From Solirubrobacter deserti (GTDB taxonomy: Bacteria; Actinomycetota; Thermoleophilia; Solirubrobacterales; Solirubrobacteraceae): DNA of 64,000 nucleotides. The stretch is from the NCBI RefSeq assembly GCF_003344625.1, contig NZ_QPKJ02000005.1:558001-622000 (forward strand), read 5' to 3'. Positions 1 through 64,000 of this stretch are shown here, one piece after another (position 1 is the stretch's first letter; each line of letters opens with the position of its first letter). The translations under genes were made by a program, and so were the position numbers. The notes beneath the pieces are model-generated. The model did not search any database. It saw only the letters and a list, made by a program, of their open reading frames with translations, and was not told where the DNA came from.

Positions 1-320
1 TGGCGACGGGCGCCGCGGCCGCGTGGGAGCTGGCGGTGGCGAGCGCTGACCGCGGCGGGATCATCCAGCTGTTCGCGCCCAGCGGCCCTGGGGAGCGGCG
101 TGACTTCGGCGTCGACGACCTCTTCTTCCGCGAGCTGGAGATCCAGGCGTCCTACTCGGCCGGGCCGCGCGACACGCGGGCCGCGCTGCAGCTGATCGCC
201 GACGGCAAGATCTCCGCCGACAAGCTGATCACGCACCGGTTCCCGCTGGAGGAGACCGAGGCGGCGCTGGCCGCGGCGCGCAGCCGCGAGGGCATCAAGG
301 TCGTCGTGACCGCCGCATGA
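1..320 (+). CDS. Zinc-type alcohol/polyol dehydrogenase, C-terminal part (5' end outside window)
   Basis: The reading frame is already open at base 3 and ends in TGA at 318-320, giving about 105 visible residues. They read like the end of a medium-chain dehydrogenase/reductase. The last Rossmann strand with a GGIIQLFAP segment is followed by the helix-rich closing part, and LITHRFPLEETEAALAAA is the typical substrate-domain tail of sorbitol/threonine-type dehydrogenases. The catalytic zinc site and GxGxxG motif lie upstream of the window. The stop overlaps the start of a second enzyme of the same family by 4 bases (ATGA), so the two are probably co-translated and may act on related sugars or polyols. 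The substrate cannot be told from this fragment. Confidence 0.8.
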   Translation, partial: ATGAAAAWELAVASADRGGIIQLFAPSGPGERRDFGVDDLFFRELEIQASYSAGPRDTRAALQLIADGKISADKLITHRFPLEETEAALAAARSREGIKVVVTAA

Positions 321-1318
321 GGGCCGCGCTGGTCCATGCGCCGGGCGACCTGCGCGTCGAGGAGGTCGCCGATCCCGTCGCGGGTCCGGGCGAGGCGGTG
401 CTGCAAGTCGGCGCGGCGGCGTCCTGCCACACCGACGTCAAGTCGCTGCTGCGCGGGCATCCGTCGCTGGGCCCGTTCCCGGCGCGGCTCGGCCACGAGT
501 TCGCGGGCACGATCGAGGCCGTCGGCGAAGGCGTCGACACGGTGCAGGTCGGCGACGTCGTCTTCTGCGGCAACTCCGCCCCGTGCGGCGAGTGCCGCCA
601 GTGCCGGCGCGGACGCGAGTCGCTGTGCGAGGACCTGCTGTACGTGCTCGGCGGGTTCGCGGAGAAGGTGCTGCTGCCGGCGCGGCTGGTCGCGAAGAAC
701 CTGCACCCGATCCCGGACGGCGTGCCGCTCGCGCTGGCGCCGATCGCCGAGCCGCTGGCCTGCGCGGTCCACGCGCTGGACGTCGTCGAGGTGCCCGAGC
801 GGGTCACGATCCTCGGCGGCGGCTCGCTCGGCCTGATGCTGTGCGCGCTGGCGGCGAGCGCGGGCGCCAGGCCGACGGTGCTCGACCCGCACCCGGAACG
901 GCTGGAGCTGGCCACGCGCTTCGGCGCCGCCAAGACCGTGATCGCCACGCGCGGGCCGCAGGACATCGAGCAGGGCGGCGACGCCGACCTCGTGCTGGAG
1001 GCCGTCGGGCGCCCCGAGGCGTGGGAGCTCGCCGTTGCGATGGCCGCGCCCGGCGGCACGGTGAACCTGTTCGGCGGCTGCGCGCGCGGCACGACGTTCA
1101 CCGTCCCCACCGCGCGCGTGCACTACGAGGAGGTCACGCTGCTGGGCACTTACCACCACGCGCCCCGCTACCTCGCGCGGGCGCTGGAAGTGCTGGCCGC
1201 GGGCGAGTACCCGTGGGCCGACCTGGTGGGCCCGGAGATCACCCTCGACCAGCTGCCCGACGCGCTCGCCGGCCGCCTGCACGACCCGCAGCCCGCCAAG
1301 TACAGCGTGCGCTTCTAG
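317..1318 (+). CDS. Zinc-dependent medium-chain alcohol/polyol dehydrogenase
   Basis: This is a 333-residue NAD(P)-dependent oxidoreductase of the zinc MDR family, predicted to be soluble. Visible features in order are ASCHTDVKSLL with the first catalytic zinc Cys, GHEFAGTIEAVGEGV with the zinc His and Glu, the structural-zinc lobe CGECRQCRRGRESLC with four Cys, and the nucleotide-binding ILGGGSLGLM near residue 170. An acidic residue in VLDPHPERL suggests NAD preference. Length matches the family (330-350). ATG overlaps the stop of the preceding dehydrogenase, so they form a pair. Its TAG at 1316-1318 abuts the stop of the convergent lipoprotein gene. Sorbitol, threonine or xylitol dehydrogenase are all possible; the exact substrate is unknown. 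Confidence 0.88.
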   Translation: MRAALVHAPGDLRVEEVADPVAGPGEAVLQVGAAASCHTDVKSLLRGHPSLGPFPARLGHEFAGTIEAVGEGVDTVQVGDVVFCGNSAPCGECRQCRRGRESLCEDLLYVLGGFAEKVLLPARLVAKNLHPIPDGVPLALAPIAEPLACAVHALDVVEVPERVTILGGGSLGLMLCALAASAGARPTVLDPHPERLELATRFGAAKTVIATRGPQDIEQGGDADLVLEAVGRPEAWELAVAMAAPGGTVNLFGGCARGTTFTVPTARVHYEEVTLLGTYHHAPRYLARALEVLAAGEYPWADLVGPEITLDQLPDALAGRLHDPQPAKYSVRF

Positions 1319-2072
1319 CAGGGGGCCGGGGCGCCGCCCTCGGTGGTCTGGCCGTAGCCGAACGTCTGACGCAGCTGGGCGGGCGTGGCGAACGCCCAGT
1401 CGCGCCGCTCGAGCGCGCGCTTCTCGCGCGCCGTGAGCGCGACGACGAACGCGACCTGGCCGAGCGCCCCGTCGGCGCGGTGGACCTCGAAGCGCCGGCC
1501 GTCGATCAGCCGGTTGATGCCGTCGAGCACGCAGAGGTCGAGGAAGTCGCCCTGCGGAGCGGCGCGGACCGAGTGCGCGGTGCCGTCGAGCTCGAAGCTG
1601 ATCGTCGCCCGTTCGCCGCGCCAGCGCTCGCGCACGTTGCGCGGCTCGAACGCGCCGCGCGAGATCCGCGCCCATTCCGCGAACGCGCTCACGTAGACGT
1701 CGTTGCCCTCGAGGACGTCGCGCTCGATGTCGGAGAACCACACTCGTTCACGGTCGTACGCGAGCAGCTCGAGCTCGTCGTAGCGCGTCGCGACCTTGGC
1801 CGGCTCCTCCCACTCGCGCTCGTAGGCGGTCTCGATCCGCCGTGCGGCGCCCGCGGCGGGCTCGTCAGCGAAGAAGCCAGCCGCTGGTAGTCGCGCACGA
1901 ACGCCTCGACCGACCGCTGATCGACCGGCGCCTCGGTGGCCGCGTCCCCCGGCAGCGGCGGTGTCTCCTGCGCGTAGCTGCGCTCGACTTCGCGGAGGAC
2001 CTCCTCGTCGCCCGGCTCGCCGCCACCGCACGCGGCGAGGACGAGCGCGAGAAGGAGGACGAGCCGCCGCAC
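1315..2072 (-). pseudogene. Lipoprotein gene interrupted by a one-base frameshift
   Basis: The start at 2072 opens a clear lipoprotein signal (MRRLVLLLALVLAACGGG, lipobox Cys) followed by an acidic helical stretch ending at DYQRL. The continuation, beginning GFFADEPAAG and running to about residue 250, lies in a different frame down to the TAG at 1315-1317. Adding one C to the CC at 1877-1878 (plus strand) would join both parts into a 252-residue protein reading YQRLGFFADE. No known domain is recognised. It follows the cupin gene by 10 bases on the same strand, so it may be the last gene of the metNIQ operon. Either a true frameshift mutation or a sequencing error in a short homopolymer would explain it. 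Confidence 0.6.
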
Positions 2073-2082
2073 GGGCGGCAGC

Positions 2083-2547
2083 CTAGTGTGCGAAGGGCGC
2101 CGTGCGCGGGTCGGCGAGGAGCGCTTCCCACTCCTCGTCGGAGACGGGCTGCGGCTTGTCGCGCGTGCCCTCGACGGTGCAGATGAAGCCGAACGGCTCG
2201 TCGCCCGCGTTGATCCAGCGGTGCGGCGTCCACGGCGGGACCTCGACCAGGTCGAGGTGGTCGAGGTCCACCACCTGGTCGCCGATCAGCGCCTGGCCCC
2301 GCCCGCGGGCGGTGAAGACGACGTGGACGTGCTCGTGCTTCTCCAGGCTCGAGAACCCACCGGGCGCGATCTCGAAGTAGCGCACTTCGAACGTCACGCC
2401 CGCCTCCTCGGACCGCACCAGCGTGTGACGCGAGAGGCCCTGCCAGGCCATGCCCCGGGCGCTGCCGGGCTCGTCCTTGTAGGCGCGGGCGGTGACGCCG
2501 GCCCATTGGAAGGCGGTGGGGTCGAACGCGGCACGTCTCACGGTCAT
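2083..2547 (-). CDS. Single-domain cupin protein
   Basis: A 154-residue small beta-barrel (cupin_2) protein. The first metal motif appears in FSSLEKHEHVHVVFTARGRG and the second in PPWTPHRWINAGDEPFGFIC, giving the usual His/Glu ligand set for a mononuclear metal. Such proteins may be dioxygenases, isomerases or sugar/effector binders, and nothing here fixes the reaction. It starts 4 bases after the end of metQ and is followed closely by a broken lipoprotein gene, so it is probably transcribed with the methionine transporter. A link to thiol or methionine metabolism is only inferred from position. Confidence 0.8.
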   Translation of the reverse strand: MTVRRAAFDPTAFQWAGVTARAYKDEPGSARGMAWQGLSRHTLVRSEEAGVTFEVRYFEIAPGGFSSLEKHEHVHVVFTARGRGQALIGDQVVDLDHLDLVEVPPWTPHRWINAGDEPFGFICTVEGTRDKPQPVSDEEWEALLADPRTAPFAH

Positions 2548-2551
2548 CAGG

Positions 2552-3373
2552 CTAGAAGGCGGGGAGCACCGCGCCCTTGTACTGCTGGTCGATGAACTGC
2601 TTGACCTCGGGCGAGGTGAGCAACTGCGCGAGCTTCTTCACGCGCGGATCGTTGCGCTCCTCCGGCAGCGTGACGAGGAGGTTGGCGTTCGGGTTGTTCT
2701 GCGCCTGCTCGAGCGCGAGGGCGTCCTCGCTCGGGGTGAGGTCGGCTTCGAGCGCGTAGTTGCCGTTGATCACGGCGAGGTCGGCGTCGTCGAGCGAACG
2801 CGGCGTCTGGGCGGCCTCGACCTCGGCGAACTCGAGCTTCTTCGGGTTGTCCTGGATGTCGCGGATCGTCGCCGTCTCGGTGGCTTCCGGCTTGAGCGTG
2901 ATCAGGTTGTTCGCGGCGAGCAGGCGCAGCGCGCGGGCCTCGTTGGTGGCGTCGTTCGGGATCGCGACCTGCGCGCCGTTCGGCACCGACGCGACGTCCT
3001 CGATCTCGCGCGAGTACAGGCCGAGCGGCTCGATATGCACGCCGACGATCGATGTCGCCTTGAAGTTGCGTGCCTTCTCCTGGTCGGCCAGGTAGGCGGG
3101 CGTCTGGAAGTAGTTGGCGTCCAGCTGGCCGTCGACGAGCGCGGTGTTCGGGAGCACGTAGTCCGTGAACTCCTTCACCTCGAGCTCGAGGCCGTTCTTC
3201 TCGGCGAGGTTGTCCTTGATGAAGTTGAGGATCTCGGCGTGGGGGACGGGGGAGGCGCCGACGACGAGCGGCTTGTCGGCCGCGGCGGCGCTGCCGGTCT
3301 CCTCCTCGCCGCCGCAGGCGGCCGCACCCAGGGCGAGGGTGGCGGCGGCCAGGGCAAGAGCGATGCGTCGCAT
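2552..3373 (-). CDS. metQ: Methionine ABC transporter substrate-binding lipoprotein
   Basis: A 273-residue NlpA/MetQ-family protein. The N-terminus is a lipoprotein signal with ALGAAACGGEE, so Cys is lipidated and the protein sits on the outer face of the membrane. The mature part has family signatures: VVGASPVPHAEILNFIK, LPNTALVDGQLDANYFQT and VAIPNDATNEARALRLL. Length is normal. It lies 11 bases downstream of the permease gene, in the conserved order ATPase, permease, binding protein. It captures methionine (possibly also D-methionine or related ligands) for import. Confident in family; the ligand is inferred from the complete N-I-Q gene set. Confidence 0.93.
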   Translation of the reverse strand: MRRIALALAAATLALGAAACGGEEETGSAAAADKPLVVGASPVPHAEILNFIKDNLAEKNGLELEVKEFTDYVLPNTALVDGQLDANYFQTPAYLADQEKARNFKATSIVGVHIEPLGLYSREIEDVASVPNGAQVAIPNDATNEARALRLLAANNLITLKPEATETATIRDIQDNPKKLEFAEVEAAQTPRSLDDADLAVINGNYALEADLTPSEDALALEQAQNNPNANLLVTLPEERNDPRVKKLAQLLTSPEVKQFIDQQYKGAVLPAF

Positions 3374-3384
3374 GGGGGGACCTT

Positions 3385-4047
3385 TCAGGAGTGAGAGAGG
3401 CGCCGGGACACGCGGTCGCCGGCGAACTGCAGAAGCTGCACCAGCAGCACGAGCACGACGACGGTCGCGATCGTGACCTCCGTCTCGTAGCGCTGGTAGC
3501 CGTAGCGGATGGCCACGTCGCCGAGGCCTCCGCCACCGACGGCGCCGGCCATGGCGGAGTAGCCGATGACGCCGATCGTGGTGATGGTCACGCCCGAGAC
3601 GAGTGAGGGGAGCGCCTCCGGCACCAGGACCTTGGACACGACCTCGCGGCGCCGCGCGCCCGAGGCCAGCGCGGCCTCGACGAGGCCGTTCGGCACCTCA
3701 CGCAGCGCCGTCTCGACGATCCTCGCGAAGAACGGGATCGTCGCCAGTGCGAGCGGCACGATCGCCGCCGTGGTGCCGATGGTGGTGCCGACGAGCGCCC
3801 GCGTGAGCGGGATCACGGCGACCAGCAGGATGATGAAGGGGACCGAGCGCCCGACGTTGACGATCGCGCCGAGGACCCGATTGGCGACGCGCGACTCCAG
3901 TTGCCCGCCGCGATCGGTGAGCAGCAGCAGCACGCCCAACAGCAGCCCGAACGGGATCGTGACGAGCATCGCCACGCCGACCATCACGAGCGTCTCGCGC
4001 GTGGCCGTCCACAGCAGCGGGGCCCATTCGCTCCAGCCGTCGTTCAT
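3385..4047 (-). CDS. metI: Methionine ABC transporter permease
   Basis: A 220-residue integral membrane protein with about five to six membrane helices and the EAA-type coupling loop VEAALASGARRREVVSKVLVPEALPSL, typical of MetI. The start is the ATG at 4045-4047, which overlaps the metN stop (ATGA) and begins MNDGWSEWAPLLW. An in-frame upstream extension would run through metN and is rejected. It forms the channel of the MetNIQ importer with two copies of MetN. Spacing to metQ is 11 bases, so all three are one transcriptional unit. Confidence 0.93.
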   Translation of the reverse strand: MNDGWSEWAPLLWTATRETLVMVGVAMLVTIPFGLLLGVLLLLTDRGGQLESRVANRVLGAIVNVGRSVPFIILLVAVIPLTRALVGTTIGTTAAIVPLALATIPFFARIVETALREVPNGLVEAALASGARRREVVSKVLVPEALPSLVSGVTITTIGVIGYSAMAGAVGGGGLGDVAIRYGYQRYETEVTIATVVVLVLLVQLLQFAGDRVSRRLSHS

Positions 4048-4949
4048 ACCGCGACCTCCTTCGGGGTCACGACCAGCGCGCGGGTGACGCGCCGCTCGCC
4101 GATCCGCTCGGTGGAGCGGGCCTCGATCCGGGCGCCGTCGGCGATCGCCGCCGCGAGCCGCTCCTCGGCGTCCTCGAACAGGACGACCTCCTCGGCGTGC
4201 TCGTGCCCGCCGACCTCGACCCGGCCGAGCGACGGCAGCAGGCCGGAGGCGAGCCGGGAGCCGGGCCGCGCGACGACCTCGCCGAGCGGACCTTCCTCCA
4301 CGACCCGCCCTGCGTCGAGCAGCGCGACCCGGTCGCACGCCGCGCGCACGACGTCCATCTCGTGCGTGATCAGCAGGACCGTCAAGCCGAGCTCGGCGTT
4401 GATGCGCCGCAGCAGGTCCAGCACGGAGGTCGTGGTCTCGGCGTCCAGCGCGGACGTGGCCTCGTCCGACAGCAGCAGCGACGGCTCGGACGCGAGCGCG
4501 CGGGCGATCCCGACGCGCTGCTTCTGGCCGCCGGACAGCTGCGACGGGTACGAGCCGCCGCGGTCGCCGAGGCCGACGAGCTCGAGCAGCTCGTGCGCGC
4601 GGCGGCCTCGCTCGGCGCGCCCCACGCCCGCGATCTCCAGCGGCAACGCGACGTTCTCGGCGGCTGTCCGCGAGGTGAGCAGGTTGAACTGCTGGAAGAT
4701 CATCCCGATCCGCCGGCGCGTCGCCCGCAGCTCGGCGCCACCCATGCGCGTGATGTCCGCGCCGTCGAGCGTGATCGTGCCGGCGGTCGGCTCCTCGAGC
4801 CGGTTCACGCAGCGGATGAGCGTGCTCTTGCCCGTGCCGCTGCGCCCGATGACGCCGACGATCTCGCCCGCCGGTACGGAAAGATCGACGCCGTCCAGGG
4901 CGACGACACCGTTCGGGAAGACCTTGCGCAAGCCGCTGATCTCAAGCAT
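4044..4949 (-). CDS. metN: Methionine ABC transporter ATP-binding protein
   Basis: A 301-residue ABC ATPase. Walker A is GRSGTGKST, the Q-loop lies in IGMIFQQFNLL, the signature is LSGGQKQRVGIARAL, Walker B is LLLSDEATSAL and the switch His is in LLITHEMD. After about residue 240 a shortened C-terminal segment corresponds to the position of the NIL/ACT regulatory domain that lets methionine inhibit transport; it is shorter than in E. coli MetN (343 residues), so feedback control may be reduced. It is the first gene of the minus-strand operon metN-metI-metQ-cupin-lipoprotein. Two dyad-symmetric elements lie upstream. Confidence 0.93.
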   Translation of the reverse strand: MLEISGLRKVFPNGVVALDGVDLSVPAGEIVGVIGRSGTGKSTLIRCVNRLEEPTAGTITLDGADITRMGGAELRATRRRIGMIFQQFNLLTSRTAAENVALPLEIAGVGRAERGRRAHELLELVGLGDRGGSYPSQLSGGQKQRVGIARALASEPSLLLSDEATSALDAETTTSVLDLLRRINAELGLTVLLITHEMDVVRAACDRVALLDAGRVVEEGPLGEVVARPGSRLASGLLPSLGRVEVGGHEHAEEVVLFEDAEERLAAAIADGARIEARSTERIGERRVTRALVVTPKEVAV

Positions 4950-4969
4950 CGGCGGCTCACAATAGAAAC

Positions 4970-5029
4970 TCCTAATCCCGGATCGGATTTAGAGTTATTA
5001 GGACCGGGTGTCGTATTCCGTTATACGAC
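4970..5029 (-). promoter_or_regulatory. Two inverted repeats upstream of metN (candidate operators)
   Basis: The 94-base gap between metN and the nucleoside hydrolase gene contains two separate perfect 7-base dyads. TCCTAAT at 4970-4976 pairs with ATTAGGA at 4997-5003. GTCGTAT at 5010-5016 pairs with ATACGAC at 5023-5029 across a 6-base spacer. The segment is clearly richer in A and T than its surroundings. On the minus strand the second dyad contains TATAAC, a possible -10 hexamer for metN. The region is too short for a SAM riboswitch and I see no T-box features. Confidence 0.45.
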
Positions 5030-5043
5030 CCGTCGAACGCGAC

Positions 5044-5994
5044 TCAGGCCTGTGTGAGCCGTGTCACCAGCTCGTCGCCGAAGCGCTGCCAGTCGGCACT
5101 GTCGACGACCCGCGTCGGCGGTGCCTCGGTGACGGGCAGCGACACCGGGCCGCCGTCTTCGCGCTCCATCAGCCAGGCGCGCGCCATGAAGCCGTCGCTG
5201 ACGACGTTGACCGGACCCTGGCGCCAGGCCGTCGCGTAGGTCGGGTCGACGAGGATGCCCGCCGCAAGCGGGTCGTGCATCGAGCACACCCGGCGGCCCC
5301 ATTTGTGCTGGTAGAAGCCCAGGTAGAACGGGAGGATCGCCGAGGCCAGCCGGGCCGCCGGCGTGTCGGAGGCGGCGAGCGCGGCGGCGGCCTCCTCGTC
5401 GAGGATCGCGGGCGACGTCACGTTGACGCCAACCATGACGAGCTCATTCCGGGGTGCGGCGAACACGAGTGCGGCCGCGGCGGCGTCGTGGTCGATGTTG
5501 GCGTCGACCTCGCGCAGCGTGCCGGCCGGCGGGTAGGCGCCGGAGCCGCCCATGATCACGACCGAGCGCAGACGCGCCAATACCTCAGGGTCCTTCCGCA
5601 GCGCCACGCCGAGGTTCGTCAACGGACCCACCGCGAGCAGGTCGAGCTCGCCCGGGTGTTCGAGCGAGAGCCGGATCAGCTGGTCGGCGGCGTGCTCACC
5701 CGTGACCGCGCCCTTCGGGTCGGGGAAGCCGGCGTCGCCCATCCCGTCCGCGCCGTGCACGAACGAAGCGACGCTCAGCTCCTGCTCGAGCGGCTTCACG
5801 GCGCCGAGAGCCACCGGCACGTCCAGCCCGAGCGTCTCGAACACGATCAGTGCGTTGCGCGCCGCGTCGTGGGCCGTGCAGTTGCCGTGCACCGCACCGA
5901 GCGCGACGATCTCGGCGTCCTCGCGGGCGGCGAGGTAGAGGATGGCGATGGCGTCGTCGATGCCGACGTCCATGTCCAGGATCACTCGTCTCAT
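5044..5994 (-). CDS. Inosine-uridine-type nucleoside hydrolase
   Basis: A 316-residue enzyme that hydrolyses the N-glycosidic bond of ribonucleosides to base plus ribose. The N-terminal calcium-binding motif reads ILDMDVGIDDAIA, a variant of DTDxGxDDA in which the Thr position is Met. Further family marks are LAVGPLTNLGVAL, VVIMGGSGAYPPAG, EVDANIDHDAAA and the late Asp in CSMHDPLAAGIL. It is the last gene of the minus-strand nucleoside import operon and overlaps the upstream permease by 4 bases, so imported nucleosides are probably cleaved here for base salvage and pentose use. Base specificity cannot be read from the sequence. Confidence 0.9.
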   Translation of the reverse strand: MRRVILDMDVGIDDAIAILYLAAREDAEIVALGAVHGNCTAHDAARNALIVFETLGLDVPVALGAVKPLEQELSVASFVHGADGMGDAGFPDPKGAVTGEHAADQLIRLSLEHPGELDLLAVGPLTNLGVALRKDPEVLARLRSVVIMGGSGAYPPAGTLREVDANIDHDAAAAALVFAAPRNELVMVGVNVTSPAILDEEAAAALAASDTPAARLASAILPFYLGFYQHKWGRRVCSMHDPLAAGILVDPTYATAWRQGPVNVVSDGFMARAWLMEREDGGPVSLPVTEAPPTRVVDSADWQRFGDELVTRLTQA

Positions 5995-6860
5995 GTGGTC
6001 ACCGGGCGGTTACGGAGCCGGCGCGCGAGCAGCACGAGCACGGCGATGGTCAGGACGTAGGGCAGCATCGACACGAACTGCGGCGGGATGCCGATGCCCT
6101 GCAGGCGCACGGCCATCGCGTACGCCAGGCCGAACAGCAGTGCCGCCGCGGCCGCGCCGACGGGGTGCGAGCGGGCGAGCATGATCGCCACCAGGGCGAT
6201 GAAGCCGCGGCCCGCGGTCATGCCCTGCACCCACTGAGTGACGAGCGAGAGCGCGAGCTGGGCGCCCGCGAGCCCGCACAGCACGCCGCACAGCCCGCAG
6301 GCCAGGAACTTGATCCGGTCGGGGTGCACCGCGGCCTCGGAGGCGGCCTCGGCGTCCTCGCCGACCGCGCGCAGCCGCACGCCGAACGGGTGCTTGAACA
6401 GCAGCCACCACAGCGCCGGGACGAGCAGCGCGCCGAGGTACACGAGCGGCGAGAAGCCGAACAGCCGCGGGAGGCCTTCGAGCGCGGGGTCGTCGTAGGA
6501 GCCCTGCACGCCGAACACCGGGAGCGTCAGATAGGCGGTGAGGCCGATCGCGAACAGGTTCACGGCCAGGCCGACGATGATCGGATCGCCCTTGAGGCGG
6601 ATCACCCACAGCCCGAACAGCAGCGACAGGGCGGTCGCGCCGGCAACGCCCAGCAGCAGGCCCAGCCAGGCGCTGCCCGTCCAGTACAGGCCGGCGAAGC
6701 CGAGGAAGGCGCCGACGAGCATCTGGCCCTCGAGGCCGATGTTGAAGATCCCGGCGCGGTCGGTGAGCAGCCCGCCGAGCGCGGCGAGCAGGATCGGGCT
6801 CGTCAGCCGCAGCGCGGAGAGGATCAGCGCGAAGTCGAAGATCGAGAAGAAGTCGCTCAT
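5991..6860 (-). CDS. Nucleoside ABC transporter permease (second permease)
   Basis: A 289-residue polytopic membrane protein of the BPD_transp_2 family, related to the PnrE/YufQ class. It begins MSDFFSIFDFALILSALRL at the ATG at 6858-6860, which overlaps the stop of the other permease. The signature GGLLTDRAGIFNIGLEGQM is the conserved loop of this family, and about eight to nine hydrophobic segments follow. With the neighbouring permease it should form the asymmetric channel of the BmpA-type purine/pyrimidine nucleoside importer. Its stop overlaps the nucleoside hydrolase start. Confidence 0.9.
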   Translation of the reverse strand: MSDFFSIFDFALILSALRLTSPILLAALGGLLTDRAGIFNIGLEGQMLVGAFLGFAGLYWTGSAWLGLLLGVAGATALSLLFGLWVIRLKGDPIIVGLAVNLFAIGLTAYLTLPVFGVQGSYDDPALEGLPRLFGFSPLVYLGALLVPALWWLLFKHPFGVRLRAVGEDAEAASEAAVHPDRIKFLACGLCGVLCGLAGAQLALSLVTQWVQGMTAGRGFIALVAIMLARSHPVGAAAAALLFGLAYAMAVRLQGIGIPPQFVSMLPYVLTIAVLVLLARRLRNRPVTT

Positions 6861-7897
6861 CGCCGCAGCACCCTCCGGCCGAGCCACAGCCGCACAGCGA
6901 CCATCGCGATGATCACGGCCTGGATGACGTTGACCAGCTGCAGCGGCACGTTCGTCGCCAGCTGCAGGCCGCTGCCGCCAGTCTGCAGGGCAGCGAGGAA
7001 GAACCCGGACACGAACGTGAACAGCGGATGGAAGCCGGCCAGCATCGACGCCGCGAGGCCGCTCCACGCGGTCTGCGGCGAGACGATCGAGTCGTCGAGG
7101 TAGCGGTAGGTCTGCCCCATCACCAGCAGCGCGCCCGCGAGCCCGCACAGCGCTCCCGACAGCGCCATCGTGGTCACGATCGTGCGCTTCATGGGCACGC
7201 CGCCGGTCTCGGCGAAGTCGCGGTTGAGGCCGGTCATGCGCATGGCGTAACCGAGCGAGGTCCGCTGCAGCAGCCACAGCACGCCCAGCGGTGCCAGGAC
7301 CGCGGCGAACAGCCCGGCGTGCAGCGGCGTGTTGGGGACGATGATCGGCAGCTGCAGCGCGCTCGGGATCTCGGCCGTCTGCGCCAGCGTCGAGCCGCCG
7401 CTCTCGTCGCGCAGCGGGTACGCCGCGAGGTAGGTCGCCAGCAGCGCGCCGACGTAGTTGAGCAGCAGCGTCGTGACCACGAGCGGCACGCGTAGGAACA
7501 CCTCCCACAACGCGGGCAGGACCGCCCACGCCGCGCCCGCCAGACAGCCGGACACCACCGCGAGCACGAACGTGATCGCCCCCGGCAGCGAAGCGAGCGC
7601 ATGGCCGACCACGGCGGTCGTCAGCGCGCCGAGGATCATCTGCCCTTCGCCGCCGAGGTTGAACAACCCGACCCGGAACGCGAGCCCCATCCCGAGTCCG
7701 ACGACGATGATCGGGATCGCGGTCGTCATCGACTGCGCGAGCGCGTTGGTGGAGCCGACCGAGCTCGTCCACAGCGCCTCGTAGGCCGTCGCGGGCGAAT
7801 CGTCGGCGATCAGCACGAACAGCGCGCCGACCGCGAGCGCGATCGCCACCGCCAGCAGCGCCTCGCCGACGGCGAAGCCGCGGTCACGCATGCGCAC
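6857..7897 (-). CDS. Nucleoside ABC transporter permease (first permease)
   Basis: A roughly 346-residue BPD_transp_2 family permease (PnrD/YufP class) with about eight to ten hydrophobic segments and the family loop GLAFRVGLFNLGGEGQM. The start may be GTG at 7897 (MRMRDRG) or ATG at 7891 (MRDRG); either overlaps the stop of the ATPase gene at 7884, and no strong ribosome binding site decides between them. The EAA-like cytoplasmic segment is in RMTGLNRDFAETGGVPMKR. It is the partner of the permease downstream in the nucleoside importer. Confidence 0.88.
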   Translation of the reverse strand: MRMRDRGFAVGEALLAVAIALAVGALFVLIADDSPATAYEALWTSSVGSTNALAQSMTTAIPIIVVGLGMGLAFRVGLFNLGGEGQMILGALTTAVVGHALASLPGAITFVLAVVSGCLAGAAWAVLPALWEVFLRVPLVVTTLLLNYVGALLATYLAAYPLRDESGGSTLAQTAEIPSALQLPIIVPNTPLHAGLFAAVLAPLGVLWLLQRTSLGYAMRMTGLNRDFAETGGVPMKRTIVTTMALSGALCGLAGALLVMGQTYRYLDDSIVSPQTAWSGLAASMLAGFHPLFTFVSGFFLAALQTGGSGLQLATNVPLQLVNVIQAVIIAMVAVRLWLGRRVLRR

Positions 7898-9338
7898 CGG
7901 CCATCAGCAGGCCGAGCTCGGCCTCGTCGCGCGACTCGCCGACCAGCGCGCCCTCGTAGAGCACGACGATGCGGTCGGCGAGCGCGAGCAGCTCGTCGAG
8001 GTCGGCGCTGATCAGCAGCACGCCCGCGCCGCGGTCGCGCGCGGCGCGCAGCTGCGCGTGCACGAACTCCGCCGCGCCGATGTCCACGCCGCGCGTCGGC
8101 TGGCACGCGAGCACGACCGCGGGCTCGCCCGCCAGCTCGCGCGCGATCACGAGCTTCTGGGCGTTGCCGCCGGACAGCGTCGCGGCGCGGTCCCCGACGT
8201 CGCCGGCGCGCACGTCGAACGCCTCCACCAGCTCGCGGGCACGCGCGTTCATGGCGCGCCGGTCCAGGCGGAAGCGCCGCCGGTGCGTGCCCATCAGCAG
8301 GTTCTCGGCGATCGTCGCCTCGCGGGCCAGGCCGCGCGCGTAGCGGTCCTCGGGAATGTGGGCGAGGCCCGCCTCCCGCCGCTGCGCGACGGTCGCGTCG
8401 CTCAGCGCGCGGCCGGCGATCGTCAGCGTCCCGCCCTCGCGCGGCCGCAGCCCCGCGATCGCCTCGGCGAGCTCGGTCTGCCCGTTGCCGGCCACGCCCG
8501 CGACGCCGACGATCTCGCCCGCGCTCACCTCCAGGTCGAGCGGCTTGAGCCCGCGCGCCGTCAGGGCCTCCAGGCGCAGCACGGGCTCGCCCGCCGGCGT
8601 GTCCGGCGCCTGATAGGCCGACTCGATCGCCCGCCCGACCATCAGGCCCGCCAGCTCGCGCTCGTCGGTCTCGGAAGCGCGGCGCACGCCGGTCACGCTT
8701 CCGCGCCGCAGCACGGTCACGGTGTCGGAGACCGTCAGCACCTCGCGCAGCTTGTGGCTGATGAACAGCACGGTCCGACCCTGCCCGGCGAGCTCGCGCA
8801 TCACGCCGAACAGCCCTTCGGCCTCCTGCGGGGTGAGCACGGCCGTCGGCTCGTCGAGGATCAGCACGTCCGCGGCGCGGTGCAGCGCGCGCAGCAGCTC
8901 CACGCGCTGCTGGTCGCCGACCGACAGCTCGCCGACGCGGGCGCGCGGGTCCACGCGCAGCCCGTGCGCGCGCCCGAGCTCGTCCACCAGTGCCTCGGCG
9001 GCGGCATGGTCGTAGCCGCCGCGCCGGCGCGGCTCGCGCCCCATCACGACGTTCTCGGCGACGGTCAGCCGCCGGAACAGCCGGAAGTGCTGGTGGACCA
9101 TGCCGATGCCGTGCGCGTACGCGTCCTCCACCGACGCGATCCGCACCGGCTCGCCGTCCAGGGACACCGTGCCCGCGTCGGCGGCGACGATCCCGCCCAG
9201 CACGCCCATGAGGGTCGTCTTGCCCGCGCCGTTCTCGCCCACGACGGCGTGGACGGTCCCGCGCTCGACGGTCAGGTCGACCCCGTCGAGCGCGGTGAGC
9301 GCGCCGAAGCGCTTGACGATGCCCTCGAGGGCGATCAC
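7884..9338 (-). CDS. Nucleoside ABC transporter ATPase with two nucleotide-binding domains
   Basis: A 484-residue tandem ATPase of the sugar/nucleoside type. The first domain has Walker [10 protein letters not shown], signature [15 protein letters not shown] and Walker [12 protein letters not shown]. The second has a degenerate Walker [10 protein letters not shown], signature [14 protein letters not shown] and ACQPTRGVD in place of a standard Walker B, as is normal for the second half of this family. The start is GTG at 9336-9338, giving [15 protein letters not shown] and overlapping the binding-protein stop by 4 bases. It energises the two permeases downstream. Confidence 0.92.
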
Positions 9339-10360
9339 TGCTTGACGGTGATCTCGCCCGAGACGATCCGGTCCTTGAGCGCCTTCAGCTCGTCCTGCAC
9401 GTCCTGCGGCAGGCGCGAGGGGATCTCGAGCTCGGGCAGCGTCAGGAAGTCGGGGCCGACCGCGTTGTCCTTGACGCCGAGCGCCACGTCGCCGCCCTTG
9501 AAGGTGTCCTTGCCGACGTCGCAGACGGCCTGCTGGACGGCCTGGTCGGAGCGCTTGACCATCGACAGGATGATGTGGTCCGGGTCCTTCGGGCGCTCGT
9601 CGACGTCCACGCCGCTGGTGTAGAAGTCGCGTTCGGCCGCGGCCTCGAAGACGCCCGAGTTGCCCGCGGCGGCGACGGCGGCGATGTACTTGGCGCCCTT
9701 CTGGGCCTGGCTGAGCGCGAGCTCCTTGCTGGTCGCCGGGTCGGTGTAGCTGTTGCCCCAGCCCTGCAGGACCTCGAGCTCGGGCGCCGTGTCCTTGACG
9801 CCCTGCTCCATGCCCGCGTACCAGCGGCGTACGAGCGCGTTGTCGATCGCGCCGACGAACCCGACCGACTTGGAGGCCGGGAAGTCGCCCGCGCCGTCCT
9901 TCGCGAGAAGGGCATAAGCGGCGCCGATCAGGTACATGCCCTCGTTCTCCTTGAACAGGATCCCGCGCAGGTTGGGCGTGTTCTCGATCGTGGCGTCCAC
10001 GAGTGCCCACTTCTGGTCGGCGTTCTGCTTGGCCAGCTGCTCGATCGTCTGCACGGAGTCGAACGAGTTGGCGATGATCAGATCGGGCTTGGCCTGCGCG
10101 GCGGCGCGCAGGTTCGTCGCGAGCTGGTTCGGGTCGTTGGACTGCACGACCTTGACCTCCACCCCGCACTGCTCACCGCCGGCCTTGGCGCCGTCGGCGA
10201 TCAGGTTCAAGAACTGATTCGTGCCCAGTGGGTTCGTCGAGACGTAGATCGCCGTCTTCTTCTCGCCACCGCCGCCACCGGCGGTGCCACCCGATTCCTC
10301 TTCGCCGCCACAGGCCGCGATCGTCAACGCCGCGACGACCACCAACGCGAGCTTTCGCAC
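9335..10360 (-). CDS. BmpA/PnrA-family nucleoside-binding lipoprotein
   Basis: A 341-residue substrate-binding protein. I place the start at GTG 10358-10360 (MRKLALVVVAALTIAACGG) because it gives an exact lipoprotein signal and has GGAGGG about 8 bases upstream; longer frames only add non-signal sequence. The mature part matches the Bmp family: periplasmic-binding-protein fold, ANSFDSVQTIEQLAKQ, KSVGFVGAIDNALVRRWYAG and KYIAAVAAAGNSGVFEAA. It is the first gene of a five-gene operon ending in a nucleoside hydrolase, which supports nucleosides as ligands. The gene is divergent from the sulfate importer. Confidence 0.92.
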   Translation of the reverse strand: MRKLALVVVAALTIAACGGEEESGGTAGGGGGEKKTAIYVSTNPLGTNQFLNLIADGAKAGGEQCGVEVKVVQSNDPNQLATNLRAAAQAKPDLIIANSFDSVQTIEQLAKQNADQKWALVDATIENTPNLRGILFKENEGMYLIGAAYALLAKDGAGDFPASKSVGFVGAIDNALVRRWYAGMEQGVKDTAPELEVLQGWGNSYTDPATSKELALSQAQKGAKYIAAVAAAGNSGVFEAAAERDFYTSGVDVDERPKDPDHIILSMVKRSDQAVQQAVCDVGKDTFKGGDVALGVKDNAVGPDFLTLPELEIPSRLPQDVQDELKALKDRIVSGEITVKQ

Positions 10361-10488
10361 TTCAGACCCTCCGAGTTCGAACTCCGGCTCGTGAGAGTAG
10401 CCGTGTAAAAAGCCGATCGGGTTTGTGTGGTTCTGTATTCTCTCGAATCCCTGTCGACTTCGGTCCATTTCGAAGGAGCTCGTTTTCA
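10361..10488. promoter_or_regulatory. Divergent promoter region between nucleoside and sulfate importers
   Basis: This 128-base gap is less GC-rich than the genes beside it. It contains the perfect 12-base palindrome GAGTTCGAACTC at 10373-10384, close to the bmpA-like start, and TACTCT on the minus strand at 10399-10394. For the sulfate operon there is a good ribosome binding site, AAGGAG at 10473-10478. I cannot assign a specific regulator. Confidence 0.4.
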
Positions 10489-11517
10489 GTGAAGATCACA
10501 GCCCTTGTCGCCGCCCTGCTCGCGCTGGTCGTGGCGGCCTGTGGCGGCGCCAGCGATGAGGTCGGCGGCGGTTCCGAAAGCAACGCCGCGGCCGCGAGCG
10601 GCGGCGGCTCGTCGAAGCTCTCGCTCGTCGCCTACGCTGTCCCGAAGGTCGGCTTCGACAAGGTGATCCCCGCCTTCAACGCGACGCCCGAGGGCAAGGG
10701 CGTGACGTTCAGCCAGTCCTATGGCGCGTCCGGCGATCAGTCGCGCAAGGTCGAGTCGGGGCTGGAGACGGACGTGGTCAACTTCTCCGTCGAGCCGGAC
10801 ATCACGCGGCTCGTCGAGTCCGGCCAGGTCGAGGAGACCTGGAACCAGAACGAGTACAAGGGCGTCCCGTTCGGCTCGGTCGTCACGATCGTGACCCGCA
10901 AGGGCAACCCCGAGAACATCAAGACCTGGGACGACCTGCTCAAGCCGGGCATCGAGGTCGTCACGCCGAACCCGTTCTCGTCCGGCTCTGCGAAGTGGAA
11001 TCTGCTGGCGCCCTACGCCGAGAAGTCAGGCGGCGGCCAGAACCCGGAAGCGGGCCTCGCCTACCTGGAGAAGCTGATCGGCGAGCACGTCAAGGTGCAG
11101 CCCAAGTCCGGGCGCGAGGCGACCGAGACGTTCCTGCAGGGCACGGGCGACGTGCTGCTCTCCTACGAGAACGAGGCGCTGTTCGCCGAGCGCAACGGCG
11201 AGGACGTCGAGCACACCAACCCGCCCGTCACGTTCCGGATCGACAACCCCGTCGCCGTCCTCAAGGACTCCAAGAACAAGGAGAAGGCGCAGGCGTTCGT
11301 GGACTTCCTCTACACCAAGGAAGGCCAGACGGCGTGGGCCGAGGCCGGCTTCCGCCCGGTCGACCCGGACGTCGCGCAGCAGTTCGCGTCCGACTTCCCG
11401 CCGCCCGAGAAGCTGTGGACGATCGACGACCTGGGCGGCTGGGGCAAGGTCAACGACGAGCTGTTCGAGCCGGAGACCGGTTCCGTGGCCAAGATCTACG
11501 ACGAGGCGACGGGCTAG
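10489..11517 (+). CDS. Sulfate/thiosulfate ABC transporter substrate-binding lipoprotein
   Basis: A 342-residue Sbp/CysP-family protein. The start is GTG at 10489 (MKITALVAALLALVVAACGG), chosen because AAGGAG lies 10 bases upstream and because it gives a proper lipoprotein signal. Family marks are LSLVAYAVPKVGFDKVIPAF, SYGASGDQSRKVESGLETD, VTRKGNPENIKTWDDL, VVTPNPFSSGSAKWN and SYENEALFAE. It binds sulfate or thiosulfate outside the membrane. Six bases separate it from the first permease gene, so the operon reads binding protein, CysT, CysW, CysA. Sbp and CysP cannot be told apart safely from the sequence alone. Confidence 0.93.
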   Translation: MKITALVAALLALVVAACGGASDEVGGGSESNAAAASGGGSSKLSLVAYAVPKVGFDKVIPAFNATPEGKGVTFSQSYGASGDQSRKVESGLETDVVNFSVEPDITRLVESGQVEETWNQNEYKGVPFGSVVTIVTRKGNPENIKTWDDLLKPGIEVVTPNPFSSGSAKWNLLAPYAEKSGGGQNPEAGLAYLEKLIGEHVKVQPKSGREATETFLQGTGDVLLSYENEALFAERNGEDVEHTNPPVTFRIDNPVAVLKDSKNKEKAQAFVDFLYTKEGQTAWAEAGFRPVDPDVAQQFASDFPPPEKLWTIDDLGGWGKVNDELFEPETGSVAKIYDEATG

Positions 11518-11523
11518 GTCGCG

Positions 11524-12351
11524 ATGGCGTCGCTCGCGGTCCCCAAACCGCCTGCCCGGACCCGGCGCAACCTCGGCGGCGGCGTCGGCCCGATCGGGCT
11601 CGGCGTCGCGTCGCTGTGGCTGAGCCTGATCGTCCTGCTGCCGCTGGCGGCCGTCTTCACCAAGTCGCTGGAGGCCGGGCCGGCGGAGTTCTGGGACGCG
11701 ATCACGGCGCCGTCGGCGCGTTACGCATTGCTGCTCACCACCGCGATCTCGGCGCTGGTGGCGCTGATCAACGTCGTCACGGGCACGTTGATCGCGTGGG
11801 TCCTGGTCCGTGACGAGTTCCGCGGCAAGTCGCTGGTCAACGCGATCATCGACCTGCCGTTCGCGCTGCCGACGATCGTCGCCTCGATCGTGCTGCTGTC
11901 GCTGTACGGGCCGCGCAGCCCGGTCGGCATCCATCTGTACGCCACCAAGCCCGCCGTGATCGTCGCGCTGGCGTTCGTGACGCTGCCGTTCGTCGTGCGC
12001 TCCGTGCAGCCCGTGCTGATGGAGGTCGACCGCGAGGCCGAGCAGGCCGCCGCGTCCCTGGGCGCGAGCGGGTGGACGACGTTCCGCTCGATCATCCTGC
12101 CCGCGCTGTACCCGGCGCTGCTGGGCGGCGCCGGGCTGGCGTTCGCGCGAGCCATCGGCGAGTTCGGCTCGGTCGTGCTGATCGGCGGCGGCATCCCGCG
12201 CGACACCGAGGTCGCCTCGCAGTACATCGCCAAGCAGATCGAGACGGACCGGCCGGCGAGCGCCGCGGCGGTGTCGGTGACGCTGCTGGCGATCTCGTTC
12301 GTGGTGCTGTTCGCGATCCGCTGGTTCACGAAGCGCAAGGGCGTCGCATGA
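11524..12351 (+). CDS. cysT: Sulfate ABC transporter permease CysT
   Basis: A 275-residue inner membrane protein with about six membrane helices. The cytoplasmic EAA loop reads [34 protein letters not shown], and [21 protein letters not shown] is characteristic of CysT/CysU. It forms the channel with CysW. The start codon is ATG at 11524, 6 bases after the binding-protein stop. Its stop overlaps the cysW start (ATGA). Confidence 0.93.
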
Positions 12352-13127
12352 GCACCCGCATCGCGCTCCGCACCGCCGCCCTCGGCTACCTCGGCGTGCT
12401 CGTGCTCGTCCCGCTGGCGATGATCCTCTACCGCACGTTCGAGGACGGCCTCGTCGCGTTCTTTCAGTCCGTCACGACCCCGGCGGCGATCTCGGCCATC
12501 AGCCTGTCGCTGACGATCGTCGCCATCGTCGTGCCGCTCAACGTCGTGTTCGGGCTCGTGACGGCGCTCGCGCTCGCCCGCGGCAACTTCCCCGGCAAGG
12601 GCATCCTGCAGGCGGTCGTGGACCTCCCGTTCGCGGTCTCACCCGTGATCGTCGGCGTCGCCCTGATCCTGTTCTGGGGCAACGACGGCTGGCTCGGCGG
12701 CGCGCTGCCGGTGATCTTCTCGCTGCCCGGCATGGTGCTCGCGACCGTGTTCGTGACGCTGCCGTTCGTGGTGCGGGAGGTCGAGCCCGTGCTGCGGGAG
12801 ATCGGCACCGAGCAGGAGGAGGCCGCCTCGACGCTCGGCGCCTCGCGCTGGCAGACGTTCTGGCGCATCACGCTGCCCGCGATCAAAGTCGGCGTCTTCT
12901 ACGGCGTCGTCCTCACCGTCGCCCGCTCGCTCGGCGAGTTCGGGGCGCTGACCGTCGTCGCCGGCGGCGTGGCCGGCGAGTCGCAGACGCTCACGCTGCT
13001 CGTCCACGCCCGCTACATCGACGACCACAACACCTTCGGCGCCTACGCCGCGTCCACCGTCCTGATGGGGCTCGCGCTCGTGACCCTCGTCCTCATGGCC
13101 CTGCTCGAAAGGAGGCGGGAGGCATGA
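12348..13127 (+). CDS. cysW: Sulfate ABC transporter permease CysW
   Basis: A 259-residue permease paralogous to CysT. I use the ATG at 12348 that overlaps the cysT stop; it gives [23 protein letters not shown], a plausible first membrane helix. The EAA loop is [27 protein letters not shown], and [19 protein letters not shown] marks the CysW subgroup. It overlaps the cysA start by 4 bases. Confidence 0.93.
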
Positions 13128-14110
13128 TCACCGTCTCGAACGTGTCCAAGCACTTCGGCGACTTCACCGCCCTCGACGACGTGTCGCTGGAGGTCCCAGA
13201 CGGCTCGCTGACCGCGCTGCTCGGCCCGTCCGGGTCGGGCAAGTCGACGCTGCTGCGGATCATCGGCGGGCTCGAGTGGGCCGACGCCGGCTCGGTCGTC
13301 ATCCACGGCGACGACGTCACCAACGTGCCGCCCCAGAAGCGCGGGATCGGCTTCGTCTTCCAGCACTACGCCGCGTTCAAGCACATGACCGTGCGCGACA
13401 ACGTCGGCTTCGGGCTCAAGATCCGCAAGACGCCGAAGGACAAGATCGACGCGCGGGTCGACGAGCTGCTCAACATCGTCGGGCTGGGCGGGTTCGCCAA
13501 GCGCTACCCGTCGCAGCTGTCCGGTGGCCAGCGCCAGCGGATGGCGCTCGCTCGCGCGCTGGCGGTCGAGCCGAAGGTGCTGCTGCTGGACGAGCCGTTC
13601 GGCGCGCTGGACGCGAAGGTGCGCACGGAACTGCGCGAGTGGCTGCGCCGCCTGCACGACGAGGTCCACGTGACGACGCTGCTCGTCACCCACGACCAGG
13701 AGGAGGCGCTGTCGATCGCGGACAACATCGCGGTCATGGACAACGCCCACATCGAGCAGGTCGGCGGCCCGCGTGAGCTCTACGACCGGCCGGCGAACCC
13801 GTTCGTGATGGGCTTCCTCGGCCCGGTGGCGAAGGTCGACGGCACGCTCGTCCGGCCGCACGACATCGCGCTCCGCACGCAGCCTGACGCCGGCACGCGC
13901 GAAGCCCAGGTGATGCGTGTCTCGCACCTGGGGTTCGAGGTGCGCGTGGACCTCGAGCTGTCCGACGGCAAGCCGGTGTTCGCCCAGCTGACGCGCTACG
14001 AGGCCGCTCAGCTCGAGCTGGCCGGGGGCGACATCGTGTGGCTAGCCCTTACCGGGGACAGCGATGCCCGACTCGTAAGCGAGGACGACCGCCTGGACGC
14101 GGTCGCGTAG
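13124..14110 (+). CDS. cysA: Sulfate ABC transporter ATP-binding protein
   Basis: A 328-residue ABC ATPase. Walker A is GPSGSGKST, the signature is [15 protein letters not shown], Walker B is [12 protein letters not shown] and the switch His is in [10 protein letters not shown]. From about residue 235 a shortened TOBE-type domain begins ([15 protein letters not shown]). The gene is last in the sulfate operon. Its final 69 bases overlap the 3' end of the response regulator on the other strand, so the two transcripts are antisense at their ends. CysA proteins are usually about 330-365 residues, so this is at the short end. Confidence 0.93.
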
Positions 14111-14710
14111 GCCGAGCTTCATCAGCAGCCGGGCGACGTGGGTCTTCACGGTCGTCTCGGACACGATCAGCTCGGCGGCGATCTCGGCGTTGGACAGGCC
14201 GCGCGCGACGCAGCGGAAGACTTCCAGCTCGCGCGCGGTCAGCTCGTTTAGGCCCTTGGGCGGCGTCGGGCGGACGGGGGCGGCGGCTGCGAACTCGGAG
14301 ATCAGCCGGCGCGTGATGCTCGGCGCCAGCAGCGCCTCGCCCTGCGCGACGACGCGGATGCCCGCTGCGAGCTGCTCGGGCGGGACGTCCTTGAGCAGGA
14401 AGCCGGACGCGCCGGCGCGCAGCGCCTCGTAGACGTACTCGTTGAGGTCGAAGGTGGTGAGCATCAGGACCCGGACGGGGTGCTCGCCCGCGGCGGCCAG
14501 AAGGCGGCGCGTGGCCTCGATGCCGTCCAGCTCGGGCATGCGGATGTCCATCAGCACGACATCGGGCTTCAGGCGCTTGGCCTGCTCGACCGCGTCGAGC
14601 CCGTCCGTGGCCTCGCCGACGACCTCGAGGTCGTCCTCGGCGTCGAGGATCATGCGGAAGCCCGCGCGGACGAGCGCCTGGTCGTCGGCGATCAGCAGCC
14701 GGACGCTCAT
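14042..14710 (-). CDS. NarL/LuxR-family response regulator
   Basis: A 222-residue DNA-binding response regulator. The receiver domain starts [16 protein letters not shown], with the phosphoacceptor Asp in [14 protein letters not shown], the Thr of LMLTTF and the Lys of [10 protein letters not shown] LuxR-type helix-turn-helix follows at about residues 155-215 ([20 protein letters not shown], then [15 protein letters not shown]). The start is the ATG at 14708-14710, which overlaps the stop of the histidine kinase gene upstream, so kinase and regulator form one unit. Targets are unknown. Confidence 0.92.
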
Positions 14711-17238
14711 GCCGGAACCGTCCCAGAGCGCGAGTGCGAGCCTCTTGGGCGAGTACTCGCAGCGACGGGAGCCGCCAGGCCAGCGTCGCCTGCGAGCGGC
14801 AGGCGCGCGCTCACGCACCAGCCGTCTTCGGCCGGGCCGGCCTGCAGCTCGCCGCCGTAGATGCGCACGCGTTCGGCCATGCCCGTCAGGCCGTGCCCGC
14901 CACTCTTGGTCGCGGCGGCGCCGGCCGCGTTGCGGATCTCCAGCGCGAGGTCGTGCGGCGCCCACGAGACCGTGACGGTCGTGACGGCGCCGGGTGCGTG
15001 CTTCATGGCGTTCGTGAGTCCTTCCTGGACGATCCGGTACGCGGCAAGGTCCAATCCTGCCGACAGAGGGCGACGTTCCCCGCGCACGTCGAGCGCGGCG
15101 GGCAGGCCGGCGGCGCGGGCGCGGGCGACGAGCTCGCCGATCTCCGCGAGGGTCGGCTGCGGGGCGAGCGCGGCGCGGTCGGCGCCGTCGGAGAGCATGC
15201 CGAGCAGGTGGCGCATCTCGCCCAGCGCCTCGCGGCCGGTGCGCTCGATCCGGGTCGCGGCCTCAACGGCGCGCCCCGCGTCACGTTCCAGGATGCGCCG
15301 CGCGCCGCCGGCCTGGACGACCATGACGCTGATCGAGTGCGCGACCACGTCGTGCATCTCGCGCGCGATCCGGCGCCGCTCGTCGACGGCCGCGAGCCGC
15401 CGCTCGTCCTCGCCCGCCTCGGCCAGCCGCACGGTGGCCTCGTGCAGCTCGGCCGCGAGCCGCATGCGCGAACGGATCATCCGCCCGGCGCCCCACGCGA
15501 CCGCGCCGATCAGCCCCGCGAAGAAGAAGTCGGCGGCGACCCGCGGACCCATCGCCGCCTGCACCGCCTCCAACCCCGCGACGGTCAGCGCGAGCCCGGC
15601 GTAGCTCGCGAGCCCGTCCCGGTGCGCGCCGGTCGCGTACGCGCTCACCAGCACGATCGCGAACGGCACGAACAGGTTCAGGATCGGCGTCAGCGCGAAG
15701 TCCATCAGCAACCCGGCGCCGAGCGCGATGCCGAGCGCCGGCAGCGGTGACCGCCGCCGCCACAGCAACGCGCTCGCGTACCCGAGCGCGACCGCGACGT
15801 TGGCCGCGACCGGCCCGGTCCGGTCGGGCGAGACGAGCACCTCGACCACCGCCGCGACCGCGAACAGCGCGGCCACGAGCCGATCCACGCTGGTCGGCCG
15901 CCGCAGCCGCGCCACCCATCGCCGCGCATAAAGCAACCTAAAGGGGTCTGACCCCTTTAGGTTCGGGCGGGCCGTGGGAGCGGGGCCGGAGACGGACGAA
16001 ACCGGCTCGTTCGCGGGCATTTTGCCCGGGCGGCGAAGATAAAGGGGTCTGACCCCTTTAAGGAGGCGGTCGACCGGGCAATCGGGGCCGGCTTCTTCGC
16101 GTGGGTTGACGCTGCGGCCGTCGACGGCAAGCGTCGCGCGGACGGTGTGGCCGCCCGTGCGGCGAGCGCCGGCGGAGAAGCGGCCGCCGTGGAGCAGGAC
16201 GCGCTCGCGCACGCCCGTCAGGGGGCGCGCGCCGACCGAGGCGCCGTCGTCGCGGATCTCGAGCTCGAGCAGGTCGCCGCGGTGGACGACGCGGACGTCG
16301 GCGCGGCCGGCGCCGCCCTGCTCGCGCGCCGCGGACAGGGCCTCCTGGATCACGCGGTAGGCGGTGACGTCCAGCCCGGCGGAGATCTCGCGCGCGTCGC
16401 CCTCCACGCGCAGCGCGACGGGCAGGCCGGCCGCGGTCGTCCGGCGCGCCAGCGAGCGCAGGTGCCGCAGCGACGGCTGCGGCGCCAGGGACACGCCGGC
16501 GTCCTCGTTGCGCAGCACGCCGAGCAGGCGGCGCAGCTCGTCCAGGGCTTCGCGGCCCGTGGTCTCGATCGCGGCGAACGCCTCACGGGCGGAATCCGGC
16601 CGCGTCAGCGTGAGCCGGCGGGCGCCCGTCGCCTGCACGGTCATCGCCGACAGCGCGTGCGCGACGACGTCGTGCAGCTCGCCCGCGATCCGCGCGCGCT
16701 CGTCGACCACGGCGCGCCCGGCGGCGTCCTCGCGGTGGCGCTCGAGCTGGCGCGCCTTCTCACGCAGCGCGCGGTTGAGCGCCGCCCGCGAGCGCAGCAG
16801 CCGGCCGATGAGCACCGGGGCGGCGACCGAGATCACGGCGGTGAAGAACCCGCTCGAGATCGCCGCGTCGTTGTCGTACGGGGTGGTCGCGATCAGGCAC
16901 AGCGCGGCGGTGAGCGGGATGCCGACCGCCAGCTCCCACCGGGTCGCGCGCAGCCCCAGCCAGTACGCGCCCACGAACGGGGACGCGTAGGCGATCAGCA
17001 GCTCGTGGTAGTAGGTCTCCGAGAGCAGCGGCAGCAGCGCCGCGCCGGCGAAGATCGTCAGCGCGCCGGTGAGCGGGAACCAGCGCCCGGCGACGAGCGC
17101 GACCGCCATCGCCACCAGGATCAGCGACGCGAGCGCGCGGTACGGCGTGCCCGCCGGCACCAGCAGCGCGAGCTCGAGCTGGAACTCGGCGACGAGTGCG
17201 AGCCCGATCAGCGCGGGAAGGCGGTGGCGGGCGGTCAC
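14707..17238 (-). CDS. Tandem (double) histidine kinase of the NarL-partner class
   Basis: One uninterrupted frame of about 843 residues holds two complete sensor kinase units. Unit 1 has four to five membrane helices, an H-box in RIAGELHDVVAHALSAMTVQ and an ATPase region. A linker of about 60 residues follows. Unit 2 has another membrane domain, H-box RIAREMHDVVAHSISVMVVQ and ATPase region RIVQEGLTNAMKHAP. Each half alone is the normal length of a HisKA_3 kinase (about 400). Unit 1 has EALSAAREQ where the N-box Asn is expected and a weak G2 box (ARPLTGVRER), while unit 2 has an intact N-box and GHGLTGM. The GTG at 17238 is preferred because MTARHRLPALIGLA leads straight into the first helix. 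An internal ATG at 16020 could start unit 2 on its own. Confidence 0.8.
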   Translation of the reverse strand: MTARHRLPALIGLALVAEFQLELALLVPAGTPYRALASLILVAMAVALVAGRWFPLTGALTIFAGAALLPLLSETYYHELLIAYASPFVGAYWLGLRATRWELAVGIPLTAALCLIATTPYDNDAAISSGFFTAVISVAAPVLIGRLLRSRAALNRALREKARQLERHREDAAGRAVVDERARIAGELHDVVAHALSAMTVQATGARRLTLTRPDSAREAFAAIETTGREALDELRRLLGVLRNEDAGVSLAPQPSLRHLRSLARRTTAAGLPVALRVEGDAREISAGLDVTAYRVIQEALSAAREQGGAGRADVRVVHRGDLLELEIRDDGASVGARPLTGVRERVLLHGGRFSAGARRTGGHTVRATLAVDGRSVNPREEAGPDCPVDRLLKGVRPLYLRRPGKMPANEPVSSVSGPAPTARPNLKGSDPFRLLYARRWVARLRRPTSVDRLVAALFAVAAVVEVLVSPDRTGPVAANVAVALGYASALLWRRRSPLPALGIALGAGLLMDFALTPILNLFVPFAIVLVSAYATGAHRDGLASYAGLALTVAGLEAVQAAMGPRVAADFFFAGLIGAVAWGAGRMIRSRMRLAAELHEATVRLAEAGEDERRLAAVDERRRIAREMHDVVAHSISVMVVQAGGARRILERDAGRAVEAATRIERTGREALGEMRHLLGMLSDGADRAALAPQPTLAEIGELVARARAAGLPAALDVRGERRPLSAGLDLAAYRIVQEGLTNAMKHAPGAVTTVTVSWAPHDLALEIRNAAGAAATKSGGHGLTGMAERVRIYGGELQAGPAEDGWCVSARLPLAGDAGLAAPVAASTRPRGSHSRSGTVPA
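15935..15963. repeat. REP-like perfect palindrome, copy 1
   Basis: A 29-base element with 14-base perfect arms around a single central T at 15949; the core reads AAAGGGGTCTGACCCCTTT. It lies inside the linker of the double histidine kinase and is translated there as LKGSDPFR. A second copy with the same core is centred 101 bases away. Short GGGGTCTGACCCC palindromes resemble REP elements that are moved by IS200-like RAYT transposases; that link is inferred, as no transposase is in the window. Confidence 0.7.
16040..16060. repeat. REP-like perfect palindrome, copy 2
   Basis: A 21-base element with 10-base perfect arms around T16050, sharing the 19-base core of copy 1 in the same orientation. 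Here it is read in a different frame and translated as LKGVRPLY. The two copies bracket a 76-base spacer and sit exactly between the two kinase units. Confidence 0.7.
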
Positions 17239-17393
17239 CGGCCGGATTCTGACGTGCGGATACCCGTATGTCCTCGTAAGCGCGGACGATCCCGGCGTAC
17301 TCCTTATGGATGACCTGACGTCATCCGGACGCGCACCCACAATCGTCTCCCGGGCCGACGACGCGCGCCGTGCGACCCGGAAGAGTTCGGTCC

Positions 17394-17951
17394 ATGAAGA
17401 CGTGGACCGCCACCGCGACCGCCCAGGCTCAGCCCGCGGCCGTGCTCGACGTCCTGACCGACCCGGACGCCGCCGCTCGCTGGGCGCCCGTGCCGTTCGA
17501 CGTCGAGGACGACCGCCGGCTCACCGCCGGTCGCACCGTGCGCGTGTCCGGCCGGCTGGCGGGGCGGCGCGTCGGCTTCGACGTGCTGGTCCACAGCGCC
17601 GACGTCCACGGCTTCGCGCTCACCGCGCGCGGCCCCGTCGGCTTCGACGTCGACTACCGGATCGTCGGGACAACCCTTTCCGAGGGATTCCCTGACGGCA
17701 CGCTCGCTCCCCACGCCGTCGGCTCTGAAGTGCACGCCTCCGTGTCCGTGCGGCCCACCCGTGGCCTCGCCGGTCGCCTCCTCGCCGAGGCGACCACCGC
17801 CCTGCTCAACGCGGGCGCCCTCGATCAGACCCTTCAACGCCTCGTGGACGAGGCCCGGGAGTCCGCCCTCTGGGCGGATCTCCCAGCGACGCGAGGCCGC
17901 AGGCCGAGTCGTCGCCCGCGGCTCACGCGCGAGGCGGCCGCGACCGTCTAA
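17394..17951 (+). CDS. SRPBCC-family (polyketide cyclase-like) protein
   Basis: A 185-residue cytoplasmic protein with a START/SRPBCC fold: MKTWTATATAQAQPAAVLDVLTDPDAAARWAP is the usual first strand and helix, followed by beta strands and a long C-terminal helix (RPTRGLAGRLLAEATTALLNAGAL). These folds bind hydrophobic ligands; no catalytic residue is evident. ATG at 17394 is preferred over an upstream GTG-type extension. It precedes the ABC transporter genes by 16 bases and probably shares their transcript. Function unknown. Confidence 0.72.
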   Translation: MKTWTATATAQAQPAAVLDVLTDPDAAARWAPVPFDVEDDRRLTAGRTVRVSGRLAGRRVGFDVLVHSADVHGFALTARGPVGFDVDYRIVGTTLSEGFPDGTLAPHAVGSEVHASVSVRPTRGLAGRLLAEATTALLNAGALDQTLQRLVDEARESALWADLPATRGRRPSRRPRLTREAAATV

Positions 17952-17967
17952 CGCAAGGAAGCCCCAG

Positions 17968-18738
17968 ATGACCGCTCTCGCCTCCGTCCCCTTCGACCTC
18001 CCCGAGACCGACCACGTCGCGGTGTCCGCGACCGCCCTCACCCGCACGTACGGTGAAGGCGGCTCCGCCGTGCATGCGCTGCGCGGCGTCTCGCTCGAAG
18101 TGCCCAAGGGCCAATTCACCGCCGTGATGGGCCCGTCCGGCTCCGGCAAGTCCACGCTCATGCACCTGCTGGCCGGCCTCGACACGCCGGACGCGGGCAG
18201 CGTCCACATCGCGGGCGAGGACATCACGCGCATGTCCGACCGCGACCTCACCCGCCTGCGCCGCAAGCACATCGGCTTCGTCTTCCAGTCGTTCAACCTG
18301 CTCCCGACGCTCTCCGCCGAGGAGAACATCACGCTGCCGCTCGCGATCGCGGGCCGCAAGCCGGAGGCGGGCGCCGTCGAGCGCCTGCTCGACCGCATGG
18401 GTCTCACCGAGCGCCGCGACCACAAGCCGGCGCAGCTGTCCGGCGGCCAGCAGCAGCGCGTCGCCGTCGCGCGCGCGCTGATCTGCTCCCCGACCGTCCT
18501 GTTCGCCGACGAGCCGACGGGCAACCTGGACTCCGCGTCCGGCGCCGACGTGCTCGCGCTGCTGCGCGCCGCGGTGGACGAGGACGGCCAGACGACCGTC
18601 ATGGTCACGCACGACGCGCGCGCCGCGGCGTCCGCCGACCGCGTCCTGCTGATGGCCGACGGCCGCGTCGTCGCGGACCTCGCCGGCCCGAGCCAGGACG
18701 CGATCCTCGCCGCCATGCGCGACGCCGCGCGCGCATGA
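17968..18738 (+). CDS. MacB/LolD-type ABC transporter ATP-binding protein
   Basis: A 256-residue ABC ATPase. The start ATG 17968 has AAGGAAG 7-13 bases upstream; longer frames run through the SRPBCC gene. Walker A is GPSGSGKST, the Q-loop is in IGFVFQSFNLLPTLSAEENI, the signature is LSGGQQQRVAVARAL and Walker B is FADEPTGNLDS, all typical of the MacB/LolD/FtsE group. It pairs with the permease that overlaps its stop by 4 bases. Substrate unknown. Confidence 0.92.
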   Translation: MTALASVPFDLPETDHVAVSATALTRTYGEGGSAVHALRGVSLEVPKGQFTAVMGPSGSGKSTLMHLLAGLDTPDAGSVHIAGEDITRMSDRDLTRLRRKHIGFVFQSFNLLPTLSAEENITLPLAIAGRKPEAGAVERLLDRMGLTERRDHKPAQLSGGQQQRVAVARALICSPTVLFADEPTGNLDSASGADVLALLRAAVDEDGQTTVMVTHDARAAASADRVLLMADGRVVADLAGPSQDAILAAMRDAARA

Positions 18739-21071
18739 TCAAGGTCACCTGGAAGGGCCTGGCGGCGCGGCCGGTCCGCACCGCCCTGACGACGCTCGCC
18801 ATCGTCGTCGGCGTCGCGTTCGTGTGCGCGGCCTACACCCTCACGGACACGATGTCCGGCGCGGCGGAGAACCTCACGCACGCCGCCTACGACGGCACGG
18901 ACGCCGTGGTGGTCACGAAGACCGCGTTCAAGGGCTCCTCGACCTCCGAGATCCGCGCGCAGGCGCCCACCATCCCCGCGGCCACCCTCGACAAGGTGCG
19001 CCAGGCGCCCGGCGTGACCGCCGCCGTCGGCGACATCACCGACACCGCCCAGGTGATGGGCAAAGACGGCAAGCCGGTCGGCACCGGCCCGTACTTCGGC
19101 GTCGGCTTCGACGCCAAGACCCCGGGCGCCGAGCAGCTCACGCCGTTCCGCCTGCACGACGGCCGCTGGGCACAGGGCCCGGGCGAGGTCGTGATCGACC
19201 GCGCCACCGCCGAGGCGCAGGACTACGCGGTGGGTGACCGGATCGAGGTCTCCGCCCGCGGCGAGGCGCAGACGTTCACGCTCACCGGCATCGCCAACTT
19301 CGCGACCGTCAAGTCGCTGGGCAAGGCGAGCGCCGCCGTCTTCGACCTGGAGGCAGCACGGACGCTGTTCGCCAAGGACGGCTACGACCGCATCCTCGTC
19401 GCCGGCCGCCGCGCCGACATCGCCGGCGCGGCCGGTCCGAACACGGAAGTCCGGACCGCGGCCGAGGATGACCGCTTCTACTTCGACTCGCTCACGACGC
19501 TGGTGGACATCGTGCGCGCGATCCTGCTGGCGTTCGCGGCGGTCGCCGTGCTCGTCGGCTCGTTCACGATCTTCAACTCGCTCTCCATCACCGTCGCCCA
19601 GCGCACGAAGGAGTTCGGGCTGCTGCGGATGGTCGGCGCGTCCCGCCGCCAGGTCCGCACCGCTGTGCTGCTGGAGGCGCTGACGGTCGGCCTGCTCGCG
19701 TCCGCGGTCGGCATCGGTGTCGGCATCGTGCTGGCGGAAGCGCTGAACGCGCTCTTCGCCGCCGTCGGCGCCGAGCTCCCCACGGCCGGGATGGTCGTCG
19801 CCACGCGCACGATCGTCGTCTCGATCCTCGTCGGCACGCTCGCCACGACGCTGGCCGCCATGCTGCCGGCGCGGCGCGCGACGAAGATCGCGCCGGTCGC
19901 CGCGCTGCGCGAGAACGCCCACACGCCGAAGCCCGGGCTGCCGGCTCGCGGCGTGCGCGCCCTCGCCGGGCTCGTCGGCCGCCCGTCGGCCGCGCTCGGC
20001 GGCGCCGCCGGCACGCTCGCCCGCCGCAACGCGATGCGCAACCCGGGCCGCACGGCGGTTACCGCGCTCGCGCTGACGATCGGCGTCACGCTCGTCACCG
20101 CCGTCACCGTCGTGGCGACCGGGCTCCAGAACGAGAGCTCGGGCGCGCTTGAGCGGCGCGTTCAGGCGGACACGATCATCACCGCCGCCGACGGCTGGTC
20201 CCCGATCGACCCGAAGGTCGAGCAGGCGCTGACCAGCTCAACCAGCAGCATCCGCCAGGACGGCGGGCTCGTGTTCGGCGCCCAGGAGGGCATCAACGGC
20301 GTCGACCCGGCGACGATCGAGCGCTTCTACCGCTTCGACTTCACCGACGGCGGCCTCACCGGCGACGGCGCGGTCGTCGACGAGGGTTTCGCCACCGAGC
20401 ACGGCCTGGAGGTCGGCAGCCCGCTGCGGATCCAGTCCATGGGCGGCACCACGCTCGACCTGAAGGTCTCCGGCATCGAGGAGTCGGCCATCCTCGACGT
20501 GCTCGGTCTCGGCCCGATCACGATCTCCCACGCCGCCTTCGACCGTGCGTTCGAGCAGCAGCGCAACCGGCTCACGTTCGCCGCGGACGTCCCCGCCGGC
20601 GCGCTCGCCGCGTTCCCGAACGTCCAGGTTCAGGACAAGGACGAGTTCATCGACGCGCAGACGGCCTGGATCGGCATGCTGCTCGCGATCCTGTGGGTGC
20701 TGCTGGCGCTCGCGGTGATCGTCAGCCTGTTCGGCATCGTCAACACGCTCGTGCTCTCCACGTTCGAGCGGATGCGGGAGCTCGGCACGCTGCGCGCGCT
20801 CGGCTTCAGCCGCCGGCAGATCCGGCGCATGGTCCGCCACGAGAGCGTGATCACGGCGCTGATCGGCGCGACGCTCGGCATCGCCGCCGGCCTCGTGCTC
20901 GCCGTGGTGGTCGTGGAGCTGCTGGGCGAGTACGGGCTGAGCTTCACCGTCCCGGTCGGCAGCCTGCTCGTGGTCGCCGTGATCGCCGGCCTGGCGGGCA
21001 TGCTCGCGGCCACGATGCCGGCGCGCCGCGCCTCCCGCATCGACGTCCTGAAGGCGCTCGCCTACGAATGA
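18735..21071 (+). CDS. FtsX/MacB-type ABC transporter permease with duplicated core
   Basis: A 778-residue membrane protein. An N-terminal helix (TALTTLAIVVGVAFVCAAYTL) leads into a large extracytoplasmic domain, followed by FtsX block 1 (near residues 255-380, with QRTKEFGLLRMVGASRRQVR). A second helix, a second extracytoplasmic domain and FtsX block 2 (ERMRELGTLRALGFSRRQIRRM) follow at the C-terminus. This two-block layout is common in Gram-positive exporters and mechanotransmission systems for lipids, antibiotics or peptides. The gene overlaps its ATPase at the 5' end and the hybrid kinase gene by 10 bases tail to tail. Confidence 0.9.
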   Translation: MIKVTWKGLAARPVRTALTTLAIVVGVAFVCAAYTLTDTMSGAAENLTHAAYDGTDAVVVTKTAFKGSSTSEIRAQAPTIPAATLDKVRQAPGVTAAVGDITDTAQVMGKDGKPVGTGPYFGVGFDAKTPGAEQLTPFRLHDGRWAQGPGEVVIDRATAEAQDYAVGDRIEVSARGEAQTFTLTGIANFATVKSLGKASAAVFDLEAARTLFAKDGYDRILVAGRRADIAGAAGPNTEVRTAAEDDRFYFDSLTTLVDIVRAILLAFAAVAVLVGSFTIFNSLSITVAQRTKEFGLLRMVGASRRQVRTAVLLEALTVGLLASAVGIGVGIVLAEALNALFAAVGAELPTAGMVVATRTIVVSILVGTLATTLAAMLPARRATKIAPVAALRENAHTPKPGLPARGVRALAGLVGRPSAALGGAAGTLARRNAMRNPGRTAVTALALTIGVTLVTAVTVVATGLQNESSGALERRVQADTIITAADGWSPIDPKVEQALTSSTSSIRQDGGLVFGAQEGINGVDPATIERFYRFDFTDGGLTGDGAVVDEGFATEHGLEVGSPLRIQSMGGTTLDLKVSGIEESAILDVLGLGPITISHAAFDRAFEQQRNRLTFAADVPAGALAAFPNVQVQDKDEFIDAQTAWIGMLLAILWVLLALAVIVSLFGIVNTLVLSTFERMRELGTLRALGFSRRQIRRMVRHESVITALIGATLGIAAGLVLAVVVVELLGEYGLSFTVPVGSLLVVAVIAGLAGMLAATMPARRASRIDVLKALAYE

Positions 21072-22771
21072 GTCTCGCGGGCCTTGGCGGCGTCGAGCGT
21101 GCTGCGGACCTCGCGCAGCAGCTCGTCGCCGTCGAACGGCTTGGCCAGGAACGCCGTCACCGGATCGTCGGTCCCGCCGAGCGGCGTATCGCCGGTGTAG
21201 CCGCTGACGAACACGACCGGCAGGCCGGGTCGCCGCTCCCGCGCCTGCACCGCGAGCTCGACGCCGCTCATCCCCGGCATCACGACGTCCGTGACGAGCA
21301 CGTCGGCGGCGTCGAGCCGCTCGAGCGCGACGGCGCCGCTCTCGACTGAGATCACCTGGTAGCCCGCGGCGTACAGGATGCGGCCGGTGAGCATGCGGAC
21401 GGCGTCGGCGTCCTCGACGACGAGCACGGTCTCGCCCCGCCCGCGCGGCGCGCTGGGGGACGGATGGTCGTCGGACGCCCGCCGCACGGCGGGCAGGGTG
21501 ATCGTCACGGTCGTGCCCTGACCCGGCTCGGACTCGAGCTCGATCCGCCCGCGCGCCTTGGTCACGATCCCGTACACGGTCGCGAGCCCGAGGCCCACGC
21601 CGTGGCCGGAGACGGCCTTGGTGGTGAAGAACGGCTCGAAGGCGTGCGCGGCGACCTCCTTGGCCATGCCGCGGCCCGTGTCGGCCACGACGACCTTCAC
21701 CGCGCGTGAGCTCGGGCCGTCCGGGTCGCGCATGACGGCGTTGGTGGCCTCGATCCGCAGCGTCCCGCCCTCCGGCATGGCCTCGCGCGAGTTCATGGCC
21801 AGGCTCATCAGCATCTGCTCGAGCTGGCTGCGGTCGGCCTCGACGTCCCACAACCGGTCGTCGACGTCCACCTGCAGATCGACGTCGTCGCCGAGCGTGC
21901 GGTGCAGCAGCAGCTCCAGCGACTCGATCACGCGCCGCAGCGAGAGCACCTCGGGCGTGCCGGACTGGCGGCGCGAGAACAGCAGCAGCCGGCGCGTGAG
22001 CTCGGACGCGCGGCGGGAGGCGGCGATGATCTGGTCCACGTCGCCCGCCGTGCGCGAGTCGTCGGGCAGCTCCTTGCGCACGAACGCCGCGTAGTTGGCG
22101 ACGACCGCCAGCAGGTTGTTGAAGTCGTGCGCGACGCCGCCCGCGAGCTGGCCGACCGCCTCCAGCCGCTGCGCCTCGCGCAGCCGCGCCTCGAGCCGCA
22201 CGTGGTGCGTGATGTCGGTCGCGATCCCGCCGACGCCGTAGATCTCGCCGCTGCGCTCGTCGATCAGCGGGAACTTGACCGACAGGAAGGTCCGCGTGTG
22301 CTCGCCGTGCGTGACCTCCTCTTGGAGCTCGATCGGTTCGCGCGAAGACATCACGCGCAGGTCGTCGACGCGCATCCGGTCGGCGACCTCGGGCGGGAGC
22401 ACCTCACGGTCGTGGCGGCCGATCAGCTGCGCGGCGGGCTTGCCGTGCAGGCGCTCGAAGGCGCGGTTGACGAGCAGGTAGCGGCCCTCGGGGTCCTTGA
22501 GGAAGATCGCCGCCGTCGTGTTGTCGAGCACGGCGCGCAGCGCCCGCGGGTCGGCGGTGCGCAGCACGACGAGCTCGTACTCGCCCATCGGGCAGCGCGA
22601 CACGTTCAGCCCGGCGGGCAGCTCGCCCAGCGGCGCACCGACGGGATCGCGGCCCAGCAGCTCCTTGGCCCGCGCGTTCGCGAACGCGGCGACGCCCGCC
22701 GCGTCCACCCCCACCATGGCGTCGGGTGCGGCTTCGAGCAACGCCTCGAAGGTCGGGTGGCCGGTGGGCAT
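21062..22771 (-). CDS. PAS-domain hybrid histidine kinase with C-terminal receiver
   Basis: A 569-residue cytoplasmic sensor with no membrane segment. In order: a short PAS-like segment (residues 8-50), a second PAS with PAC (about 75-190, FLKDPEGRYLLVNRAFERLHGK), HisKA with the phosphorylated His in GGVAHDFNNLLAVV (about 215), HATPase with SLAMNSREAMPEGG, DTGRGM and GVGLGLATVYGIV, and a receiver domain (about 447-560) with DVLVTDVVMPGMSG. The GHDFNNLL type belongs to the NtrB/VirA-like kinase group. A TACACT hexamer (minus strand, 22787-22782) lies 10 bases before the start. Its partner and signal are unknown. Confidence 0.9.
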   Translation of the reverse strand: MPTGHPTFEALLEAAPDAMVGVDAAGVAAFANARAKELLGRDPVGAPLGELPAGLNVSRCPMGEYELVVLRTADPRALRAVLDNTTAAIFLKDPEGRYLLVNRAFERLHGKPAAQLIGRHDREVLPPEVADRMRVDDLRVMSSREPIELQEEVTHGEHTRTFLSVKFPLIDERSGEIYGVGGIATDITHHVRLEARLREAQRLEAVGQLAGGVAHDFNNLLAVVANYAAFVRKELPDDSRTAGDVDQIIAASRRASELTRRLLLFSRRQSGTPEVLSLRRVIESLELLLHRTLGDDVDLQVDVDDRLWDVEADRSQLEQMLMSLAMNSREAMPEGGTLRIEATNAVMRDPDGPSSRAVKVVVADTGRGMAKEVAAHAFEPFFTTKAVSGHGVGLGLATVYGIVTKARGRIELESEPGQGTTVTITLPAVRRASDDHPSPSAPRGRGETVLVVEDADAVRMLTGRILYAAGYQVISVESGAVALERLDAADVLVTDVVMPGMSGVELAVQARERRPGLPVVFVSGYTGDTPLGGTDDPVTAFLAKPFDGDELLREVRSTLDAAKARETHS

Positions 22772-22796
22772 CTGCCGCGCGAGTGTAGGGCGATCT

Positions 22797-24620
22797 TTAC
22801 GCTCGAAGGCGTCGCGCGGCTCGTACTCGCGCGACCTGTTCGAGCTCGACCTTACGCAGGCGCACCGAATGGGGCGTCACTTCCACGCACTCGTCCTCGC
22901 GCACCCACTCCAGCGCCTGGTCGAGCGAGAGCTTGCGGGCGGGCACGAGGCGCACCAGCACGTCACCCGTCGATGAGCGCATGTTGGTGAGGTGCTTCTC
23001 CTTGACGGCGTTGACGTCGAGGTCCTCCTGGCGGGCGTTCTCGCCCACGATCATGCCCTCGTAGACGTCCTCGCCCGGCTCGACGAACATCGTGCCGCGC
23101 TCCTGCAGGTTGAACAGCGCGAACGACGCCGTCTTGCCCTTGCGGTCGGCGACGAGCGAGCCCTGCTGGCGCAGGCGCATGTCGCCCGCCCACGGCTCCC
23201 AGCGGTCGAACACGTGGTGCATCAGACCGGTGCCGCGGGTCTCGGTCAGGAACTCCGTGCGGAAGCCGATCAGGCCGCGGGCGGGGACCAGATAGTCCAT
23301 CCGGACCCAGCCCGTGCCGTGGTTAATCATCTGCTCCATGCGGCCCTTGCGCAGCGCGAGCATCTGCGTGATCACGCCGACGTAGTCCTCGGGGACGTCG
23401 ATCGTCAGGCGCTCGACCGGCTCGTGGCGCGTGCCGTCGATCTCGCGGATGACGACCTGTGGCTTGCCGACCGTCATCTCGTAGCCCTCGCGGCGCATCA
23501 GCTCGACGAGAATCGCGAGCTGCAGCTCGCCGCGGCCCTGCACCTCCCAGGTGTCCGGGCGCTCGGTGTCCAGCACGCGGATCGAGACGTTGCCGATCAG
23601 CTCCTGGTCGAGGCGGTCCTTGATCTGGCGCGCGGTGAGCTTGTCGCCGTCCTGGCCGGCCAGCGGCGAGTGGTTGATGCCGATGGTGACGCTGATCGAC
23701 GGCTCGTCGACGGTGATCACCGGCAGCGGGCGCGGGTCCTCAGGATCGCTGAGCGTCTCGCCGATGGTCACCTCGGGCAGGCCCGCCACGGCGATGATCT
23801 CGCCCGGACCCGCTTCGTCGGCGGACACGCGCTCGAGGTTCTCGGTGATGTAGAGCTCGGTGATGCGCGCGTTGGAGATCGTGCCGTCGGCCTTGCACCA
23901 GGCGATCGTCTTGCCCTTGCGGATGATGCCGTTGTGCACGCGGCAGATCGCGAGGCGGCCGACGAACAGCGAGGCGTCGAGGTTGGTGACGTGGGCCTGC
24001 AGCGGCATGCCCTCCTGGTACTTCGGCGCAGGGATCGTCTCCACGAGCAGATCCAGCAGCGGCTTGAGGTTCTCGCCCGGCTGCGCCAGGTCGAGCGTGG
24101 CCGTGCCGGCCTTCGCGTTCGTGTAGACGACCGGGAACTCGATCTGCTCCTCGGTCGCGCCGAGGTCGATGAACAGCTCGTAGACCTCGTCGACGACCTC
24201 GGCGACGCGCGCGTCCGGCCGGTCGATCTTGTTGATCACGAGGATCACCGGCAGCTTGCTCTCGAGCGCCTTGCGCAGCACGAAGCGCGTCTGCGGCAGC
24301 GGTCCCTCGGAGGAGTCGACCAGCAGCAGCACGCCGTCGACCATCGTCAGGCCGCGCTCCACCTCGCCGCCGAAGTCGGCGTGGCCGGGCGTGTCGATGA
24401 TGTTGAGCTTGACGTCCCCGTGCCGCACCGCGGTGTTCTTCGCGAGGATCGTGATGCCCTTCTCGCGCTCGAGGTCCATCGAATCCATGACGCGGTCATT
24501 GACGTCCTGGTTGTCTCGGAAGGCGCCGGACTGCCAGAGCATGGCGTCGACGAGCGTCGTCTTCCCGTGGTCGACGTGCGCGATGATCGCCACGTTTCTG
24601 AGGTCTTCGCGAAGCTGCAT
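22797..24620 (-). CDS. typA: Ribosome-associated translational GTPase TypA/BipA
   Basis: A 607-residue GTPase of the EF-G superfamily, normal length for BipA. G1 is AHVDHGKTT, the switch region contains ERGLTM and DTPGHADFG, and G4 is NKIDRPDAR. Domain II and the TypA-specific C-terminal domain follow ([20 protein letters not shown], then [20 protein letters not shown]). It binds 70S ribosomes and supports large-subunit assembly under stress. The gene is divergent from a small membrane protein with only 28 bases between the two start codons. Confidence 0.95.
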
Positions 24621-24630
24621 GAGCGCGGGT

Positions 24631-24637
24631 TAGGGTA
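24631..24637. promoter_or_regulatory. Interlocked divergent -10 hexamers between typA and a membrane protein gene
   Basis: The heptamer TAGGGTA reads as -10 TAGGGT on the plus strand (24631-24636, 12 bases before the ATG at 24649). Read as TACCCT on the minus strand (24637-24632) it ends 11 bases before the typA ATG at 24620. Only one polymerase could occupy the site at a time. Promoter assignment is inferred from spacing. Confidence 0.45.
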
Positions 24638-24648
24638 GAAGTCCCGCC

Positions 24649-25143
24649 ATGGAGCTGATGCCGGCGCGGGAGTCGCGTGCCTGGACGTTGCTGCTGCTAG
24701 GGACCGCCTCGCTGGTCGGCGTGCCGCTGCTCATGTGGCGGGCGCAGGCCGACGGCGACGTCGGCGAGGTCGTGGAGATCTTCCTGCTGATGATGGCCGC
24801 GGGGCTGCTGATCGTGGCCGGGTTCTCGGTCTGGCGCACGCGCGGGAGCTTGCGGCGTGCGCAGCCCGCTCCCGAGGACGCGAAGGTGCTCGCCGGCAGC
24901 GCGGGCTGGCGGCTGCTGTTCGTCGCGATGGGCGTCGCCGGCGGGCTGGCGCCGTTCGGGCGCGACGGTCCCAACGAAGGCGACGCGACGTTCGCGGCGT
25001 TCGGGCTCGGGCTCGTGTTCGGGGCGCTGGTCGGCGTCGCGGTCGGGCTGTGGTACCTGCGGCGGCGCGAGGGCGCCGACGACACGGAGCTGCTGCGGCT
25101 GCACCGGGGGAAGGAGCAGCGCGTGAAGTACTTCGTGCGGTAA
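24649..25143 (+). CDS. Small membrane protein of unknown function
   Basis: A 164-residue protein with four predicted membrane helices: WTLLLLGTASLVGVPLLMW, VEIFLLMMAAGLLIVAGFSVW, WRLLFVAMGVAGGLAPFG and TFAAFGLGLVFGALVGVAVGLWYL. A basic juxtamembrane loop follows helix 2 and a charged C-terminal tail begins RRREGADDTELLRL. No family is recognised. It is divergent from typA with only 28 bases between starts and is followed by a secreted phosphoesterase on the same strand. Confidence 0.7.
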   Translation: MELMPARESRAWTLLLLGTASLVGVPLLMWRAQADGDVGEVVEIFLLMMAAGLLIVAGFSVWRTRGSLRRAQPAPEDAKVLAGSAGWRLLFVAMGVAGGLAPFGRDGPNEGDATFAAFGLGLVFGALVGVAVGLWYLRRREGADDTELLRLHRGKEQRVKYFVR

Positions 25144-25192
25144 CCGGACGGTCACGCAACCGGACCAACGGTCCGCATAGCGTCGCGGCGTT

Positions 25193-27499
25193 ATGAGAAT
25201 GAATCTCCCCCGGCGGCTTGCCCTGGCCGCCGCCACTCTCGCGTGCGCCGCGTTCCCCGCCGGCGCATCGGCCCAGGACGGCCAGCGCTCGAGCTTCCTG
25301 CTCGGCGTGCTCCCCGACACGCAGTTCTACTCGCGCTACTCGATCCCGGCCTCGGGCGAGCTGTTCATGAACCGGTTCGGCACCGAGCCGTACATCGAGC
25401 AGACCAAGTGGCTGGTCGACAACCAGGCCAACCTCGAGATCCCGTTCGTCACGCACCTCGGCGACATCGTCGACCGCGCGACCGTGACGGCCGAGTGGGA
25501 CGTCGCCGACGAGGCGATGAAGGTCATGGAGACCGGCAAGCTGCCGTACTCCATCCTCGCCGGCAACCACGACGTCACCGGCAACCCGGCCACGGAGCCG
25601 TTCCCGCGCCGCTTCCCGACCACGCGCGCCGCCGCGCAGACGACGTTCGGCGGCCGCGACGCGTCCGGCATGAACGAGTGGCACACGTTCACGGCTGAAG
25701 GCCGCACGTTCCTGGTCCTAGCGCTGTCGTGGGACCCGGACCAGGCCGACATCGACTGGGCCAAGAGCATCCTCGCCGCCAACCCGACGCTGCCGACGAT
25801 CCTCACGACCCACGACATCCTCGGCATCGCGTCCGACGCCGTCACGGCCGTCGAGGGTACGCAGGGCCGCCGTCTGTGGGATGGGCTGATCTCCGGCAAC
25901 GATCAGATCTTCCTGACGCTCAACGGCCACAATCACGGCGCCGCGCACATGCGCAAGACCAACGCCTTCGGCAACAGCGTCGACCAGATCGTCTGGGACT
26001 ACCAGATGGCCTACAACGGCGGCAACGGCTACCTCGGCCTGCTCGAGTTCGACTTCACCAACAAGCGCATCCAGTCCGCGGTCGTCTCGCCGTGGATCCG
26101 CCTGAAGCCGAAGAACACGATCGTGCCGGAGTTCGACCAGGCCGTCCGCACCGAGCCGGGCGCCAACCTCAACCTGCCGATCGACTTCGACCAGCGCTTC
26201 GCGCGCTTCGAGGGCGCTCGCGGCCCGCTCGGGGCGCCCAACGGCAACCTCCTCGCGGCCGCCAAGGCCAAGGTCGTCGAGGGCTACGAGGAGCCGGACG
26301 CCACGCTCCCGAGCCTGCCGCTCAACGACACCGACTACCCCGAGGTCGAGGGCACCGTCGCCCACTGGCGCTTCGACAAGTCCAAGCTGGGCGCGCCGGA
26401 GCCGGGCACCGTCACCGCCACCGACATCGCCGGCGGCGCCGACATGCGCCGCGGCGCGCTCGCCGGCACGGCCGCGCTGGCGGACCTGCAGATCTCCAGC
26501 GATCACCACCTGCTGTCCTCCAACGGCGCGAGCGCGTGCTTCCAGAACAACAACGCCGGCCGCGTCTCGTTCATGAACACGGCCACGGGCGCCGCGATCA
26601 ACCAGCACGCGTTCCCGCAGGGCTACACGGTCGAGTCGTTCATCAAGATCGACCCGAACTGGTCGGCCACGAACAACCAGTGGATGGGCGCGCTCAACCG
26701 TGAGGGCACCCGCCGGGAGATCGCCAACGTCGTCAACCCGGGGTGGAGCTGGGACGAGCCGGCCTTCACGCTCTCGATCTCGAACCTGCGCGAGGTCCAG
26801 TGGAACGCGCTGGCCATCTCGGCCGACGGCAACGGCTACCGCGAGCGCACCAACTGGTCGGGCGAGGTCATGCCGGACCGCTGGATGCACATCGCCAACG
26901 TCAACGACCCGGTGTCGAAGACCTCGACGCTGTACGTCGACGGCGCGCCGGTGCTGCGCAACTCGATCGACGCCGTCGGCCTCGCCACGGCCAACAAGGC
27001 GTGGCGGATCGGCGCGACCGGCGGCAACGGCTGGTTCGGCTGCGTCGGCGAGACCCGCATCATCGACCGCCCGACCTCGCCGGACCAGTGGCTGACGCAG
27101 CGTCGCTACCTCCCGGCCGAGGAGGAGACCGAGGTCAGCGGCACCGTGCCGGCGACGCTGGCCCTGACGCTCGGGAAGCCCGCCGCGTTCGAGCCGTTCG
27201 TCCCGGGCCTGCCGAAGACCTACACGGCCTCCACGACGGCGACCGTCGTCTCCACCGCCGGTGACGCGACCCTGACGGTCGCCGACCCGAGCGCGAGCAA
27301 CACCGGTCACCTGGTCAACGGCGCGTTCGTCCTGGCCAAGCCACTCGGCGGCCTCGGCGTCGTCAAGACCTGGAACGGGCCGACCTCCAACGAGCCCGTC
27401 CCGGTCCAGTTCACGCAGGAGATCGGCGGCAACGACCCGCTGCGCACGGGTACGTACTCGAAGACGCTGACCTTCACGCTGTCGACGACCCAGCCCTAA
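25193..27499 (+). CDS. Secreted metallophosphoesterase with LamG-like domain
   Basis: A 768-residue exported protein. Sec signal peptide RRLALAAATLACAAFPAGASAQ is cleaved near residue 28. The calcineurin-like catalytic domain occupies about residues 35-300, with metal motifs GVLPDTQFY, THLGDIVDRA, AGNHDV, TTHD and NGHNHG. A concanavalin/LamG-like jelly roll follows at about residues 385-640 (VEGTVAHWRFDK, then WMHIANVNDPVSKTSTLYVDG). A last beta-rich module of about 120 residues closes the protein. It probably hydrolyses an extracellular phosphoester. TAGCGT at 25178-25183 ends 9 bases before ATG 25193, suggesting a leaderless transcript. Confidence 0.88.
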   Translation: MRMNLPRRLALAAATLACAAFPAGASAQDGQRSSFLLGVLPDTQFYSRYSIPASGELFMNRFGTEPYIEQTKWLVDNQANLEIPFVTHLGDIVDRATVTAEWDVADEAMKVMETGKLPYSILAGNHDVTGNPATEPFPRRFPTTRAAAQTTFGGRDASGMNEWHTFTAEGRTFLVLALSWDPDQADIDWAKSILAANPTLPTILTTHDILGIASDAVTAVEGTQGRRLWDGLISGNDQIFLTLNGHNHGAAHMRKTNAFGNSVDQIVWDYQMAYNGGNGYLGLLEFDFTNKRIQSAVVSPWIRLKPKNTIVPEFDQAVRTEPGANLNLPIDFDQRFARFEGARGPLGAPNGNLLAAAKAKVVEGYEEPDATLPSLPLNDTDYPEVEGTVAHWRFDKSKLGAPEPGTVTATDIAGGADMRRGALAGTAALADLQISSDHHLLSSNGASACFQNNNAGRVSFMNTATGAAINQHAFPQGYTVESFIKIDPNWSATNNQWMGALNREGTRREIANVVNPGWSWDEPAFTLSISNLREVQWNALAISADGNGYRERTNWSGEVMPDRWMHIANVNDPVSKTSTLYVDGAPVLRNSIDAVGLATANKAWRIGATGGNGWFGCVGETRIIDRPTSPDQWLTQRRYLPAEEETEVSGTVPATLALTLGKPAAFEPFVPGLPKTYTASTTATVVSTAGDATLTVADPSASNTGHLVNGAFVLAKPLGGLGVVKTWNGPTSNEPVPVQFTQEIGGNDPLRTGTYSKTLTFTLSTTQP

Positions 27500-27520
27500 G
27501 CACAGCGGTATCCGCCGCAG

Positions 27521-27552
27521 CTATACACCGCGCGTATACGCGCGGTGTATAG
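27521..27552. promoter_or_regulatory. Perfect 32-base palindrome, probable PadR operator
   Basis: The half-site CTATACACCGCGCGTA (27521-27536) is followed without a gap by its exact reverse complement to 27552. Its right end supplies part of TATAGT (27548-27553), a -10 hexamer 7 bases before the ATG of the PadR gene at 27561. Binding there would block the promoter, fitting autorepression of the PadR-ABC operon. PadR proteins commonly bind such dyads in their own promoter. Confidence 0.75.
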
Positions 27553-27560
27553 TGGTGGGC

Positions 27561-28082
27561 ATGGCGATCGGAACGACCTTCCTCGGCCTGCTGGAAGCCG
27601 GCCCCCGACATGGCTACGACCTCAAGCGCGCGTACGACGAGCGCTTCGGGGCGGACCGGCCCCTGAGCTACGGGCAGGTGTACGCGACGCTCGCGCGGCT
27701 GCTCAAGAACGGGCTCGTGGAGGTCGACGGCGTCGAGCCCGGCTCCGGGCCCGAGCGCAAGCGCTACGCGATCACCGACGCCGGCGTGACCGACGTCGAA
27801 CGCTGGCTGGCCCAGCCGGAGAAGCCCGAGCCCTACCTGCAGTCGACGCTCTACGCCAAGGTCGTGCTCGCGCTGCTGACCGGACGCGGCGCGCACGAGC
27901 TGCTGGACGCGCAGCGCGCCGAGCACCTGCGGCTGATGCGCGAGCTCACGGCGCGGCGGCGCGACGGCGACATCGCCGACGTGCTGATCTGCGACCACGC
28001 GCTGTTCCACCTGGAAGCCGACGTGCGCTGGCTGGAGCTGACGGCCGCGCGCCTCGACGAGCTCGAGGCGGTGGTCGCGTGA
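27561..28082 (+). CDS. PadR-family transcriptional regulator
   Basis: A 173-residue regulator. The N-terminal winged helix (about residues 1-85) has the PadR marks LGLLEAGPRHGYDLKRAYDERF, YGQVYATLARLLKNGLVE and KRYAITDAG. The C-terminal half is helical (VLICDHALFHLEADVRWLELTAARL) and should form the dimer and ligand site. ATG 27561 is chosen over GTG 27552, which overlaps the operator, because TATAGT lies 7 bases upstream and would give a leaderless mRNA. Its stop overlaps the ABC ATPase start (GTGA). It is likely an autorepressor of this exporter operon, induced by a compound the exporter handles. Confidence 0.92.
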   Translation: MAIGTTFLGLLEAGPRHGYDLKRAYDERFGADRPLSYGQVYATLARLLKNGLVEVDGVEPGSGPERKRYAITDAGVTDVERWLAQPEKPEPYLQSTLYAKVVLALLTGRGAHELLDAQRAEHLRLMRELTARRRDGDIADVLICDHALFHLEADVRWLELTAARLDELEAVVA

Positions 28083-28747
28083 TCCTCACCGCGCGCGCGT
28101 TGAAGAAGACCTACGGGATCACGCCCGCGCTGGCGGGCGCGGACTTCGAGATCGCGCCGGGCGAGGTCGTCGCGGTGATGGGGCCGTCGGGCTCGGGCAA
28201 GTCGACGCTCCTGCACTGCATCGCCGGGATCATCGCGCCGGACGAGGGGACCGTCGAGTTCGACGGGCGCGACCTGGGGTCCATGAGCGACGTCGAGCGC
28301 AGCGCGCTGCGGCGCAGCGAGTTCGGGTTCGTGTTCCAGTTCGGCCAGCTCGTGCCGGAGCTCTCCTGCCGGGAGAACGTGGCGCTGCCGCTGCGGCTGG
28401 ACGGCGTCGCGCGGCGCGTCGCCGAGCAGCGGGCGGACGCGCTGCTGGAAGCGCTCGAGGTCGGCGGCGTGGCCAAGCAGCGTCCGGGCACGGTGTCCGG
28501 CGGCGAGGGCCAGCGCGTCGCGGTCGCCCGCGCGCTCGTCACCGACCCGCGCGTGCTGTTCGCCGACGAGCCCACGGGCGCGCTGGACTCGCTCAACGGC
28601 GAGCGCGTGATGGAGCTGCTGACCGCCGCGGCGCGCGAGCGCAACACCGCGGTCGTGCTCGTCACGCACGAGACCCGCGTCGCCGCGTACTCGGACCGCG
28701 AGGTCATCGTGCGCGACGGCCGCACGCGCGAGACGGTCTCGTCATGA
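28079..28747 (+). CDS. MacB/LolD-type ABC transporter ATP-binding protein (PadR operon)
   Basis: A 222-residue ABC ATPase starting at GTG 28079 (MILTARALKKTYGITPAL). Walker A is GPSGSGKST, the Q-loop FGFVFQFGQLVPELSCREN, the signature VSGGEGQRVAVARAL (a GEGQ variant), Walker B LFADEPTGALDS and the switch His LVTHETR. The gene overlaps both PadR and the permease by 4 bases, so the three are translated together. Efflux of a drug or peptide is plausible, but the substrate is not visible. Confidence 0.92.
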   Translation: MILTARALKKTYGITPALAGADFEIAPGEVVAVMGPSGSGKSTLLHCIAGIIAPDEGTVEFDGRDLGSMSDVERSALRRSEFGFVFQFGQLVPELSCRENVALPLRLDGVARRVAEQRADALLEALEVGGVAKQRPGTVSGGEGQRVAVARALVTDPRVLFADEPTGALDSLNGERVMELLTAAARERNTAVVLVTHETRVAAYSDREVIVRDGRTRETVSS

Positions 28748-30909
28748 GGGAGCTGCTGCTCGGCGCGCGGCTGACGCTCGCCGGAGGCCGCACGGGCATC
28801 GTCCGCACGCTGCTCACCGCGCTCGGCGTCGGCCTCGGCGTGGCCGCGCTGCTGCTCGCCGCCTCGCTGCCCACCGTCCGCGCGGAGCAGGAGGCGCGCG
28901 AGCAGGCACGCGAACCGGTCGTGACCGAAGGGCCGGCGGGTGCGCAGACGGTGCTCGTCGGCTCGCTGGAGACCGAGTTCCTGGGCCGGGAGATCCTGGG
29001 GCAGCTGTTGCAGGCCGAAGGACCGCGACCGCCCCTCCCGCCAGGGTTGTCGCGCTTCCCGAAGCCGGGGGAGGTCTACGTCACGCCCGGTCTCGCCGAG
29101 CTGCTGGCGACGCCCGACGGGCGCCGGCTGCTCGCGCCCCGGCTCCCGGGGCGCGTCGTCGGAGAGATCGATCGGCGCGTCCTGGTCGGTCCGGCGGAGC
29201 TCGGGTTCTACGGCGGTACGGACGACCTCGAGCTCGGCGGCCCGGTGCAGCGCGCCGAGCGCTTCGGCGCGACCGGCCCGCGGTGGCCGCTCGACCCCGC
29301 GCTGGTGCTGCTGGTCGTGATTGCGCTCGTGGGCTTGCTGATCCCCGTGGCGGCCGTCGTCGGCGCGGCGGTGCGCACCGGTGGCGAGGAGCGCGACCGG
29401 CGGCTGGCCGCGCTGCGGCTCGTCGGCGCCGACCACCGCATGACGCGCCGGATCGCGGCCGGAGAAGCGATCCTGGCCGCGGCCGTCGGCGTGCTGTTCG
29501 GGATCGCGCTGTTCGTCGTCGCGCGCGCCTTCGTCAGCGAAGTCGAGTTCCAAGGCCTGAGTCTGTTCGGCTCCGACGTGCGGCCGTCGCCGCTGTTGGG
29601 CGCGCTCGTCGTGGTCGGCGTGCCCGTCTCCGCGGTGCTCGTCTCGCTCCTCGCGCTGCGGCGCGTCGTCGCCGAGCCGCTCGGCGTCGTCCGCAACCAG
29701 GGCGCGAGCCGGCCGCGCCGGCTGTGGTGGCGGCTCGTGCTGCCGTTGGGCGGGCTCGTCGTGCTGCTTCCGACCACGGCGCAGCACGAGGACAACGTCA
29801 ACGCGATTCAGCTCGCGCTCGGGATCATCGCGCTGTTGATCGGCGTCGCGGTGCTGCTGCCGTGGCTGGTCGAGCGCGTCGTCGCACGGCTCGGCGCCGG
29901 CACGGTGGCGTGGCAGCTCGCCGTTCGGCGCCTGCAGCTGGACCCGGGCGGCGCCGCGCGGGCCGTGTCCGGGATCGCGGTCGCGGTGGCGGGCGCGATC
30001 GCGCTGCAGATGGTCTTCCACGGCGCCCAGGCCCGCTTCCAGGACGACACCGGTGCCGACCCGGACCGCGCGCAGCTCGTGCTCATCCGTGACGCGCCGC
30101 GGGTGACCGCGGGGGACGTCGCCGGGCGGCTGCAGCGCGTCGACGGCGTGCGGTCGGTGACGGCGGTGACCGAGTACGACGGGGGCGTCTACGTCGGTGC
30201 GTGCGCGGCCCTGCGGGAGCTGGCGCGCATCGGCGACTGCCGGCCCGGAGACGCGTTCACCACGCCGCCCGGCGGGCCCGCCGGCGCCGCCAAGGCGCGC
30301 TACCCCGAGGCGACGGTCGTCGGCGGCCGCCAGGACCCGGGCGGCGCCAAGCGCGACGGCGTCTTCGCCACCCGCGCGCCGGAATCCGATCCGGTCGCGG
30401 TCTTCGCCTTCGTGCGCGCCGATCCGAGCGCCTACGACGCGGTCCGCAACGCCGCCGCGGAGCTCGATCCGCTGATCTCGGTCAACCAGGTCGAGCGGAT
30501 CGCGACCGACGCGCAGTTCGCGCTCATGCGGCGCGCGCTGTTCGCGGGGGCGACGATCGTGATGCTGCTGATCGGCTTCAGCCTGCTGCTGACCGCGCTC
30601 GAGCAGCTGCGCGAGCGGCGTCGGCTGCTCGCCGTCCTCGTCGCGTTCGGGACGCGGCGCAGCACCCTGTCGTGGTCGCTGCTGTGGCAGTCGGCGGTGC
30701 CGGTCGCCCTCGGGCTGCTCGTCGCGCTGACCACCGGGATCGGGCTCGGCGCGATCCTGCTCGCCGTGATCGACGCGGGCATCCGCGTGGCCTGGCCCGA
30801 CGTGCTCGCGATGGCGGCCGCGGGCGCCGTCGTCGTCCTGCTGGTCACCGCGGCGAGCCTGCCGGTCTTGTTCCGCACGATGCGCCCAGAGGGACTCAGA
30901 ACCGAGTAG
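28744..30909 (+). CDS. FtsX-type ABC transporter permease (PadR operon)
   Basis: A 721-residue membrane protein with FtsX-type organisation. An N-terminal helix (VRTLLTALGVGLGVAALLLAAS) is followed by an extracytoplasmic domain of about 150 residues. A first cluster of helices has GGEERDRRLAALRLVGADHRM as its coupling segment. A second extracytoplasmic domain and a last cluster (LEQLRERRRLLAVLVAFGTRRSTL) complete it. It overlaps its ATPase by 4 bases. The TAG stop at 30907-30909 is also part of a probable -10 hexamer for the downstream erm-like gene. Confidence 0.88.
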   Translation: MRELLLGARLTLAGGRTGIVRTLLTALGVGLGVAALLLAASLPTVRAEQEAREQAREPVVTEGPAGAQTVLVGSLETEFLGREILGQLLQAEGPRPPLPPGLSRFPKPGEVYVTPGLAELLATPDGRRLLAPRLPGRVVGEIDRRVLVGPAELGFYGGTDDLELGGPVQRAERFGATGPRWPLDPALVLLVVIALVGLLIPVAAVVGAAVRTGGEERDRRLAALRLVGADHRMTRRIAAGEAILAAAVGVLFGIALFVVARAFVSEVEFQGLSLFGSDVRPSPLLGALVVVGVPVSAVLVSLLALRRVVAEPLGVVRNQGASRPRRLWWRLVLPLGGLVVLLPTTAQHEDNVNAIQLALGIIALLIGVAVLLPWLVERVVARLGAGTVAWQLAVRRLQLDPGGAARAVSGIAVAVAGAIALQMVFHGAQARFQDDTGADPDRAQLVLIRDAPRVTAGDVAGRLQRVDGVRSVTAVTEYDGGVYVGACAALRELARIGDCRPGDAFTTPPGGPAGAAKARYPEATVVGGRQDPGGAKRDGVFATRAPESDPVAVFAFVRADPSAYDAVRNAAAELDPLISVNQVERIATDAQFALMRRALFAGATIVMLLIGFSLLLTALEQLRERRRLLAVLVAFGTRRSTLSWSLLWQSAVPVALGLLVALTTGIGLGAILLAVIDAGIRVAWPDVLAMAAAGAVVVLLVTAASLPVLFRTMRPEGLRTE

Positions 30910-31004
30910 TCTTCGGCTCGTGGCGTTCTACATCTTCATCTGAGTTCACCCCGTTCCCACGGCCCGGCCGCGCCCGCCTTCGCGCGGCCATGAACTCGAG
31001 GATG
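30907..31004 (+). promoter_or_regulatory. Candidate translational attenuator of the erm-like gene
   Basis: After a -10-like TAGTCT, the leader holds the mini-gene and a nested structure. GAGTTCA (30942-30948) pairs with TGAACTC (30991-30997) and encloses a GC hairpin, GGCCGCGC (30966-30973) with GCGCGGCC (30982-30989). CATC (30937-30940) can also pair with GATG (31001-31004). The ribosome binding site GAGGA (30998-31002) lies directly at the foot of this structure. A ribosome stalled at the end of the leader peptide would cover the 5' arm and free the site. Confidence 0.5.
30920..30943 (+). CDS. Seven-residue leader peptide upstream of the erm-like gene
   Basis: The mini-gene is GTG plus six codons plus TGA and encodes M-A-F-Y-I-F-I. 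TAGTCT (30907-30912) ends 7 bases before its GTG, the same spacing as at several other gene starts here, so the message would begin with this start codon. Its stop codon lies in the 5' arm of a stem that ends next to the ribosome binding site of the methyltransferase gene. Short leader peptides with I-F-V-I-like ends cause macrolide-dependent ribosome stalling in erm genes such as ermC; function here is inferred. Confidence 0.5.
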   Translation: MAFYIFI

Positions 31005-31008
31005 CGCC

Positions 31009-31761
31009 ATGCCCCGCAGGACCCCGGGCGACGCACGCCGTCGCACGCTCTCCCAGAACTTCCTCCATGATCAACAGGTGGTCGCCGACATCGTCGCGAC
31101 CCTGCACCCGCCGCCGGGCGCGCTCGTGCTCGACCTGGGCGCGGGCGCCGGCGCGCTGACGCGGGCCGTCGCCGCGGGCGGGAACCGCGTGCTGGCGGTC
31201 GAGCTCGACCCGCGCTGGGTGGGCGTGCTCCGCTCGCGCGCCCCCGCCTGGGGTGACGTGACCGTCGTGGCCGGCGACGCCCTGCACGTGCCGTTCCCGG
31301 CGGAACGCTTCCTCGTGGTGTCCAACGCGCCGTACGCGATCGGCACCAAGCTCGTCCGCCGGCTGCTCACCGACGCGCACGGCCTCACCCGCGCCGTCGT
31401 CGTGCTGCAGCGAGAGGCGGCGCTGCGGCTGGCCGGCGGCGGGCGCTTCGCGGCGTCGTGGGCGCCATGGTTCGAGCTCACCGTGCACCGTCGCGTACCC
31501 GCGCGTGCGTTCCGGCCCGTCCCGTCCGTGGACGGCGCCATGCTCACGGTCGTCCCGCGCGCCCAGCCGCTGCTCTCGCCCGCCGCCTACCCGCGCTACG
31601 ACGCGTTCCTGACGGCCGCGTTCAGTGGACGCGGCAACACGCTCGCCCGCCGGCTGAACGTGCGGCCGTCTGCGCTGGCGGCGCTCGGGCTGCCGCGCGA
31701 CGCGACCCCGGGCGCGGTCCCGCCCGAGGTGTACGCACGGGTCTTCACCGCTTTGGAGTAG
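31009..31761 (+). CDS. Erm-type 23S rRNA adenine N6-methyltransferase
   Basis: A 250-residue SAM-dependent methyltransferase of the Erm/KsgA family. N-terminal RRTLSQNFLHDQQVVADIV matches Erm proteins of actinobacteria. SAM motif I is VLDLGAGAGALTRAV, the acidic motif II is AVELDPRW, and the catalytic motif IV is VVSNAPYAIGT, where KsgA usually has N-L-P-Y. The C-terminal helical lid ends with SGRGNTLARRLN. Erm enzymes methylate A2058 and block macrolides, lincosamides and streptogramin B; KsgA is the less likely alternative because of the SQNFL start and the leader arrangement. GAGGA lies 6 bases before the ATG. Confidence 0.85.
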   Translation: MPRRTPGDARRRTLSQNFLHDQQVVADIVATLHPPPGALVLDLGAGAGALTRAVAAGGNRVLAVELDPRWVGVLRSRAPAWGDVTVVAGDALHVPFPAERFLVVSNAPYAIGTKLVRRLLTDAHGLTRAVVVLQREAALRLAGGGRFAASWAPWFELTVHRRVPARAFRPVPSVDGAMLTVVPRAQPLLSPAAYPRYDAFLTAAFSGRGNTLARRLNVRPSALAALGLPRDATPGAVPPEVYARVFTALE

Positions 31762-31794
31762 CTTCCGCGGCCAGTTCTCGTCGGGAGGGTCTGC

Positions 31795-33312
31795 ATGAAG
31801 CGCGTATCGCTGCTGGTCGCTCTGTTCGTCTCGCTGTTAGCGGCGCCGGCGGTCGCCGCCGGGCCGTCACCCGGCGCGCCCGGGATCGGGGACCCGCTGT
31901 TCCCCGGCCTCGGCAACGGCGGCTACGACGTCCAGCACTACGACGTCGCGGTCCGGTACGGAGCCGCGTTCACCGATCCGGTGGAGGGCAACGTCACGAT
32001 CCTCGCCCGCGCGACCCAGGCGCTCAGCCGCTTGAACCTGGACTTCGCGGGCCGCAGCGTGGGCGCGGTCGTGGTCAACGGCGCGCCCGCCCAGTGGCGG
32101 CGCGAAGGCTCCGAGCTCGTGATCACGCCGCGCCGCGCGATCAAGCACGGAGCGCTGTTCGTGGTGACCGTGGCGAAGTTCGTCGCGGTGCCGACCGTGC
32201 CCAGCGACGATCCCGCGTCCACCGGGCTCTTCATCCACCCGTCGGGCACGGCCACCGCGCCGCAACCCGACCTGGCGCGCTACTTCCTGCCGTCCAACGA
32301 CCACCCGCGCGACAAGGCGAGCTTCGACTTCCGCTTCGACGTCCCCGAGGGCCGGACCGCCGTGGCGAACGGCGTTCCGCTCGCGAAGTGGACGAGCCGT
32401 GGGCGCACACACTCCGTGTTCGTCCAGCGCCAGCCGATGGCGACCGAGCTGATCCAGATGGCGGTCGGCGACTACGACGTCACCTACGACGGCTTTCACG
32501 ACGGTGTCTTCCGGCGCGACGTGACGGCCAGGCCGCTGACCGCGGAGTACCTGCCGCTGCTCGAGCCGACCGACTCCCAGCTGGACTGGATGCGGGCGCG
32601 TGCCGGCCGGTACCCGTTCGACCTCTACGGCGCGCTGGTCGTGGACGGCGGGCTGGGCTTCGCGCTGGAGACCCAGACGCTCTCGCTGATGGACAAGTTC
32701 TGGTACGCGGACCTCGGCAAGGACACGTGGGACGCGACGCTCCTGCACGAGCTCGCGCACGAGTGGTACGGCAACAGCGTCTCGCCCTACGCGTGGAGCG
32801 ACCTGTGGCTCAACGAGGGCCACGCGAGCTGGTACGAGTTCACGTGGGCCGAGGAGTTCGACGCCCTCGAGGAGGACACGACGGGCTACCCGGACGAGCA
32901 GGGCTACGCGACCGTCGTCGAGCTGATGAAGGCCGTCTACGCGCACGGGGACGAGTGGCGCGCGGAGAGCGGGCCCGTGGCCGCGCCGTCGAGCGCCGAC
33001 GAGCTGTTCGCCTTCCAGCGCTACCACGGCGGCGCGCTCGTCCTCTACGCATTGCGCCAGAAGGTCGGCGCTGACGCGTTCGCGCGGATCGAGCGCGCCT
33101 ACCCCGAGCGCTTCCGCAACCGGTCGGTCACCACGGACGACTTCATCGCGCTCGCCGCGGAGATCTCCGGGCGGCGCGACGTGATCCCGTTCCTGCGCGA
33201 GTGGCTCTACGGGACCAAGACGCCGCCGATGCCCGGCCACCCGGACTGGACGGTCAACGACCCGGCGACCCAGCGCACGGCGACGCTGCCGAACCCTCGC
33301 GCACACAAGTAA
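31795..33312 (+). CDS. Secreted M1-family zinc metallopeptidase
   Basis: A 505-residue exported aminopeptidase-like protein. Signal peptide RVSLLVALFVSLLAAPAVAAG ends near residue 22. The N-terminal saddle domain (about 35-240) contains YDVQHYDVAVRYG. The catalytic domain carries LLHELAHEWYGNSV, with HEXXH near residues 318-322, and the third zinc ligand in WLNEGHASWYE about 18 residues later. The helical closing domain is short, so the protein resembles compact actinobacterial M1 peptidases. GGGAGG precedes the ATG. It presumably trims peptides outside the cell. Its last 59 bases overlap the reductase gene on the other strand. Confidence 0.9.
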   Translation: MKRVSLLVALFVSLLAAPAVAAGPSPGAPGIGDPLFPGLGNGGYDVQHYDVAVRYGAAFTDPVEGNVTILARATQALSRLNLDFAGRSVGAVVVNGAPAQWRREGSELVITPRRAIKHGALFVVTVAKFVAVPTVPSDDPASTGLFIHPSGTATAPQPDLARYFLPSNDHPRDKASFDFRFDVPEGRTAVANGVPLAKWTSRGRTHSVFVQRQPMATELIQMAVGDYDVTYDGFHDGVFRRDVTARPLTAEYLPLLEPTDSQLDWMRARAGRYPFDLYGALVVDGGLGFALETQTLSLMDKFWYADLGKDTWDATLLHELAHEWYGNSVSPYAWSDLWLNEGHASWYEFTWAEEFDALEEDTTGYPDEQGYATVVELMKAVYAHGDEWRAESGPVAAPSSADELFAFQRYHGGALVLYALRQKVGADAFARIERAYPERFRNRSVTTDDFIALAAEISGRRDVIPFLREWLYGTKTPPMPGHPDWTVNDPATQRTATLPNPRAHK

Positions 33313-33808
33313 GGCGCAGCCACGCGAGGCCGCCGTCGAGCGCGGTGGCCTCGCGCAGCTCGAAGGTCCGCGCGGGCGCGTCTCCGCACCAGCGCTTGCC
33401 GCCCGCCGCGACGACGGGGTGGACGAGCAAGCTGACCTCGTCGACGAGATCCGCCTGCAGGAGCGCCCCGGTCAGCGCGCCGCCGGAGTCCACGCGGACG
33501 ATCCCGCCTTCGAGCTCGCCGAGGTCGGTGAGGACGCGCGCGTCGCGCCAGTGGCCGGCGTTGCGCAGCCGGTCGAGCGTGCGGGCGTCGATGCGCGAAC
33601 GCCGGTCGGTGACGAGCAGCAGCGGCCCGTCGGCGTTCGGGCCCGGCTGCGGCGCCTGCGCGAGATCCTGGGCGAGGATCGTGTCCGCGCCGGTGAGCGT
33701 CACGTCCTCGTGGAACTGCTCCGCGAGCGCGTAGAACACCCTGAGGTCCGGCTCGAAGCCGGTGGTCGCGCCGTCGAGGGACACGGCGACGTGGACCACG
33801 ACATGCAT
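33254..33808 (-). CDS. RibD C-terminal/dihydrofolate reductase-like protein
   Basis: A 184-residue NADPH-type reductase of the RibD_C family. Features are MHVVVHVAVSLDGATTGFEPD at the start, DVTLTGADTIL, PLLLVTDRRSRID, GGIVRVDSGGALTGALLQADLVDEVSLLVHPVVAAGG (the nucleotide-binding Gly-rich part) and the closing FELREATALDGGLAWLRL. The start at 33808 (MHVVV) fits the conserved strand and leaves an intergenic region of 83 bases to the Rrf2 gene. It may act in riboflavin-like or other pyrimidine/pterin reduction, but no deaminase partner is nearby. Confidence 0.82.
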   Translation of the reverse strand: MHVVVHVAVSLDGATTGFEPDLRVFYALAEQFHEDVTLTGADTILAQDLAQAPQPGPNADGPLLLVTDRRSRIDARTLDRLRNAGHWRDARVLTDLGELEGGIVRVDSGGALTGALLQADLVDEVSLLVHPVVAAGGKRWCGDAPARTFELREATALDGGLAWLRLTCVREGSAASPCAGSPGR

Positions 33809-33891
33809 GGAACCGCACCATAGGCCCACTTCCGGTCAGGCTGCGTCCGCTTCCCGAGGAACTCCGACCTCGTTGGTAGGCTTTACGGGCG

Positions 33892-34377
33892 ATGATCTTC
33901 ACCACGAAGGCCGAATACGGGGTGCGGATGCTGATCCAGCTCGGCCGCCAGGGCACCGGTCACCCGGTCTCCCTGAAGGCGATCGCCGAGGCGGAGAACC
34001 TTCCCCTGGCGTACTGCGAGCGGATCGCTGCGCTCCTGAAGAAGCACGGCCTCGTGGTATCCACCCGCGGCGCCCACGGCGGCTACGTGCTCGCCAAGCC
34101 CGCGGAGGAGATCACGATGGACCAGGCGGTGTACGCGCTCGAGGGCGCGATCGCACCGATGGACTGCTTCCTCGACGACCACGACGGGCGTGTCCAGTGC
34201 TCCCACGGCACTGACGGCGGCGCCTGCGCGACCAAGCTGTTGTGGACGCGGGTGCAGATGGGCGTCATCCGCTCGCTGCAGAAGACGACGCTGGCCGAGC
34301 TGATCGAGTTCGACTCGCGCCCCGGCGTCGGCGCTCCGAGCGCCGCCGCACCCGCGATCACCGTGACGACTCACTAA
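33892..34377 (+). CDS. Rrf2-family Fe-S regulator of the suf genes
   Basis: A 161-residue winged-helix regulator of the IscR/SufR type. The HTH lies in VSLKAIAEAENLPLAYCERIAALLKKHGLV, with the wing TRGAHGGYVLAKP. Three Cys at about positions 92, 103 and 112 (MDCF, VQCSH, GACAT) match the spacing of the IscR cluster ligands, so it probably senses a [2Fe-2S] cluster. A 40-residue Pro/Ala tail follows. It lies 7 bases upstream of sufC. TAGGCT at 33877-33882 ends 9 bases before the ATG, pointing to a leaderless message. Actinobacterial SufR of the ArsR-like type is a different family, so I leave the symbol blank. Confidence 0.88.
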   Translation: MIFTTKAEYGVRMLIQLGRQGTGHPVSLKAIAEAENLPLAYCERIAALLKKHGLVVSTRGAHGGYVLAKPAEEITMDQAVYALEGAIAPMDCFLDDHDGRVQCSHGTDGGACATKLLWTRVQMGVIRSLQKTTLAELIEFDSRPGVGAPSAAAPAITVTTH

Positions 34378-34384
34378 GGACCAC

Positions 34385-35152
34385 ATGGGCGAGCTCCAGA
34401 TCAAGAACCTGCACGTTTCCGCCGGCGAGAAGCAGATCCTCAAGGGGGTCGACCTGCACGTCCGCCCGGGTGAGTTCCGCGCGCTGATGGGCCCGAACGG
34501 CTCCGGCAAGTCCACGCTCGCGAACGTGATCATGGGCCACCCGAACCTCGAGGTGACCGAGGGCCAGATCCTCTTCAACGGTGAGGACATCACGGAGGCC
34601 GACCCGGACGAGCGCGCCCGCGCGGGCCTGTTCATGGCCTTCCAGTACCCGGTCGCGATCCCGGGCGTGACCGTCGCCAAGTACCTGCGCATGGTCGTCA
34701 ACGCGCACCGCGAGGGCCGCGGCGAGCCGGCGATCTCGCTCAAGGACTTCCGCAAGACGGTCGAGGCCGCGATGCAGCTGACGAACGTCCCGAAGGAGTT
34801 CTCGAGCCGCTACCTCAACGACGGCTTCTCCGGCGGCGAGAAGAAGCGCATGGAGATGCTCCAGCTCGCGCTCACACAGCCGTCGCTGGCGGTGCTCGAC
34901 GAGACGGACTCCGGCCTGGACATCGACGCGCTCAACACGGTCGCCAACGCGGTCAACTCCATCTCGCAGGACAGCGACATGGGCGTGCTCATCATCACGC
35001 ACTACCAGCGGATCCTGCACATCGTCAAGCCGCAGTTCGTGCACATCATGTTCGAGGGGCGGATCGTCAAGGAGGGTGGCCCGGAGCTCGTCGAGCTGCT
35101 CGAGCAGAAGGGCTACGGCTGGATCCGCGACGAAGTCGCGGCGGCGGCATGA
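34385..35152 (+). CDS. sufC: Fe-S assembly ATPase SufC
   Basis: A 255-residue ABC-type ATPase. Walker A is GPNGSGKSTL, the Q-loop region GLFMAFQYPVAIPGVTVAKYL is typical of SufC, the signature is FSGGEKKRMEMLQL, Walker B is LAVLDETDSGLD and the switch His is in LIITHYQRI. It powers the SufBC2D scaffold; sufB and sufD lie about 11 kb further along the same strand. Its stop overlaps sufS by 4 bases. Confidence 0.96.
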   Translation: MGELQIKNLHVSAGEKQILKGVDLHVRPGEFRALMGPNGSGKSTLANVIMGHPNLEVTEGQILFNGEDITEADPDERARAGLFMAFQYPVAIPGVTVAKYLRMVVNAHREGRGEPAISLKDFRKTVEAAMQLTNVPKEFSSRYLNDGFSGGEKKRMEMLQLALTQPSLAVLDETDSGLDIDALNTVANAVNSISQDSDMGVLIITHYQRILHIVKPQFVHIMFEGRIVKEGGPELVELLEQKGYGWIRDEVAAAA

Positions 35153-36345
35153 GCCTCGCGGTCCCGACCTCGGCCGAGTTCCCCGTCCTCGCGCGCGAGG
35201 GGCTCGTCTACCTGGACACGGCGGCGACCTCGCAGACGGTCCGGCCGGCGCTCGAGGCGATGGACCGCTACTACGAGACCTACCGGGCCTCGATCCACCG
35301 CGGCGTGTACCCGATCGCCGCGGAGGCGACCGAGGCCTACGAGGTCGCCCGCCGGCAGGTCGCGGAGTTCGTCAACTCCACCCCCGGCGAGACGGTCTTC
35401 ACGCGCAACGCGACCGAGGCGATCAACCTCGTCGCGTACTCGTGGGGCCGCGCGAACGTCGGCCCGGACGATCTGGTGCTCATCTCGCAGATGGAGCACC
35501 ACTCCAACCTCGTCCCGTGGCAGCTGCTCGGCTGCCGGCTCGCCTACATCCCGATGCTCGAAGACGGGACGCTGGACCTCGACGAGTACGACCGCCTGCT
35601 GGAGCGCTCGCCCAAGCTTGTCGCGGTCACGCACGTGTCCAACGTCGTCGGCACGATCAACCCGATCGCCGAGATCACGCGCCGCGCCCACGCCGGGGGC
35701 GCGCTGGTGCTGGCCGACGGCGCGCAGGCCGTCCCCTCGCTGCCGGTGGACGTCGCCGAGCTCGACGTCGACTTCTACGCCTGGACGGGCCACAAGGCCT
35801 ACGGGCCGACGGGCATCGGCGTCCTGCACGGCAAGCGTGAGCTGCTGGAGGCGATGCCGCCGTTCCTCGGCGGCGGGCACATGATCACCCGGGTCGGCGA
35901 CTTCGAGTCCCAGTGGGCTGAGCCGCCCGCCAAGTTCGAGGCGGGCACGATGCCGGTGGCGGAGGCGATCGGCCTCGGCGCCGCCGTCGAGTGGCTGTCC
36001 GGCATCGGGATGGAGAACGTACGCGAGCACGGCCGCGACGTGACCGCCTACGCGCTCGAGCGGCTGTCCGAGGTGCCCGGTCTCACGATCCACGGCTCGC
36101 TCGACCCCGACGTGCGCGGCGCGCTCGTCACCTTCGTGCTCGACTACGCGCACCCGCACGACGTGGCCGAGATCCTCGGCCGCCAGGGCGTGTGCGTGCG
36201 CGCCGGCCACCACTGCGCGCAGGTGCTGATGCGCCGGCTCGGCTCACCCGCTTCCACCCGTGCCTCGTTCGCGGTGCACGCCACGCGCGAGGACGTCGAC
36301 CGCATGGTCGACGCCCTCGGCCAGGTTCACGACATCTTCGGCTAA
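35149..36345 (+). CDS. sufS: Cysteine desulfurase SufS
   Basis: A 398-residue PLP enzyme (class V aminotransferase fold) that takes sulfur from cysteine, leaving alanine. Features are LDTAATSQTVRPALEAMDRYY, the PLP-binding MEHHSNLVPW, the Schiff-base Lys in YAWTGHKAYGPTG (about residue 221) and the persulfide Cys in RAGHHCAQVLM (about 355). This short loop around the Cys is typical of group II desulfurases that work with SufU or SufE. sufU follows after 6 bases. Confidence 0.96.
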   Translation: MSLAVPTSAEFPVLAREGLVYLDTAATSQTVRPALEAMDRYYETYRASIHRGVYPIAAEATEAYEVARRQVAEFVNSTPGETVFTRNATEAINLVAYSWGRANVGPDDLVLISQMEHHSNLVPWQLLGCRLAYIPMLEDGTLDLDEYDRLLERSPKLVAVTHVSNVVGTINPIAEITRRAHAGGALVLADGAQAVPSLPVDVAELDVDFYAWTGHKAYGPTGIGVLHGKRELLEAMPPFLGGGHMITRVGDFESQWAEPPAKFEAGTMPVAEAIGLGAAVEWLSGIGMENVREHGRDVTAYALERLSEVPGLTIHGSLDPDVRGALVTFVLDYAHPHDVAEILGRQGVCVRAGHHCAQVLMRRLGSPASTRASFAVHATREDVDRMVDALGQVHDIFG

Positions 36346-36351
36346 AGGATC

Positions 36352-36738
36352 ATGGACGACCTCTATCGCGAGCAGATCCTCGAGCACTACAAGCGCCCGC
36401 ATCACTGGGGTGAGCTCGAGGACCCGGACATGGAGTTCTTCGACACCAATCCGCTCTGCGGGGACGAGCTGAAGGTGCAGATCAAGGTCGCCGACGGCAA
36501 GGTCGACGACGTGGCCTTCTCGGGCCACGGCTGCGCGATCTCCCAGGCCGCGGCCTCGATGACCTCCGACGAGCTGATCGGGATGCCGGTGGAGCAGCTG
36601 CTCGAGCTCGACCGTGAGTTCGTGCTCGACCTGCTCGGCATTGACATCTCGGCGACGCGCATGAAGTGCGCGCTGCTGTCGCTGAAGGTCATCAAGTCCG
36701 CGGGCCTAGGCCACGCGGCGGCGTGGGAAGCGGCTTAG
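36352..36738 (+). CDS. sufU: Sulfur-transfer protein SufU
   Basis: A 128-residue zinc protein of the IscU/SufU family. The start [20 protein letters not shown] is diagnostic. Three Cys occur in [20 protein letters not shown] and RMKCALLSL, and the Asp after the first completes the zinc site. SufU has an insertion between the second and third Cys compared with IscU, as seen here. It accepts sulfur from SufS and delivers it to SufB. It ends at 36738 and overlaps by a few bases the tail of a small gene on the other strand. Confidence 0.94.
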
Positions 36739-36866
36739 CCGCGGCCGCGGTTCTGCTGCTTGGGCATCGCGCGTGACATCGGCTTGAGGGCCGGTCGCGG
36801 CGCGCGCTTGGGCGGCAGCATCGGGCGCTTCGTCACCGGCTTCTTGGCCGAAGGATGACGTTGCAT
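36735..36866 (-). CDS. Very small, highly basic, proline-rich protein (43 residues)
   Basis: Not a recognised family. The start is ATG at 36864-36866, with AGGAG (plus-strand CTCCT, 36876-36880) 9 bases upstream; TAA is at 36735-36737. The product has 7 Arg, 6 Lys, 9 Pro and no acidic residue. It begins [15 protein letters not shown] and ends [10 protein letters not shown], so it is expected to bind nucleic acid or ribosomes. Coding is supported by the good ribosome binding site and by how exactly it fills the space after sufU, but I cannot compare it with homologues here. Confidence 0.5.
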
Positions 36867-37003
36867 ATGGAGACGCTCCTGTGAAGAGATTCCGGACTGT
36901 GGGACTACCAGGCGGTGAAGGAGTGCGTCATCAGATGATCATGGCCGAGAGGCTACGTGCCTGGTCACAGGTGCGCAGTGCGGCTGCCCGTACAGTGGCC
37001 TGT

Positions 37004-37528
37004 ATGAAGCTGATCCCGCTCGTGCTGCTGTGCTGCTTCGCTCTCGTCGCCTGCGGAGGGGAGGACGAGCCGTCCGCGCCGGCGGCCGAGAACACGCCGG
37101 CGGCCACGGCGAAAGCCGAGGAGACGCAGGCGGCCGGCGGCGGCGACGCGGGCGGCGAGGACGCCCTGCGCGCGATGTTCGACGACTACACCAAGGCGCT
37201 CGGCGCGCGCGACTGGGGCGCGGCGTGCTCGCATCTGGCGCCGGAGACGACGGAGAAGCTCAAGAGCAACGTCGCGCAGCTGGGCATGACCGACGCGCCG
37301 GACGACTGCGAGGGCCTGATGGACACGCTCTACACGCAGATCGACAAGGACCCGACGGCCAAGAAGACGATCGACGACATCACGCAGACCGCGAAGGTGT
37401 CCGACGTCAAGATCACCGGCGACCAGGCGTCCGTCAGCTGGAGCGCGAAGGTGAACGGCGTGGACACGCCCGTCACGCAGACGGCACGCATAATCGACGG
37501 CGAGTGGAAGCTGATCGACGTGAACTAG
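37004..37528 (+). CDS. Small lipoprotein with NTF2-like repeat features
   Basis: A 174-residue lipoprotein: signal and lipobox MKLIPLVLLCCFALVACGG, then a low-complexity Ala/Glu/Thr stretch (residues 20-50). The globular part starts ALRAMFDDYTKALGARDWGAACSHLAPETTEKL and ends SWSAKVNGVDTPVTQTARIIDGEWKLIDVN. The alternation and final strand resemble SnoaL/NTF2-like lipoproteins; two Cys may form a disulfide. TACAGT at 36991-36996 ends 7 bases before ATG 37004. The 3' end overlaps the probable start of the histidine kinase gene, so the two may be coupled as a surface sensor and kinase. Confidence 0.75.
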   Translation: MKLIPLVLLCCFALVACGGEDEPSAPAAENTPAATAKAEETQAAGGGDAGGEDALRAMFDDYTKALGARDWGAACSHLAPETTEKLKSNVAQLGMTDAPDDCEGLMDTLYTQIDKDPTAKKTIDDITQTAKVSDVKITGDQASVSWSAKVNGVDTPVTQTARIIDGEWKLIDVN

Positions 37529-38721
37529 AGCTCGCCGCGACCCGGGAGATCCTCGAGGTCCTCGGGCGCTGCGCGTTCGAGCTCGAGCCCGTCTTCGAGA
37601 CGGTGCTCGGGCAGGCCGTGCGCCTGTGCCGCGCGGACGCGGGCCTGATCTACGTGCTCGACGGCGACGCGTACCGGGTCGAGGTCGCGCTCGGCGCGTC
37701 GCAGGAGTACCGCGACTACATCGCCGGCGTGCCGATCGAGGCGGGCTCCGGGACGCTGGTGGGACGGGTCGGCGCCGAGCGCCGCACGGTGCAGATCCTC
37801 GACGCGCCCGCGGACCCGAAGTACACGATGTCGCGCGCGCTCGAGCTCGGCGGCTTCCGCACGATGCTCGGCGTGCCGATGCTCGACGGCGAGCGGGTGC
37901 TGGGCGTGATCGTGCTCTGGCGCGAGCTCAAGCAGCCGTTCGACGAGCCGACCGTCGAGCTGGTGACGACGTTCGCGGCACAGGGCGCGATCGCGATCCA
38001 GAACGTGCAGACCGCGCGCGAGCTGGAGGTCGCGAGCGGCCACAAGTCCGCGTTCCTGGCGTCCATGTCGCACGAGCTGCGCACGCCGCTGAACGCCGTG
38101 ATCGGCTTCTCGGACGTGCTGCTGGAGGAGATGTTCGGGCCGCTGAACGAGCGCCAGGCCGAGTACGTGCGCGACATCCGTGACTCCGGCCGGCACCTGC
38201 TCGAGCTCATCAACGAGATCCTGGACCTGAGCAAGGTCGAGGCGGGGCGGATGGAGCTCGAGCCGTCCGCGGTGTCATTGCCGGAGCTCCTGGACGGCGG
38301 CATGGCGCTGGTGCGCGAGCGGGCGGCGCGCCAGGCGCTGACCGTGACGCTGGATGTGGGCGAGGAGGTGGGGCTCGTGTGGGGCGACGCGGTCAAGCTC
38401 AAGCAGGTGGTGGTGAACCTGCTCACCAACGCGGTCAAGTTCACGCCGTCGGGCGGGTCGGTGGCGGTCACGGCGTCGCTGGAGGGCGGGGAGGTCGTGG
38501 TGCTGGTGCGCGACAGCGGGGTCGGGATCGCGGAGACCGACCAGGAGCGCATCTTCGAGGCCTTCCAGCGCGGCGACCGGCGCGTCTCGACCGAGGGCAC
38601 CGGGCTCGGGCTGACGCTGTCCAAGCGCTTCGTCGAGCTGCACGGCGGGCGCATCTGGGTGGACAGCGCGGTCGGCGTGGGGAGCACGTTCGGGTTCGCG
38701 ATCCCGGTGGGCGCGCCGTGA
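37504..38721 (+). CDS. GAF-domain histidine kinase
   Basis: A soluble sensor kinase of about 405 residues. In order: GAF domain (about residues 15-165, ILEVLGRCAFELEPVFETVLG to IQNVQTARELE), HisKA with H-box FLASMSHELRTPLNAVIGFS (about 190), and HATPase with N-box VVNLLTNAVKFTP, G1 VLVRDSGVGI and G2 GTGLGLTLSKRFVELHGG. The start is uncertain: GTG 37504 (MEADRRELELAATREIL) overlaps the lipoprotein gene by 25 bases, and no later start keeps the first GAF helix. Its stop overlaps a receiver-domain remnant by 4 bases. Confidence 0.88.
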   Translation: MEADRRELELAATREILEVLGRCAFELEPVFETVLGQAVRLCRADAGLIYVLDGDAYRVEVALGASQEYRDYIAGVPIEAGSGTLVGRVGAERRTVQILDAPADPKYTMSRALELGGFRTMLGVPMLDGERVLGVIVLWRELKQPFDEPTVELVTTFAAQGAIAIQNVQTARELEVASGHKSAFLASMSHELRTPLNAVIGFSDVLLEEMFGPLNERQAEYVRDIRDSGRHLLELINEILDLSKVEAGRMELEPSAVSLPELLDGGMALVRERAARQALTVTLDVGEEVGLVWGDAVKLKQVVVNLLTNAVKFTPSGGSVAVTASLEGGEVVVLVRDSGVGIAETDQERIFEAFQRGDRRVSTEGTGLGLTLSKRFVELHGGRIWVDSAVGVGSTFGFAIPVGAP

Positions 38722-38846
38722 AGGTGCTCGTCGTCGAGGACAACGAGCGCAACGCGAAGCTCGGGCGCGACGTGCTCTCCTACGCGGGCCACGAGGTCGT
38801 GGTGGCCGGGTTGCTCGCGGACCAGATCGAGGCGCTGCGCGCGTGA
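38718..38846 (+). pseudogene. Receiver-domain remnant (42 residues)
   Basis: The reading frame begins GTG and encodes KVLVVEDNERNAKLGRDVLS, the first strand and helix of a response regulator, then AGHEVVVAGLLADQIEALRA and a stop. About 70-80 residues of the receiver, including the phosphoacceptor Asp and Lys, are missing, as if removed by an internal deletion that joined strand 2 to a late helix. The GTGA overlaps with the kinase upstream and the receiver-cyclase gene downstream are both intact, so translational coupling through the stub is preserved. Confidence 0.65.
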
Positions 38847-39841
38847 TCCTCGTCGTCGACGACCTGCCGCAGAACGTGCGGCTGCTGGAGGCCGTGCTGG
38901 CGCCGCGCGGATACGAGGTCGTGTCGGCGGCCTCCGGGGAGGAGGCGCTCGAGCGCCTGGACGGCGTGGACCTCGTCCTGCTCGACGTCGTCATGCCGGG
39001 GCTGGACGGCTACGAGGTCTGCCGCCGCATCCGCGCCGACCCGGACACCGCGTTCCTGCCCGTGGTGATGATCACGGCGAGCGGCGAGCAGGAGAAGAAG
39101 CGCGCGCTGGACGCGGGTGCCGACGACTTCCTGACCAAGCCGTTCGACCACGCCGAGCTGCTCGCGCGCGTGCGGTCGCTCGTGCGCCTGAAGCGCTACC
39201 ACGACGAGGTCGACCGCTACACGGCCGGCCTGCGCCGCTTCCTGCCGCCCGAGGTGGCCGAGCTGGTGAAGGCCGACCCGGCGTTGCTGGAGAGCCACCG
39301 GCGCGAGGTCGCGGTGCTCGTCTGCGGCCTGCACGGCTTCCCGGCCTTCGCCGAGACCGCGGCGCCCGAGGACGTGATGGACGTGCTGGGCGAGTACCAC
39401 GCCGCGCTCGGCGACGTGATCGACGCGTTCTCGGCCACGCTCTCGCGCATCGCGGGCGACGTCGTGACCGTCGTGCTCAACGACCCGGTGCCGTGCGAGG
39501 ACGTCGCGGGCACCGCGGTGCGGTTGTCGCTGGCGTTGCGCGACCGCGTGTGGGAGCTGGGCGAGCGCTGGACGCGGCTCGGCTTCGAGCTCTCCCCGGC
39601 GCTCGGCGTCGCGCTCGGCCACGCCACGATCGGCCGCATCGGCTCCGACCGCCGCTGGCAGTACGCCCCGGTCGGCCCCGCGCCGCTGCTCGCCGAACGC
39701 CTCGCCGAGGCGGCCGGCGCCGGCGAGGTCCTGATCTCCCAGCGCGTCGAGGCGGGCACCGAGGCGGTCACCTCGCCGCTCACCCTCCAGCTGCGCGGCT
39801 TCACGCGCCCCGTCGCCGCCTACGACCTGCTCGGAACCTAA
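38843..39841 (+). CDS. Response regulator with a degenerate class III cyclase domain
   Basis: A 332-residue protein. The receiver domain (about 1-120) is complete: ILVVDDLPQNVRLLE, phosphoacceptor in LVLLDVVMPGLDGYEV, MITASG and FLTKPFDHAEL. After a linker (LRRFLPPEVAELV) comes a nucleotide cyclase homology domain (about 145-332). The first metal Asp, normally within F-x-D-L-R-G-F-T, is replaced (VLVCGLHGFPAF), the region of the second reads RIAGDVVTVVLNDP, and the Asn/Arg transition-state pair is not apparent. I infer a non-catalytic regulatory domain. It overlaps the stub gene upstream and, tail to tail, the gene at 39838. Confidence 0.85.
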   Translation: MILVVDDLPQNVRLLEAVLAPRGYEVVSAASGEEALERLDGVDLVLLDVVMPGLDGYEVCRRIRADPDTAFLPVVMITASGEQEKKRALDAGADDFLTKPFDHAELLARVRSLVRLKRYHDEVDRYTAGLRRFLPPEVAELVKADPALLESHRREVAVLVCGLHGFPAFAETAAPEDVMDVLGEYHAALGDVIDAFSATLSRIAGDVVTVVLNDPVPCEDVAGTAVRLSLALRDRVWELGERWTRLGFELSPALGVALGHATIGRIGSDRRWQYAPVGPAPLLAERLAEAAGAGEVLISQRVEAGTEAVTSPLTLQLRGFTRPVAAYDLLGT

Positions 39842-40455
39842 CCGCCGCCGCCGCAGCCTCCTCCGCCGCAGCCGCCTCCGCCGCCGTCGGAGCTGCTGCC
39901 GCCGTCACCGCCGAGGAAGCCGCCCATCCACCAGCCGCCGCTGTCGCTGCTGCTGGAGCTGCTCGAGGCGGAGCGGCGGCGCTTGCGGAACTCCGGAGGA
40001 CGGGAGAAGCTCTCGCGCATGCGTCGTAGCTCGACGTCGGAGTAGACGTTGCCGCCCGCCCAGCCCGTGTCCTCGTCGGCGGTGAAGAGGACCATCGGGA
40101 TCTGGTGGCGGTCGACGATGTCGAGCGTGGTCGGGATCAGGCTGCTCGCGGCGACGGTCATCGTCGACTCCGGCGTGTGGTGCAGGTAATGGCCGAAGGC
40201 GCGCTCGCAGAACTCGGTGTACTCGCGGGTGCGCAGGATGAACTCGTGCCAGGCGACGTCCACGACCTCGGACGGCATGCCGATCATGCGCCCCTCGGCG
40301 TGCAGGCAGGCCAGGAACCAGGCGTCGAGGCCCTTGAGGGCGCGCAGGGCGGTGGCGCGGTCGCCGAGCTTGTCCTCGAGCTTGGCGACGAAGTCGGGCG
40401 CGTACTCGTACTGCTCGATGAACTTGCGCCGGCGGTTGCGGGTGTAGGTCTTCAT
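39838..40455 (-). CDS. Glycine-rich-domain protein with Gly/Cys tail
   Basis: A 205-residue protein. The core (residues 1-130) contains VVDVAWHEFILRTREYTEFCERAFGHYLHHTP, resembling the W-H-x-x-I-L-x-T-x-x-Y-x-x-F-C signature of the GRDP/DUF1399-like family. A serine-rich linker then leads to a Gly tail with two Cys in GGGGGCGGGGCGGGG. It has no signal peptide or membrane helix. The function of this bacterial family is not established. It is 42 bases downstream of the Ser/Thr kinase gene on the same strand. Confidence 0.72.
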   Translation of the reverse strand: MKTYTRNRRRKFIEQYEYAPDFVAKLEDKLGDRATALRALKGLDAWFLACLHAEGRMIGMPSEVVDVAWHEFILRTREYTEFCERAFGHYLHHTPESTMTVAASSLIPTTLDIVDRHQIPMVLFTADEDTGWAGGNVYSDVELRRMRESFSRPPEFRKRRRSASSSSSSSDSGGWWMGGFLGGDGGSSSDGGGGGCGGGGCGGGG

Positions 40456-40497
40456 GGGGCGCAGCTTCGAGGTCGCGCGCCCCGCTGGCCAGCCGCC

Positions 40498-41445
40498 CTA
40501 GGTGGTGTGTTTCCCACCTCCTCGCCGCCGCGCCCGCGCGAGTTGCGCGGCGAGCTCGGCGACGCGCTGTGGCTTGCCGGGCTGGTCGTCGACCCGGGCC
40601 GCGCGCAGCCTTGCCTCGATCCGCTCGGGCGAGTCGGCGTCGAGCGCGAACGCGGGCAGCGCGGTCACGTCCGAGGACGCCGCCGCGGCGACCGCCGCGG
40701 CGCCCAGCGCGGCGCCGGTCTCGTAGCGCTCCGCCGGATCCTTCGCGAGCGCCCGCGCGAGCACGGCCTCGAAGCCCGGCACCGCCGGGGGCGGCTCGGA
40801 CAGGTGCGCCCACAGCTTCGGCTCGGTGCCCTCGAGGTCGAACACCGGCCGGCCGGTCAGCGCGACGTACAGCAGGCAGCCGAGCGAGTACAGGTCGGCG
40901 GCGGGCCCGTCGCCGGCGCCGCGGATGCGCTCCGGCGCGAGGTAGTCGAGCGTGCCGACGATCTCGCCCGTGCGGGTCAGCTCGCTGCCATGGTCGAGGC
41001 CCTTCACGAGGCCGAAGTCGGTCAGGTAGGCGTGGTCGGACACAGTGACCATCACGTTGGCGGCCTTCACGTCGCGGTGGACGAGCCGCCGCTCGTGCGC
41101 GGCGTCCAGCGCCGCGCCGACCTGCGCGACGATCGCCGCCGCCCGCGCCGCCGGCAGCGGCGCCAGCGACCGCAGGTCCGAGCCGACGACCAGCCGCATC
41201 GACAGCCACAGCACGCCCTCGCCGGTCTCGCCCGCCCCGAACACCGGCAGCACGTTGGGGTGATCGAGCGAGGCCGCCATCCGCGACTCGGCCACGAAGC
41301 GCTCGCGGAAGCCCTCCTCGGACGCCCGCTCGGGCGCGACCACCTTCAGCGCGACGGTGCGCCCGAGCGCCTCCTCGACCGCCTCGTAGACCACGCCCAT
41401 CCCGCCGCGACCGACCTCGCGGACGATGCGGTAGCCCGGGATCAC
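40498..41445 (-). CDS. Soluble Ser/Thr protein kinase (Hanks type)
   Basis: A 315-residue kinase starting at GTG 41445 (MIPGYRIVREVGRGGMGVVYE), overlapping the SDR stop by 4 bases. All core motifs are present: P-loop GRGGMGVVYEA, VALKVV, catalytic HRDVKAANVMV, DFGLVKG, and APERIRG with the activation segment TRTGEIVGTLDYL. Unlike PknB it has no membrane helix or PASTA repeats and ends about 45 residues after the kinase domain in a basic tail (RARRRGGGKHTT). Substrates are unknown; the co-encoded SDR and glycine-rich protein are candidates only by position. Confidence 0.92.
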   Translation of the reverse strand: MIPGYRIVREVGRGGMGVVYEAVEEALGRTVALKVVAPERASEEGFRERFVAESRMAASLDHPNVLPVFGAGETGEGVLWLSMRLVVGSDLRSLAPLPAARAAAIVAQVGAALDAAHERRLVHRDVKAANVMVTVSDHAYLTDFGLVKGLDHGSELTRTGEIVGTLDYLAPERIRGAGDGPAADLYSLGCLLYVALTGRPVFDLEGTEPKLWAHLSEPPPAVPGFEAVLARALAKDPAERYETGAALGAAAVAAAASSDVTALPAFALDADSPERIEARLRAARVDDQPGKPQRVAELAAQLARARRRGGGKHTT

Positions 41446-42308
41446 CGCCCGCCCACGGCGCGCGCCGCCGCGCCCGCGCCCACCCGCTCGGCCTCGGCCG
41501 CGAACGCCGCCTCCATCGCCGGCATCGTTCCGGCGCTCACGCGGTCGACGAGGGCGTTGTCGAGCAGCCCGCGCACGGCCATGAGGGCGTGCAGGAACGG
41601 CGGGTACGCGACGGCCCGCGAGCGGCGCTCGATCCCGCGCACGGTGCGCGCGACGGCGGGCTCGAGCGGCCACGTCTTCGCCAGCGGCCCCGGCAGCCGC
41701 GACCGCGACCCGGCGAAGATCGGCGAGTTGTCGCTGCCCGCGACCATCGGCGTGTTCAGGAACAGGTAGTAGGCGACGCCGACGCCCACGCCGTGCGTGC
41801 GCAGCTCGGTGCGCAGCACGCGCCCGAGCGCCTCCACACCCGCCTTGGACATCGAGTACGCGCCCAGGCCGGCCGGCGCGAACACGGCGGCGGCGGAGGA
41901 GACCAGCAGGACGTAGCCGCGGCGCTCGAGCACGTGCGGAAGTGCCGCCCGGGTCGTCCGCCACACGCCGAGCAGGTTGATGTCGAGCGTCTCCTCGACC
42001 GTCTCCGGGCCGACCAGCCGCAAGGGTCCGCCCGTTGCCACCCCCGCGTTGGCGACCGCCACGTCGAGCCCGCCGCAGCGCGCGGCCAGGTCGTCGATGG
42101 CGGCCGTCAGCGCCTCGCCGTCGCGCACGTCGGCCACCGCGGTCTCGGCTCCGGGCAAGCCCGCGGACACCGCTTGCAGCGCTTGGCGATCGACGTCGAT
42201 CAGCGCCGGCCGCATGCCGCGGGCGGCCAGCTGCCGCGCCAGCTCGGCGCCGATGCCCGAGGCCGCGCCGGTGATCAGAGCGACCCGCCCGGAGAGGTTC
42301 CACACCAT
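41442..42308 (-). CDS. Short-chain dehydrogenase/reductase
   Basis: A 288-residue classical SDR. The cofactor motif is LITGAASGIGAELAR, with a D-x-D pair in ALIDVDRQAL that favours NAD. NAG is in VAVANAGVATGG, and the catalytic Ser/Tyr/Lys occur in LLVSSAAAVFAPAGLGAYSMSKAG. A C-terminal extension of about 70 residues contains RSRLPGPLAKTW. The start ATG at 42308 faces a DUF4190 gene across only 29 bases. Substrate unknown. Confidence 0.9.
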   Translation of the reverse strand: MVWNLSGRVALITGAASGIGAELARQLAARGMRPALIDVDRQALQAVSAGLPGAETAVADVRDGEALTAAIDDLAARCGGLDVAVANAGVATGGPLRLVGPETVEETLDINLLGVWRTTRAALPHVLERRGYVLLVSSAAAVFAPAGLGAYSMSKAGVEALGRVLRTELRTHGVGVGVAYYLFLNTPMVAGSDNSPIFAGSRSRLPGPLAKTWPLEPAVARTVRGIERRSRAVAYPPFLHALMAVRGLLDNALVDRVSAGTMPAMEAAFAAEAERVGAGAAARAVGGR

Positions 42309-42318
42309 GATCCGAACA

Positions 42319-42328
42319 ACGCTAACGT
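42319..42328. promoter_or_regulatory. Interlocked divergent -10 hexamers between SDR and DUF4190 genes
   Basis: In the 29-base gap, TAACGT on the plus strand (42323-42328) ends 9 bases before ATG 42338, while TAGCGT on the minus strand (42324-42319) ends 10 bases before the ATG at 42308. The hexamers share two base pairs. A small dyad CCGAAC/GTTCGG spans them. This repeats the arrangement seen at typA. Confidence 0.45.
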
Positions 42329-42337
42329 TCGGCCGCG

Positions 42338-42829
42338 ATGAGCACGCCGTCGGACGACGATCCTCCCTACAAGCCGCCGCAATGGCAGCAGCCGGAGCAG
42401 CAGCCTTCCGAGCAGGGTGGCTGGCAGAGCTCGTGGCAGCAACCCCAGGAGAAGCCGCAGCAGCAGGGCGGCTGGCAGAGCCAGTGGCAGCAGCCGCAGG
42501 AGAACCAGTGGCAGCAGCAGCCGCAGCAGAACCAGTGGCAGCAGCAGCAGACGCCGCAGTGGGGCGGCTACCAGCCCGCTCCGCCCACGCCCGGCAACGC
42601 GATCGCGTCGCTGATCCTCGGCATCGTGAGCATCGTCCTGTGCCCGATCATCCCCGGGGTGGTCGGCCTCGTCCTCGGCTACAGCGCCAAGCGTGAGATC
42701 GACGCGTCGGGCGGCCGCCTCGGCGGGCGTGGCGTCGCGATGGGCGGGATCATCACGAGCTGGATCGGCCTCGCCATCTGGGGCCTGCTGATCGCGTTCT
42801 GGGTGATCGCTATCGCCGCCTCCGCGTAG
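42338..42829 (+). CDS. DUF4190 membrane protein with Gln/Trp-rich N-terminus
   Basis: A 163-residue protein. Residues 1-85 are low complexity with repeated W-Q-Q units (WQQPQENQWQQQPQQNQWQ) and are probably disordered and cytoplasmic. Residues 90-163 form a DUF4190 domain with two membrane helices (AIASLILGIVSIVLCPIIPG and ITSWIGLAIWGLLIAFWVI) around YSAKREIDASGGRLGGRG. This domain is common in actinobacteria; its role is unknown. First of three related genes in 2.8 kb. Confidence 0.82.
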   Translation: MSTPSDDDPPYKPPQWQQPEQQPSEQGGWQSSWQQPQEKPQQQGGWQSQWQQPQENQWQQQPQQNQWQQQQTPQWGGYQPAPPTPGNAIASLILGIVSIVLCPIIPGVVGLVLGYSAKREIDASGGRLGGRGVAMGGIITSWIGLAIWGLLIAFWVIAIAASA

Positions 42830-42832
42830 CGG

Positions 42833-43348
42833 ATGAGCGGCACCGACGACGAGCAGCCGCCGCAGGCTCCACCCCCGTGGCAGACGACGCCGCCGCAGTG
42901 GGCGCCTCCGCCCGGGCCGCCGCCGGCGGAAGGGGCGCCGCCCGCGGAAGGCGCGCCGCCGGCGGAAGGGGCGCCGCCCGCGGAAGGCGCGCCGCCGGCG
43001 TGGCAGCGGCCGGCACCGCCCCCTCCGCTCGGCTCGGCGCCGGTTCCCCAGTGGCAGCCGCCGGCCGGCTCGTACTGGACGCAGTCGAAGGCCTGGCAGC
43101 CCCCGCCGCCGACGCCGGGCAGCGCCACCGCGGCGCTCATCCTCGGGATCACGGCGGTGCTGGTGTTCCCGCTCGCGTTCCCGCTCGCGCTCGGGTTCGG
43201 CATCCGGGCCAAGCGCCGGATCGACGCGTCCGAGGGCACGCTGGGCGGCCGCGGGCAGGCCAAGTGGGGCATCGCGCTGGGCTGGGCCGGAGCCGTGCTG
43301 ACGCTGGTCGCCGTCGCGATGGTCGCCGGCTACCTCGCTACGGACTGA
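42833..43348 (+). CDS. DUF4190 membrane protein with Pro-rich repeats
   Basis: A 171-residue paralogue of the preceding gene, 3 bases downstream of it. The N-terminal half is Pro-rich and contains four perfect PAEGAP units, then a W/Q/P segment (PAWQRPAPPPPLGSAPVPQW). The membrane part has TPGSATAALILGITAVLVFP, FGIRAKRRIDASEGTLGGRG and a second helix. The disordered N-terminus may bind WW- or SH3-like modules or the cell surface, but this is speculation. The 3' end overlaps the DUF2752 gene by 11 bases. Confidence 0.82.
   Translation: MSGTDDEQPPQAPPPWQTTPPQWAPPPGPPPAEGAPPAEGAPPAEGAPPAEGAPPAWQRPAPPPPLGSAPVPQWQPPAGSYWTQSKAWQPPPPTPGSATAALILGITAVLVFPLAFPLALGFGIRAKRRIDASEGTLGGRGQAKWGIALGWAGAVLTLVAVAMVAGYLATD
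42923..42994 (+). repeat. 72-base coding tandem repeat (PAEGAP x 4)
   Basis: Two perfect 36-base units in tandem, each made of two 18-base subunits that differ only at silent positions. They encode four copies of Pro-Ala-Glu-Gly-Ala-Pro. The perfect identity of the 36-mers suggests recent slippage or a variable-number repeat. Confidence 0.85.
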
Positions 43349-43724
43349 TCGTGGCGCGCTCGGCCAGCGCCCACGTCCAGCCGGCGCCGCCGAGCAGCAG
43401 CACCAGCAGCCACACGCGCACCGGCGTGCGCATCAGCGGCTCCACGACCCGCACGCGCGTCGCGAGCACGAAGACGCCCGCGAGCACCAGGACCAGCGCC
43501 ACCAGGACCCAGAAGCCGTTGTAGCTGAGGAAGCCCGAGTCGCCCCGCGCGGCCCACGCGAACGCGCGGGTGCCGCCGCACAGCGGGCACGGCAGGCCCG
43601 TGATCGACCGGAAGGGGCACGGCGGGATCAGCGAGGTGCCATCGCGCGGGACCAGGGCGCCGACCGCGAACGGCACGCAGCCGAGCGCCAGCAGCATGGC
43701 TCCTTCGCGTCGTGCGCCTGTCAC
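43338..43724 (-). CDS. DUF2752 membrane protein
   Basis: A 128-residue membrane protein with the family signature CPFRSITGLPCPLCGGTRAF, which carries three Cys, and three to four hydrophobic helices (AMLLALGCVPFAVGALV, GFWVLVALVLVLAGVFVLA, VWLLVLLLGGAGWTWAL). The start is GTG at 43724, with TAAAGT on the minus strand 9 bases upstream. Function unknown. It lies convergent with a DUF4190 gene and divergent from the GH26-like gene. Confidence 0.82.
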   Translation of the reverse strand: MTGARREGAMLLALGCVPFAVGALVPRDGTSLIPPCPFRSITGLPCPLCGGTRAFAWAARGDSGFLSYNGFWVLVALVLVLAGVFVLATRVRVVEPLMRTPVRVWLLVLLLGGAGWTWALAERATISP

Positions 43725-43767
43725 TGCGACTTGACTTTAGTCCGCAGGGCCGGAGAAGGTTCCTGCA

Positions 43768-44757
43768 ATGCGCTGCGCCGTCACCGTCCTCCTCACGCTG
43801 CTGCTCCTCGCTGCCCCCGCCCGCGCCCAGGTCTTCGGGCCGCCCGAAGGCAAGGTCTTCACGGGCCTGACGGGCTCGAACTCGGTCGACAAGTTCGCCG
43901 GGGAGGTGGGCAAGCGCCCGGCGGTGTTCGGCTTTTTCACCTACTGGAACCAGGGCAACGAGTACACGTTCCGCTACGCCGAGAAGGCCGGCGCGCGGCT
44001 CATGCTGCACATCTCCACCGCGCAGAACTACGGCGTCAAGGAGGAGATCTCGCCGCGCGGGATCGCGCGCGGGCAGGGCGACGAGTACCTGCTGGCGCTC
44101 AACGCGCGCATCGCCGAGGAGGGCGAGCCGGTCTACGTGCGGCTGATGGCCGAGATGAACCAGACCAACAACGCCTACTGCGCGTTCAACAAGGACGGCT
44201 CCTCGCGTGGCGCGTCCCACAGCACGAGCGCGTTCAAGGCGGCGTGGCGCCGATCGGCCCTGATCCTGCGTGGCGGGCCGCTGGACGCCATCAACGCCAA
44301 GCTGCGCAAGCTCAGGCTGCCCGAGGTGCGCAGCGCTGAGGAAAGCCTGCCGGAGCCGCAGGTGAGCCTGCTGTGGGTGCCGCAGACCGAGGGGACGCCG
44401 AACATCCCCGCGAACCTGCCTTCCGCCTACTGGCCGGGCGAGGAGTACGTGGACTGGGTCGGCACCGACTTCTACAGCCGCTTCCCGGCCTTCGCCAAGC
44501 TCGAGCGCTTCTACGCGGCCTACCCAGGCAAGCCGTTCGTGTTCGGCGAGTGGGCGATGTGGGGCGCCGACAACCCGGGGTTCGTCAAGCAGCTCTTCAG
44601 CTGGGTCAACACCCACAAGCGGGTGAAGATGATGCTCTACAACCAGGGCGCGAACCCGAACGGGCCGTTCCGGCTCAACTCCCACCCGAAAGCGCGGGCC
44701 GAGCTCAGGAAGGCGCTCCGTAATCCGCGTTTTCTGGCTACTGTGGGCGGCGGATGA
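43768..44757 (+). CDS. Secreted GH26-like glycoside hydrolase
   Basis: A 329-residue exported protein. Signal peptide RCAVTVLLTLLLLAAPARAQ precedes a single TIM-barrel domain that resembles beta-mannanase-type GH26 proteins. VYVRLMAEMNQTNN (about residues 122-135) carries the likely acid/base Glu, and KPFVFGEWAMWG (about 252-263) the likely nucleophile Glu. YVDWVGTDFYSRF is also typical. Substrate could be mannan or another beta-linked polymer. GGAGAAGG lies about 10 bases before the ATG. Its stop overlaps the third DUF4190 gene by 4 bases. Confidence 0.8.
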   Translation: MRCAVTVLLTLLLLAAPARAQVFGPPEGKVFTGLTGSNSVDKFAGEVGKRPAVFGFFTYWNQGNEYTFRYAEKAGARLMLHISTAQNYGVKEEISPRGIARGQGDEYLLALNARIAEEGEPVYVRLMAEMNQTNNAYCAFNKDGSSRGASHSTSAFKAAWRRSALILRGGPLDAINAKLRKLRLPEVRSAEESLPEPQVSLLWVPQTEGTPNIPANLPSAYWPGEEYVDWVGTDFYSRFPAFAKLERFYAAYPGKPFVFGEWAMWGADNPGFVKQLFSWVNTHKRVKMMLYNQGANPNGPFRLNSHPKARAELRKALRNPRFLATVGGG

Positions 44758-45089
44758 GCTGGCAGCCGCCTCCGTACCCACCGCCTCAGCAGCAGAGCAA
44801 CGCGGCCGTCGTGTCGCTCGTGCTCGGCATCTGCGGCCTGGTGGTGTGCCCGCTGGTCTGCTCGGTCGCGGCGCTCGTCTACGCGAGCAAGGCCTTCACG
44901 GAGATCGACAGCTCCGGCGGGCGCCTCACAGGACGCGACCTGGCCAAGGCGGGGCAGGTGCTCGGCTGGGTGGGCGTCGCCCTGTGCGTGCTCGGCCTGC
45001 TGTTCGTCGTCGGCGTCATCGGCCTGGGCGAGGCGCTCAACGACGACTCGTACGAGTACGAGCCAGTGCCCGAGTACCAGGTGGACTAG
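44754..45089 (+). CDS. Short DUF4190 membrane protein
   Basis: A 111-residue third paralogue, with a much shorter N-terminal tail (MSWQPPPYPPPQQQSN). Two helices (VVSLVLGICGLVVCPLVCSV and GQVLGWVGVALCVLGLLFVV) flank [21 protein letters not shown]. An acidic/tyrosine-rich C-terminus (DDSYEYEPVPEYQVD) sets it apart. It is translationally coupled to the GH26-like gene, so the two products may work together at the cell surface. Confidence 0.8.
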   Translation: MSWQPPPYPPPQQQSNAAVVSLVLGICGLVVCPLVCSVAALVYASKAFTEIDSSGGRLTGRDLAKAGQVLGWVGVALCVLGLLFVVGVIGLGEALNDDSYEYEPVPEYQVD

Positions 45090-45856
45090 GCCGCCAGGTT
45101 CAAACGCTCGCCGGACGCGGCCGCGACGAGCGCCTCGAACAGCCGCGGGTGCGGCTGGCCGACGCGGTCCAGCGTCTCGGCGTGCCACTGCACGCCGAGC
45201 ACGAGCCGGTCCGCGCCCGGGTCCTCGATCCCCTCGACGGTCCCGTCCGGCGCCCAGGCGACGGCGCGTAGCCCGCGGCCGAGGCGGTCGGCGGCCTGGT
45301 GGTGGAAGGAGTTCACGTGCGGCTCGGTCGTGCCCAGGATCGCGGCCAGGCGCGAGCCGGGCTCGATGCGCACGGTGTGCGTCTCCTCCCAGCCCGGGGC
45401 GGTCTGACGATGGTCGATCGAGTGGTCCGTGACGGCCGGCAGGTGCTGGTGCAGCGTGCCGCCGCGTGCGACGTTGAGTGCCTGCGCCCCGCGGCAGATC
45501 CCGAAGATGGGTAGGCCCATGGCATCGGCCACGCGCGCGACCTCCAGCTCGAAGACGTCGAGCGTCGGCTCCGTCGGCCCGAGCTCGGGCGCCGGCTTGG
45601 CGCCGTAGGCCGCCGGATCAAGGTCCGGCCCGCCGCTCAGGCACACGCCCTGCAGACAGCCCAGCAGCCGCGGCACCGCCTCGATCCCGAGTGGCGGGAG
45701 CACGACCGGGACGGCGCCCGCGCGGGCGAGCGCGCGCACGTACGGCATGCCCAGCGCCATCTCGTGCTGGGGCGGCTCGCCCTCCGGCAGCGGTCGCGTC
45801 CGCTCCGCGCGCCGTACCTCGGACGTGGTCACGCCCACCAATGGCCTGGACTGCAT
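45086..45856 (-). CDS. Peptidase C26 / gamma-glutamyl-GABA hydrolase-like protein
   Basis: A 256-residue class I glutamine amidotransferase-like hydrolase. Marks are RPLVGVTTSEVRR, GVCLSGGPDLDPAAYG, nucleophile Cys in PIFGICRGAQALNVARGG (about residue 119), and the His/Glu of the triad in VNSFHHQAADRLGRG and LVLGVQWHAETLD. It resembles PuuD, which cleaves gamma-glutamyl-GABA in polyamine degradation; no other puu gene is present, so the substrate is open. ATG 45856 is preferred because TAATTT (minus strand, 45869-45864) lies 7 bases upstream. Confidence 0.87.
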   Translation of the reverse strand: MQSRPLVGVTTSEVRRAERTRPLPEGEPPQHEMALGMPYVRALARAGAVPVVLPPLGIEAVPRLLGCLQGVCLSGGPDLDPAAYGAKPAPELGPTEPTLDVFELEVARVADAMGLPIFGICRGAQALNVARGGTLHQHLPAVTDHSIDHRQTAPGWEETHTVRIEPGSRLAAILGTTEPHVNSFHHQAADRLGRGLRAVAWAPDGTVEGIEDPGADRLVLGVQWHAETLDRVGQPHPRLFEALVAAASGERLNLAA

Positions 45857-45919
45857 CCGCCAAAAATTACCCACACGGCCGATGGATAGAATCCCTACCT
45901 CCGGAATCGGTATTAGAAC

Positions 45920-46237
45920 GTGAGCCCTCTGATCGACATCTGCCCGCTCGATGATCTCCCTCCCGGGGGCAAGCGTCTCGTGGAGTACGAGGACCTCGAG
46001 ATCGGCGTCGTCAACTGCCGCGGCGAGATCTTCGCCATCGAGGACCGCTGCTCGCACGACGACGGCGAGCTGGTCGACGGCGAGCTGGACCAAGAGGACT
46101 GCGCGATCGAGTGTCCCCGGCACGGGTCGCGGTTCGACCTGCGGACCGGAAAGCCCATGAACCTGCCTGCGTACGTGCCCGTCGACACCTTCCCGGTGCT
46201 CGTCGAGGACGGCGTGATTCGAGTGGAGGTCGACTGA
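45920..46237 (+). CDS. Rieske [2Fe-2S] ferredoxin of the suf locus
   Basis: A 105-residue soluble Rieske protein. The cluster ligands are in RCSHDDGEL (C-x-H) and [11 protein letters not shown] (C-x2-H), about 17 residues apart, as in bacterial dioxygenase-type ferredoxins. GTG at 45920 starts it; TAGAAT at 45887-45892 is a possible -10. It sits 4 bases before sufB, an order found in other actinobacterial suf operons, so it may supply electrons for cluster assembly. Confidence 0.9.
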
Positions 46238-46241
46238 CCTG

Positions 46242-47678
46242 ATGGCTACTCCCGAGGTGATCGCCGAGCAGCAGGCGCTGGTCGGCCTCAACAGCGACTA
46301 CGAGACGAAGTTCGGCTTCCATGACCCGGAGACGGGTTACGCGTTCAAGGCCCCGAAGGGGTTGTCGAAGGCGCTGGTCGAGCAGATCTCCGAGTTCAAG
46401 AACGAACCGCAGTGGATGCGGGACTTCCGCCTGAAGGCGCTCGAGCACTTCCTCGAGCGTCCGCAGCCGACGTGGGGCTCGCCCATGCTCGCCGAGGTCG
46501 ACTACGACGACATCCACTACTTCGTCCGCGCGTCCGAGAAGTCCTCGCGCACGTGGGACGACGTGCCCGAAGACATCAAGAACACGTTCGACCGCCTGGG
46601 CATCCCGGAGGCCGAGCGCAAGTTCCTGTCGGGTGTCGGCGCGCAGTACGAGTCCGAGGTCGTGTACCACCAGGTGCGCGAGGACCTCGAGAAGCAGGGC
46701 GTGATCTTCATGGACATGGACTCGGGGCTCCGTGAGCACGAGGACATCGTCCGCGAGTACTTCGCCTCGATCATCCCGGCCAACGACAACAAGCTCGCGG
46801 CGCTGAACTCCGCGGTGTGGTCGGGCGGCTCGTTCGTCTACGTGCCCAAGGGCGTGCACGTCGAGATGCCGCTGCAGGCCTACTTCCGGATCAACACCGA
46901 GAACATGGGCCAGTTCGAGCGGACGCTGATCATCGCCGACGAGGGCTCGTACGTGCACTACGTCGAGGGCTGCACCGCCCCGGTGTGGTCGACCGACTCC
47001 CTGCACTCGGCCGTCGTCGAGCTGATCGCCAAGCCGGGCGCGCGCATCCGCTACACGACCGTCCAGAACTGGTCGCAGAACGTCTACAACCTCGTCACCA
47101 AGCGCGCGGTCGCCGAGACCGACGCGACGGTCGAGTGGGTGGACTGCAACCTCGGCTCCAAGCTGACCATGAAGTACCCGTCCGTCTACCTGACGGGCGA
47201 GCGCGCGCACGGCGAGGTGCTGAGCATCGCGTTCGCGGGCAAGGGCCAGCACCAGGACGCCGGCGCCAAGATCATCCACGCGGCGCCGAACACGACGTCC
47301 AACATCTTCGCCAAGTCGATCTCCAAGGACGGCGGCCGCAGCTCCTACCGCGGTCTGCTCGAGGTCGCCAAGGGCGCCACGGGCTCCAAGTCCAAGGTCG
47401 TCTGCGACGCGCTGCTGCTCGACGAGCACTCGCGCTCGGACACCTACCCGACGATCCGCATCGGCGAGGACGACGTGGACGTCGGACACGAGGCGTCGGT
47501 CTCCAAGATCGGCGAGGAGCAGCTGTTCTACCTGATGGCGCGCGGCATCCCCGAGGACGAGGCGGGCAAGCTGATCGTCAACGGCTTCATCGAGCCGATC
47601 GTCAAGGAGCTCCCGATGGAGTACGCGGTGGAGATGAACCGCCTCATCGAGCTCCAGATGGAGGGCTCCATTGGCTGA
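46242..47678 (+). CDS. sufB: Fe-S cluster scaffold protein SufB
   Basis: A 478-residue beta-helix scaffold subunit. Marks are [59 protein letters not shown], the Cys in [20 protein letters not shown], and the C-terminal SufC-binding region [19 protein letters not shown]. Length is normal. It assembles clusters with SufC and SufD. Its stop overlaps sufD by 8 bases. Confidence 0.96.
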
Positions 47679-48939
47679 GCTGACTTCGGTACGAGAGCCC
47701 GAGTGGCTGAAGGAGCGCCGCAGCGATGCGGCGCGCCGCGCCGCCGAGCTCGACGTCCCGCGCTTCAAGGGCAAGGCGGGCTGGGAGTTCACGGACATCT
47801 CCAAGCTCGACCTGGCGTCCTTCACGGCCGCCGAGCCGGGCGTCGGTGACGCGAGCGCGGTCGACCGCGCCGAGACGCTGCTGGAAGCGCCCGAGGGCGC
47901 GCACCATCTCGGGCAGGTCGACGGCCGCGTGCTCGACCATGGCGAGACCGACGGCGATCTCCTCGTGCTGCCGCTCACGCTCGCCTGCGAGACGCACGCC
48001 GACCTGGTCGCCGAGCACTTCGGCAAGGTCGTCGACGCCGAGCAGGACGTGTTCACGGCGCTCAACGACGCCGGCTGGACGGGCGGCGCGTTCGTCTACG
48101 TCCCGCGCGGCGTGCGCGTCGAGCAGCCGATCGTGCTCACCGCGATCACCGACGCGGACAAGACCGCTCTGCACCGCCGCGTGCTGATCGTGGTCGAGGA
48201 GGGCGCCGAGGCCGAGGTCTGGGAGCAGCACCTCTCCGGCTCCACCGACAACGAGACGATGCTGACGTCGATCGTCGAGCTGCGCGTGGGCCAGAACGCC
48301 CGCCTGCGGTTCGTCGGCGCGCAGGACCTCAACGAGAAGACGTGGGTGTTCGGCTCCCAGCGGGCCGAGGTCGCCCGCGACGGCCACCTGGACTGGGTGA
48401 CGGCCGGCTTCGGCTCCGGCAACGGCAAGGTGTTCACCAACACGCTGCTCGCCGGCGAGGGCTCGCACGCGCGGGTCACGGGCGCCTACGCGCCGCACAG
48501 CCGCCAGCACGTGGACTTCGACACGCTGCAGGAGCACGGCGCGGCCAACACCACGTCCGACCTCGCCTTCCGCGGCGTCCTCGCCGACCGCTCGTCCGCG
48601 GTCTGGCGCGGCATGATCAAGGTCGACCCGGGCGCCCAGCAGACCGACGCCTTCCAGGAGTGCCGCAACCTGCTGCTCTCCAAGAAGGCGCACGCGGACG
48701 CGATCCCGGGCCTGGAGATCCTCGCCAACGACGTGCGCTGCACGCACGCGGCGGCGATCGCCCAGATCGATCCCGAGCAGGTCTTCTACCTGCGCGCCCG
48801 CGGCCTGGACGACACCCGCTCCAAGCGCCTCGTGATCGAGGGCTTCATGGCCGAGCTCGTCGAGCGCTTCGAAGAGGGGCCGATCCGCGAGGCCATGACG
48901 GCCGCGCTGGAACGGCGCCTCAGCGTCCTGCTGGACTAA
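47671..48939 (+). CDS. sufD: Fe-S cluster scaffold protein SufD
   Basis: A 422-residue partner of SufB. It starts with TTG at 47671 inside the end of sufB ([20 protein letters not shown]), which keeps the conserved N-terminal helix and couples translation. Conserved parts are [56 protein letters not shown] and the C-terminal [20 protein letters not shown]. It ends tail to tail with the WYL regulator gene (4-base overlap). Confidence 0.95.
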
Positions 48940-49892
48940 GGAGTGGCGCGGGCGATCCCCTCGGCGATCGCCCGCAGCCGCTCGAGCAGCTCCGGCGGGC
49001 CGTCCACCTCGTACGGCTCGCTGATCATGGCGATCCGCATGGCGAGCCAGTCCAGGTTGTCGTCGCTCGTGCGCACCTCGCTGGTGTGCTCGTCGACCGC
49101 GGTCGCGTTGCCGAGCCAGTAGCGGCCCGAGAGCGTCTCCACGGGCGCGTGGATGACGACGCGCGCCTCGTAGCGCGCGCGGTAGCTCTTCAGGCTCTGC
49201 TGGACGTAGCTCGCCGCGTCCGGGGTGGGGAGGGTGCGCGGCACGAAGCGCGCGCCCGCCGGCTGTACCTGCTCGATCCGGTCCACACGGAACGTGCGCC
49301 AGTCCGTGCGGCCGCAGTCCCAGGCCACGAGGTACCAGCGGCGGCCGGCGTTCACGAGCGAGTGCGGCTCGGCCTCGCGCTTGCTGTCGGCCTTGTCGCG
49401 CGCGGTGTAGTTGAAGCGCACGCGCTCGTGGTCGCGCACGGCGGCGGCGAGCGCGGTCAGGCACTGCGGGTCCACGGTCGGCCCGCCGCCGTAGACCTGC
49501 AGCGTCTGGGTCGCGCGCCCGAGCGCCTGCACGCGCCGGCGCAGGTGCGCGGGGAGCACCTGCTCGAGCTTGACCAGCGCGCGCACGGCGGTCTCCTCGA
49601 CGCCCATCACCGAGCTGCCCGCGGCCGTGCGCAGCGCGACGGCGATCGCGATCGCCTCGTCGTCGTCGAGCAGCAGCGGCGGCATCGCGGCGCCCGCGCG
49701 CAGCTGGTAGCCGCCGGCCGGGCCGGTCATCGACTCGACGGGGTAGCCGAGCGTGCGCAGCCGCTCGACGTCGCGCCGGATCGTGCGCGCGGACACCTCC
49801 AGCCGCTCGGCCAGCTCAGTGCCCGGCCAGTCGCGGCGGCCCTGCAGCAGGGACAGCAGGGTCAGCAGCCGGCTCGATGTCGTCTCGCTCAC
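48936..49892 (-). CDS. HTH/WYL-domain transcriptional regulator
   Basis: A 318-residue YafY-type regulator. An N-terminal winged helix (SRLLTLLSLLQGRRDWPGTE, then VSARTIRRDVERLRTLG) is followed by a helical linker, the WYL domain (about 140-230; HSLVNAGRRWYLVAWDCGRTDW carries W-Y-L) and a WCX domain. GTG at 49892 (MSETTSSRLL) is preferred to an upstream TTG. WYL domains bind ligands or nucleic acids. The gene is divergent from a DrrAB-like exporter, which it probably controls. Confidence 0.9.
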   Translation of the reverse strand: MSETTSSRLLTLLSLLQGRRDWPGTELAERLEVSARTIRRDVERLRTLGYPVESMTGPAGGYQLRAGAAMPPLLLDDDEAIAIAVALRTAAGSSVMGVEETAVRALVKLEQVLPAHLRRRVQALGRATQTLQVYGGGPTVDPQCLTALAAAVRDHERVRFNYTARDKADSKREAEPHSLVNAGRRWYLVAWDCGRTDWRTFRVDRIEQVQPAGARFVPRTLPTPDAASYVQQSLKSYRARYEARVVIHAPVETLSGRYWLGNATAVDEHTSEVRTSDDNLDWLAMRIAMISEPYEVDGPPELLERLRAIAEGIARATP

Positions 49893-49912
49893 GCCGACAA
49901 GGATGCCCAAAA

Positions 49913-49979
49913 TTGCGGACAAGTCGTGGCCGCAACACCGCCGAGGGTACGGCTGGCACGAGTCTTGAGGTTGCGGACA
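49913..49979. promoter_or_regulatory. Repeated TTGCGGACA motifs in the WYL-exporter intergenic region
   Basis: TTGCGGACA occurs at 49913-49921 and again at 49971-49979, and CCGCAA at 49930-49935 is an inverted copy of its core. The second copy follows a -35-like TTGAGG (49965-49970) and precedes a weak -10 near 49989-49994, so it sits in the spacer of the probable exporter promoter. These are candidate binding sites for the WYL regulator. Confidence 0.5.
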
Positions 49980-50013
49980 GATCCTGACCTAGACCCTCGG
50001 GAGGATCCCTATC

Positions 50014-50997
50014 ATGCGATTCGAAGAGCCAGCGATCAGCGCTCAGGGCCTCGTCAAGTCGTTCGGGGACGTCCGCGCCCTCGACGGTGTCGATCTCGAG
50101 GCCGCGCCCGGCACGGTGCTGGGCGTGCTCGGCCCGAACGGGGCCGGGAAGACCACGTCCGTCCGCGTCCTCACGACGTTGCTGGAACCCGACGGCGGCC
50201 AGGCGCGCGTCGCGGGCCTGGACGTGGTCAAGGACGCGCCGCGGCTGCGGTCGCGGATCGGGCTCGCCGGCCAGTACGCGGCCGTCGACGAGAACCTGAC
50301 CGGGATCGAGAACCTGACGATGGTCGGCCGGCTGTACGGCAACAAGCGCGCGGTGGCCAAGCGGCGCGCGGCCGAGCTGCTCGAGCGCTTCTCGCTCAGC
50401 GACGCCGGCTCGCGCCCGGCGAAGACCTACAGCGGCGGCATGCGGCGCCGGCTGGACCTGGCGGCGGCGCTGGTGGCCAGCCCGCCGGTCCTCTTCCTCG
50501 ACGAGCCCACCACCGGCCTGGACCCGCGCTCGCGGATCGAGCTGTGGACGGCGATCGAGGAGCTGGTCGGCGAAGGCACCACGGTGCTGCTCACCACCCA
50601 GTACCTCGAGGAGGCCGACCGGCTCGCGGACCGGATCGCGGTCATCGACCACGGCCACGTGATCGCCGAGGGCACGGCCGACGAGCTCAAGGCCCGGGTC
50701 GGCGGCCTGCGCGTGGAGGTCACGCTCACCCACGGCGCCGCGGCGTTCGCGGCCATGACCGCGCTCGAGAGCATGAGCGACGAGCCCGTGCGGGTGGACG
50801 GGCCGCTCGTGTCCGTGCAGGTGGACGAACGGGCCGGCGCGATCATGGAGGCCGCGCGCAGGCTCAGTCAGGCGGGCGTCGGGGCCGAGGACATCGCGGT
50901 CCGGCGGCCGACGCTCGACGACGTGTTCCTGTCGCTGACCGGCCACGCGACGGTGGAAGACCAGGACGTTCCGGAGCTCGTGGAGGTCGCGGCATGA
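50014..50997 (+). CDS. DrrA-type drug/lipid exporter ATP-binding protein
   Basis: A 327-residue ABC-2 exporter ATPase. Walker A is GPNGAGKTTSVRVL, the Q-loop IGLAGQYAAVDENLTG, the signature YSGGMRRRLDLAAAL and Walker B LFLDEPTTGLDPRSR. The C-terminal 100 residues with RRPTLDDVFLSLTGH are the DrrA-specific regulatory tail. The G-Q-Y-A-A-V-D-E variant is typical of the daunorubicin-resistance family. It overlaps the permease gene by 4 bases. Confidence 0.93.
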   Translation: MRFEEPAISAQGLVKSFGDVRALDGVDLEAAPGTVLGVLGPNGAGKTTSVRVLTTLLEPDGGQARVAGLDVVKDAPRLRSRIGLAGQYAAVDENLTGIENLTMVGRLYGNKRAVAKRRAAELLERFSLSDAGSRPAKTYSGGMRRRLDLAAALVASPPVLFLDEPTTGLDPRSRIELWTAIEELVGEGTTVLLTTQYLEEADRLADRIAVIDHGHVIAEGTADELKARVGGLRVEVTLTHGAAAFAAMTALESMSDEPVRVDGPLVSVQVDERAGAIMEAARRLSQAGVGAEDIAVRRPTLDDVFLSLTGHATVEDQDVPELVEVAA

Positions 50998-51752
50998 TCA
51001 ACGACACGCTCACCCTCGCCGAGCGCGCGCTCGTCCGGCTCCCGCGCAACCCGGACATGCTGCTGGCCTTCACGGTCCAGCCGATCATGTTCGTGCTGCT
51101 GTTCGCGTTCGTCTTCGGCGGCGCGATCGAGACGCCCGGCTACGGCGACTACATCGATTTTCTGATCCCGGGCATGATCGTCCAGCAGATCTGCTTCGGC
51201 GGCTTCGCGACCGCGCTCGGGCTCGCCGAGGACATGACCAAGGGCCTGATCGACCGCTTCCGCTCGTTGCCCACCGCGCGCGCGTCGGTGCTCGCGGGGC
51301 GCACGCTGGCGGACGTCGCCACCAACCTGCTGTCGGTCGCGATCCTGCTCGCGACGGGCCTGGTGATCGGCTTCCGCTTCGACGCGGGCGTGCCCGAGAT
51401 CCTCGCCGGCCTCGGCCTGCTGCTGCTGTTCGGCTACGCGTTCAGCTGGATCTTCGCGCTGATCGGGATGAGCGTCTCCTCGCCCGAGGCGGCGAACGGC
51501 GTCGGCTTCACGCTGATCTTCCCGATCACGTTCATCTCGTCCGCGTTCGTGCCGGTGGCGTCGATGCCGGCGGGCCTCGAGCAGGTCGCCGAGGCGAACC
51601 CGGTCAGCGTCGTCGTGGACGCGATCCGTGCACTGTGGCTGGGCGGGGAGATGGGCAACAGCCTGTGGCTGAGCGTCGTCTGGTGCTTCGTGCTGATCGC
51701 GGTCTTCGCGCCGCTGGCGGTGCGCAAGTACCGGATGAGCGCGTCGGCCTGA
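50994..51752 (+). CDS. DrrB-type ABC-2 exporter permease
   Basis: A 252-residue membrane protein with six predicted helices, starting at ATG 50994 (MINDTLTLAERALVRLPRNPDMLL). The ABC-2 signature FRSLPTARASVLAGRTLADVA and the late NPVSVVVDAIRALWLGG are characteristic. The long in-frame extension upstream through sufD and the WYL gene is a shadow frame. With the ATPase it probably exports a hydrophobic compound under control of the WYL regulator. Confidence 0.93.
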   Translation: MINDTLTLAERALVRLPRNPDMLLAFTVQPIMFVLLFAFVFGGAIETPGYGDYIDFLIPGMIVQQICFGGFATALGLAEDMTKGLIDRFRSLPTARASVLAGRTLADVATNLLSVAILLATGLVIGFRFDAGVPEILAGLGLLLLFGYAFSWIFALIGMSVSSPEAANGVGFTLIFPITFISSAFVPVASMPAGLEQVAEANPVSVVVDAIRALWLGGEMGNSLWLSVVWCFVLIAVFAPLAVRKYRMSASA

Positions 51753-51991
51753 GCAGATCGGCGGCGCCGTCGGGGTACCGGCGGCTGCCGCCGAGCGTGC
51801 GCGGACTCGAACTCTCGGAACCTGCATGCGGACAGGACGACTTGCGCGGTCACCCGATCGGCGTAAAGTCCGAGCGGATTTCCGTCTGTGGCGCAAACCC
51901 GGCTACAGTGCGGAGATCGACGCTGGACCGCGCGCGGCGCGGCTCCGTCCGTCCTGGCGCTTAGCCTCCATAGATCGCCCTTTCTCGACAC

Positions 51992-53146
51992 GTGACCGCC
52001 TCCAACGACACCGCTTTCGGATCGTTGCGCGCGGAGCAGTGGACATCGCAGTGGTACCGGGCCTTGCAGTCAGCCGAGGTGAACGCCGGGGTGGACCTGC
52101 GTGCGGAGGCCGGGCAGTCGGTCTTCAGCCTGCTGCTGGCGATCTCGGTCGCGGCACACCGCGGGCGCGACGGGCTTCCGGTGGAGCTGCGCCTGCCGCG
52201 GGAGCCGGCTGGCCTTGACCAGTTGCGGCGTTGGAACTTCCAGTCGGTCTGCGAGCTGGCCACTGGCCGTTCTCTGCGCCGGTTGGTGGCGCCGGTCGAC
52301 CACGCGCTGTTCGGCACACCCGCACCAGAGCGTCCGGCGGCAAAGGTGGCCAGCGGTGTCTCCGCGTTCATCGACGAGCTGGAACGCGACGCCTTCTTCG
52401 GGCTGACCGCCTACCGGCTATACGAGCGCGGCGCTCTAACGCGGATGATCCGATCCGAATGGGAACGGTGGCGACACCCGCTCGTTGCCCGCCTGGTGCG
52501 CCCTGTCACGGCGGACATCGCCCGCGACGTGGCACGCGTGTTGGTGCACGAGTTGCTCGCCAACGTGATCCAGCACCCGGACGCCACCATGGCGGTGGTC
52601 GGAACGTCGGTCGACTCGTCGCCCGCTGGCGAGCTTCGGCTTGTGATCGCGGTCTGGGACGATGGCGACAGCGTCGTTGACACGTTGTCGAAGATCCCGG
52701 TCGACCAGCTGCGCGCAACGGATGCCGACGACTGGGCCGCGGACATCACCGACGAGTTCATCGTCGACGCGCGCGGCTGGACCCCTGCGGCGACGTACAT
52801 TCCGGCGAACTGGGTTCCGCCGGCCGGTGCTCAGGGCGGCGACCTGTTGCTGTCCGCCCTGCTTCCAGGGATCTCGCGCAAGCACGTGAGCGATGACTTC
52901 CCACAGGTTGACCGGCCGGAACCAGTCGCGTGGGAATCGCGGCGCGGATTCGGGCTGCACGCGCTCTATCGCAGCGCCATCAACGCGTTCGGCGGCACGG
53001 TATCCGTGCGAACTAGCGACTTCTGGCTGCGGCTGAGCGCCGGCGAGAAAGCGTTCCAGTACCGGGCGGACATCGATCGCGTCGACGAGCCGCTGTTCGG
53101 AAATCTGGTTTCGGTCGAGCTACCCCTCACGCCAGCTCGGCTCTGA
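51992..53146 (+). CDS. GHKL-type ATPase, first gene of an unrecognised three-gene module
   Basis: A 384-residue soluble protein. The C-terminal half is a GHKL (HATPase_c) domain: N-box VLVHELLANVIQHPDA (about 184-199), G1 IAVWDDGDSVVD (about 217-228), G2 GFGLHALYRSAINAFGGTVS (about 319-338) and closing strand LVSVELPL. There is no phosphorylatable H-box or receiver. The N-terminal 110 residues have an alpha/beta pattern with LPVELRLPREPAGLDQLRRW that could be STAS-like. The start is GTG 51992, after a 239-base gap in which I see no gene. Codon use is less GC-extreme than in neighbours. It is followed 3 bases later by the second module gene. Role inferred: an ATP-driven sensor or regulator. 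Confidence 0.8.
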   Translation: MTASNDTAFGSLRAEQWTSQWYRALQSAEVNAGVDLRAEAGQSVFSLLLAISVAAHRGRDGLPVELRLPREPAGLDQLRRWNFQSVCELATGRSLRRLVAPVDHALFGTPAPERPAAKVASGVSAFIDELERDAFFGLTAYRLYERGALTRMIRSEWERWRHPLVARLVRPVTADIARDVARVLVHELLANVIQHPDATMAVVGTSVDSSPAGELRLVIAVWDDGDSVVDTLSKIPVDQLRATDADDWAADITDEFIVDARGWTPAATYIPANWVPPAGAQGGDLLLSALLPGISRKHVSDDFPQVDRPEPVAWESRRGFGLHALYRSAINAFGGTVSVRTSDFWLRLSAGEKAFQYRADIDRVDEPLFGNLVSVELPLTPARL

Positions 53147-53149
53147 CTG

Positions 53150-54880
53150 GTGGCCGACGGCGTTCGTGTCGTCGCCTGGTCGGTGGTAGTCCACCTCGGC
53201 CAGGCGGTTACTCAGCCGGTTTCGGAGAGCCGTCGCAAGGAGCACCGATGGCTCGCGCGTTCGTTGAACGGGCTGGGCGTCGACCCGTGGTTCCGACAGG
53301 ACTCCGCGTACCTGAGCGTCAAGCAGCTCAGCACGGAGCCCACGCGGGTGCAGCACTTCGTCGAACCGCCGGCCGATCTGCCCGACGACGCCACGATCAT
53401 CCTCGACCTCAGCGACGCCCCGTACGAGTTGCTTAACGAGCCGCTGCTCGCGGGTCTCGCCGATGGCGTCGGACGCATGCTGGCCGGTGGGCCGCGCACG
53501 ATCCTGATCTTGCTTTGCAAGCTTCCGCCGGAGTCGCTGCTGTGGGAGTTCCTCGAGCGCGACACCGCCGCGGACGGGACCGGCCGCGTTGTCGTGCTGG
53601 ACGACGAGGGCGCGCTGCGGAGCTTCGGTCACGGAAAGCGCGGGTTCACGCCGCTGATGCGCGACTGGCCGGGGCGCCGCCGACAGGCCAGCGGGACCGC
53701 CAACGAGCGGTTTGAGCGACGCGTTGTGACGCGCCTCGGGCACTTCGCCACCGCAGACGGTGAGCGCTGCACACCGGCGTGGCAGGACATGCGCGGGGCA
53801 GTCGGAGAGCTCACCGAGTGCTTGTCCAATTGGATCGATCAGACCGGGGCGGCGGGCACCCGCATGATCGTGTGCGGTCCGTACTCCCGGGAGTTTCGCG
53901 TCGCGGTCGTCGCCGCGGCCGCCGCCTGCGGCGGAGACGCCGGGTTCGCGGCTACTCCCGACGAGCTCGAGGACACTGCGTCCGGCGTTGGCAACGTGCT
54001 GGCGTTCGAATACGTCCGCTCGGGCGACACTCTGGGTGACTTCCGGCGTGCGTTGCCCTCGTGGGGCGTCCCGGTGCGAACCCGCGCGCTCGCCGTCATG
54101 GCCGCGCCTGCGGCGTACGGTCTCAGGCACCCCGACCTCCAGCTCGACGTGCTGGCCGTGCGTGGGCACGAAGACGTGCAGCGGAGCGCGTGTGCACGCT
54201 GTCTCGCTTCCGCTCCGCGACTCGAAGATCCGTCGCGTACCGATCCGGGAACCGGCATCGATGCCGCGACGATGTGGTGGATGCTCGACCGCGTTCCCTG
54301 GGGTCCTGAAGGGTACGGCCCGCCGGAGCACGCGCGCTACCCCTATATCCCCGACTTCTCGGCTGTCTTCGAGCGGTTCGGTGATTGGATCGCGCTTAAG
54401 TACGAAGAGCTGCTGAAGGGCATCGGGCTGGTGGACGACCTCGTCGTCGTTTGCGCCGCCGAGCCGGCGGTTCGCGATCTGGTCAAGCGACTCGCCTCTC
54501 GCTTCCAGAACCAGCTGGTGCCGGTCGAGATCGAACGCGATGTCATCGATGCCGTCGCTGCCGACGCGGCGCGAGCACACGGGCTGGCGTCCGCGCTCGA
54601 CGACGTGAGCGACGCAAGCGAGACGATCCCCGCCTGGCGGCGTCAGCTCGCCGACCTCGGTGGCCGCGAGACGGGCACCGGGCACCGGCTCGCGGTGATT
54701 GCGCTGGACGAGTTCAACGCGTCGGGCGCAACCGCGCGCGGACTGACCACGCTGCTCGGCGCGTTCGGCGTGACGCTCGACGCCTACGTTCCCTTCGTCG
54801 ACTGGTCGGGCGGGGAACATGTTCCCGGGCGCCCAACGTGGTCGCTGTACTCGTTCTACTACCCGCGCCCCACCGGATGA
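53150..54880 (+). CDS. Protein with two phosphoribosyltransferase-like loops, second gene of the module
   Basis: A 576-residue soluble protein of no named family known to me. Two segments look like the PRPP-binding loop of type I phosphoribosyltransferases: NVLAFEYVRSGDTLGDFRRA (about 281-300) and VIALDEFNASGATARGLTTL (about 515-534). Each lies after a beta-strand and before the usual helix, so there may be two such domains. The N-terminal 180 residues form another alpha/beta region (TIILDLSDAPYELLNEPLL). A C-x2-C pair occurs in RSACARCLAS (about 346-355). The start is GTG 53150, and its stop overlaps the third gene by 4 bases. Catalysis on PRPP is a hypothesis; binding of PRPP or a nucleotide as a signal is equally possible. 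Confidence 0.65.
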   Translation: MADGVRVVAWSVVVHLGQAVTQPVSESRRKEHRWLARSLNGLGVDPWFRQDSAYLSVKQLSTEPTRVQHFVEPPADLPDDATIILDLSDAPYELLNEPLLAGLADGVGRMLAGGPRTILILLCKLPPESLLWEFLERDTAADGTGRVVVLDDEGALRSFGHGKRGFTPLMRDWPGRRRQASGTANERFERRVVTRLGHFATADGERCTPAWQDMRGAVGELTECLSNWIDQTGAAGTRMIVCGPYSREFRVAVVAAAAACGGDAGFAATPDELEDTASGVGNVLAFEYVRSGDTLGDFRRALPSWGVPVRTRALAVMAAPAAYGLRHPDLQLDVLAVRGHEDVQRSACARCLASAPRLEDPSRTDPGTGIDAATMWWMLDRVPWGPEGYGPPEHARYPYIPDFSAVFERFGDWIALKYEELLKGIGLVDDLVVVCAAEPAVRDLVKRLASRFQNQLVPVEIERDVIDAVAADAARAHGLASALDDVSDASETIPAWRRQLADLGGRETGTGHRLAVIALDEFNASGATARGLTTLLGAFGVTLDAYVPFVDWSGGEHVPGRPTWSLYSFYYPRPTG

Positions 54881-55968
54881 GCAGGCCCGGCCGGGTACAG
54901 ATCGCACGAGCCGCCTGCTTCGAGCTCCTGGGCCGCGTCTTCGCGAACCCCGACGCGATCAAGCAGGAGATGCTTCGCCGCGACTGCTCATCCTGGATCG
55001 AGGATCTCGACGAGCCAGGGCGGGTGTGGGCCGAACACGCGCTCGCGGAGTCCTACAAACCTCCAAGACAGAGAGCCTCGTTGATGCATCCTCCGACGCC
55101 ATCCGCTCCCGATCGCGAGCGCATCGACGTGCTTCTTGTCACTGTTGTTCCGAACGAGGCGGAGGCGGCTGAGATCGTGTTTGACCTCGGACGCGACCAT
55201 CCGGGGGCCCGCCGGCGGGAAGACGGCCGCAGGTACCACGAGGCATCGCTCGAGACCCATCGCGCCGGTCGGCTCAATCTGGTGCTGACGAATATTGGCG
55301 AGTCCGGCAACACCACCGCGCAGGGGGCCTTGCGCTCGATGCTGCGTCTCTACGAGCCCGAGTTGGTCTTGCTCGCCGGCATCGCAGCCGGCCGGCTGGA
55401 CAGCGTGAAGCTCGGTGATCTCGTGCTCCCCCGCAAAGTCTGGTACCTCGAGAAAGGGGCCAGCCTTCCCGATGAGTTCCGGCGAGAAGCCCAAGAGCGG
55501 CGACTTCCTCAGCGGCTCTACACGCTCGTCGGAGAGCACCGAATCCGGAGAACCGGCTTTTACGAGCAACTGCAGGAGGCGCTCACACAACTCGACGACG
55601 ACCAGCTACCTCCGGGCGTCAAACGAACCCACAAACCGGGATTTGACTCCGACGCGTCGGTCGTGGCCTCCGAGAAGCTCCTGCGCGACGGCTCCCTACG
55701 CAAGCTCGCCTCCGCCGAGGGCGTCGATCGGAAGATCAAGCTGGGCGATATGGAGTCGTGGGGACTCGTGCAGGCCGTCGGCAGCGGCAGCGTCGGCGAG
55801 TGGACTGGAGACAACCCGCCGGAGTGGATGGTCGTGCGTGCCGTCAGTGATTTCGGCGAGGTCGACAAGGACGACAATTGGCAGATGTTTGCCTCGGTCT
55901 GCGCACTCGTCGGCGCCAGGCATTTCTTGCAGGTGACTTACGAGCGTCGAAAGGACGCCGTTCTGTAG
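54877..55968 (+). CDS. Purine-nucleoside-phosphorylase-superfamily enzyme, third gene of the module
   Basis: A 363-residue protein. After a helical N-terminal segment of about 75 residues (CFELLGRVFANPDAIKQEML) comes a PNP/MTA-SAH-nucleosidase fold: DVLLVTVVPNEAEAAEIV, LTNIGESGNTTAQGALRS, LLAGIAAGRLDSVKLGDLVL, LGDMESWGLVQA with the catalytic-type Glu, and MVVRAVSDFGEVD with the Asp that protonates the base. All active-site positions I can judge are present. Enzymes of this superfamily break N-glycosidic bonds; members fused to or encoded beside signalling domains act as immune effectors that destroy adenine nucleotides (for example in Detocs). ATG 54877 overlaps the preceding stop. Confidence 0.82.
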   Translation: MSRPGRVQIARAACFELLGRVFANPDAIKQEMLRRDCSSWIEDLDEPGRVWAEHALAESYKPPRQRASLMHPPTPSAPDRERIDVLLVTVVPNEAEAAEIVFDLGRDHPGARRREDGRRYHEASLETHRAGRLNLVLTNIGESGNTTAQGALRSMLRLYEPELVLLAGIAAGRLDSVKLGDLVLPRKVWYLEKGASLPDEFRREAQERRLPQRLYTLVGEHRIRRTGFYEQLQEALTQLDDDQLPPGVKRTHKPGFDSDASVVASEKLLRDGSLRKLASAEGVDRKIKLGDMESWGLVQAVGSGSVGEWTGDNPPEWMVVRAVSDFGEVDKDDNWQMFASVCALVGARHFLQVTYERRKDAVL

Positions 55969-55971
55969 CCG

Positions 55972-56736
55972 TCAGGTGGCGAGCATGCCTCCGTCGACCG
56001 GGAGCACGATCCCGGTCACGTAGGACGAGGCGTCACTGGCGAGGAAGAGGAGCGCGGCGGTCAGCTCCTCGGCCTCGCCAGGCCGGCCCATCGGCAGCCG
56101 CTGCTGCTGGGCCTCGAGGTAGCCGTCCGGATACTGCTCGGTCATCTCGCTCGGGAAGAACCCGGGCGCCAGCGCGTTGACGCGGATGCCCTTGCGGCCC
56201 GTCCACTGCACGGCGAGGTCGCGCGTGAGGCCGATGATCGCCGCCTTGCTGGACGCGTACGCGGCCTGTGGGAGCCCGGCCGTGGTGGAGCCGAGCACCG
56301 AGCCGATGTTCACGATGCTCGAGCCGGGCGGCATCACGCGTCCGCAGGCCTGGGCCATCCAGTAGGAGCCGTTGAGGTTGACGTCGATCACCTGGCGGAA
56401 CTGCTCGGGCGTCTCGCGTGTGGCCGGGTACGCGGTGCCGATGCCGGCGTTGTTGACCAGCACGTCGACCTTGCCGAACGCGGCGACGGTCTCCTCGATC
56501 ACGCGCGTGCAGTCCTCGGGCCGGGACACGTCGGCGGGGACGGCGAGGCAGCGGCGGCCGAGCTGCTCGACGGCGGCGCGGGTCTCCTCCAGTCGGTCGG
56601 CGCGGCGCGCGCAGATCGCGATGTCGGCGCCGGCCTCCGCGAGCCCGGTGGCGAACGCGGCGCCCAGCCCTGAGGAGGCGCCGGTGATGACGGCGACCTT
56701 GCCGTCCAGGCGGAAGCGGTCGAGCACGCTGGGCAT
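55972..56736 (-). CDS. SDR-family oxidoreductase (sugar or 3-oxoacyl reductase type)
   Basis: A 254-residue classical SDR. The cofactor motif is VITGASSGLGAAFA, then VLVNNAGIGTAYP, a catalytic Ser in IVNIGSVLGST, the YASSK motif in AAYASSKAAIIGL, and the closing VTGIVLPVDGGMLAT. CARRADR after strand 2 suggests NADPH. It resembles FabG-like and gluconate/rhamnose dehydrogenases. TAGCGT (minus strand, 56748-56743) ends 6 bases before the ATG, so it is probably transcribed separately. A LacI regulator lies just upstream on the same strand and may control it, hinting at a sugar substrate. Confidence 0.9.
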   Translation of the reverse strand: MPSVLDRFRLDGKVAVITGASSGLGAAFATGLAEAGADIAICARRADRLEETRAAVEQLGRRCLAVPADVSRPEDCTRVIEETVAAFGKVDVLVNNAGIGTAYPATRETPEQFRQVIDVNLNGSYWMAQACGRVMPPGSSIVNIGSVLGSTTAGLPQAAYASSKAAIIGLTRDLAVQWTGRKGIRVNALAPGFFPSEMTEQYPDGYLEAQQQRLPMGRPGEAEELTAALLFLASDASSYVTGIVLPVDGGMLAT

Positions 56737-56748
56737 GGCTGCACGCTA

Positions 56749-56820
56749 GCGAGTTCGCGTGGCGCCACGCGGCGGCGCACCGCGGGGGCGAACTCGCGGT
56801 GCATCGCCCCTGGGCGATGC
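56749..56820. terminator. Two hairpins between LacI and SDR genes
   Basis: GCATCGCC (56801-56808) pairs with GGCGATGC (56813-56820), a strong hairpin touching the LacI stop codon. GCGAGTTCGC (56749-56758) pairs with GCGAACTCGC (56788-56797) around a 29-base loop. The first may end the LacI transcript, though no T-tract follows; the second overlaps the upstream region of the SDR gene and could instead be an operator. Confidence 0.4.
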
Positions 56821-57761
56821 TACGTGGTCTCTCCCTGAATGACGCGCGGCTTGATGACCACCGGCGTGGCGTCGACCTCGCGGCCCTCGATCAACGCGTG
56901 CAGCGTTCGCACCATCTCGCGGTGGCCCTCGGGCGTGCCGAGCTTGATCGTGGTCAGCCGCGGATGCGCGAGGCGGGCCGGCGGGCTGTCGTCGGTGCCG
57001 ATCAACGCGACGCCGGGCGGGAGTGAGTCCCGGGCCCCGAGCGCGATCTCGTCGTTGAAGGCGTACACGGCGGTCGGCCGGCGCGCCAGCCCGCGGGCGA
57101 GCCCGTTGGCCGGCACGTCCGTGAGCGTCACCCCGAGGCGCTCCGCCGCGGCGCGCGCGCCGGCGAGGCGCTGCTCGCCCAAGGGCTGCAGCTGGCTGCC
57201 GAGCGGCGTGACCGCCAGCACGTTCGTGTGCCCGCGTTCGGCCAGGTGCTCGATCGCGACCGCGCCGACGCTGCGCTGGTCAAGCGAGAATGACGGGACG
57301 CCCGGCTCCGGCGGCTGGCCGAGCGTGACGATCCCGCGGCAGCCGTTCGCGCGCAGCAGGTCCAGCGGCGGCAGGTCGGTGCCGGGCGCGATCAGCCCGA
57401 CCGGGCGGACGCGGTCGCACGCCTTCTGCAGCCCGTCCGGCCCGCCGGCGTGGACGAAGTGCACGAGCGGCGTGTAGCCGAGCCGGTCCAGCTCGCCGAC
57501 CAGCCCGGTGAGCAGCTCTGCGACCACGGGGCCCAGCGGCCAGTTCGGCAGCGCGAAGATGACCACGGAGGTGCGGCCGGCGCGCAGTGCCGAGGCCATC
57601 GCGTTCGGCGTGTAGCCGAGCTCGCGCGCCGCCGCCAGCACGCGCTCGCGCGTCTGGTCGGACACGCGCGCGTCCACGCCGTTGAGGACGTAGGAGACCG
57701 TCGCGCGGCTCACGCCGGCGGCGGCGGCCACGTCGGCACTGGTTACGTTCGGGCGCCCCAC
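56820..57761 (-). CDS. LacI-family transcriptional regulator
   Basis: A 313-residue repressor. The N-terminal HTH and hinge helix are VTSADVAAAAGVSRATVSYVLNGVDARVSDQTRERVLAAARELGYTPN. The periplasmic-binding-protein-like sensor domain follows (VVIFALPNWPLGPVVAELLTG, then GLIAPGTDLPPLD). GTG at 57761 starts it, with TAGGAT (57776-57771, minus strand) 9 bases upstream. It is slightly short for the family. The effector is probably a sugar or sugar-like ligand; target genes are likely the adjacent SDR or itself. Confidence 0.92.
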   Translation of the reverse strand: MGRPNVTSADVAAAAGVSRATVSYVLNGVDARVSDQTRERVLAAARELGYTPNAMASALRAGRTSVVIFALPNWPLGPVVAELLTGLVGELDRLGYTPLVHFVHAGGPDGLQKACDRVRPVGLIAPGTDLPPLDLLRANGCRGIVTLGQPPEPGVPSFSLDQRSVGAVAIEHLAERGHTNVLAVTPLGSQLQPLGEQRLAGARAAAERLGVTLTDVPANGLARGLARRPTAVYAFNDEIALGARDSLPPGVALIGTDDSPPARLAHPRLTTIKLGTPEGHREMVRTLHALIEGREVDATPVVIKPRVIQGETT

Positions 57762-57793
57762 GAACGGCTGATCCTACGAGAAGGCGATGAGAG

Positions 57794-57799
57794 TAGGGT
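57794..57799 (+). promoter_or_regulatory. Leaderless-type -10 hexamer before the acyl-CoA ligase gene
   Basis: TAGGGT ends 6 bases before ATG 57806. No ribosome binding site lies between, so transcription would start at or next to the start codon. It is one of the clearest examples of this arrangement in the window. Confidence 0.45.
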
Positions 57800-57805
57800 C
57801 GGGCC

Positions 57806-59305
57806 ATGCCGACCAGCCTTGCCCAGCTGTTGACCGAGACGGCGAGCGCGCACGCCGAGCGCCCGGCGCTCAAGCTCGACGACAGCGTCGTCAACTACGC
57901 GGTCCTCAATGAGGGCGCCACGCGCATCGCCGGCCTGCTCAAGGACAAGGGCGTCGCGCCCGGCGACCGCGTCGGGATCATGCTTCCGAACGTCCCGTAC
58001 TTCGCGGTCGTCTACTACGGCATTCTGCGCGCCGGCGGCGTCGTGGTGCCGATGAACGTGCTGCTCAAGGGCCGCGAGGTCGGCTTCTACCTCAAGGACT
58101 CCGGCGCGAAGTACCTGTTCGCCTGGCACGACTTCGGCGAGGCCGCGTCGGTGGGCGCCGAAGAAGCCGGGGCCGAGGTCGTCAGCGTCAAGCCGGGCGA
58201 GTTCGAGCAGCTCGTGATGGGTGCCCCGCGGGCCGAGGGCGACGAGCCGCGCGAGAGCTCGGACACGGCCGTGATCCTCTACACGAGCGGGACGACCGGC
58301 ACCCCCAAGGGCGCTGAGCTCACGCACGAGAACCTGATCCTCAACTGCAGCGTGACGGCCAAGACGCTGATCGACGTCACCGAGGACGACGTCGTCCTCG
58401 GTGCGCTGCCGTTGTTCCACTCCTTCGGGCAGACGTGCGGGATGAACGCCGCCGTCGCGCACGGCGCGTGCCTGACGCTGATCCCGCGCTTCGAGCCCGT
58501 CAAGGCGCTCGAGATCATCGCCCGCGACCGGGTGACGATCCTCGAGGGCGTGCCGACGATGTACCACGCGATGCTCAATGTTCCCGAGCGCGAGACCGCG
58601 GACACGTCCTCGCTGCGCGTGTGCGTGAGCGGCGGCTCGGCGATGCCGGTCGAGGTCATGAAGGCGTTCGAGCAGGCGTTCGACTGCATCATCCTCGAGG
58701 GCTACGGGCTCAGCGAGACGTCGCCGGTCGCGTCCTTCAACCACCCCGACCGCGAGCGCAAGCCCGGCTCGATCGGGACGCCGATCGAGGGCGTCGAGAT
58801 GAAGCTCGTCGACGAGGACGACAAGGACGTGGCGCCGGGCGACGTGGGCGAGATCGTGATCCGCGGCCACAACGTGATGAAGGGCTACTGGCAGCGCGAC
58901 GAGGCCACCGAGGAGGTCATGCGCGGCGGCTGGTTCCACTCCGGCGACATGGCCACGCAGGACTCCGACGGCTACTTCTTCATCGTCGACCGCAAGAAGG
59001 ACATGATCATCCGCGGCGGGTACAACGTCTACCCGCGCGAGATCGAGGAGATCCTCTACGAGCATCCGGCCGTGTCCGAGGTGGCCGTGATCGGCGTCCC
59101 GGACGAGTCGCTCGGCGAGGAGGTCGCGGCGATGGTCGTCCTCAAGGGCGAGGCCTCCGAGGACGACCTGCGCGCGTTCGTCAAGGAGCGCGTCGCCGCC
59201 TACAAGTACCCGCGCAAGATCTGGTTCTCGAACGAGCTGCCGAAGGGGCCGACGGGCAAGATCCTCAAGCGCGAGATCAAGGCTCCCTCCGGCGAGCCAG
59301 CGTGA
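57806..59305 (+). CDS. Long-chain fatty-acid (acyl) CoA ligase
   Basis: A 499-residue adenylate-forming enzyme. The ATP-binding motif is ILYTSGTTGTPKGAELTH, followed by substrate-pocket and A5 motif ILEGYGLSETSPVASFN, A7 MRGGWFHSGDMATQD, A8 hinge YFFIVDRKKDMIIRGGYNVY and A10 Lys in LPKGPTGKILKRE. It activates a carboxylic acid to acyl-AMP and then acyl-CoA. Length and motifs fit the FadD-like group of about 500 residues; chain length is unknown. The last 29 bases overlap the methyltransferase gene on the other strand. Confidence 0.92.
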   Translation: MPTSLAQLLTETASAHAERPALKLDDSVVNYAVLNEGATRIAGLLKDKGVAPGDRVGIMLPNVPYFAVVYYGILRAGGVVVPMNVLLKGREVGFYLKDSGAKYLFAWHDFGEAASVGAEEAGAEVVSVKPGEFEQLVMGAPRAEGDEPRESSDTAVILYTSGTTGTPKGAELTHENLILNCSVTAKTLIDVTEDDVVLGALPLFHSFGQTCGMNAAVAHGACLTLIPRFEPVKALEIIARDRVTILEGVPTMYHAMLNVPERETADTSSLRVCVSGGSAMPVEVMKAFEQAFDCIILEGYGLSETSPVASFNHPDRERKPGSIGTPIEGVEMKLVDEDDKDVAPGDVGEIVIRGHNVMKGYWQRDEATEEVMRGGWFHSGDMATQDSDGYFFIVDRKKDMIIRGGYNVYPREIEEILYEHPAVSEVAVIGVPDESLGEEVAAMVVLKGEASEDDLRAFVKERVAAYKYPRKIWFSNELPKGPTGKILKREIKAPSGEPA

Positions 59306-59912
59306 CCCCGTCCGACAGGCCGAGCAGGACGGACTCGACCCGGTCGTCGGCCGCGATCCGCTCGTTGAGCGCCGCCATCGTCTTAGCGCGCTCGTCCTCC
59401 GGGGCGAGCACGCGGTTGGCCAGCAGCGTGTTGTCGAGCACGAGGACGCCGCCCGGGCGCAGGCGCGGGACGAGCGCGTCGTAGTAGGCGGGGTAGCCGG
59501 TCTTGTCGGCGTCGACGTAGGCGAGGTCGATGTGCGGCGTGTCCGGCAGCTGCGCGAGGTTCTCCACGGCCGGGCCGAGCGTGATGTCGACCCGGTCGGT
59601 GAGCCCCGCCGCCTCGAGGTTGCGGCGCGCGATCGCGGCGAACTCCTCGCTCACCTCGAAGCAGGTGAGCCGGCCGCCGTCGGCCAGCCCGCGCGCGATG
59701 CAGATCGCCCCGTAGCCCGTGAACGTGCCCACCTCGACGGCGGTCTTGGCGTCCAGCATGCGCGCGAGGATCGTCAGCAGCGCGGCCTGGTCCGGGCGCG
59801 AGAGCATGCCCGCGTTGGGCAGCAGGCGCGTCTCGCGCTCGACGCGCGCAAGCACCTCGTCCTGGCCGGCGAAGCGCGTCAGATAGGCGGTCAACTCTGG
59901 GTCGCGGGGCAT
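59277..59912 (-). CDS. O-methyltransferase (class I, catechol type)
   Basis: A 211-residue SAM-dependent methyltransferase of the Methyltransf_3 family. SAM motif I is AVEVGTFTGYGAICIARGL, an acidic residue follows in LTCFEVSEEF, the metal-binding site is YVDADKTGYPAYYD, and VLDNTLLANRVL contains the Asp-Asn pair. These enzymes methylate catechol-like hydroxyls using a divalent metal. The gene is divergent from the sigma factor gene with 123 bases between them. Confidence 0.9.
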   Translation of the reverse strand: MPRDPELTAYLTRFAGQDEVLARVERETRLLPNAGMLSRPDQAALLTILARMLDAKTAVEVGTFTGYGAICIARGLADGGRLTCFEVSEEFAAIARRNLEAAGLTDRVDITLGPAVENLAQLPDTPHIDLAYVDADKTGYPAYYDALVPRLRPGGVLVLDNTLLANRVLAPEDERAKTMAALNERIAADDRVESVLLGLSDGVTLARRREP

Positions 59913-60035
59913 CGGGACATCTTTGCAGGGACGAAATCAGCGCAATTTGCGCACGAATTGCCCGCTCGCAGGGGGCGAAACCGGCCGCGATCCGCCTCAA
60001 TACCGGCGAGGGCAACGGACAGGATGGGTTGAGCG

Positions 60036-61307
60036 GTGGCAGCGCTGGGCGAACGCGGGACGGATCCGGTCGCGCGCGTGGAGACGATGGTGGGGCGGCA
60101 CGGGCCGGCGCTGCTGCGCGTCGCCAACCAGTTCTCGCTCTGCCACGACGACGCGCTCGACGCCTACCAGCGCGCGCTGGAGATCTACCTGCGGCGGATG
60201 GACACCGTCGAGGTGGCGACCGAGGGCGCGTGGATGCGCGTCGTGGTCAAGCACGAGGCGATGGCGATCCGCAAGGCGCGGGCGGCGTCCGTGGACGCGA
60301 CCGACACGGACTTCGACGCGAGCGAGTCCGGGCTGCGCGAGGTCTCCGACGCGGTCGCGGGCGGTGAGCGGGTCGGGCGCTCGGTCGAGGCGCTCAAGGC
60401 CCTCAAGCCCGACGAGGCGCGGGCGCTGCTGCTCAAGGCCGAAGGGCTGTCCTACGACGAGATCGGCACGCGCTTCGGGTGGTCCTACACGAAGGTCAAC
60501 CGGAGCATCGCCGAGGGCCGCAAGCGGTTCCTGAACGTCTTCAGCGAGATCGAGTCCGGCGAGGCGTGCGCGGCCTACGAGGACACGCTGGACGCGCTCG
60601 CGCGCGGGCAGGCCACCAGCGTGCAGATGGTCTCGATCCGCCCGCACCTGCGCCACTGCGCGGCGTGCCGCGCGACCGTGCGGCAGATGCGCTTCTCGCG
60701 CACGCGCCGGCTCGCGCTACTGGCGCCGTTCGGCTGGATCACGCGCCTGCTCACGCGGCCCGAGGTGGTGCAGCTCTCGTCCTCGGGCGGCGGGCGCTTC
60801 GGCACCGCGGCGAGCATCGTCGGCCTGTGCCTGACCGGCGCGGGCGCCGGGGCGGCCTGCGTGATGACCGGTGCGCTGCCGGCTCCGGCGATCATCGCCA
60901 CGGTCGACAAGCCGGCCGCGACGGCGACCCCCGCGCCCAAGCGCGACAAGCCCGAGGGCGACAAGCGCGAGCCGGTCAAGACCAAGCCGGTGAAGGTCGT
61001 GCCCGAGGTGCCGGCGCGCAAGTACGCCGCGCTCGCCACGCCGACCCCGCCGCCGCCGCCCGCCAAGCCGAAGCGCAAGGCGGCCGCGCCCGAGCGCAAG
61101 CGCAAGCCGGTCGTGATCGCCAAGCGCAAGCGCCAGGAGTTCGGCTTCGAGGGCAGCCCTGCGGCGCCGGCGCCCGCGGCGACCGCCACGGCGCCGGTCG
61201 CGAGCGCCGCGAGCGCGGGCGGTGCCAGCGGCTCCGCGCCGTCACGCCCGTCCAGCGGCGGCGGCGCCTCGAAGAGCAGCGGCGAGTTCGGCTTCGAAGG
61301 CGGCTGA
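60036..61307 (+). CDS. ECF-like sigma factor fused to zinc-finger and membrane tail
   Basis: A 423-residue protein starting with GTG 60036. Residues 1-165 are sigma-70-like: region 2 DDALDAYQRALEIYLRRMDT and region 4 GLSYDEIGTRFGWSYTKVNRS. A H-x3-C-x2-C motif (RPHLRHCAACRATVRQM, about 207-223) resembles anti-sigma zinc fingers. A hydrophobic segment (ASIVGLCLTGAGAGAACVM, about 265-283) may cross the membrane, followed by a long Pro/Ala/Lys-rich tail. The short motif EFGFEG appears twice, at about residue 369 and at the C-terminus. Fusion of sigma and anti-sigma-like parts suggests self-controlled or membrane-held activity. Confidence 0.8.
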   Translation: MAALGERGTDPVARVETMVGRHGPALLRVANQFSLCHDDALDAYQRALEIYLRRMDTVEVATEGAWMRVVVKHEAMAIRKARAASVDATDTDFDASESGLREVSDAVAGGERVGRSVEALKALKPDEARALLLKAEGLSYDEIGTRFGWSYTKVNRSIAEGRKRFLNVFSEIESGEACAAYEDTLDALARGQATSVQMVSIRPHLRHCAACRATVRQMRFSRTRRLALLAPFGWITRLLTRPEVVQLSSSGGGRFGTAASIVGLCLTGAGAGAACVMTGALPAPAIIATVDKPAATATPAPKRDKPEGDKREPVKTKPVKVVPEVPARKYAALATPTPPPPPAKPKRKAAAPERKRKPVVIAKRKRQEFGFEGSPAAPAPAATATAPVASAASAGGASGSAPSRPSSGGGASKSSGEFGFEGG

Positions 61308-61352
61308 ACGAGGCTCGCTAGGCTGCCCGCGGTCTTTGGCGGAAGGAGCCTT

Positions 61353-61772
61353 GTGAGCGACGTGATCGCCGGTCTGCGACGCGACCTGGAACAGCGGTTG
61401 AACGACATCGAGCGCCAGCTGGCGGAGCACGAGCCGCTGCTGCGTGAGCGTGAGCAGATCCAGGCGGCGCTGGAGCAGCCGCCGTTCGCGAGCTCGCCCC
61501 GTCCCGTGGCGGCCAAGCGCGCGCCCGCGCGCAAGGCGGCGGCCAAGCGGGCACCGCGTGGCGCCAACCGCGAAGCGATCCTCAAGGCGGTGGACGAGCG
61601 TCCGGGCGCGAGCGCGACGGAGATCGCCGACGTCACGAACATCTCGCGCGCGGTGACCTACAACACGCTCGCCAAGCTGGTCGAGCAGGGCCGGCTGGAG
61701 AAGGCGGAGCTGCCCGGCGGCCAGACCGGTTACAAGCCCGCAACGCCGGCCGAACCCCAGCCGGGCCTATAG
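61353..61772 (+). CDS. Coiled-coil plus winged-helix DNA-binding protein
   Basis: A 139-residue protein. Residues 1-45 form a coiled coil (LRRDLEQRLNDIERQLAEHE), then a basic linker of the histone-like type (KRAPARKAAAKRAPRG, about 55-70). A winged helix occupies about 73-130 (ANREAILKAVDERPGASATE, then AVTYNTLAKLVEQGRLEK). This pattern suggests a small nucleoid-associated or local regulator. AAGGAG lies about 8 bases before the GTG. No metabolic link is visible. Confidence 0.75.
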   Translation: MSDVIAGLRRDLEQRLNDIERQLAEHEPLLREREQIQAALEQPPFASSPRPVAAKRAPARKAAAKRAPRGANREAILKAVDERPGASATEIADVTNISRAVTYNTLAKLVEQGRLEKAELPGGQTGYKPATPAEPQPGL

Positions 61773-61773
61773 T
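61768..61773 (+). promoter_or_regulatory. -10 hexamer for the CBS gene inside the preceding stop codon
   Basis: TATAGT contains the TAG stop of the winged-helix gene (61770-61772) and ends 7 bases before the ATG of the CBS gene. It suggests a separate, leaderless transcript for the transsulfuration genes. Confidence 0.45.
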
Positions 61774-61780
61774 CGGCAGC

Positions 61781-63166
61781 ATGACGCGCACGGCGACGAC
61801 ACCCGAGATCAAGGACTCCATCCTCGACACGGTCGGCGAGACGCCGCTCGTGCGCCTGAGCCGGATCGCGCAGGGCTGTGCGCCACAGGTCGTGGCGAAG
61901 GTCGAGTACTTCAACCCCGGCGGCTCCATCAAGGACCGCGTCGCGGTCGCGATGATCGAGGCCGCCGAGCGCGACGGCCGGCTGCGGCCGGGCGGCACGA
62001 TCATCGAGCCGACCTCCGGCAACACCGGCGCGGGCCTCGCGGTCGCCGCTCGTCTGAAGGGCTACCGCGTGATCGCGGTCATGCCGGACAAGATGTCGCG
62101 CGAGAAGATCGACCTGCTGCGCGCCTATGGCGCCGAGGTCGTCGTCTGCCCGACCGACGTGGACCCGTCCTCGCCGCAGTCCTACTACCGCGTGGCCGAG
62201 CGCCTGACGCGTGAGATCCCCGGCGGGTTCCAGCCCAACCAGTACGCGAACGCGGCCAACCCGGAGGCGCACTACCTGAGCACCGGGCCGGAGCTGTGGC
62301 GCCAGACGGGCGGGAAGATCACGCACTTCGTGGCCGGCGTCGGCACGGGCGGCACGATCACCGGCACCGCGCGCTACCTGAAGGAGCAGAACCCGAAGAT
62401 CGAGGTCATCGGCGCTGATCCTGTCGGCTCGATCTACTCCAACGAGGAGGTACACCCGTACCTGGTCGAGGGCGTGGGCGAGGACTTCTGGCCGTCCACG
62501 TACGACCCGTCGCTGGTCGACCGCTACGTGACGGTGTCCGACCGCGACTCGTTCCTGACGACGCGCCGGCTGGCCGAGACCGAGGGCCTGCTGGTCGGCG
62601 GCTCGTGCGGGCTCGCGATGCACGCGGCGCTCGAGGTGGCCGCGTCGATCGACGATCCCAACGCGATGGTCGCCGTGATCCTGCCCGACGGCGGGCGCGG
62701 CTACCTGTCGAAGATCTTCAACGACGAGTGGATGACCCAGCACGGCTTCCTCGAGCGCGGCGCGGACCGGACGGTCGGCGACGTGCTGAAGATGAAGACG
62801 CGCGCGGGGGAGATCCCGCCGTTCGTGGTCGTGCAGACGCACCAGACCGTCCGCGACGCGATCACGCTGCTGCACGAGCACCGCGTCTCCCAGCTGCCGG
62901 TGGTGTCGGCGGACGATCCGTACACGACCGTCGGCAGCGTCGGCGAGCGCGGGCTGCTGAAGGCGGCGATGGGTGACCCTGCGGTGATGTCGGCGGAGAT
63001 CTCGGGCGTGATGGAGGCGCCGTTCGCGGGCGTGTCCACGAGCGATCCCGTGCGTGAGGCCGTCGAGCTGCTGACGGGCGACACGCAGGCGCTGATCGTC
63101 TCCGAGCACGGGCGCCCGGTCGGGATCGTCACGCGCACCGACCTGCTCGAGTCGCTGGTCGCATGA
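61781..63166 (+). CDS. Cystathionine beta-synthase with CBS domains
   Basis: A 461-residue PLP enzyme with a C-terminal pair of CBS domains. The PLP Lys is in FNPGGSIKDRVAVAMIE (about residue 53), PTSGNTGAGLAVAARLKGY binds the cofactor phosphate side, and AGVGTGGTITGTARYLKEQN is the second phosphate loop. CBS domains occupy about 335-461 (FVVVQTHQTVRDAITLLHEH, then ALIVSEHGRPVGIVTRTDLL) and may bind SAM or AMP. It condenses homocysteine and serine to cystathionine. It overlaps the next gene by 4 bases, which codes for the partner enzyme. Confidence 0.92.
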   Translation: MTRTATTPEIKDSILDTVGETPLVRLSRIAQGCAPQVVAKVEYFNPGGSIKDRVAVAMIEAAERDGRLRPGGTIIEPTSGNTGAGLAVAARLKGYRVIAVMPDKMSREKIDLLRAYGAEVVVCPTDVDPSSPQSYYRVAERLTREIPGGFQPNQYANAANPEAHYLSTGPELWRQTGGKITHFVAGVGTGGTITGTARYLKEQNPKIEVIGADPVGSIYSNEEVHPYLVEGVGEDFWPSTYDPSLVDRYVTVSDRDSFLTTRRLAETEGLLVGGSCGLAMHAALEVAASIDDPNAMVAVILPDGGRGYLSKIFNDEWMTQHGFLERGADRTVGDVLKMKTRAGEIPPFVVVQTHQTVRDAITLLHEHRVSQLPVVSADDPYTTVGSVGERGLLKAAMGDPAVMSAEISGVMEAPFAGVSTSDPVREAVELLTGDTQALIVSEHGRPVGIVTRTDLLESLVA

Positions 63167-64000
63167 GGTTCGCGACGAAGGCGGTCCACGCCGGGCTCGA
63201 GCCCGAGCCCACCTACGGCGGCGTCGTGCCGCCGATCCACCAGGCGTCGACGTACGTGCAGCGCGCGGTCGGCGACTTCGTCGAGGACTTCGACTACTCG
63301 CGTTCCGCGAATCCCACGCGCGCGGCGCTGGAGCGGGCGATCGGGGAGCTCGAGGGCGGGTTCGGCTCCTGCTTCTCGTCCGGCATGGCGGCCGAGCACG
63401 CGCTCATCACCGCGGTGTGCGACGCGGGCGATCACGTCGTGATCCCGGACGATCTGTATGGCGGGACGTACCGGCTCGTCGACAAGGTGCTCAAGCGCTG
63501 GGGCCTGGAGTACACGATGGTCGACCAGACCAACCTCGACCTGGTCCACGCCTCGATGCGGCCCGAGACCAAGCTCGTGTGGATCGAGACGCCGACGAAC
63601 CCGACGCTGAAGGTGATCGACGTCGCGGGCATCATCGAGCGCGCCGGCGGCGCGTTCGTGGCGGTCGACAACACGTTCGCGACGCCCGTCTACCAGCGGC
63701 CGCTGGAGCTGGGGGCGGACGCGGTCGTGCACTCGGCGACCAAGTACCTCGGCGGGCACTCGGACTCGGTGTCGGGCGCGGTCGTCGTGAGCGACGAAGA
63801 GCGCCACGCGGCCGTGCGGTTCGTGCAGAACTCGGTCGGCGCGGTCCCCGGGCCGCTGGACTGCTTCCTCGTGCACCGCGGGCTGCGGACGCTGCACCTG
63901 CGGATGGCGGCGCACACCGAGAACGCGCGTGTGGTCTCGCAGTGGCTGGAGGGTGTCGACGGCGTGAGCGACGTCTGCTGGCCCGGGTTCAGCGGCATGG
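63163..64000 (+). CDS. Cystathionine gamma-lyase/synthase (3' end outside window)
   Basis: The first 279 codons of a Cys/Met-metabolism PLP enzyme. It starts MRFATKAVHAGLEPEPTYGG; YSRSANPTRAALERAIGELEGG and CFSSGMAAEHALI are cofactor-side motifs, WIETPTNPTLKVIDV binds PLP, and the Schiff-base Lys is in VVHSATKYLGGHSDSVSG. Coupled to cystathionine beta-synthase, it most likely cleaves cystathionine to cysteine (gamma-lyase), but gamma-synthase activity cannot be excluded from this part. The end is missing. Confidence 0.9.
   Translation, partial: MRFATKAVHAGLEPEPTYGGVVPPIHQASTYVQRAVGDFVEDFDYSRSANPTRAALERAIGELEGGFGSCFSSGMAAEHALITAVCDAGDHVVIPDDLYGGTYRLVDKVLKRWGLEYTMVDQTNLDLVHASMRPETKLVWIETPTNPTLKVIDVAGIIERAGGAFVAVDNTFATPVYQRPLELGADAVVHSATKYLGGHSDSVSGAVVVSDEERHAAVRFVQNSVGAVPGPLDCFLVHRGLRTLHLRMAAHTENARVVSQWLEGVDGVSDVCWPGFSGM

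Follow-up and report, generated by a model that had tools for sequence, protein, structure and literature searches.

A three-gene operon of Solirubrobacter deserti probably represents a rare, horizontally moving defence module of the abortive-infection type, made up of a kinase, a regulator and a nucleotide-destroying effector; the probability of this reading is put at about 0.6. The operon lies in the window, the whole stretch of 64,000 nucleotides that was analysed, within a genome of 7.55 Mb, and it looks like a candidate anti-phage system of new make-up. The original prediction of an undescribed defence or stress system is upheld by conservation of the three genes as a unit, an effector of immune PNP class, the defence-island setting of one relative (G462) and the lack of a receiver domain, but it overstated the PRTase-like character of gene 2.

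The operon and its products

Three same-strand genes with a 3-base gap and a 4-base overlap had been noted, and the ORF coordinates confirm this arrangement, with genes 1 and 2 spaced by 3 bases and genes 2 and 3 overlapping in ATGA. The following features were recognized:

51992..53146, + strand: gene 1, 384 aa, GTG start
Gene 1, residues about 31-91: reduced STAS-like N-terminus
Gene 1, residues about 130-380: SpoIIAB-type GHKL kinase/ATPase domain
53150..54880, + strand: gene 2, 576 aa, GTG start
Gene 2, N-terminal third: alpha/beta
Gene 2, residues about 218-316: degenerate first PRTase-like unit
53993..54031, + strand: gene 2 residues 282-294, first PRPP-loop-like motif, one acidic residue lost
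Gene 2, residues about 371-568: C-terminal type I PRTase fold
54695..54733, + strand: gene 2 residues 516-528, second PRPP-loop motif (DEFNASGAT), near-canonical, matched by Pfam in homologues
54877..55968, + strand: gene 3, 363 aa, ATG start
Gene 3, about 80 residues: N-terminal part ahead of the PNP-superfamily nucleosidase domain

By sequence, gene 3 is a predicted PNP of the CBASS/Detocs immune-effector class, as had been proposed. The only Pfam family matched at E up to 1 is PNP_UDP_1. The PADLOC model for PNP-superfamily effectors (6.3e-25) and the candidate model PDC-M60C (1.3e-13) match gene 3, and general and housekeeping PNP models reach 6e-5 or weaker. In hhalign comparisons, the gene 3 family gave values of 98.7 and 97.1 against two CBASS-type PNP effectors (one labelled from an adjoining gene annotated as CBASS oligonucleotide cyclase, the other only from a nucleotidyltransferase gene two genes off on the opposite strand) and 95.8 against a Sphingobium PNP regarded as Detocs-like from the gene order hypothetical, response regulator, PNP, versus 9.1 against E. 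coli Mtn and 0.1 to 1.1 against five further housekeeping PNPs (E. coli Amn, Udp and DeoD and two PNPs of the same genome). The motifs GIAAG, DMES (E293) and VSDFGE (D325) resemble motifs in CBASS-type and Detocs-type PNP effectors, and the Glu of DMES and the Asp of VSDFGE presumably have the catalytic roles known from MTA/SAH nucleosidase work.

Gene 1 had been described as a GHKL ATPase without a phosphoacceptor. The second half of this description stands, as no HisKA-type family was matched at E up to 1 in 10 aligned members of the gene 1 family, but it had been overlooked that gene 1 is a switch kinase of SpoIIAB type whose N-terminus is STAS-like. The GHKL motifs comprise an N-box (E187/N191), a G1 box (D223-G225) and a G2 box (G319-G321), and the kinase domain is of the anti-sigma-factor kind that characterizes VapKSC and CapK-type proteins. 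Structural comparison placed SpoIIAB on the top rows; when Foldseek was used by itself, neither structural model had a significant match, and Pfam at E up to 1 matched no family in window genes 1 and 2. Pfam STAS_2 was found in two of 11 gene 1 family proteins (P0015 at 1.2e-4 and the G462 protein at 0.02; the other nine had none), and when windows were compared by hhalign with 30 STAS domains from the window genome, the highest score of all those tried, 43.8, was that of the gene 1 N-terminal window. The SpoIIAB type and the STAS-like N-terminus together make a protein-phosphorylation switch appear likelier than a bare sensor ATPase.

The view of gene 2 as a double PRTase-like protein holds for the C-terminal PRTase fold, but its first unit has degenerated, and no fold could be assigned to the N-terminal third. 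Gene 2 probably binds PRPP or a nucleotide, as a regulator. No PADLOC model matched it at E up to 1. A STAS domain in its N-terminal third was considered plausible by eye (LDLSDAPYELLNEPLL) and was left unproven by hhalign: against the same 30 STAS domains, N-terminal windows of gene 2 scored at most 9.6 and an unrelated C-terminal window 17.4. Window-by-window comparison of gene 2 with gene 1 reached 2.7 at most, located in another part, and the place expected for the STAS acceptor Ser reads N, N, T, N and R.

Recurrence, genomic slot and the G462 locus

The distribution of the operon is patchy and rare. In genome samples of phylum, class and order that overlap, the gene 1 profile matched two of 396 phylum genomes (the window genome, G000, and G462) and the gene 2 profile three of 399 class genomes (G000, G406 and G462); two of 151 genomes, both of one species, matched in the order of the window genome and one of 129 in that of G462, and a single gene 2 protein as query matched one of 296 phylum genomes. 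G406 belongs to the same species as the window genome and has the same operon, and G462 belongs to another family of the class, which leaves no more than two independent loci with the complete module. Each of the three positive genomes has the genes side by side and in unchanged order, in agreement with the predicted conserved unit. Among database relatives, kin of genes 2 and 3 occur on contigs of equal size (15,622), as do kin of genes 2 and 1 (8,715), which suggests, without proof, that the module genes are linked.

No relative was found in viral contigs scanned with genes 1, 2 and 3, in phage records scanned with gene 2, or in plasmid records scanned with G462 genes 1 and 2 and with P0018. 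Gene 3 relatives, all of <60% identity, were found in 52 plasmid records, of which four neighbourhoods were read. On Sphingobium plasmid pTomRC1a (L070:4548-5792), the third gene of a Detocs-like operon is annotated as "histidine kinase" and matches PNP effectors. A Leptolyngbya plasmid (L069:5188-8085) encodes a 965-aa protein with two separate PNP-effector-like stretches, followed by TPR genes.

Comparison with other Solirubrobacter genomes delimits the module:

51749..55973, no strand: segment without counterpart in congeners, from homology break points in three congeners

In these three (G350, G435 and G775), homology to the window breaks off at 51742-51748, a few bases short of the permease stop (51752), and restarts at 55974, at the SDR stop (55972). 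Between the break points they hold 2.28-2.69 kb of other DNA with a gene for a long repetitive protein, of 736 aa in G350 and 884 aa in G775 and recognized by DNA similarity in G435. Different slot content in the congeners, with homology resuming on both sides, argues that, in the window lineage, the module most likely took the place of another gene. Profile search found the operon absent from two of the five other congeners (G350 and G435), G774 gave no match across the module region, and no repeats were found at the module ends. The slot proteins of 736 aa (L034:1106-3316) and 884 aa (L036:331-2985) show by eye internal repeats and a Thr-Pro-rich stretch, and Pfam gave no match on either.

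The window copy lies outside any defence island. Its neighbours are metabolic and regulatory genes, with no defence genes among them. PADLOC matches on three of seven flanking genes (WYL, ABC and methyltransferase) were judged to be generic. No Rfam family was found at the gathering threshold in 51000-56500. Proximity to known defence genes, a further expectation, is seen in the one relative, G462, whose module sits in a defence island:

L009 10136-8850, - strand: G462 gene 1, 31% identity to window gene 1
L009 8828-7083, - strand: G462 gene 2, 30% identity to window gene 2
L009 7068-6055, - strand: G462 gene 3, 22% identity to window gene 3

Around this module are a PD-T4-6-like protein kinase, a type IIG restriction-methylation enzyme, a type II methyltransferase, a methyl-directed restriction enzyme and an OLD-family nuclease; PADLOC matched none of four ORFs at L009 588-4071. 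The Ser/Thr protein kinase (L009:4245-5588, - strand; PADLOC PD-T4-6, 3.1e-48) is encoded directly 3' of the module and could be an accessory component or belong to a neighbouring system. A 204-aa protein with no Pfam or PADLOC match is encoded 158 bases upstream of G462 gene 1 in the same orientation (L009:10294-10908, - strand); it has no counterpart between window gene 1 and the permease.

G462 gene 3 was missed by the gene 3 profile at E 0.001 and was located as the next ORF, its identification resting on a Pfam PNP match (6e-4) and an hhalign value of 87.2 to the gene 3 family, to which it is closest (BLAST E 6.8e-7 in a set of 15). No PADLOC model matched it at E up to 0.1, and hhalign found no similarity (0.1) between its N-terminal 75 residues and the N-terminal part of the gene 3 family. 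Because the catalytic Asp is replaced by His and the first Glu motif is absent, this copy may be decayed or inactive, or may act without hydrolysis, by binding.

Mechanism and alternatives

In the proposed mechanism, gene 1 would be a STAS-GHKL switch kinase of the SpoIIAB/CapK/VapK type that senses infection or damage, and gene 2, as its likeliest partner or phosphorylation substrate, would be a PRTase-fold regulator keeping gene 3 quiet. Once freed, gene 3, a putative effector of the Cap17/DtcC kind, would cut ATP or a related nucleotide at its N-glycosidic bond and thereby stop the cell. Toxin release by the kinase is proposed because of the precedent of VapKSC, in which a STAS-GHKL kinase is thought to free the toxin from its partner (available part of PMC13373217), and ATP cleavage because of that of Detocs, whose PNP effector cleaves ATP to adenine and ribose-5'-triphosphate (available part of PMC11249213). 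A more specific version, with a PRPP- or nucleotide-reading PRTase-fold protein as the target of a SpoIIAB/CapK-type kinase and as the gate of an ATP nucleosidase, the PRTase being a safety catch or an AMP-rebuilding antidote, is tentative and on balance doubtful.

Gene 2 might instead be an enzymatic antidote or recycler that uses PRPP to rebuild a nucleotide from the freed base (AMP from adenine), making the dormancy imposed by gene 3 reversible, with gene 1 setting the balance; this is considered unlikely. An equally improbable alternative is that the operon responds to starvation or DNA damage and is not primarily anti-phage, acting as a dormancy or stress switch that resembles a toxin-antitoxin unit and senses PRPP or (p)ppGpp. 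The island setting in G462, the rarity of the operon and its occupation of a slot, and the membership of its effector in a class known from CBASS and Detocs argue against such a switch. Ordinary purine salvage or its regulation, with a GHKL regulator, a PRTase and a nucleosidase, is suggested by the domain names alone and is very hard to reconcile with the remaining evidence: gene 3 has little similarity to any of six housekeeping PNPs, the genome has two other PNPs, profile search finds the operon missing from two of the five further congeners and two more have no match in the slot region, and there are no purine genes among the neighbours, the kind of linkage that had been named as pointing away from defence.

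Comparison with known defence systems

The Detocs kinase protein carries a histidine-kinase phosphoacceptor, a feature absent from the gene 1 family, and the receiver-domain protein of Detocs is DtcB. No receiver domain was matched by Pfam at E up to 1 in window genes 1 and 2, and none in the three G462 proteins, so that the predicted distinction from Detocs is borne out. As described in the available parts of PMC11249213 and PMC9966839, the PNP version of Detocs is alike in its three genes, GHKL-fold protein and PNP effector class (95.8), but it has a receiver-domain gene, and gene 2 of the window operon is PRTase-like. CBASS with a Cap17-type PNP effector (available part of PMC10952713) shares the effector class (98.7 and 97.1); it has a CD-NTase cyclase gene, whereas no nucleotidyltransferase family was found in the three window proteins, and the N-terminal part of its PNP is about 240 residues, compared with about 80 in gene 3, without similarity (0.1). 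Gene 3 also matches component C (a 407-aa model) of PADLOC candidate PDC-M60, and PDC-M60 models gave no match at E up to 1 on genes 1 and 2.

VapKSC, which gives about 2-log protection against phage Bas42, and CapK/CapS (available part of PMC13373217) resemble the window operon as three-gene operons in which a SpoIIAB-like GHKL kinase, with a STAS domain there and a STAS-like N-terminus here, is followed by a partner and then a toxin. The VapKSC toxin is a PIN RNase (VapC) and its partner a small STAS protein with a conserved Ser/Thr, whereas the third gene here encodes a PNP nucleosidase and the second a 576-aa PRTase-fold protein; unlike in VapKSC and CapK/CapS, no HTH was found in the window operon. 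Type III retrons with a PRTase effector (available part of PMC12548924) likewise have a PRTase-fold protein in a defence operon, but need a reverse transcriptase and ncRNA, and no RT family was found in the three window proteins. The operon is thus placed outside Detocs, CBASS and VapKSC because it lacks the receiver, the cyclase and the PIN toxin, respectively.

According to the available parts of the respective papers, PNPs (PMC7159879, PMC8195603, PMC10952713) and PRTases (PMC12548924, PMC7824862) are already known individually in defence or conflict systems, and the systems listed by DefensePredictor (PMC13092281) include a validated one that contains a PRTase and a predicted one that contains a HATPase. 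The combination of a SpoIIAB-type kinase, a PRTase-fold protein and a PNP effector was not found in the literature searched, mostly openly licensed papers, and the part that looks new is this combination, with the PRTase-fold protein between kinase and effector. With it, the idea that an ATP-destroying effector can be gated by sensing of the nucleotide pool, through PRPP, becomes open to test. PNP effectors are known under the control of cyclases in CBASS and of two-component kinases in Detocs. In the window operon, the controller of the putative effector would be of a different type, consisting of a SpoIIAB-type kinase, STAS-like at its N-terminus, and a PRTase-fold protein, and the modular principle recently demonstrated for CapK and VapKSC would thereby be extended.
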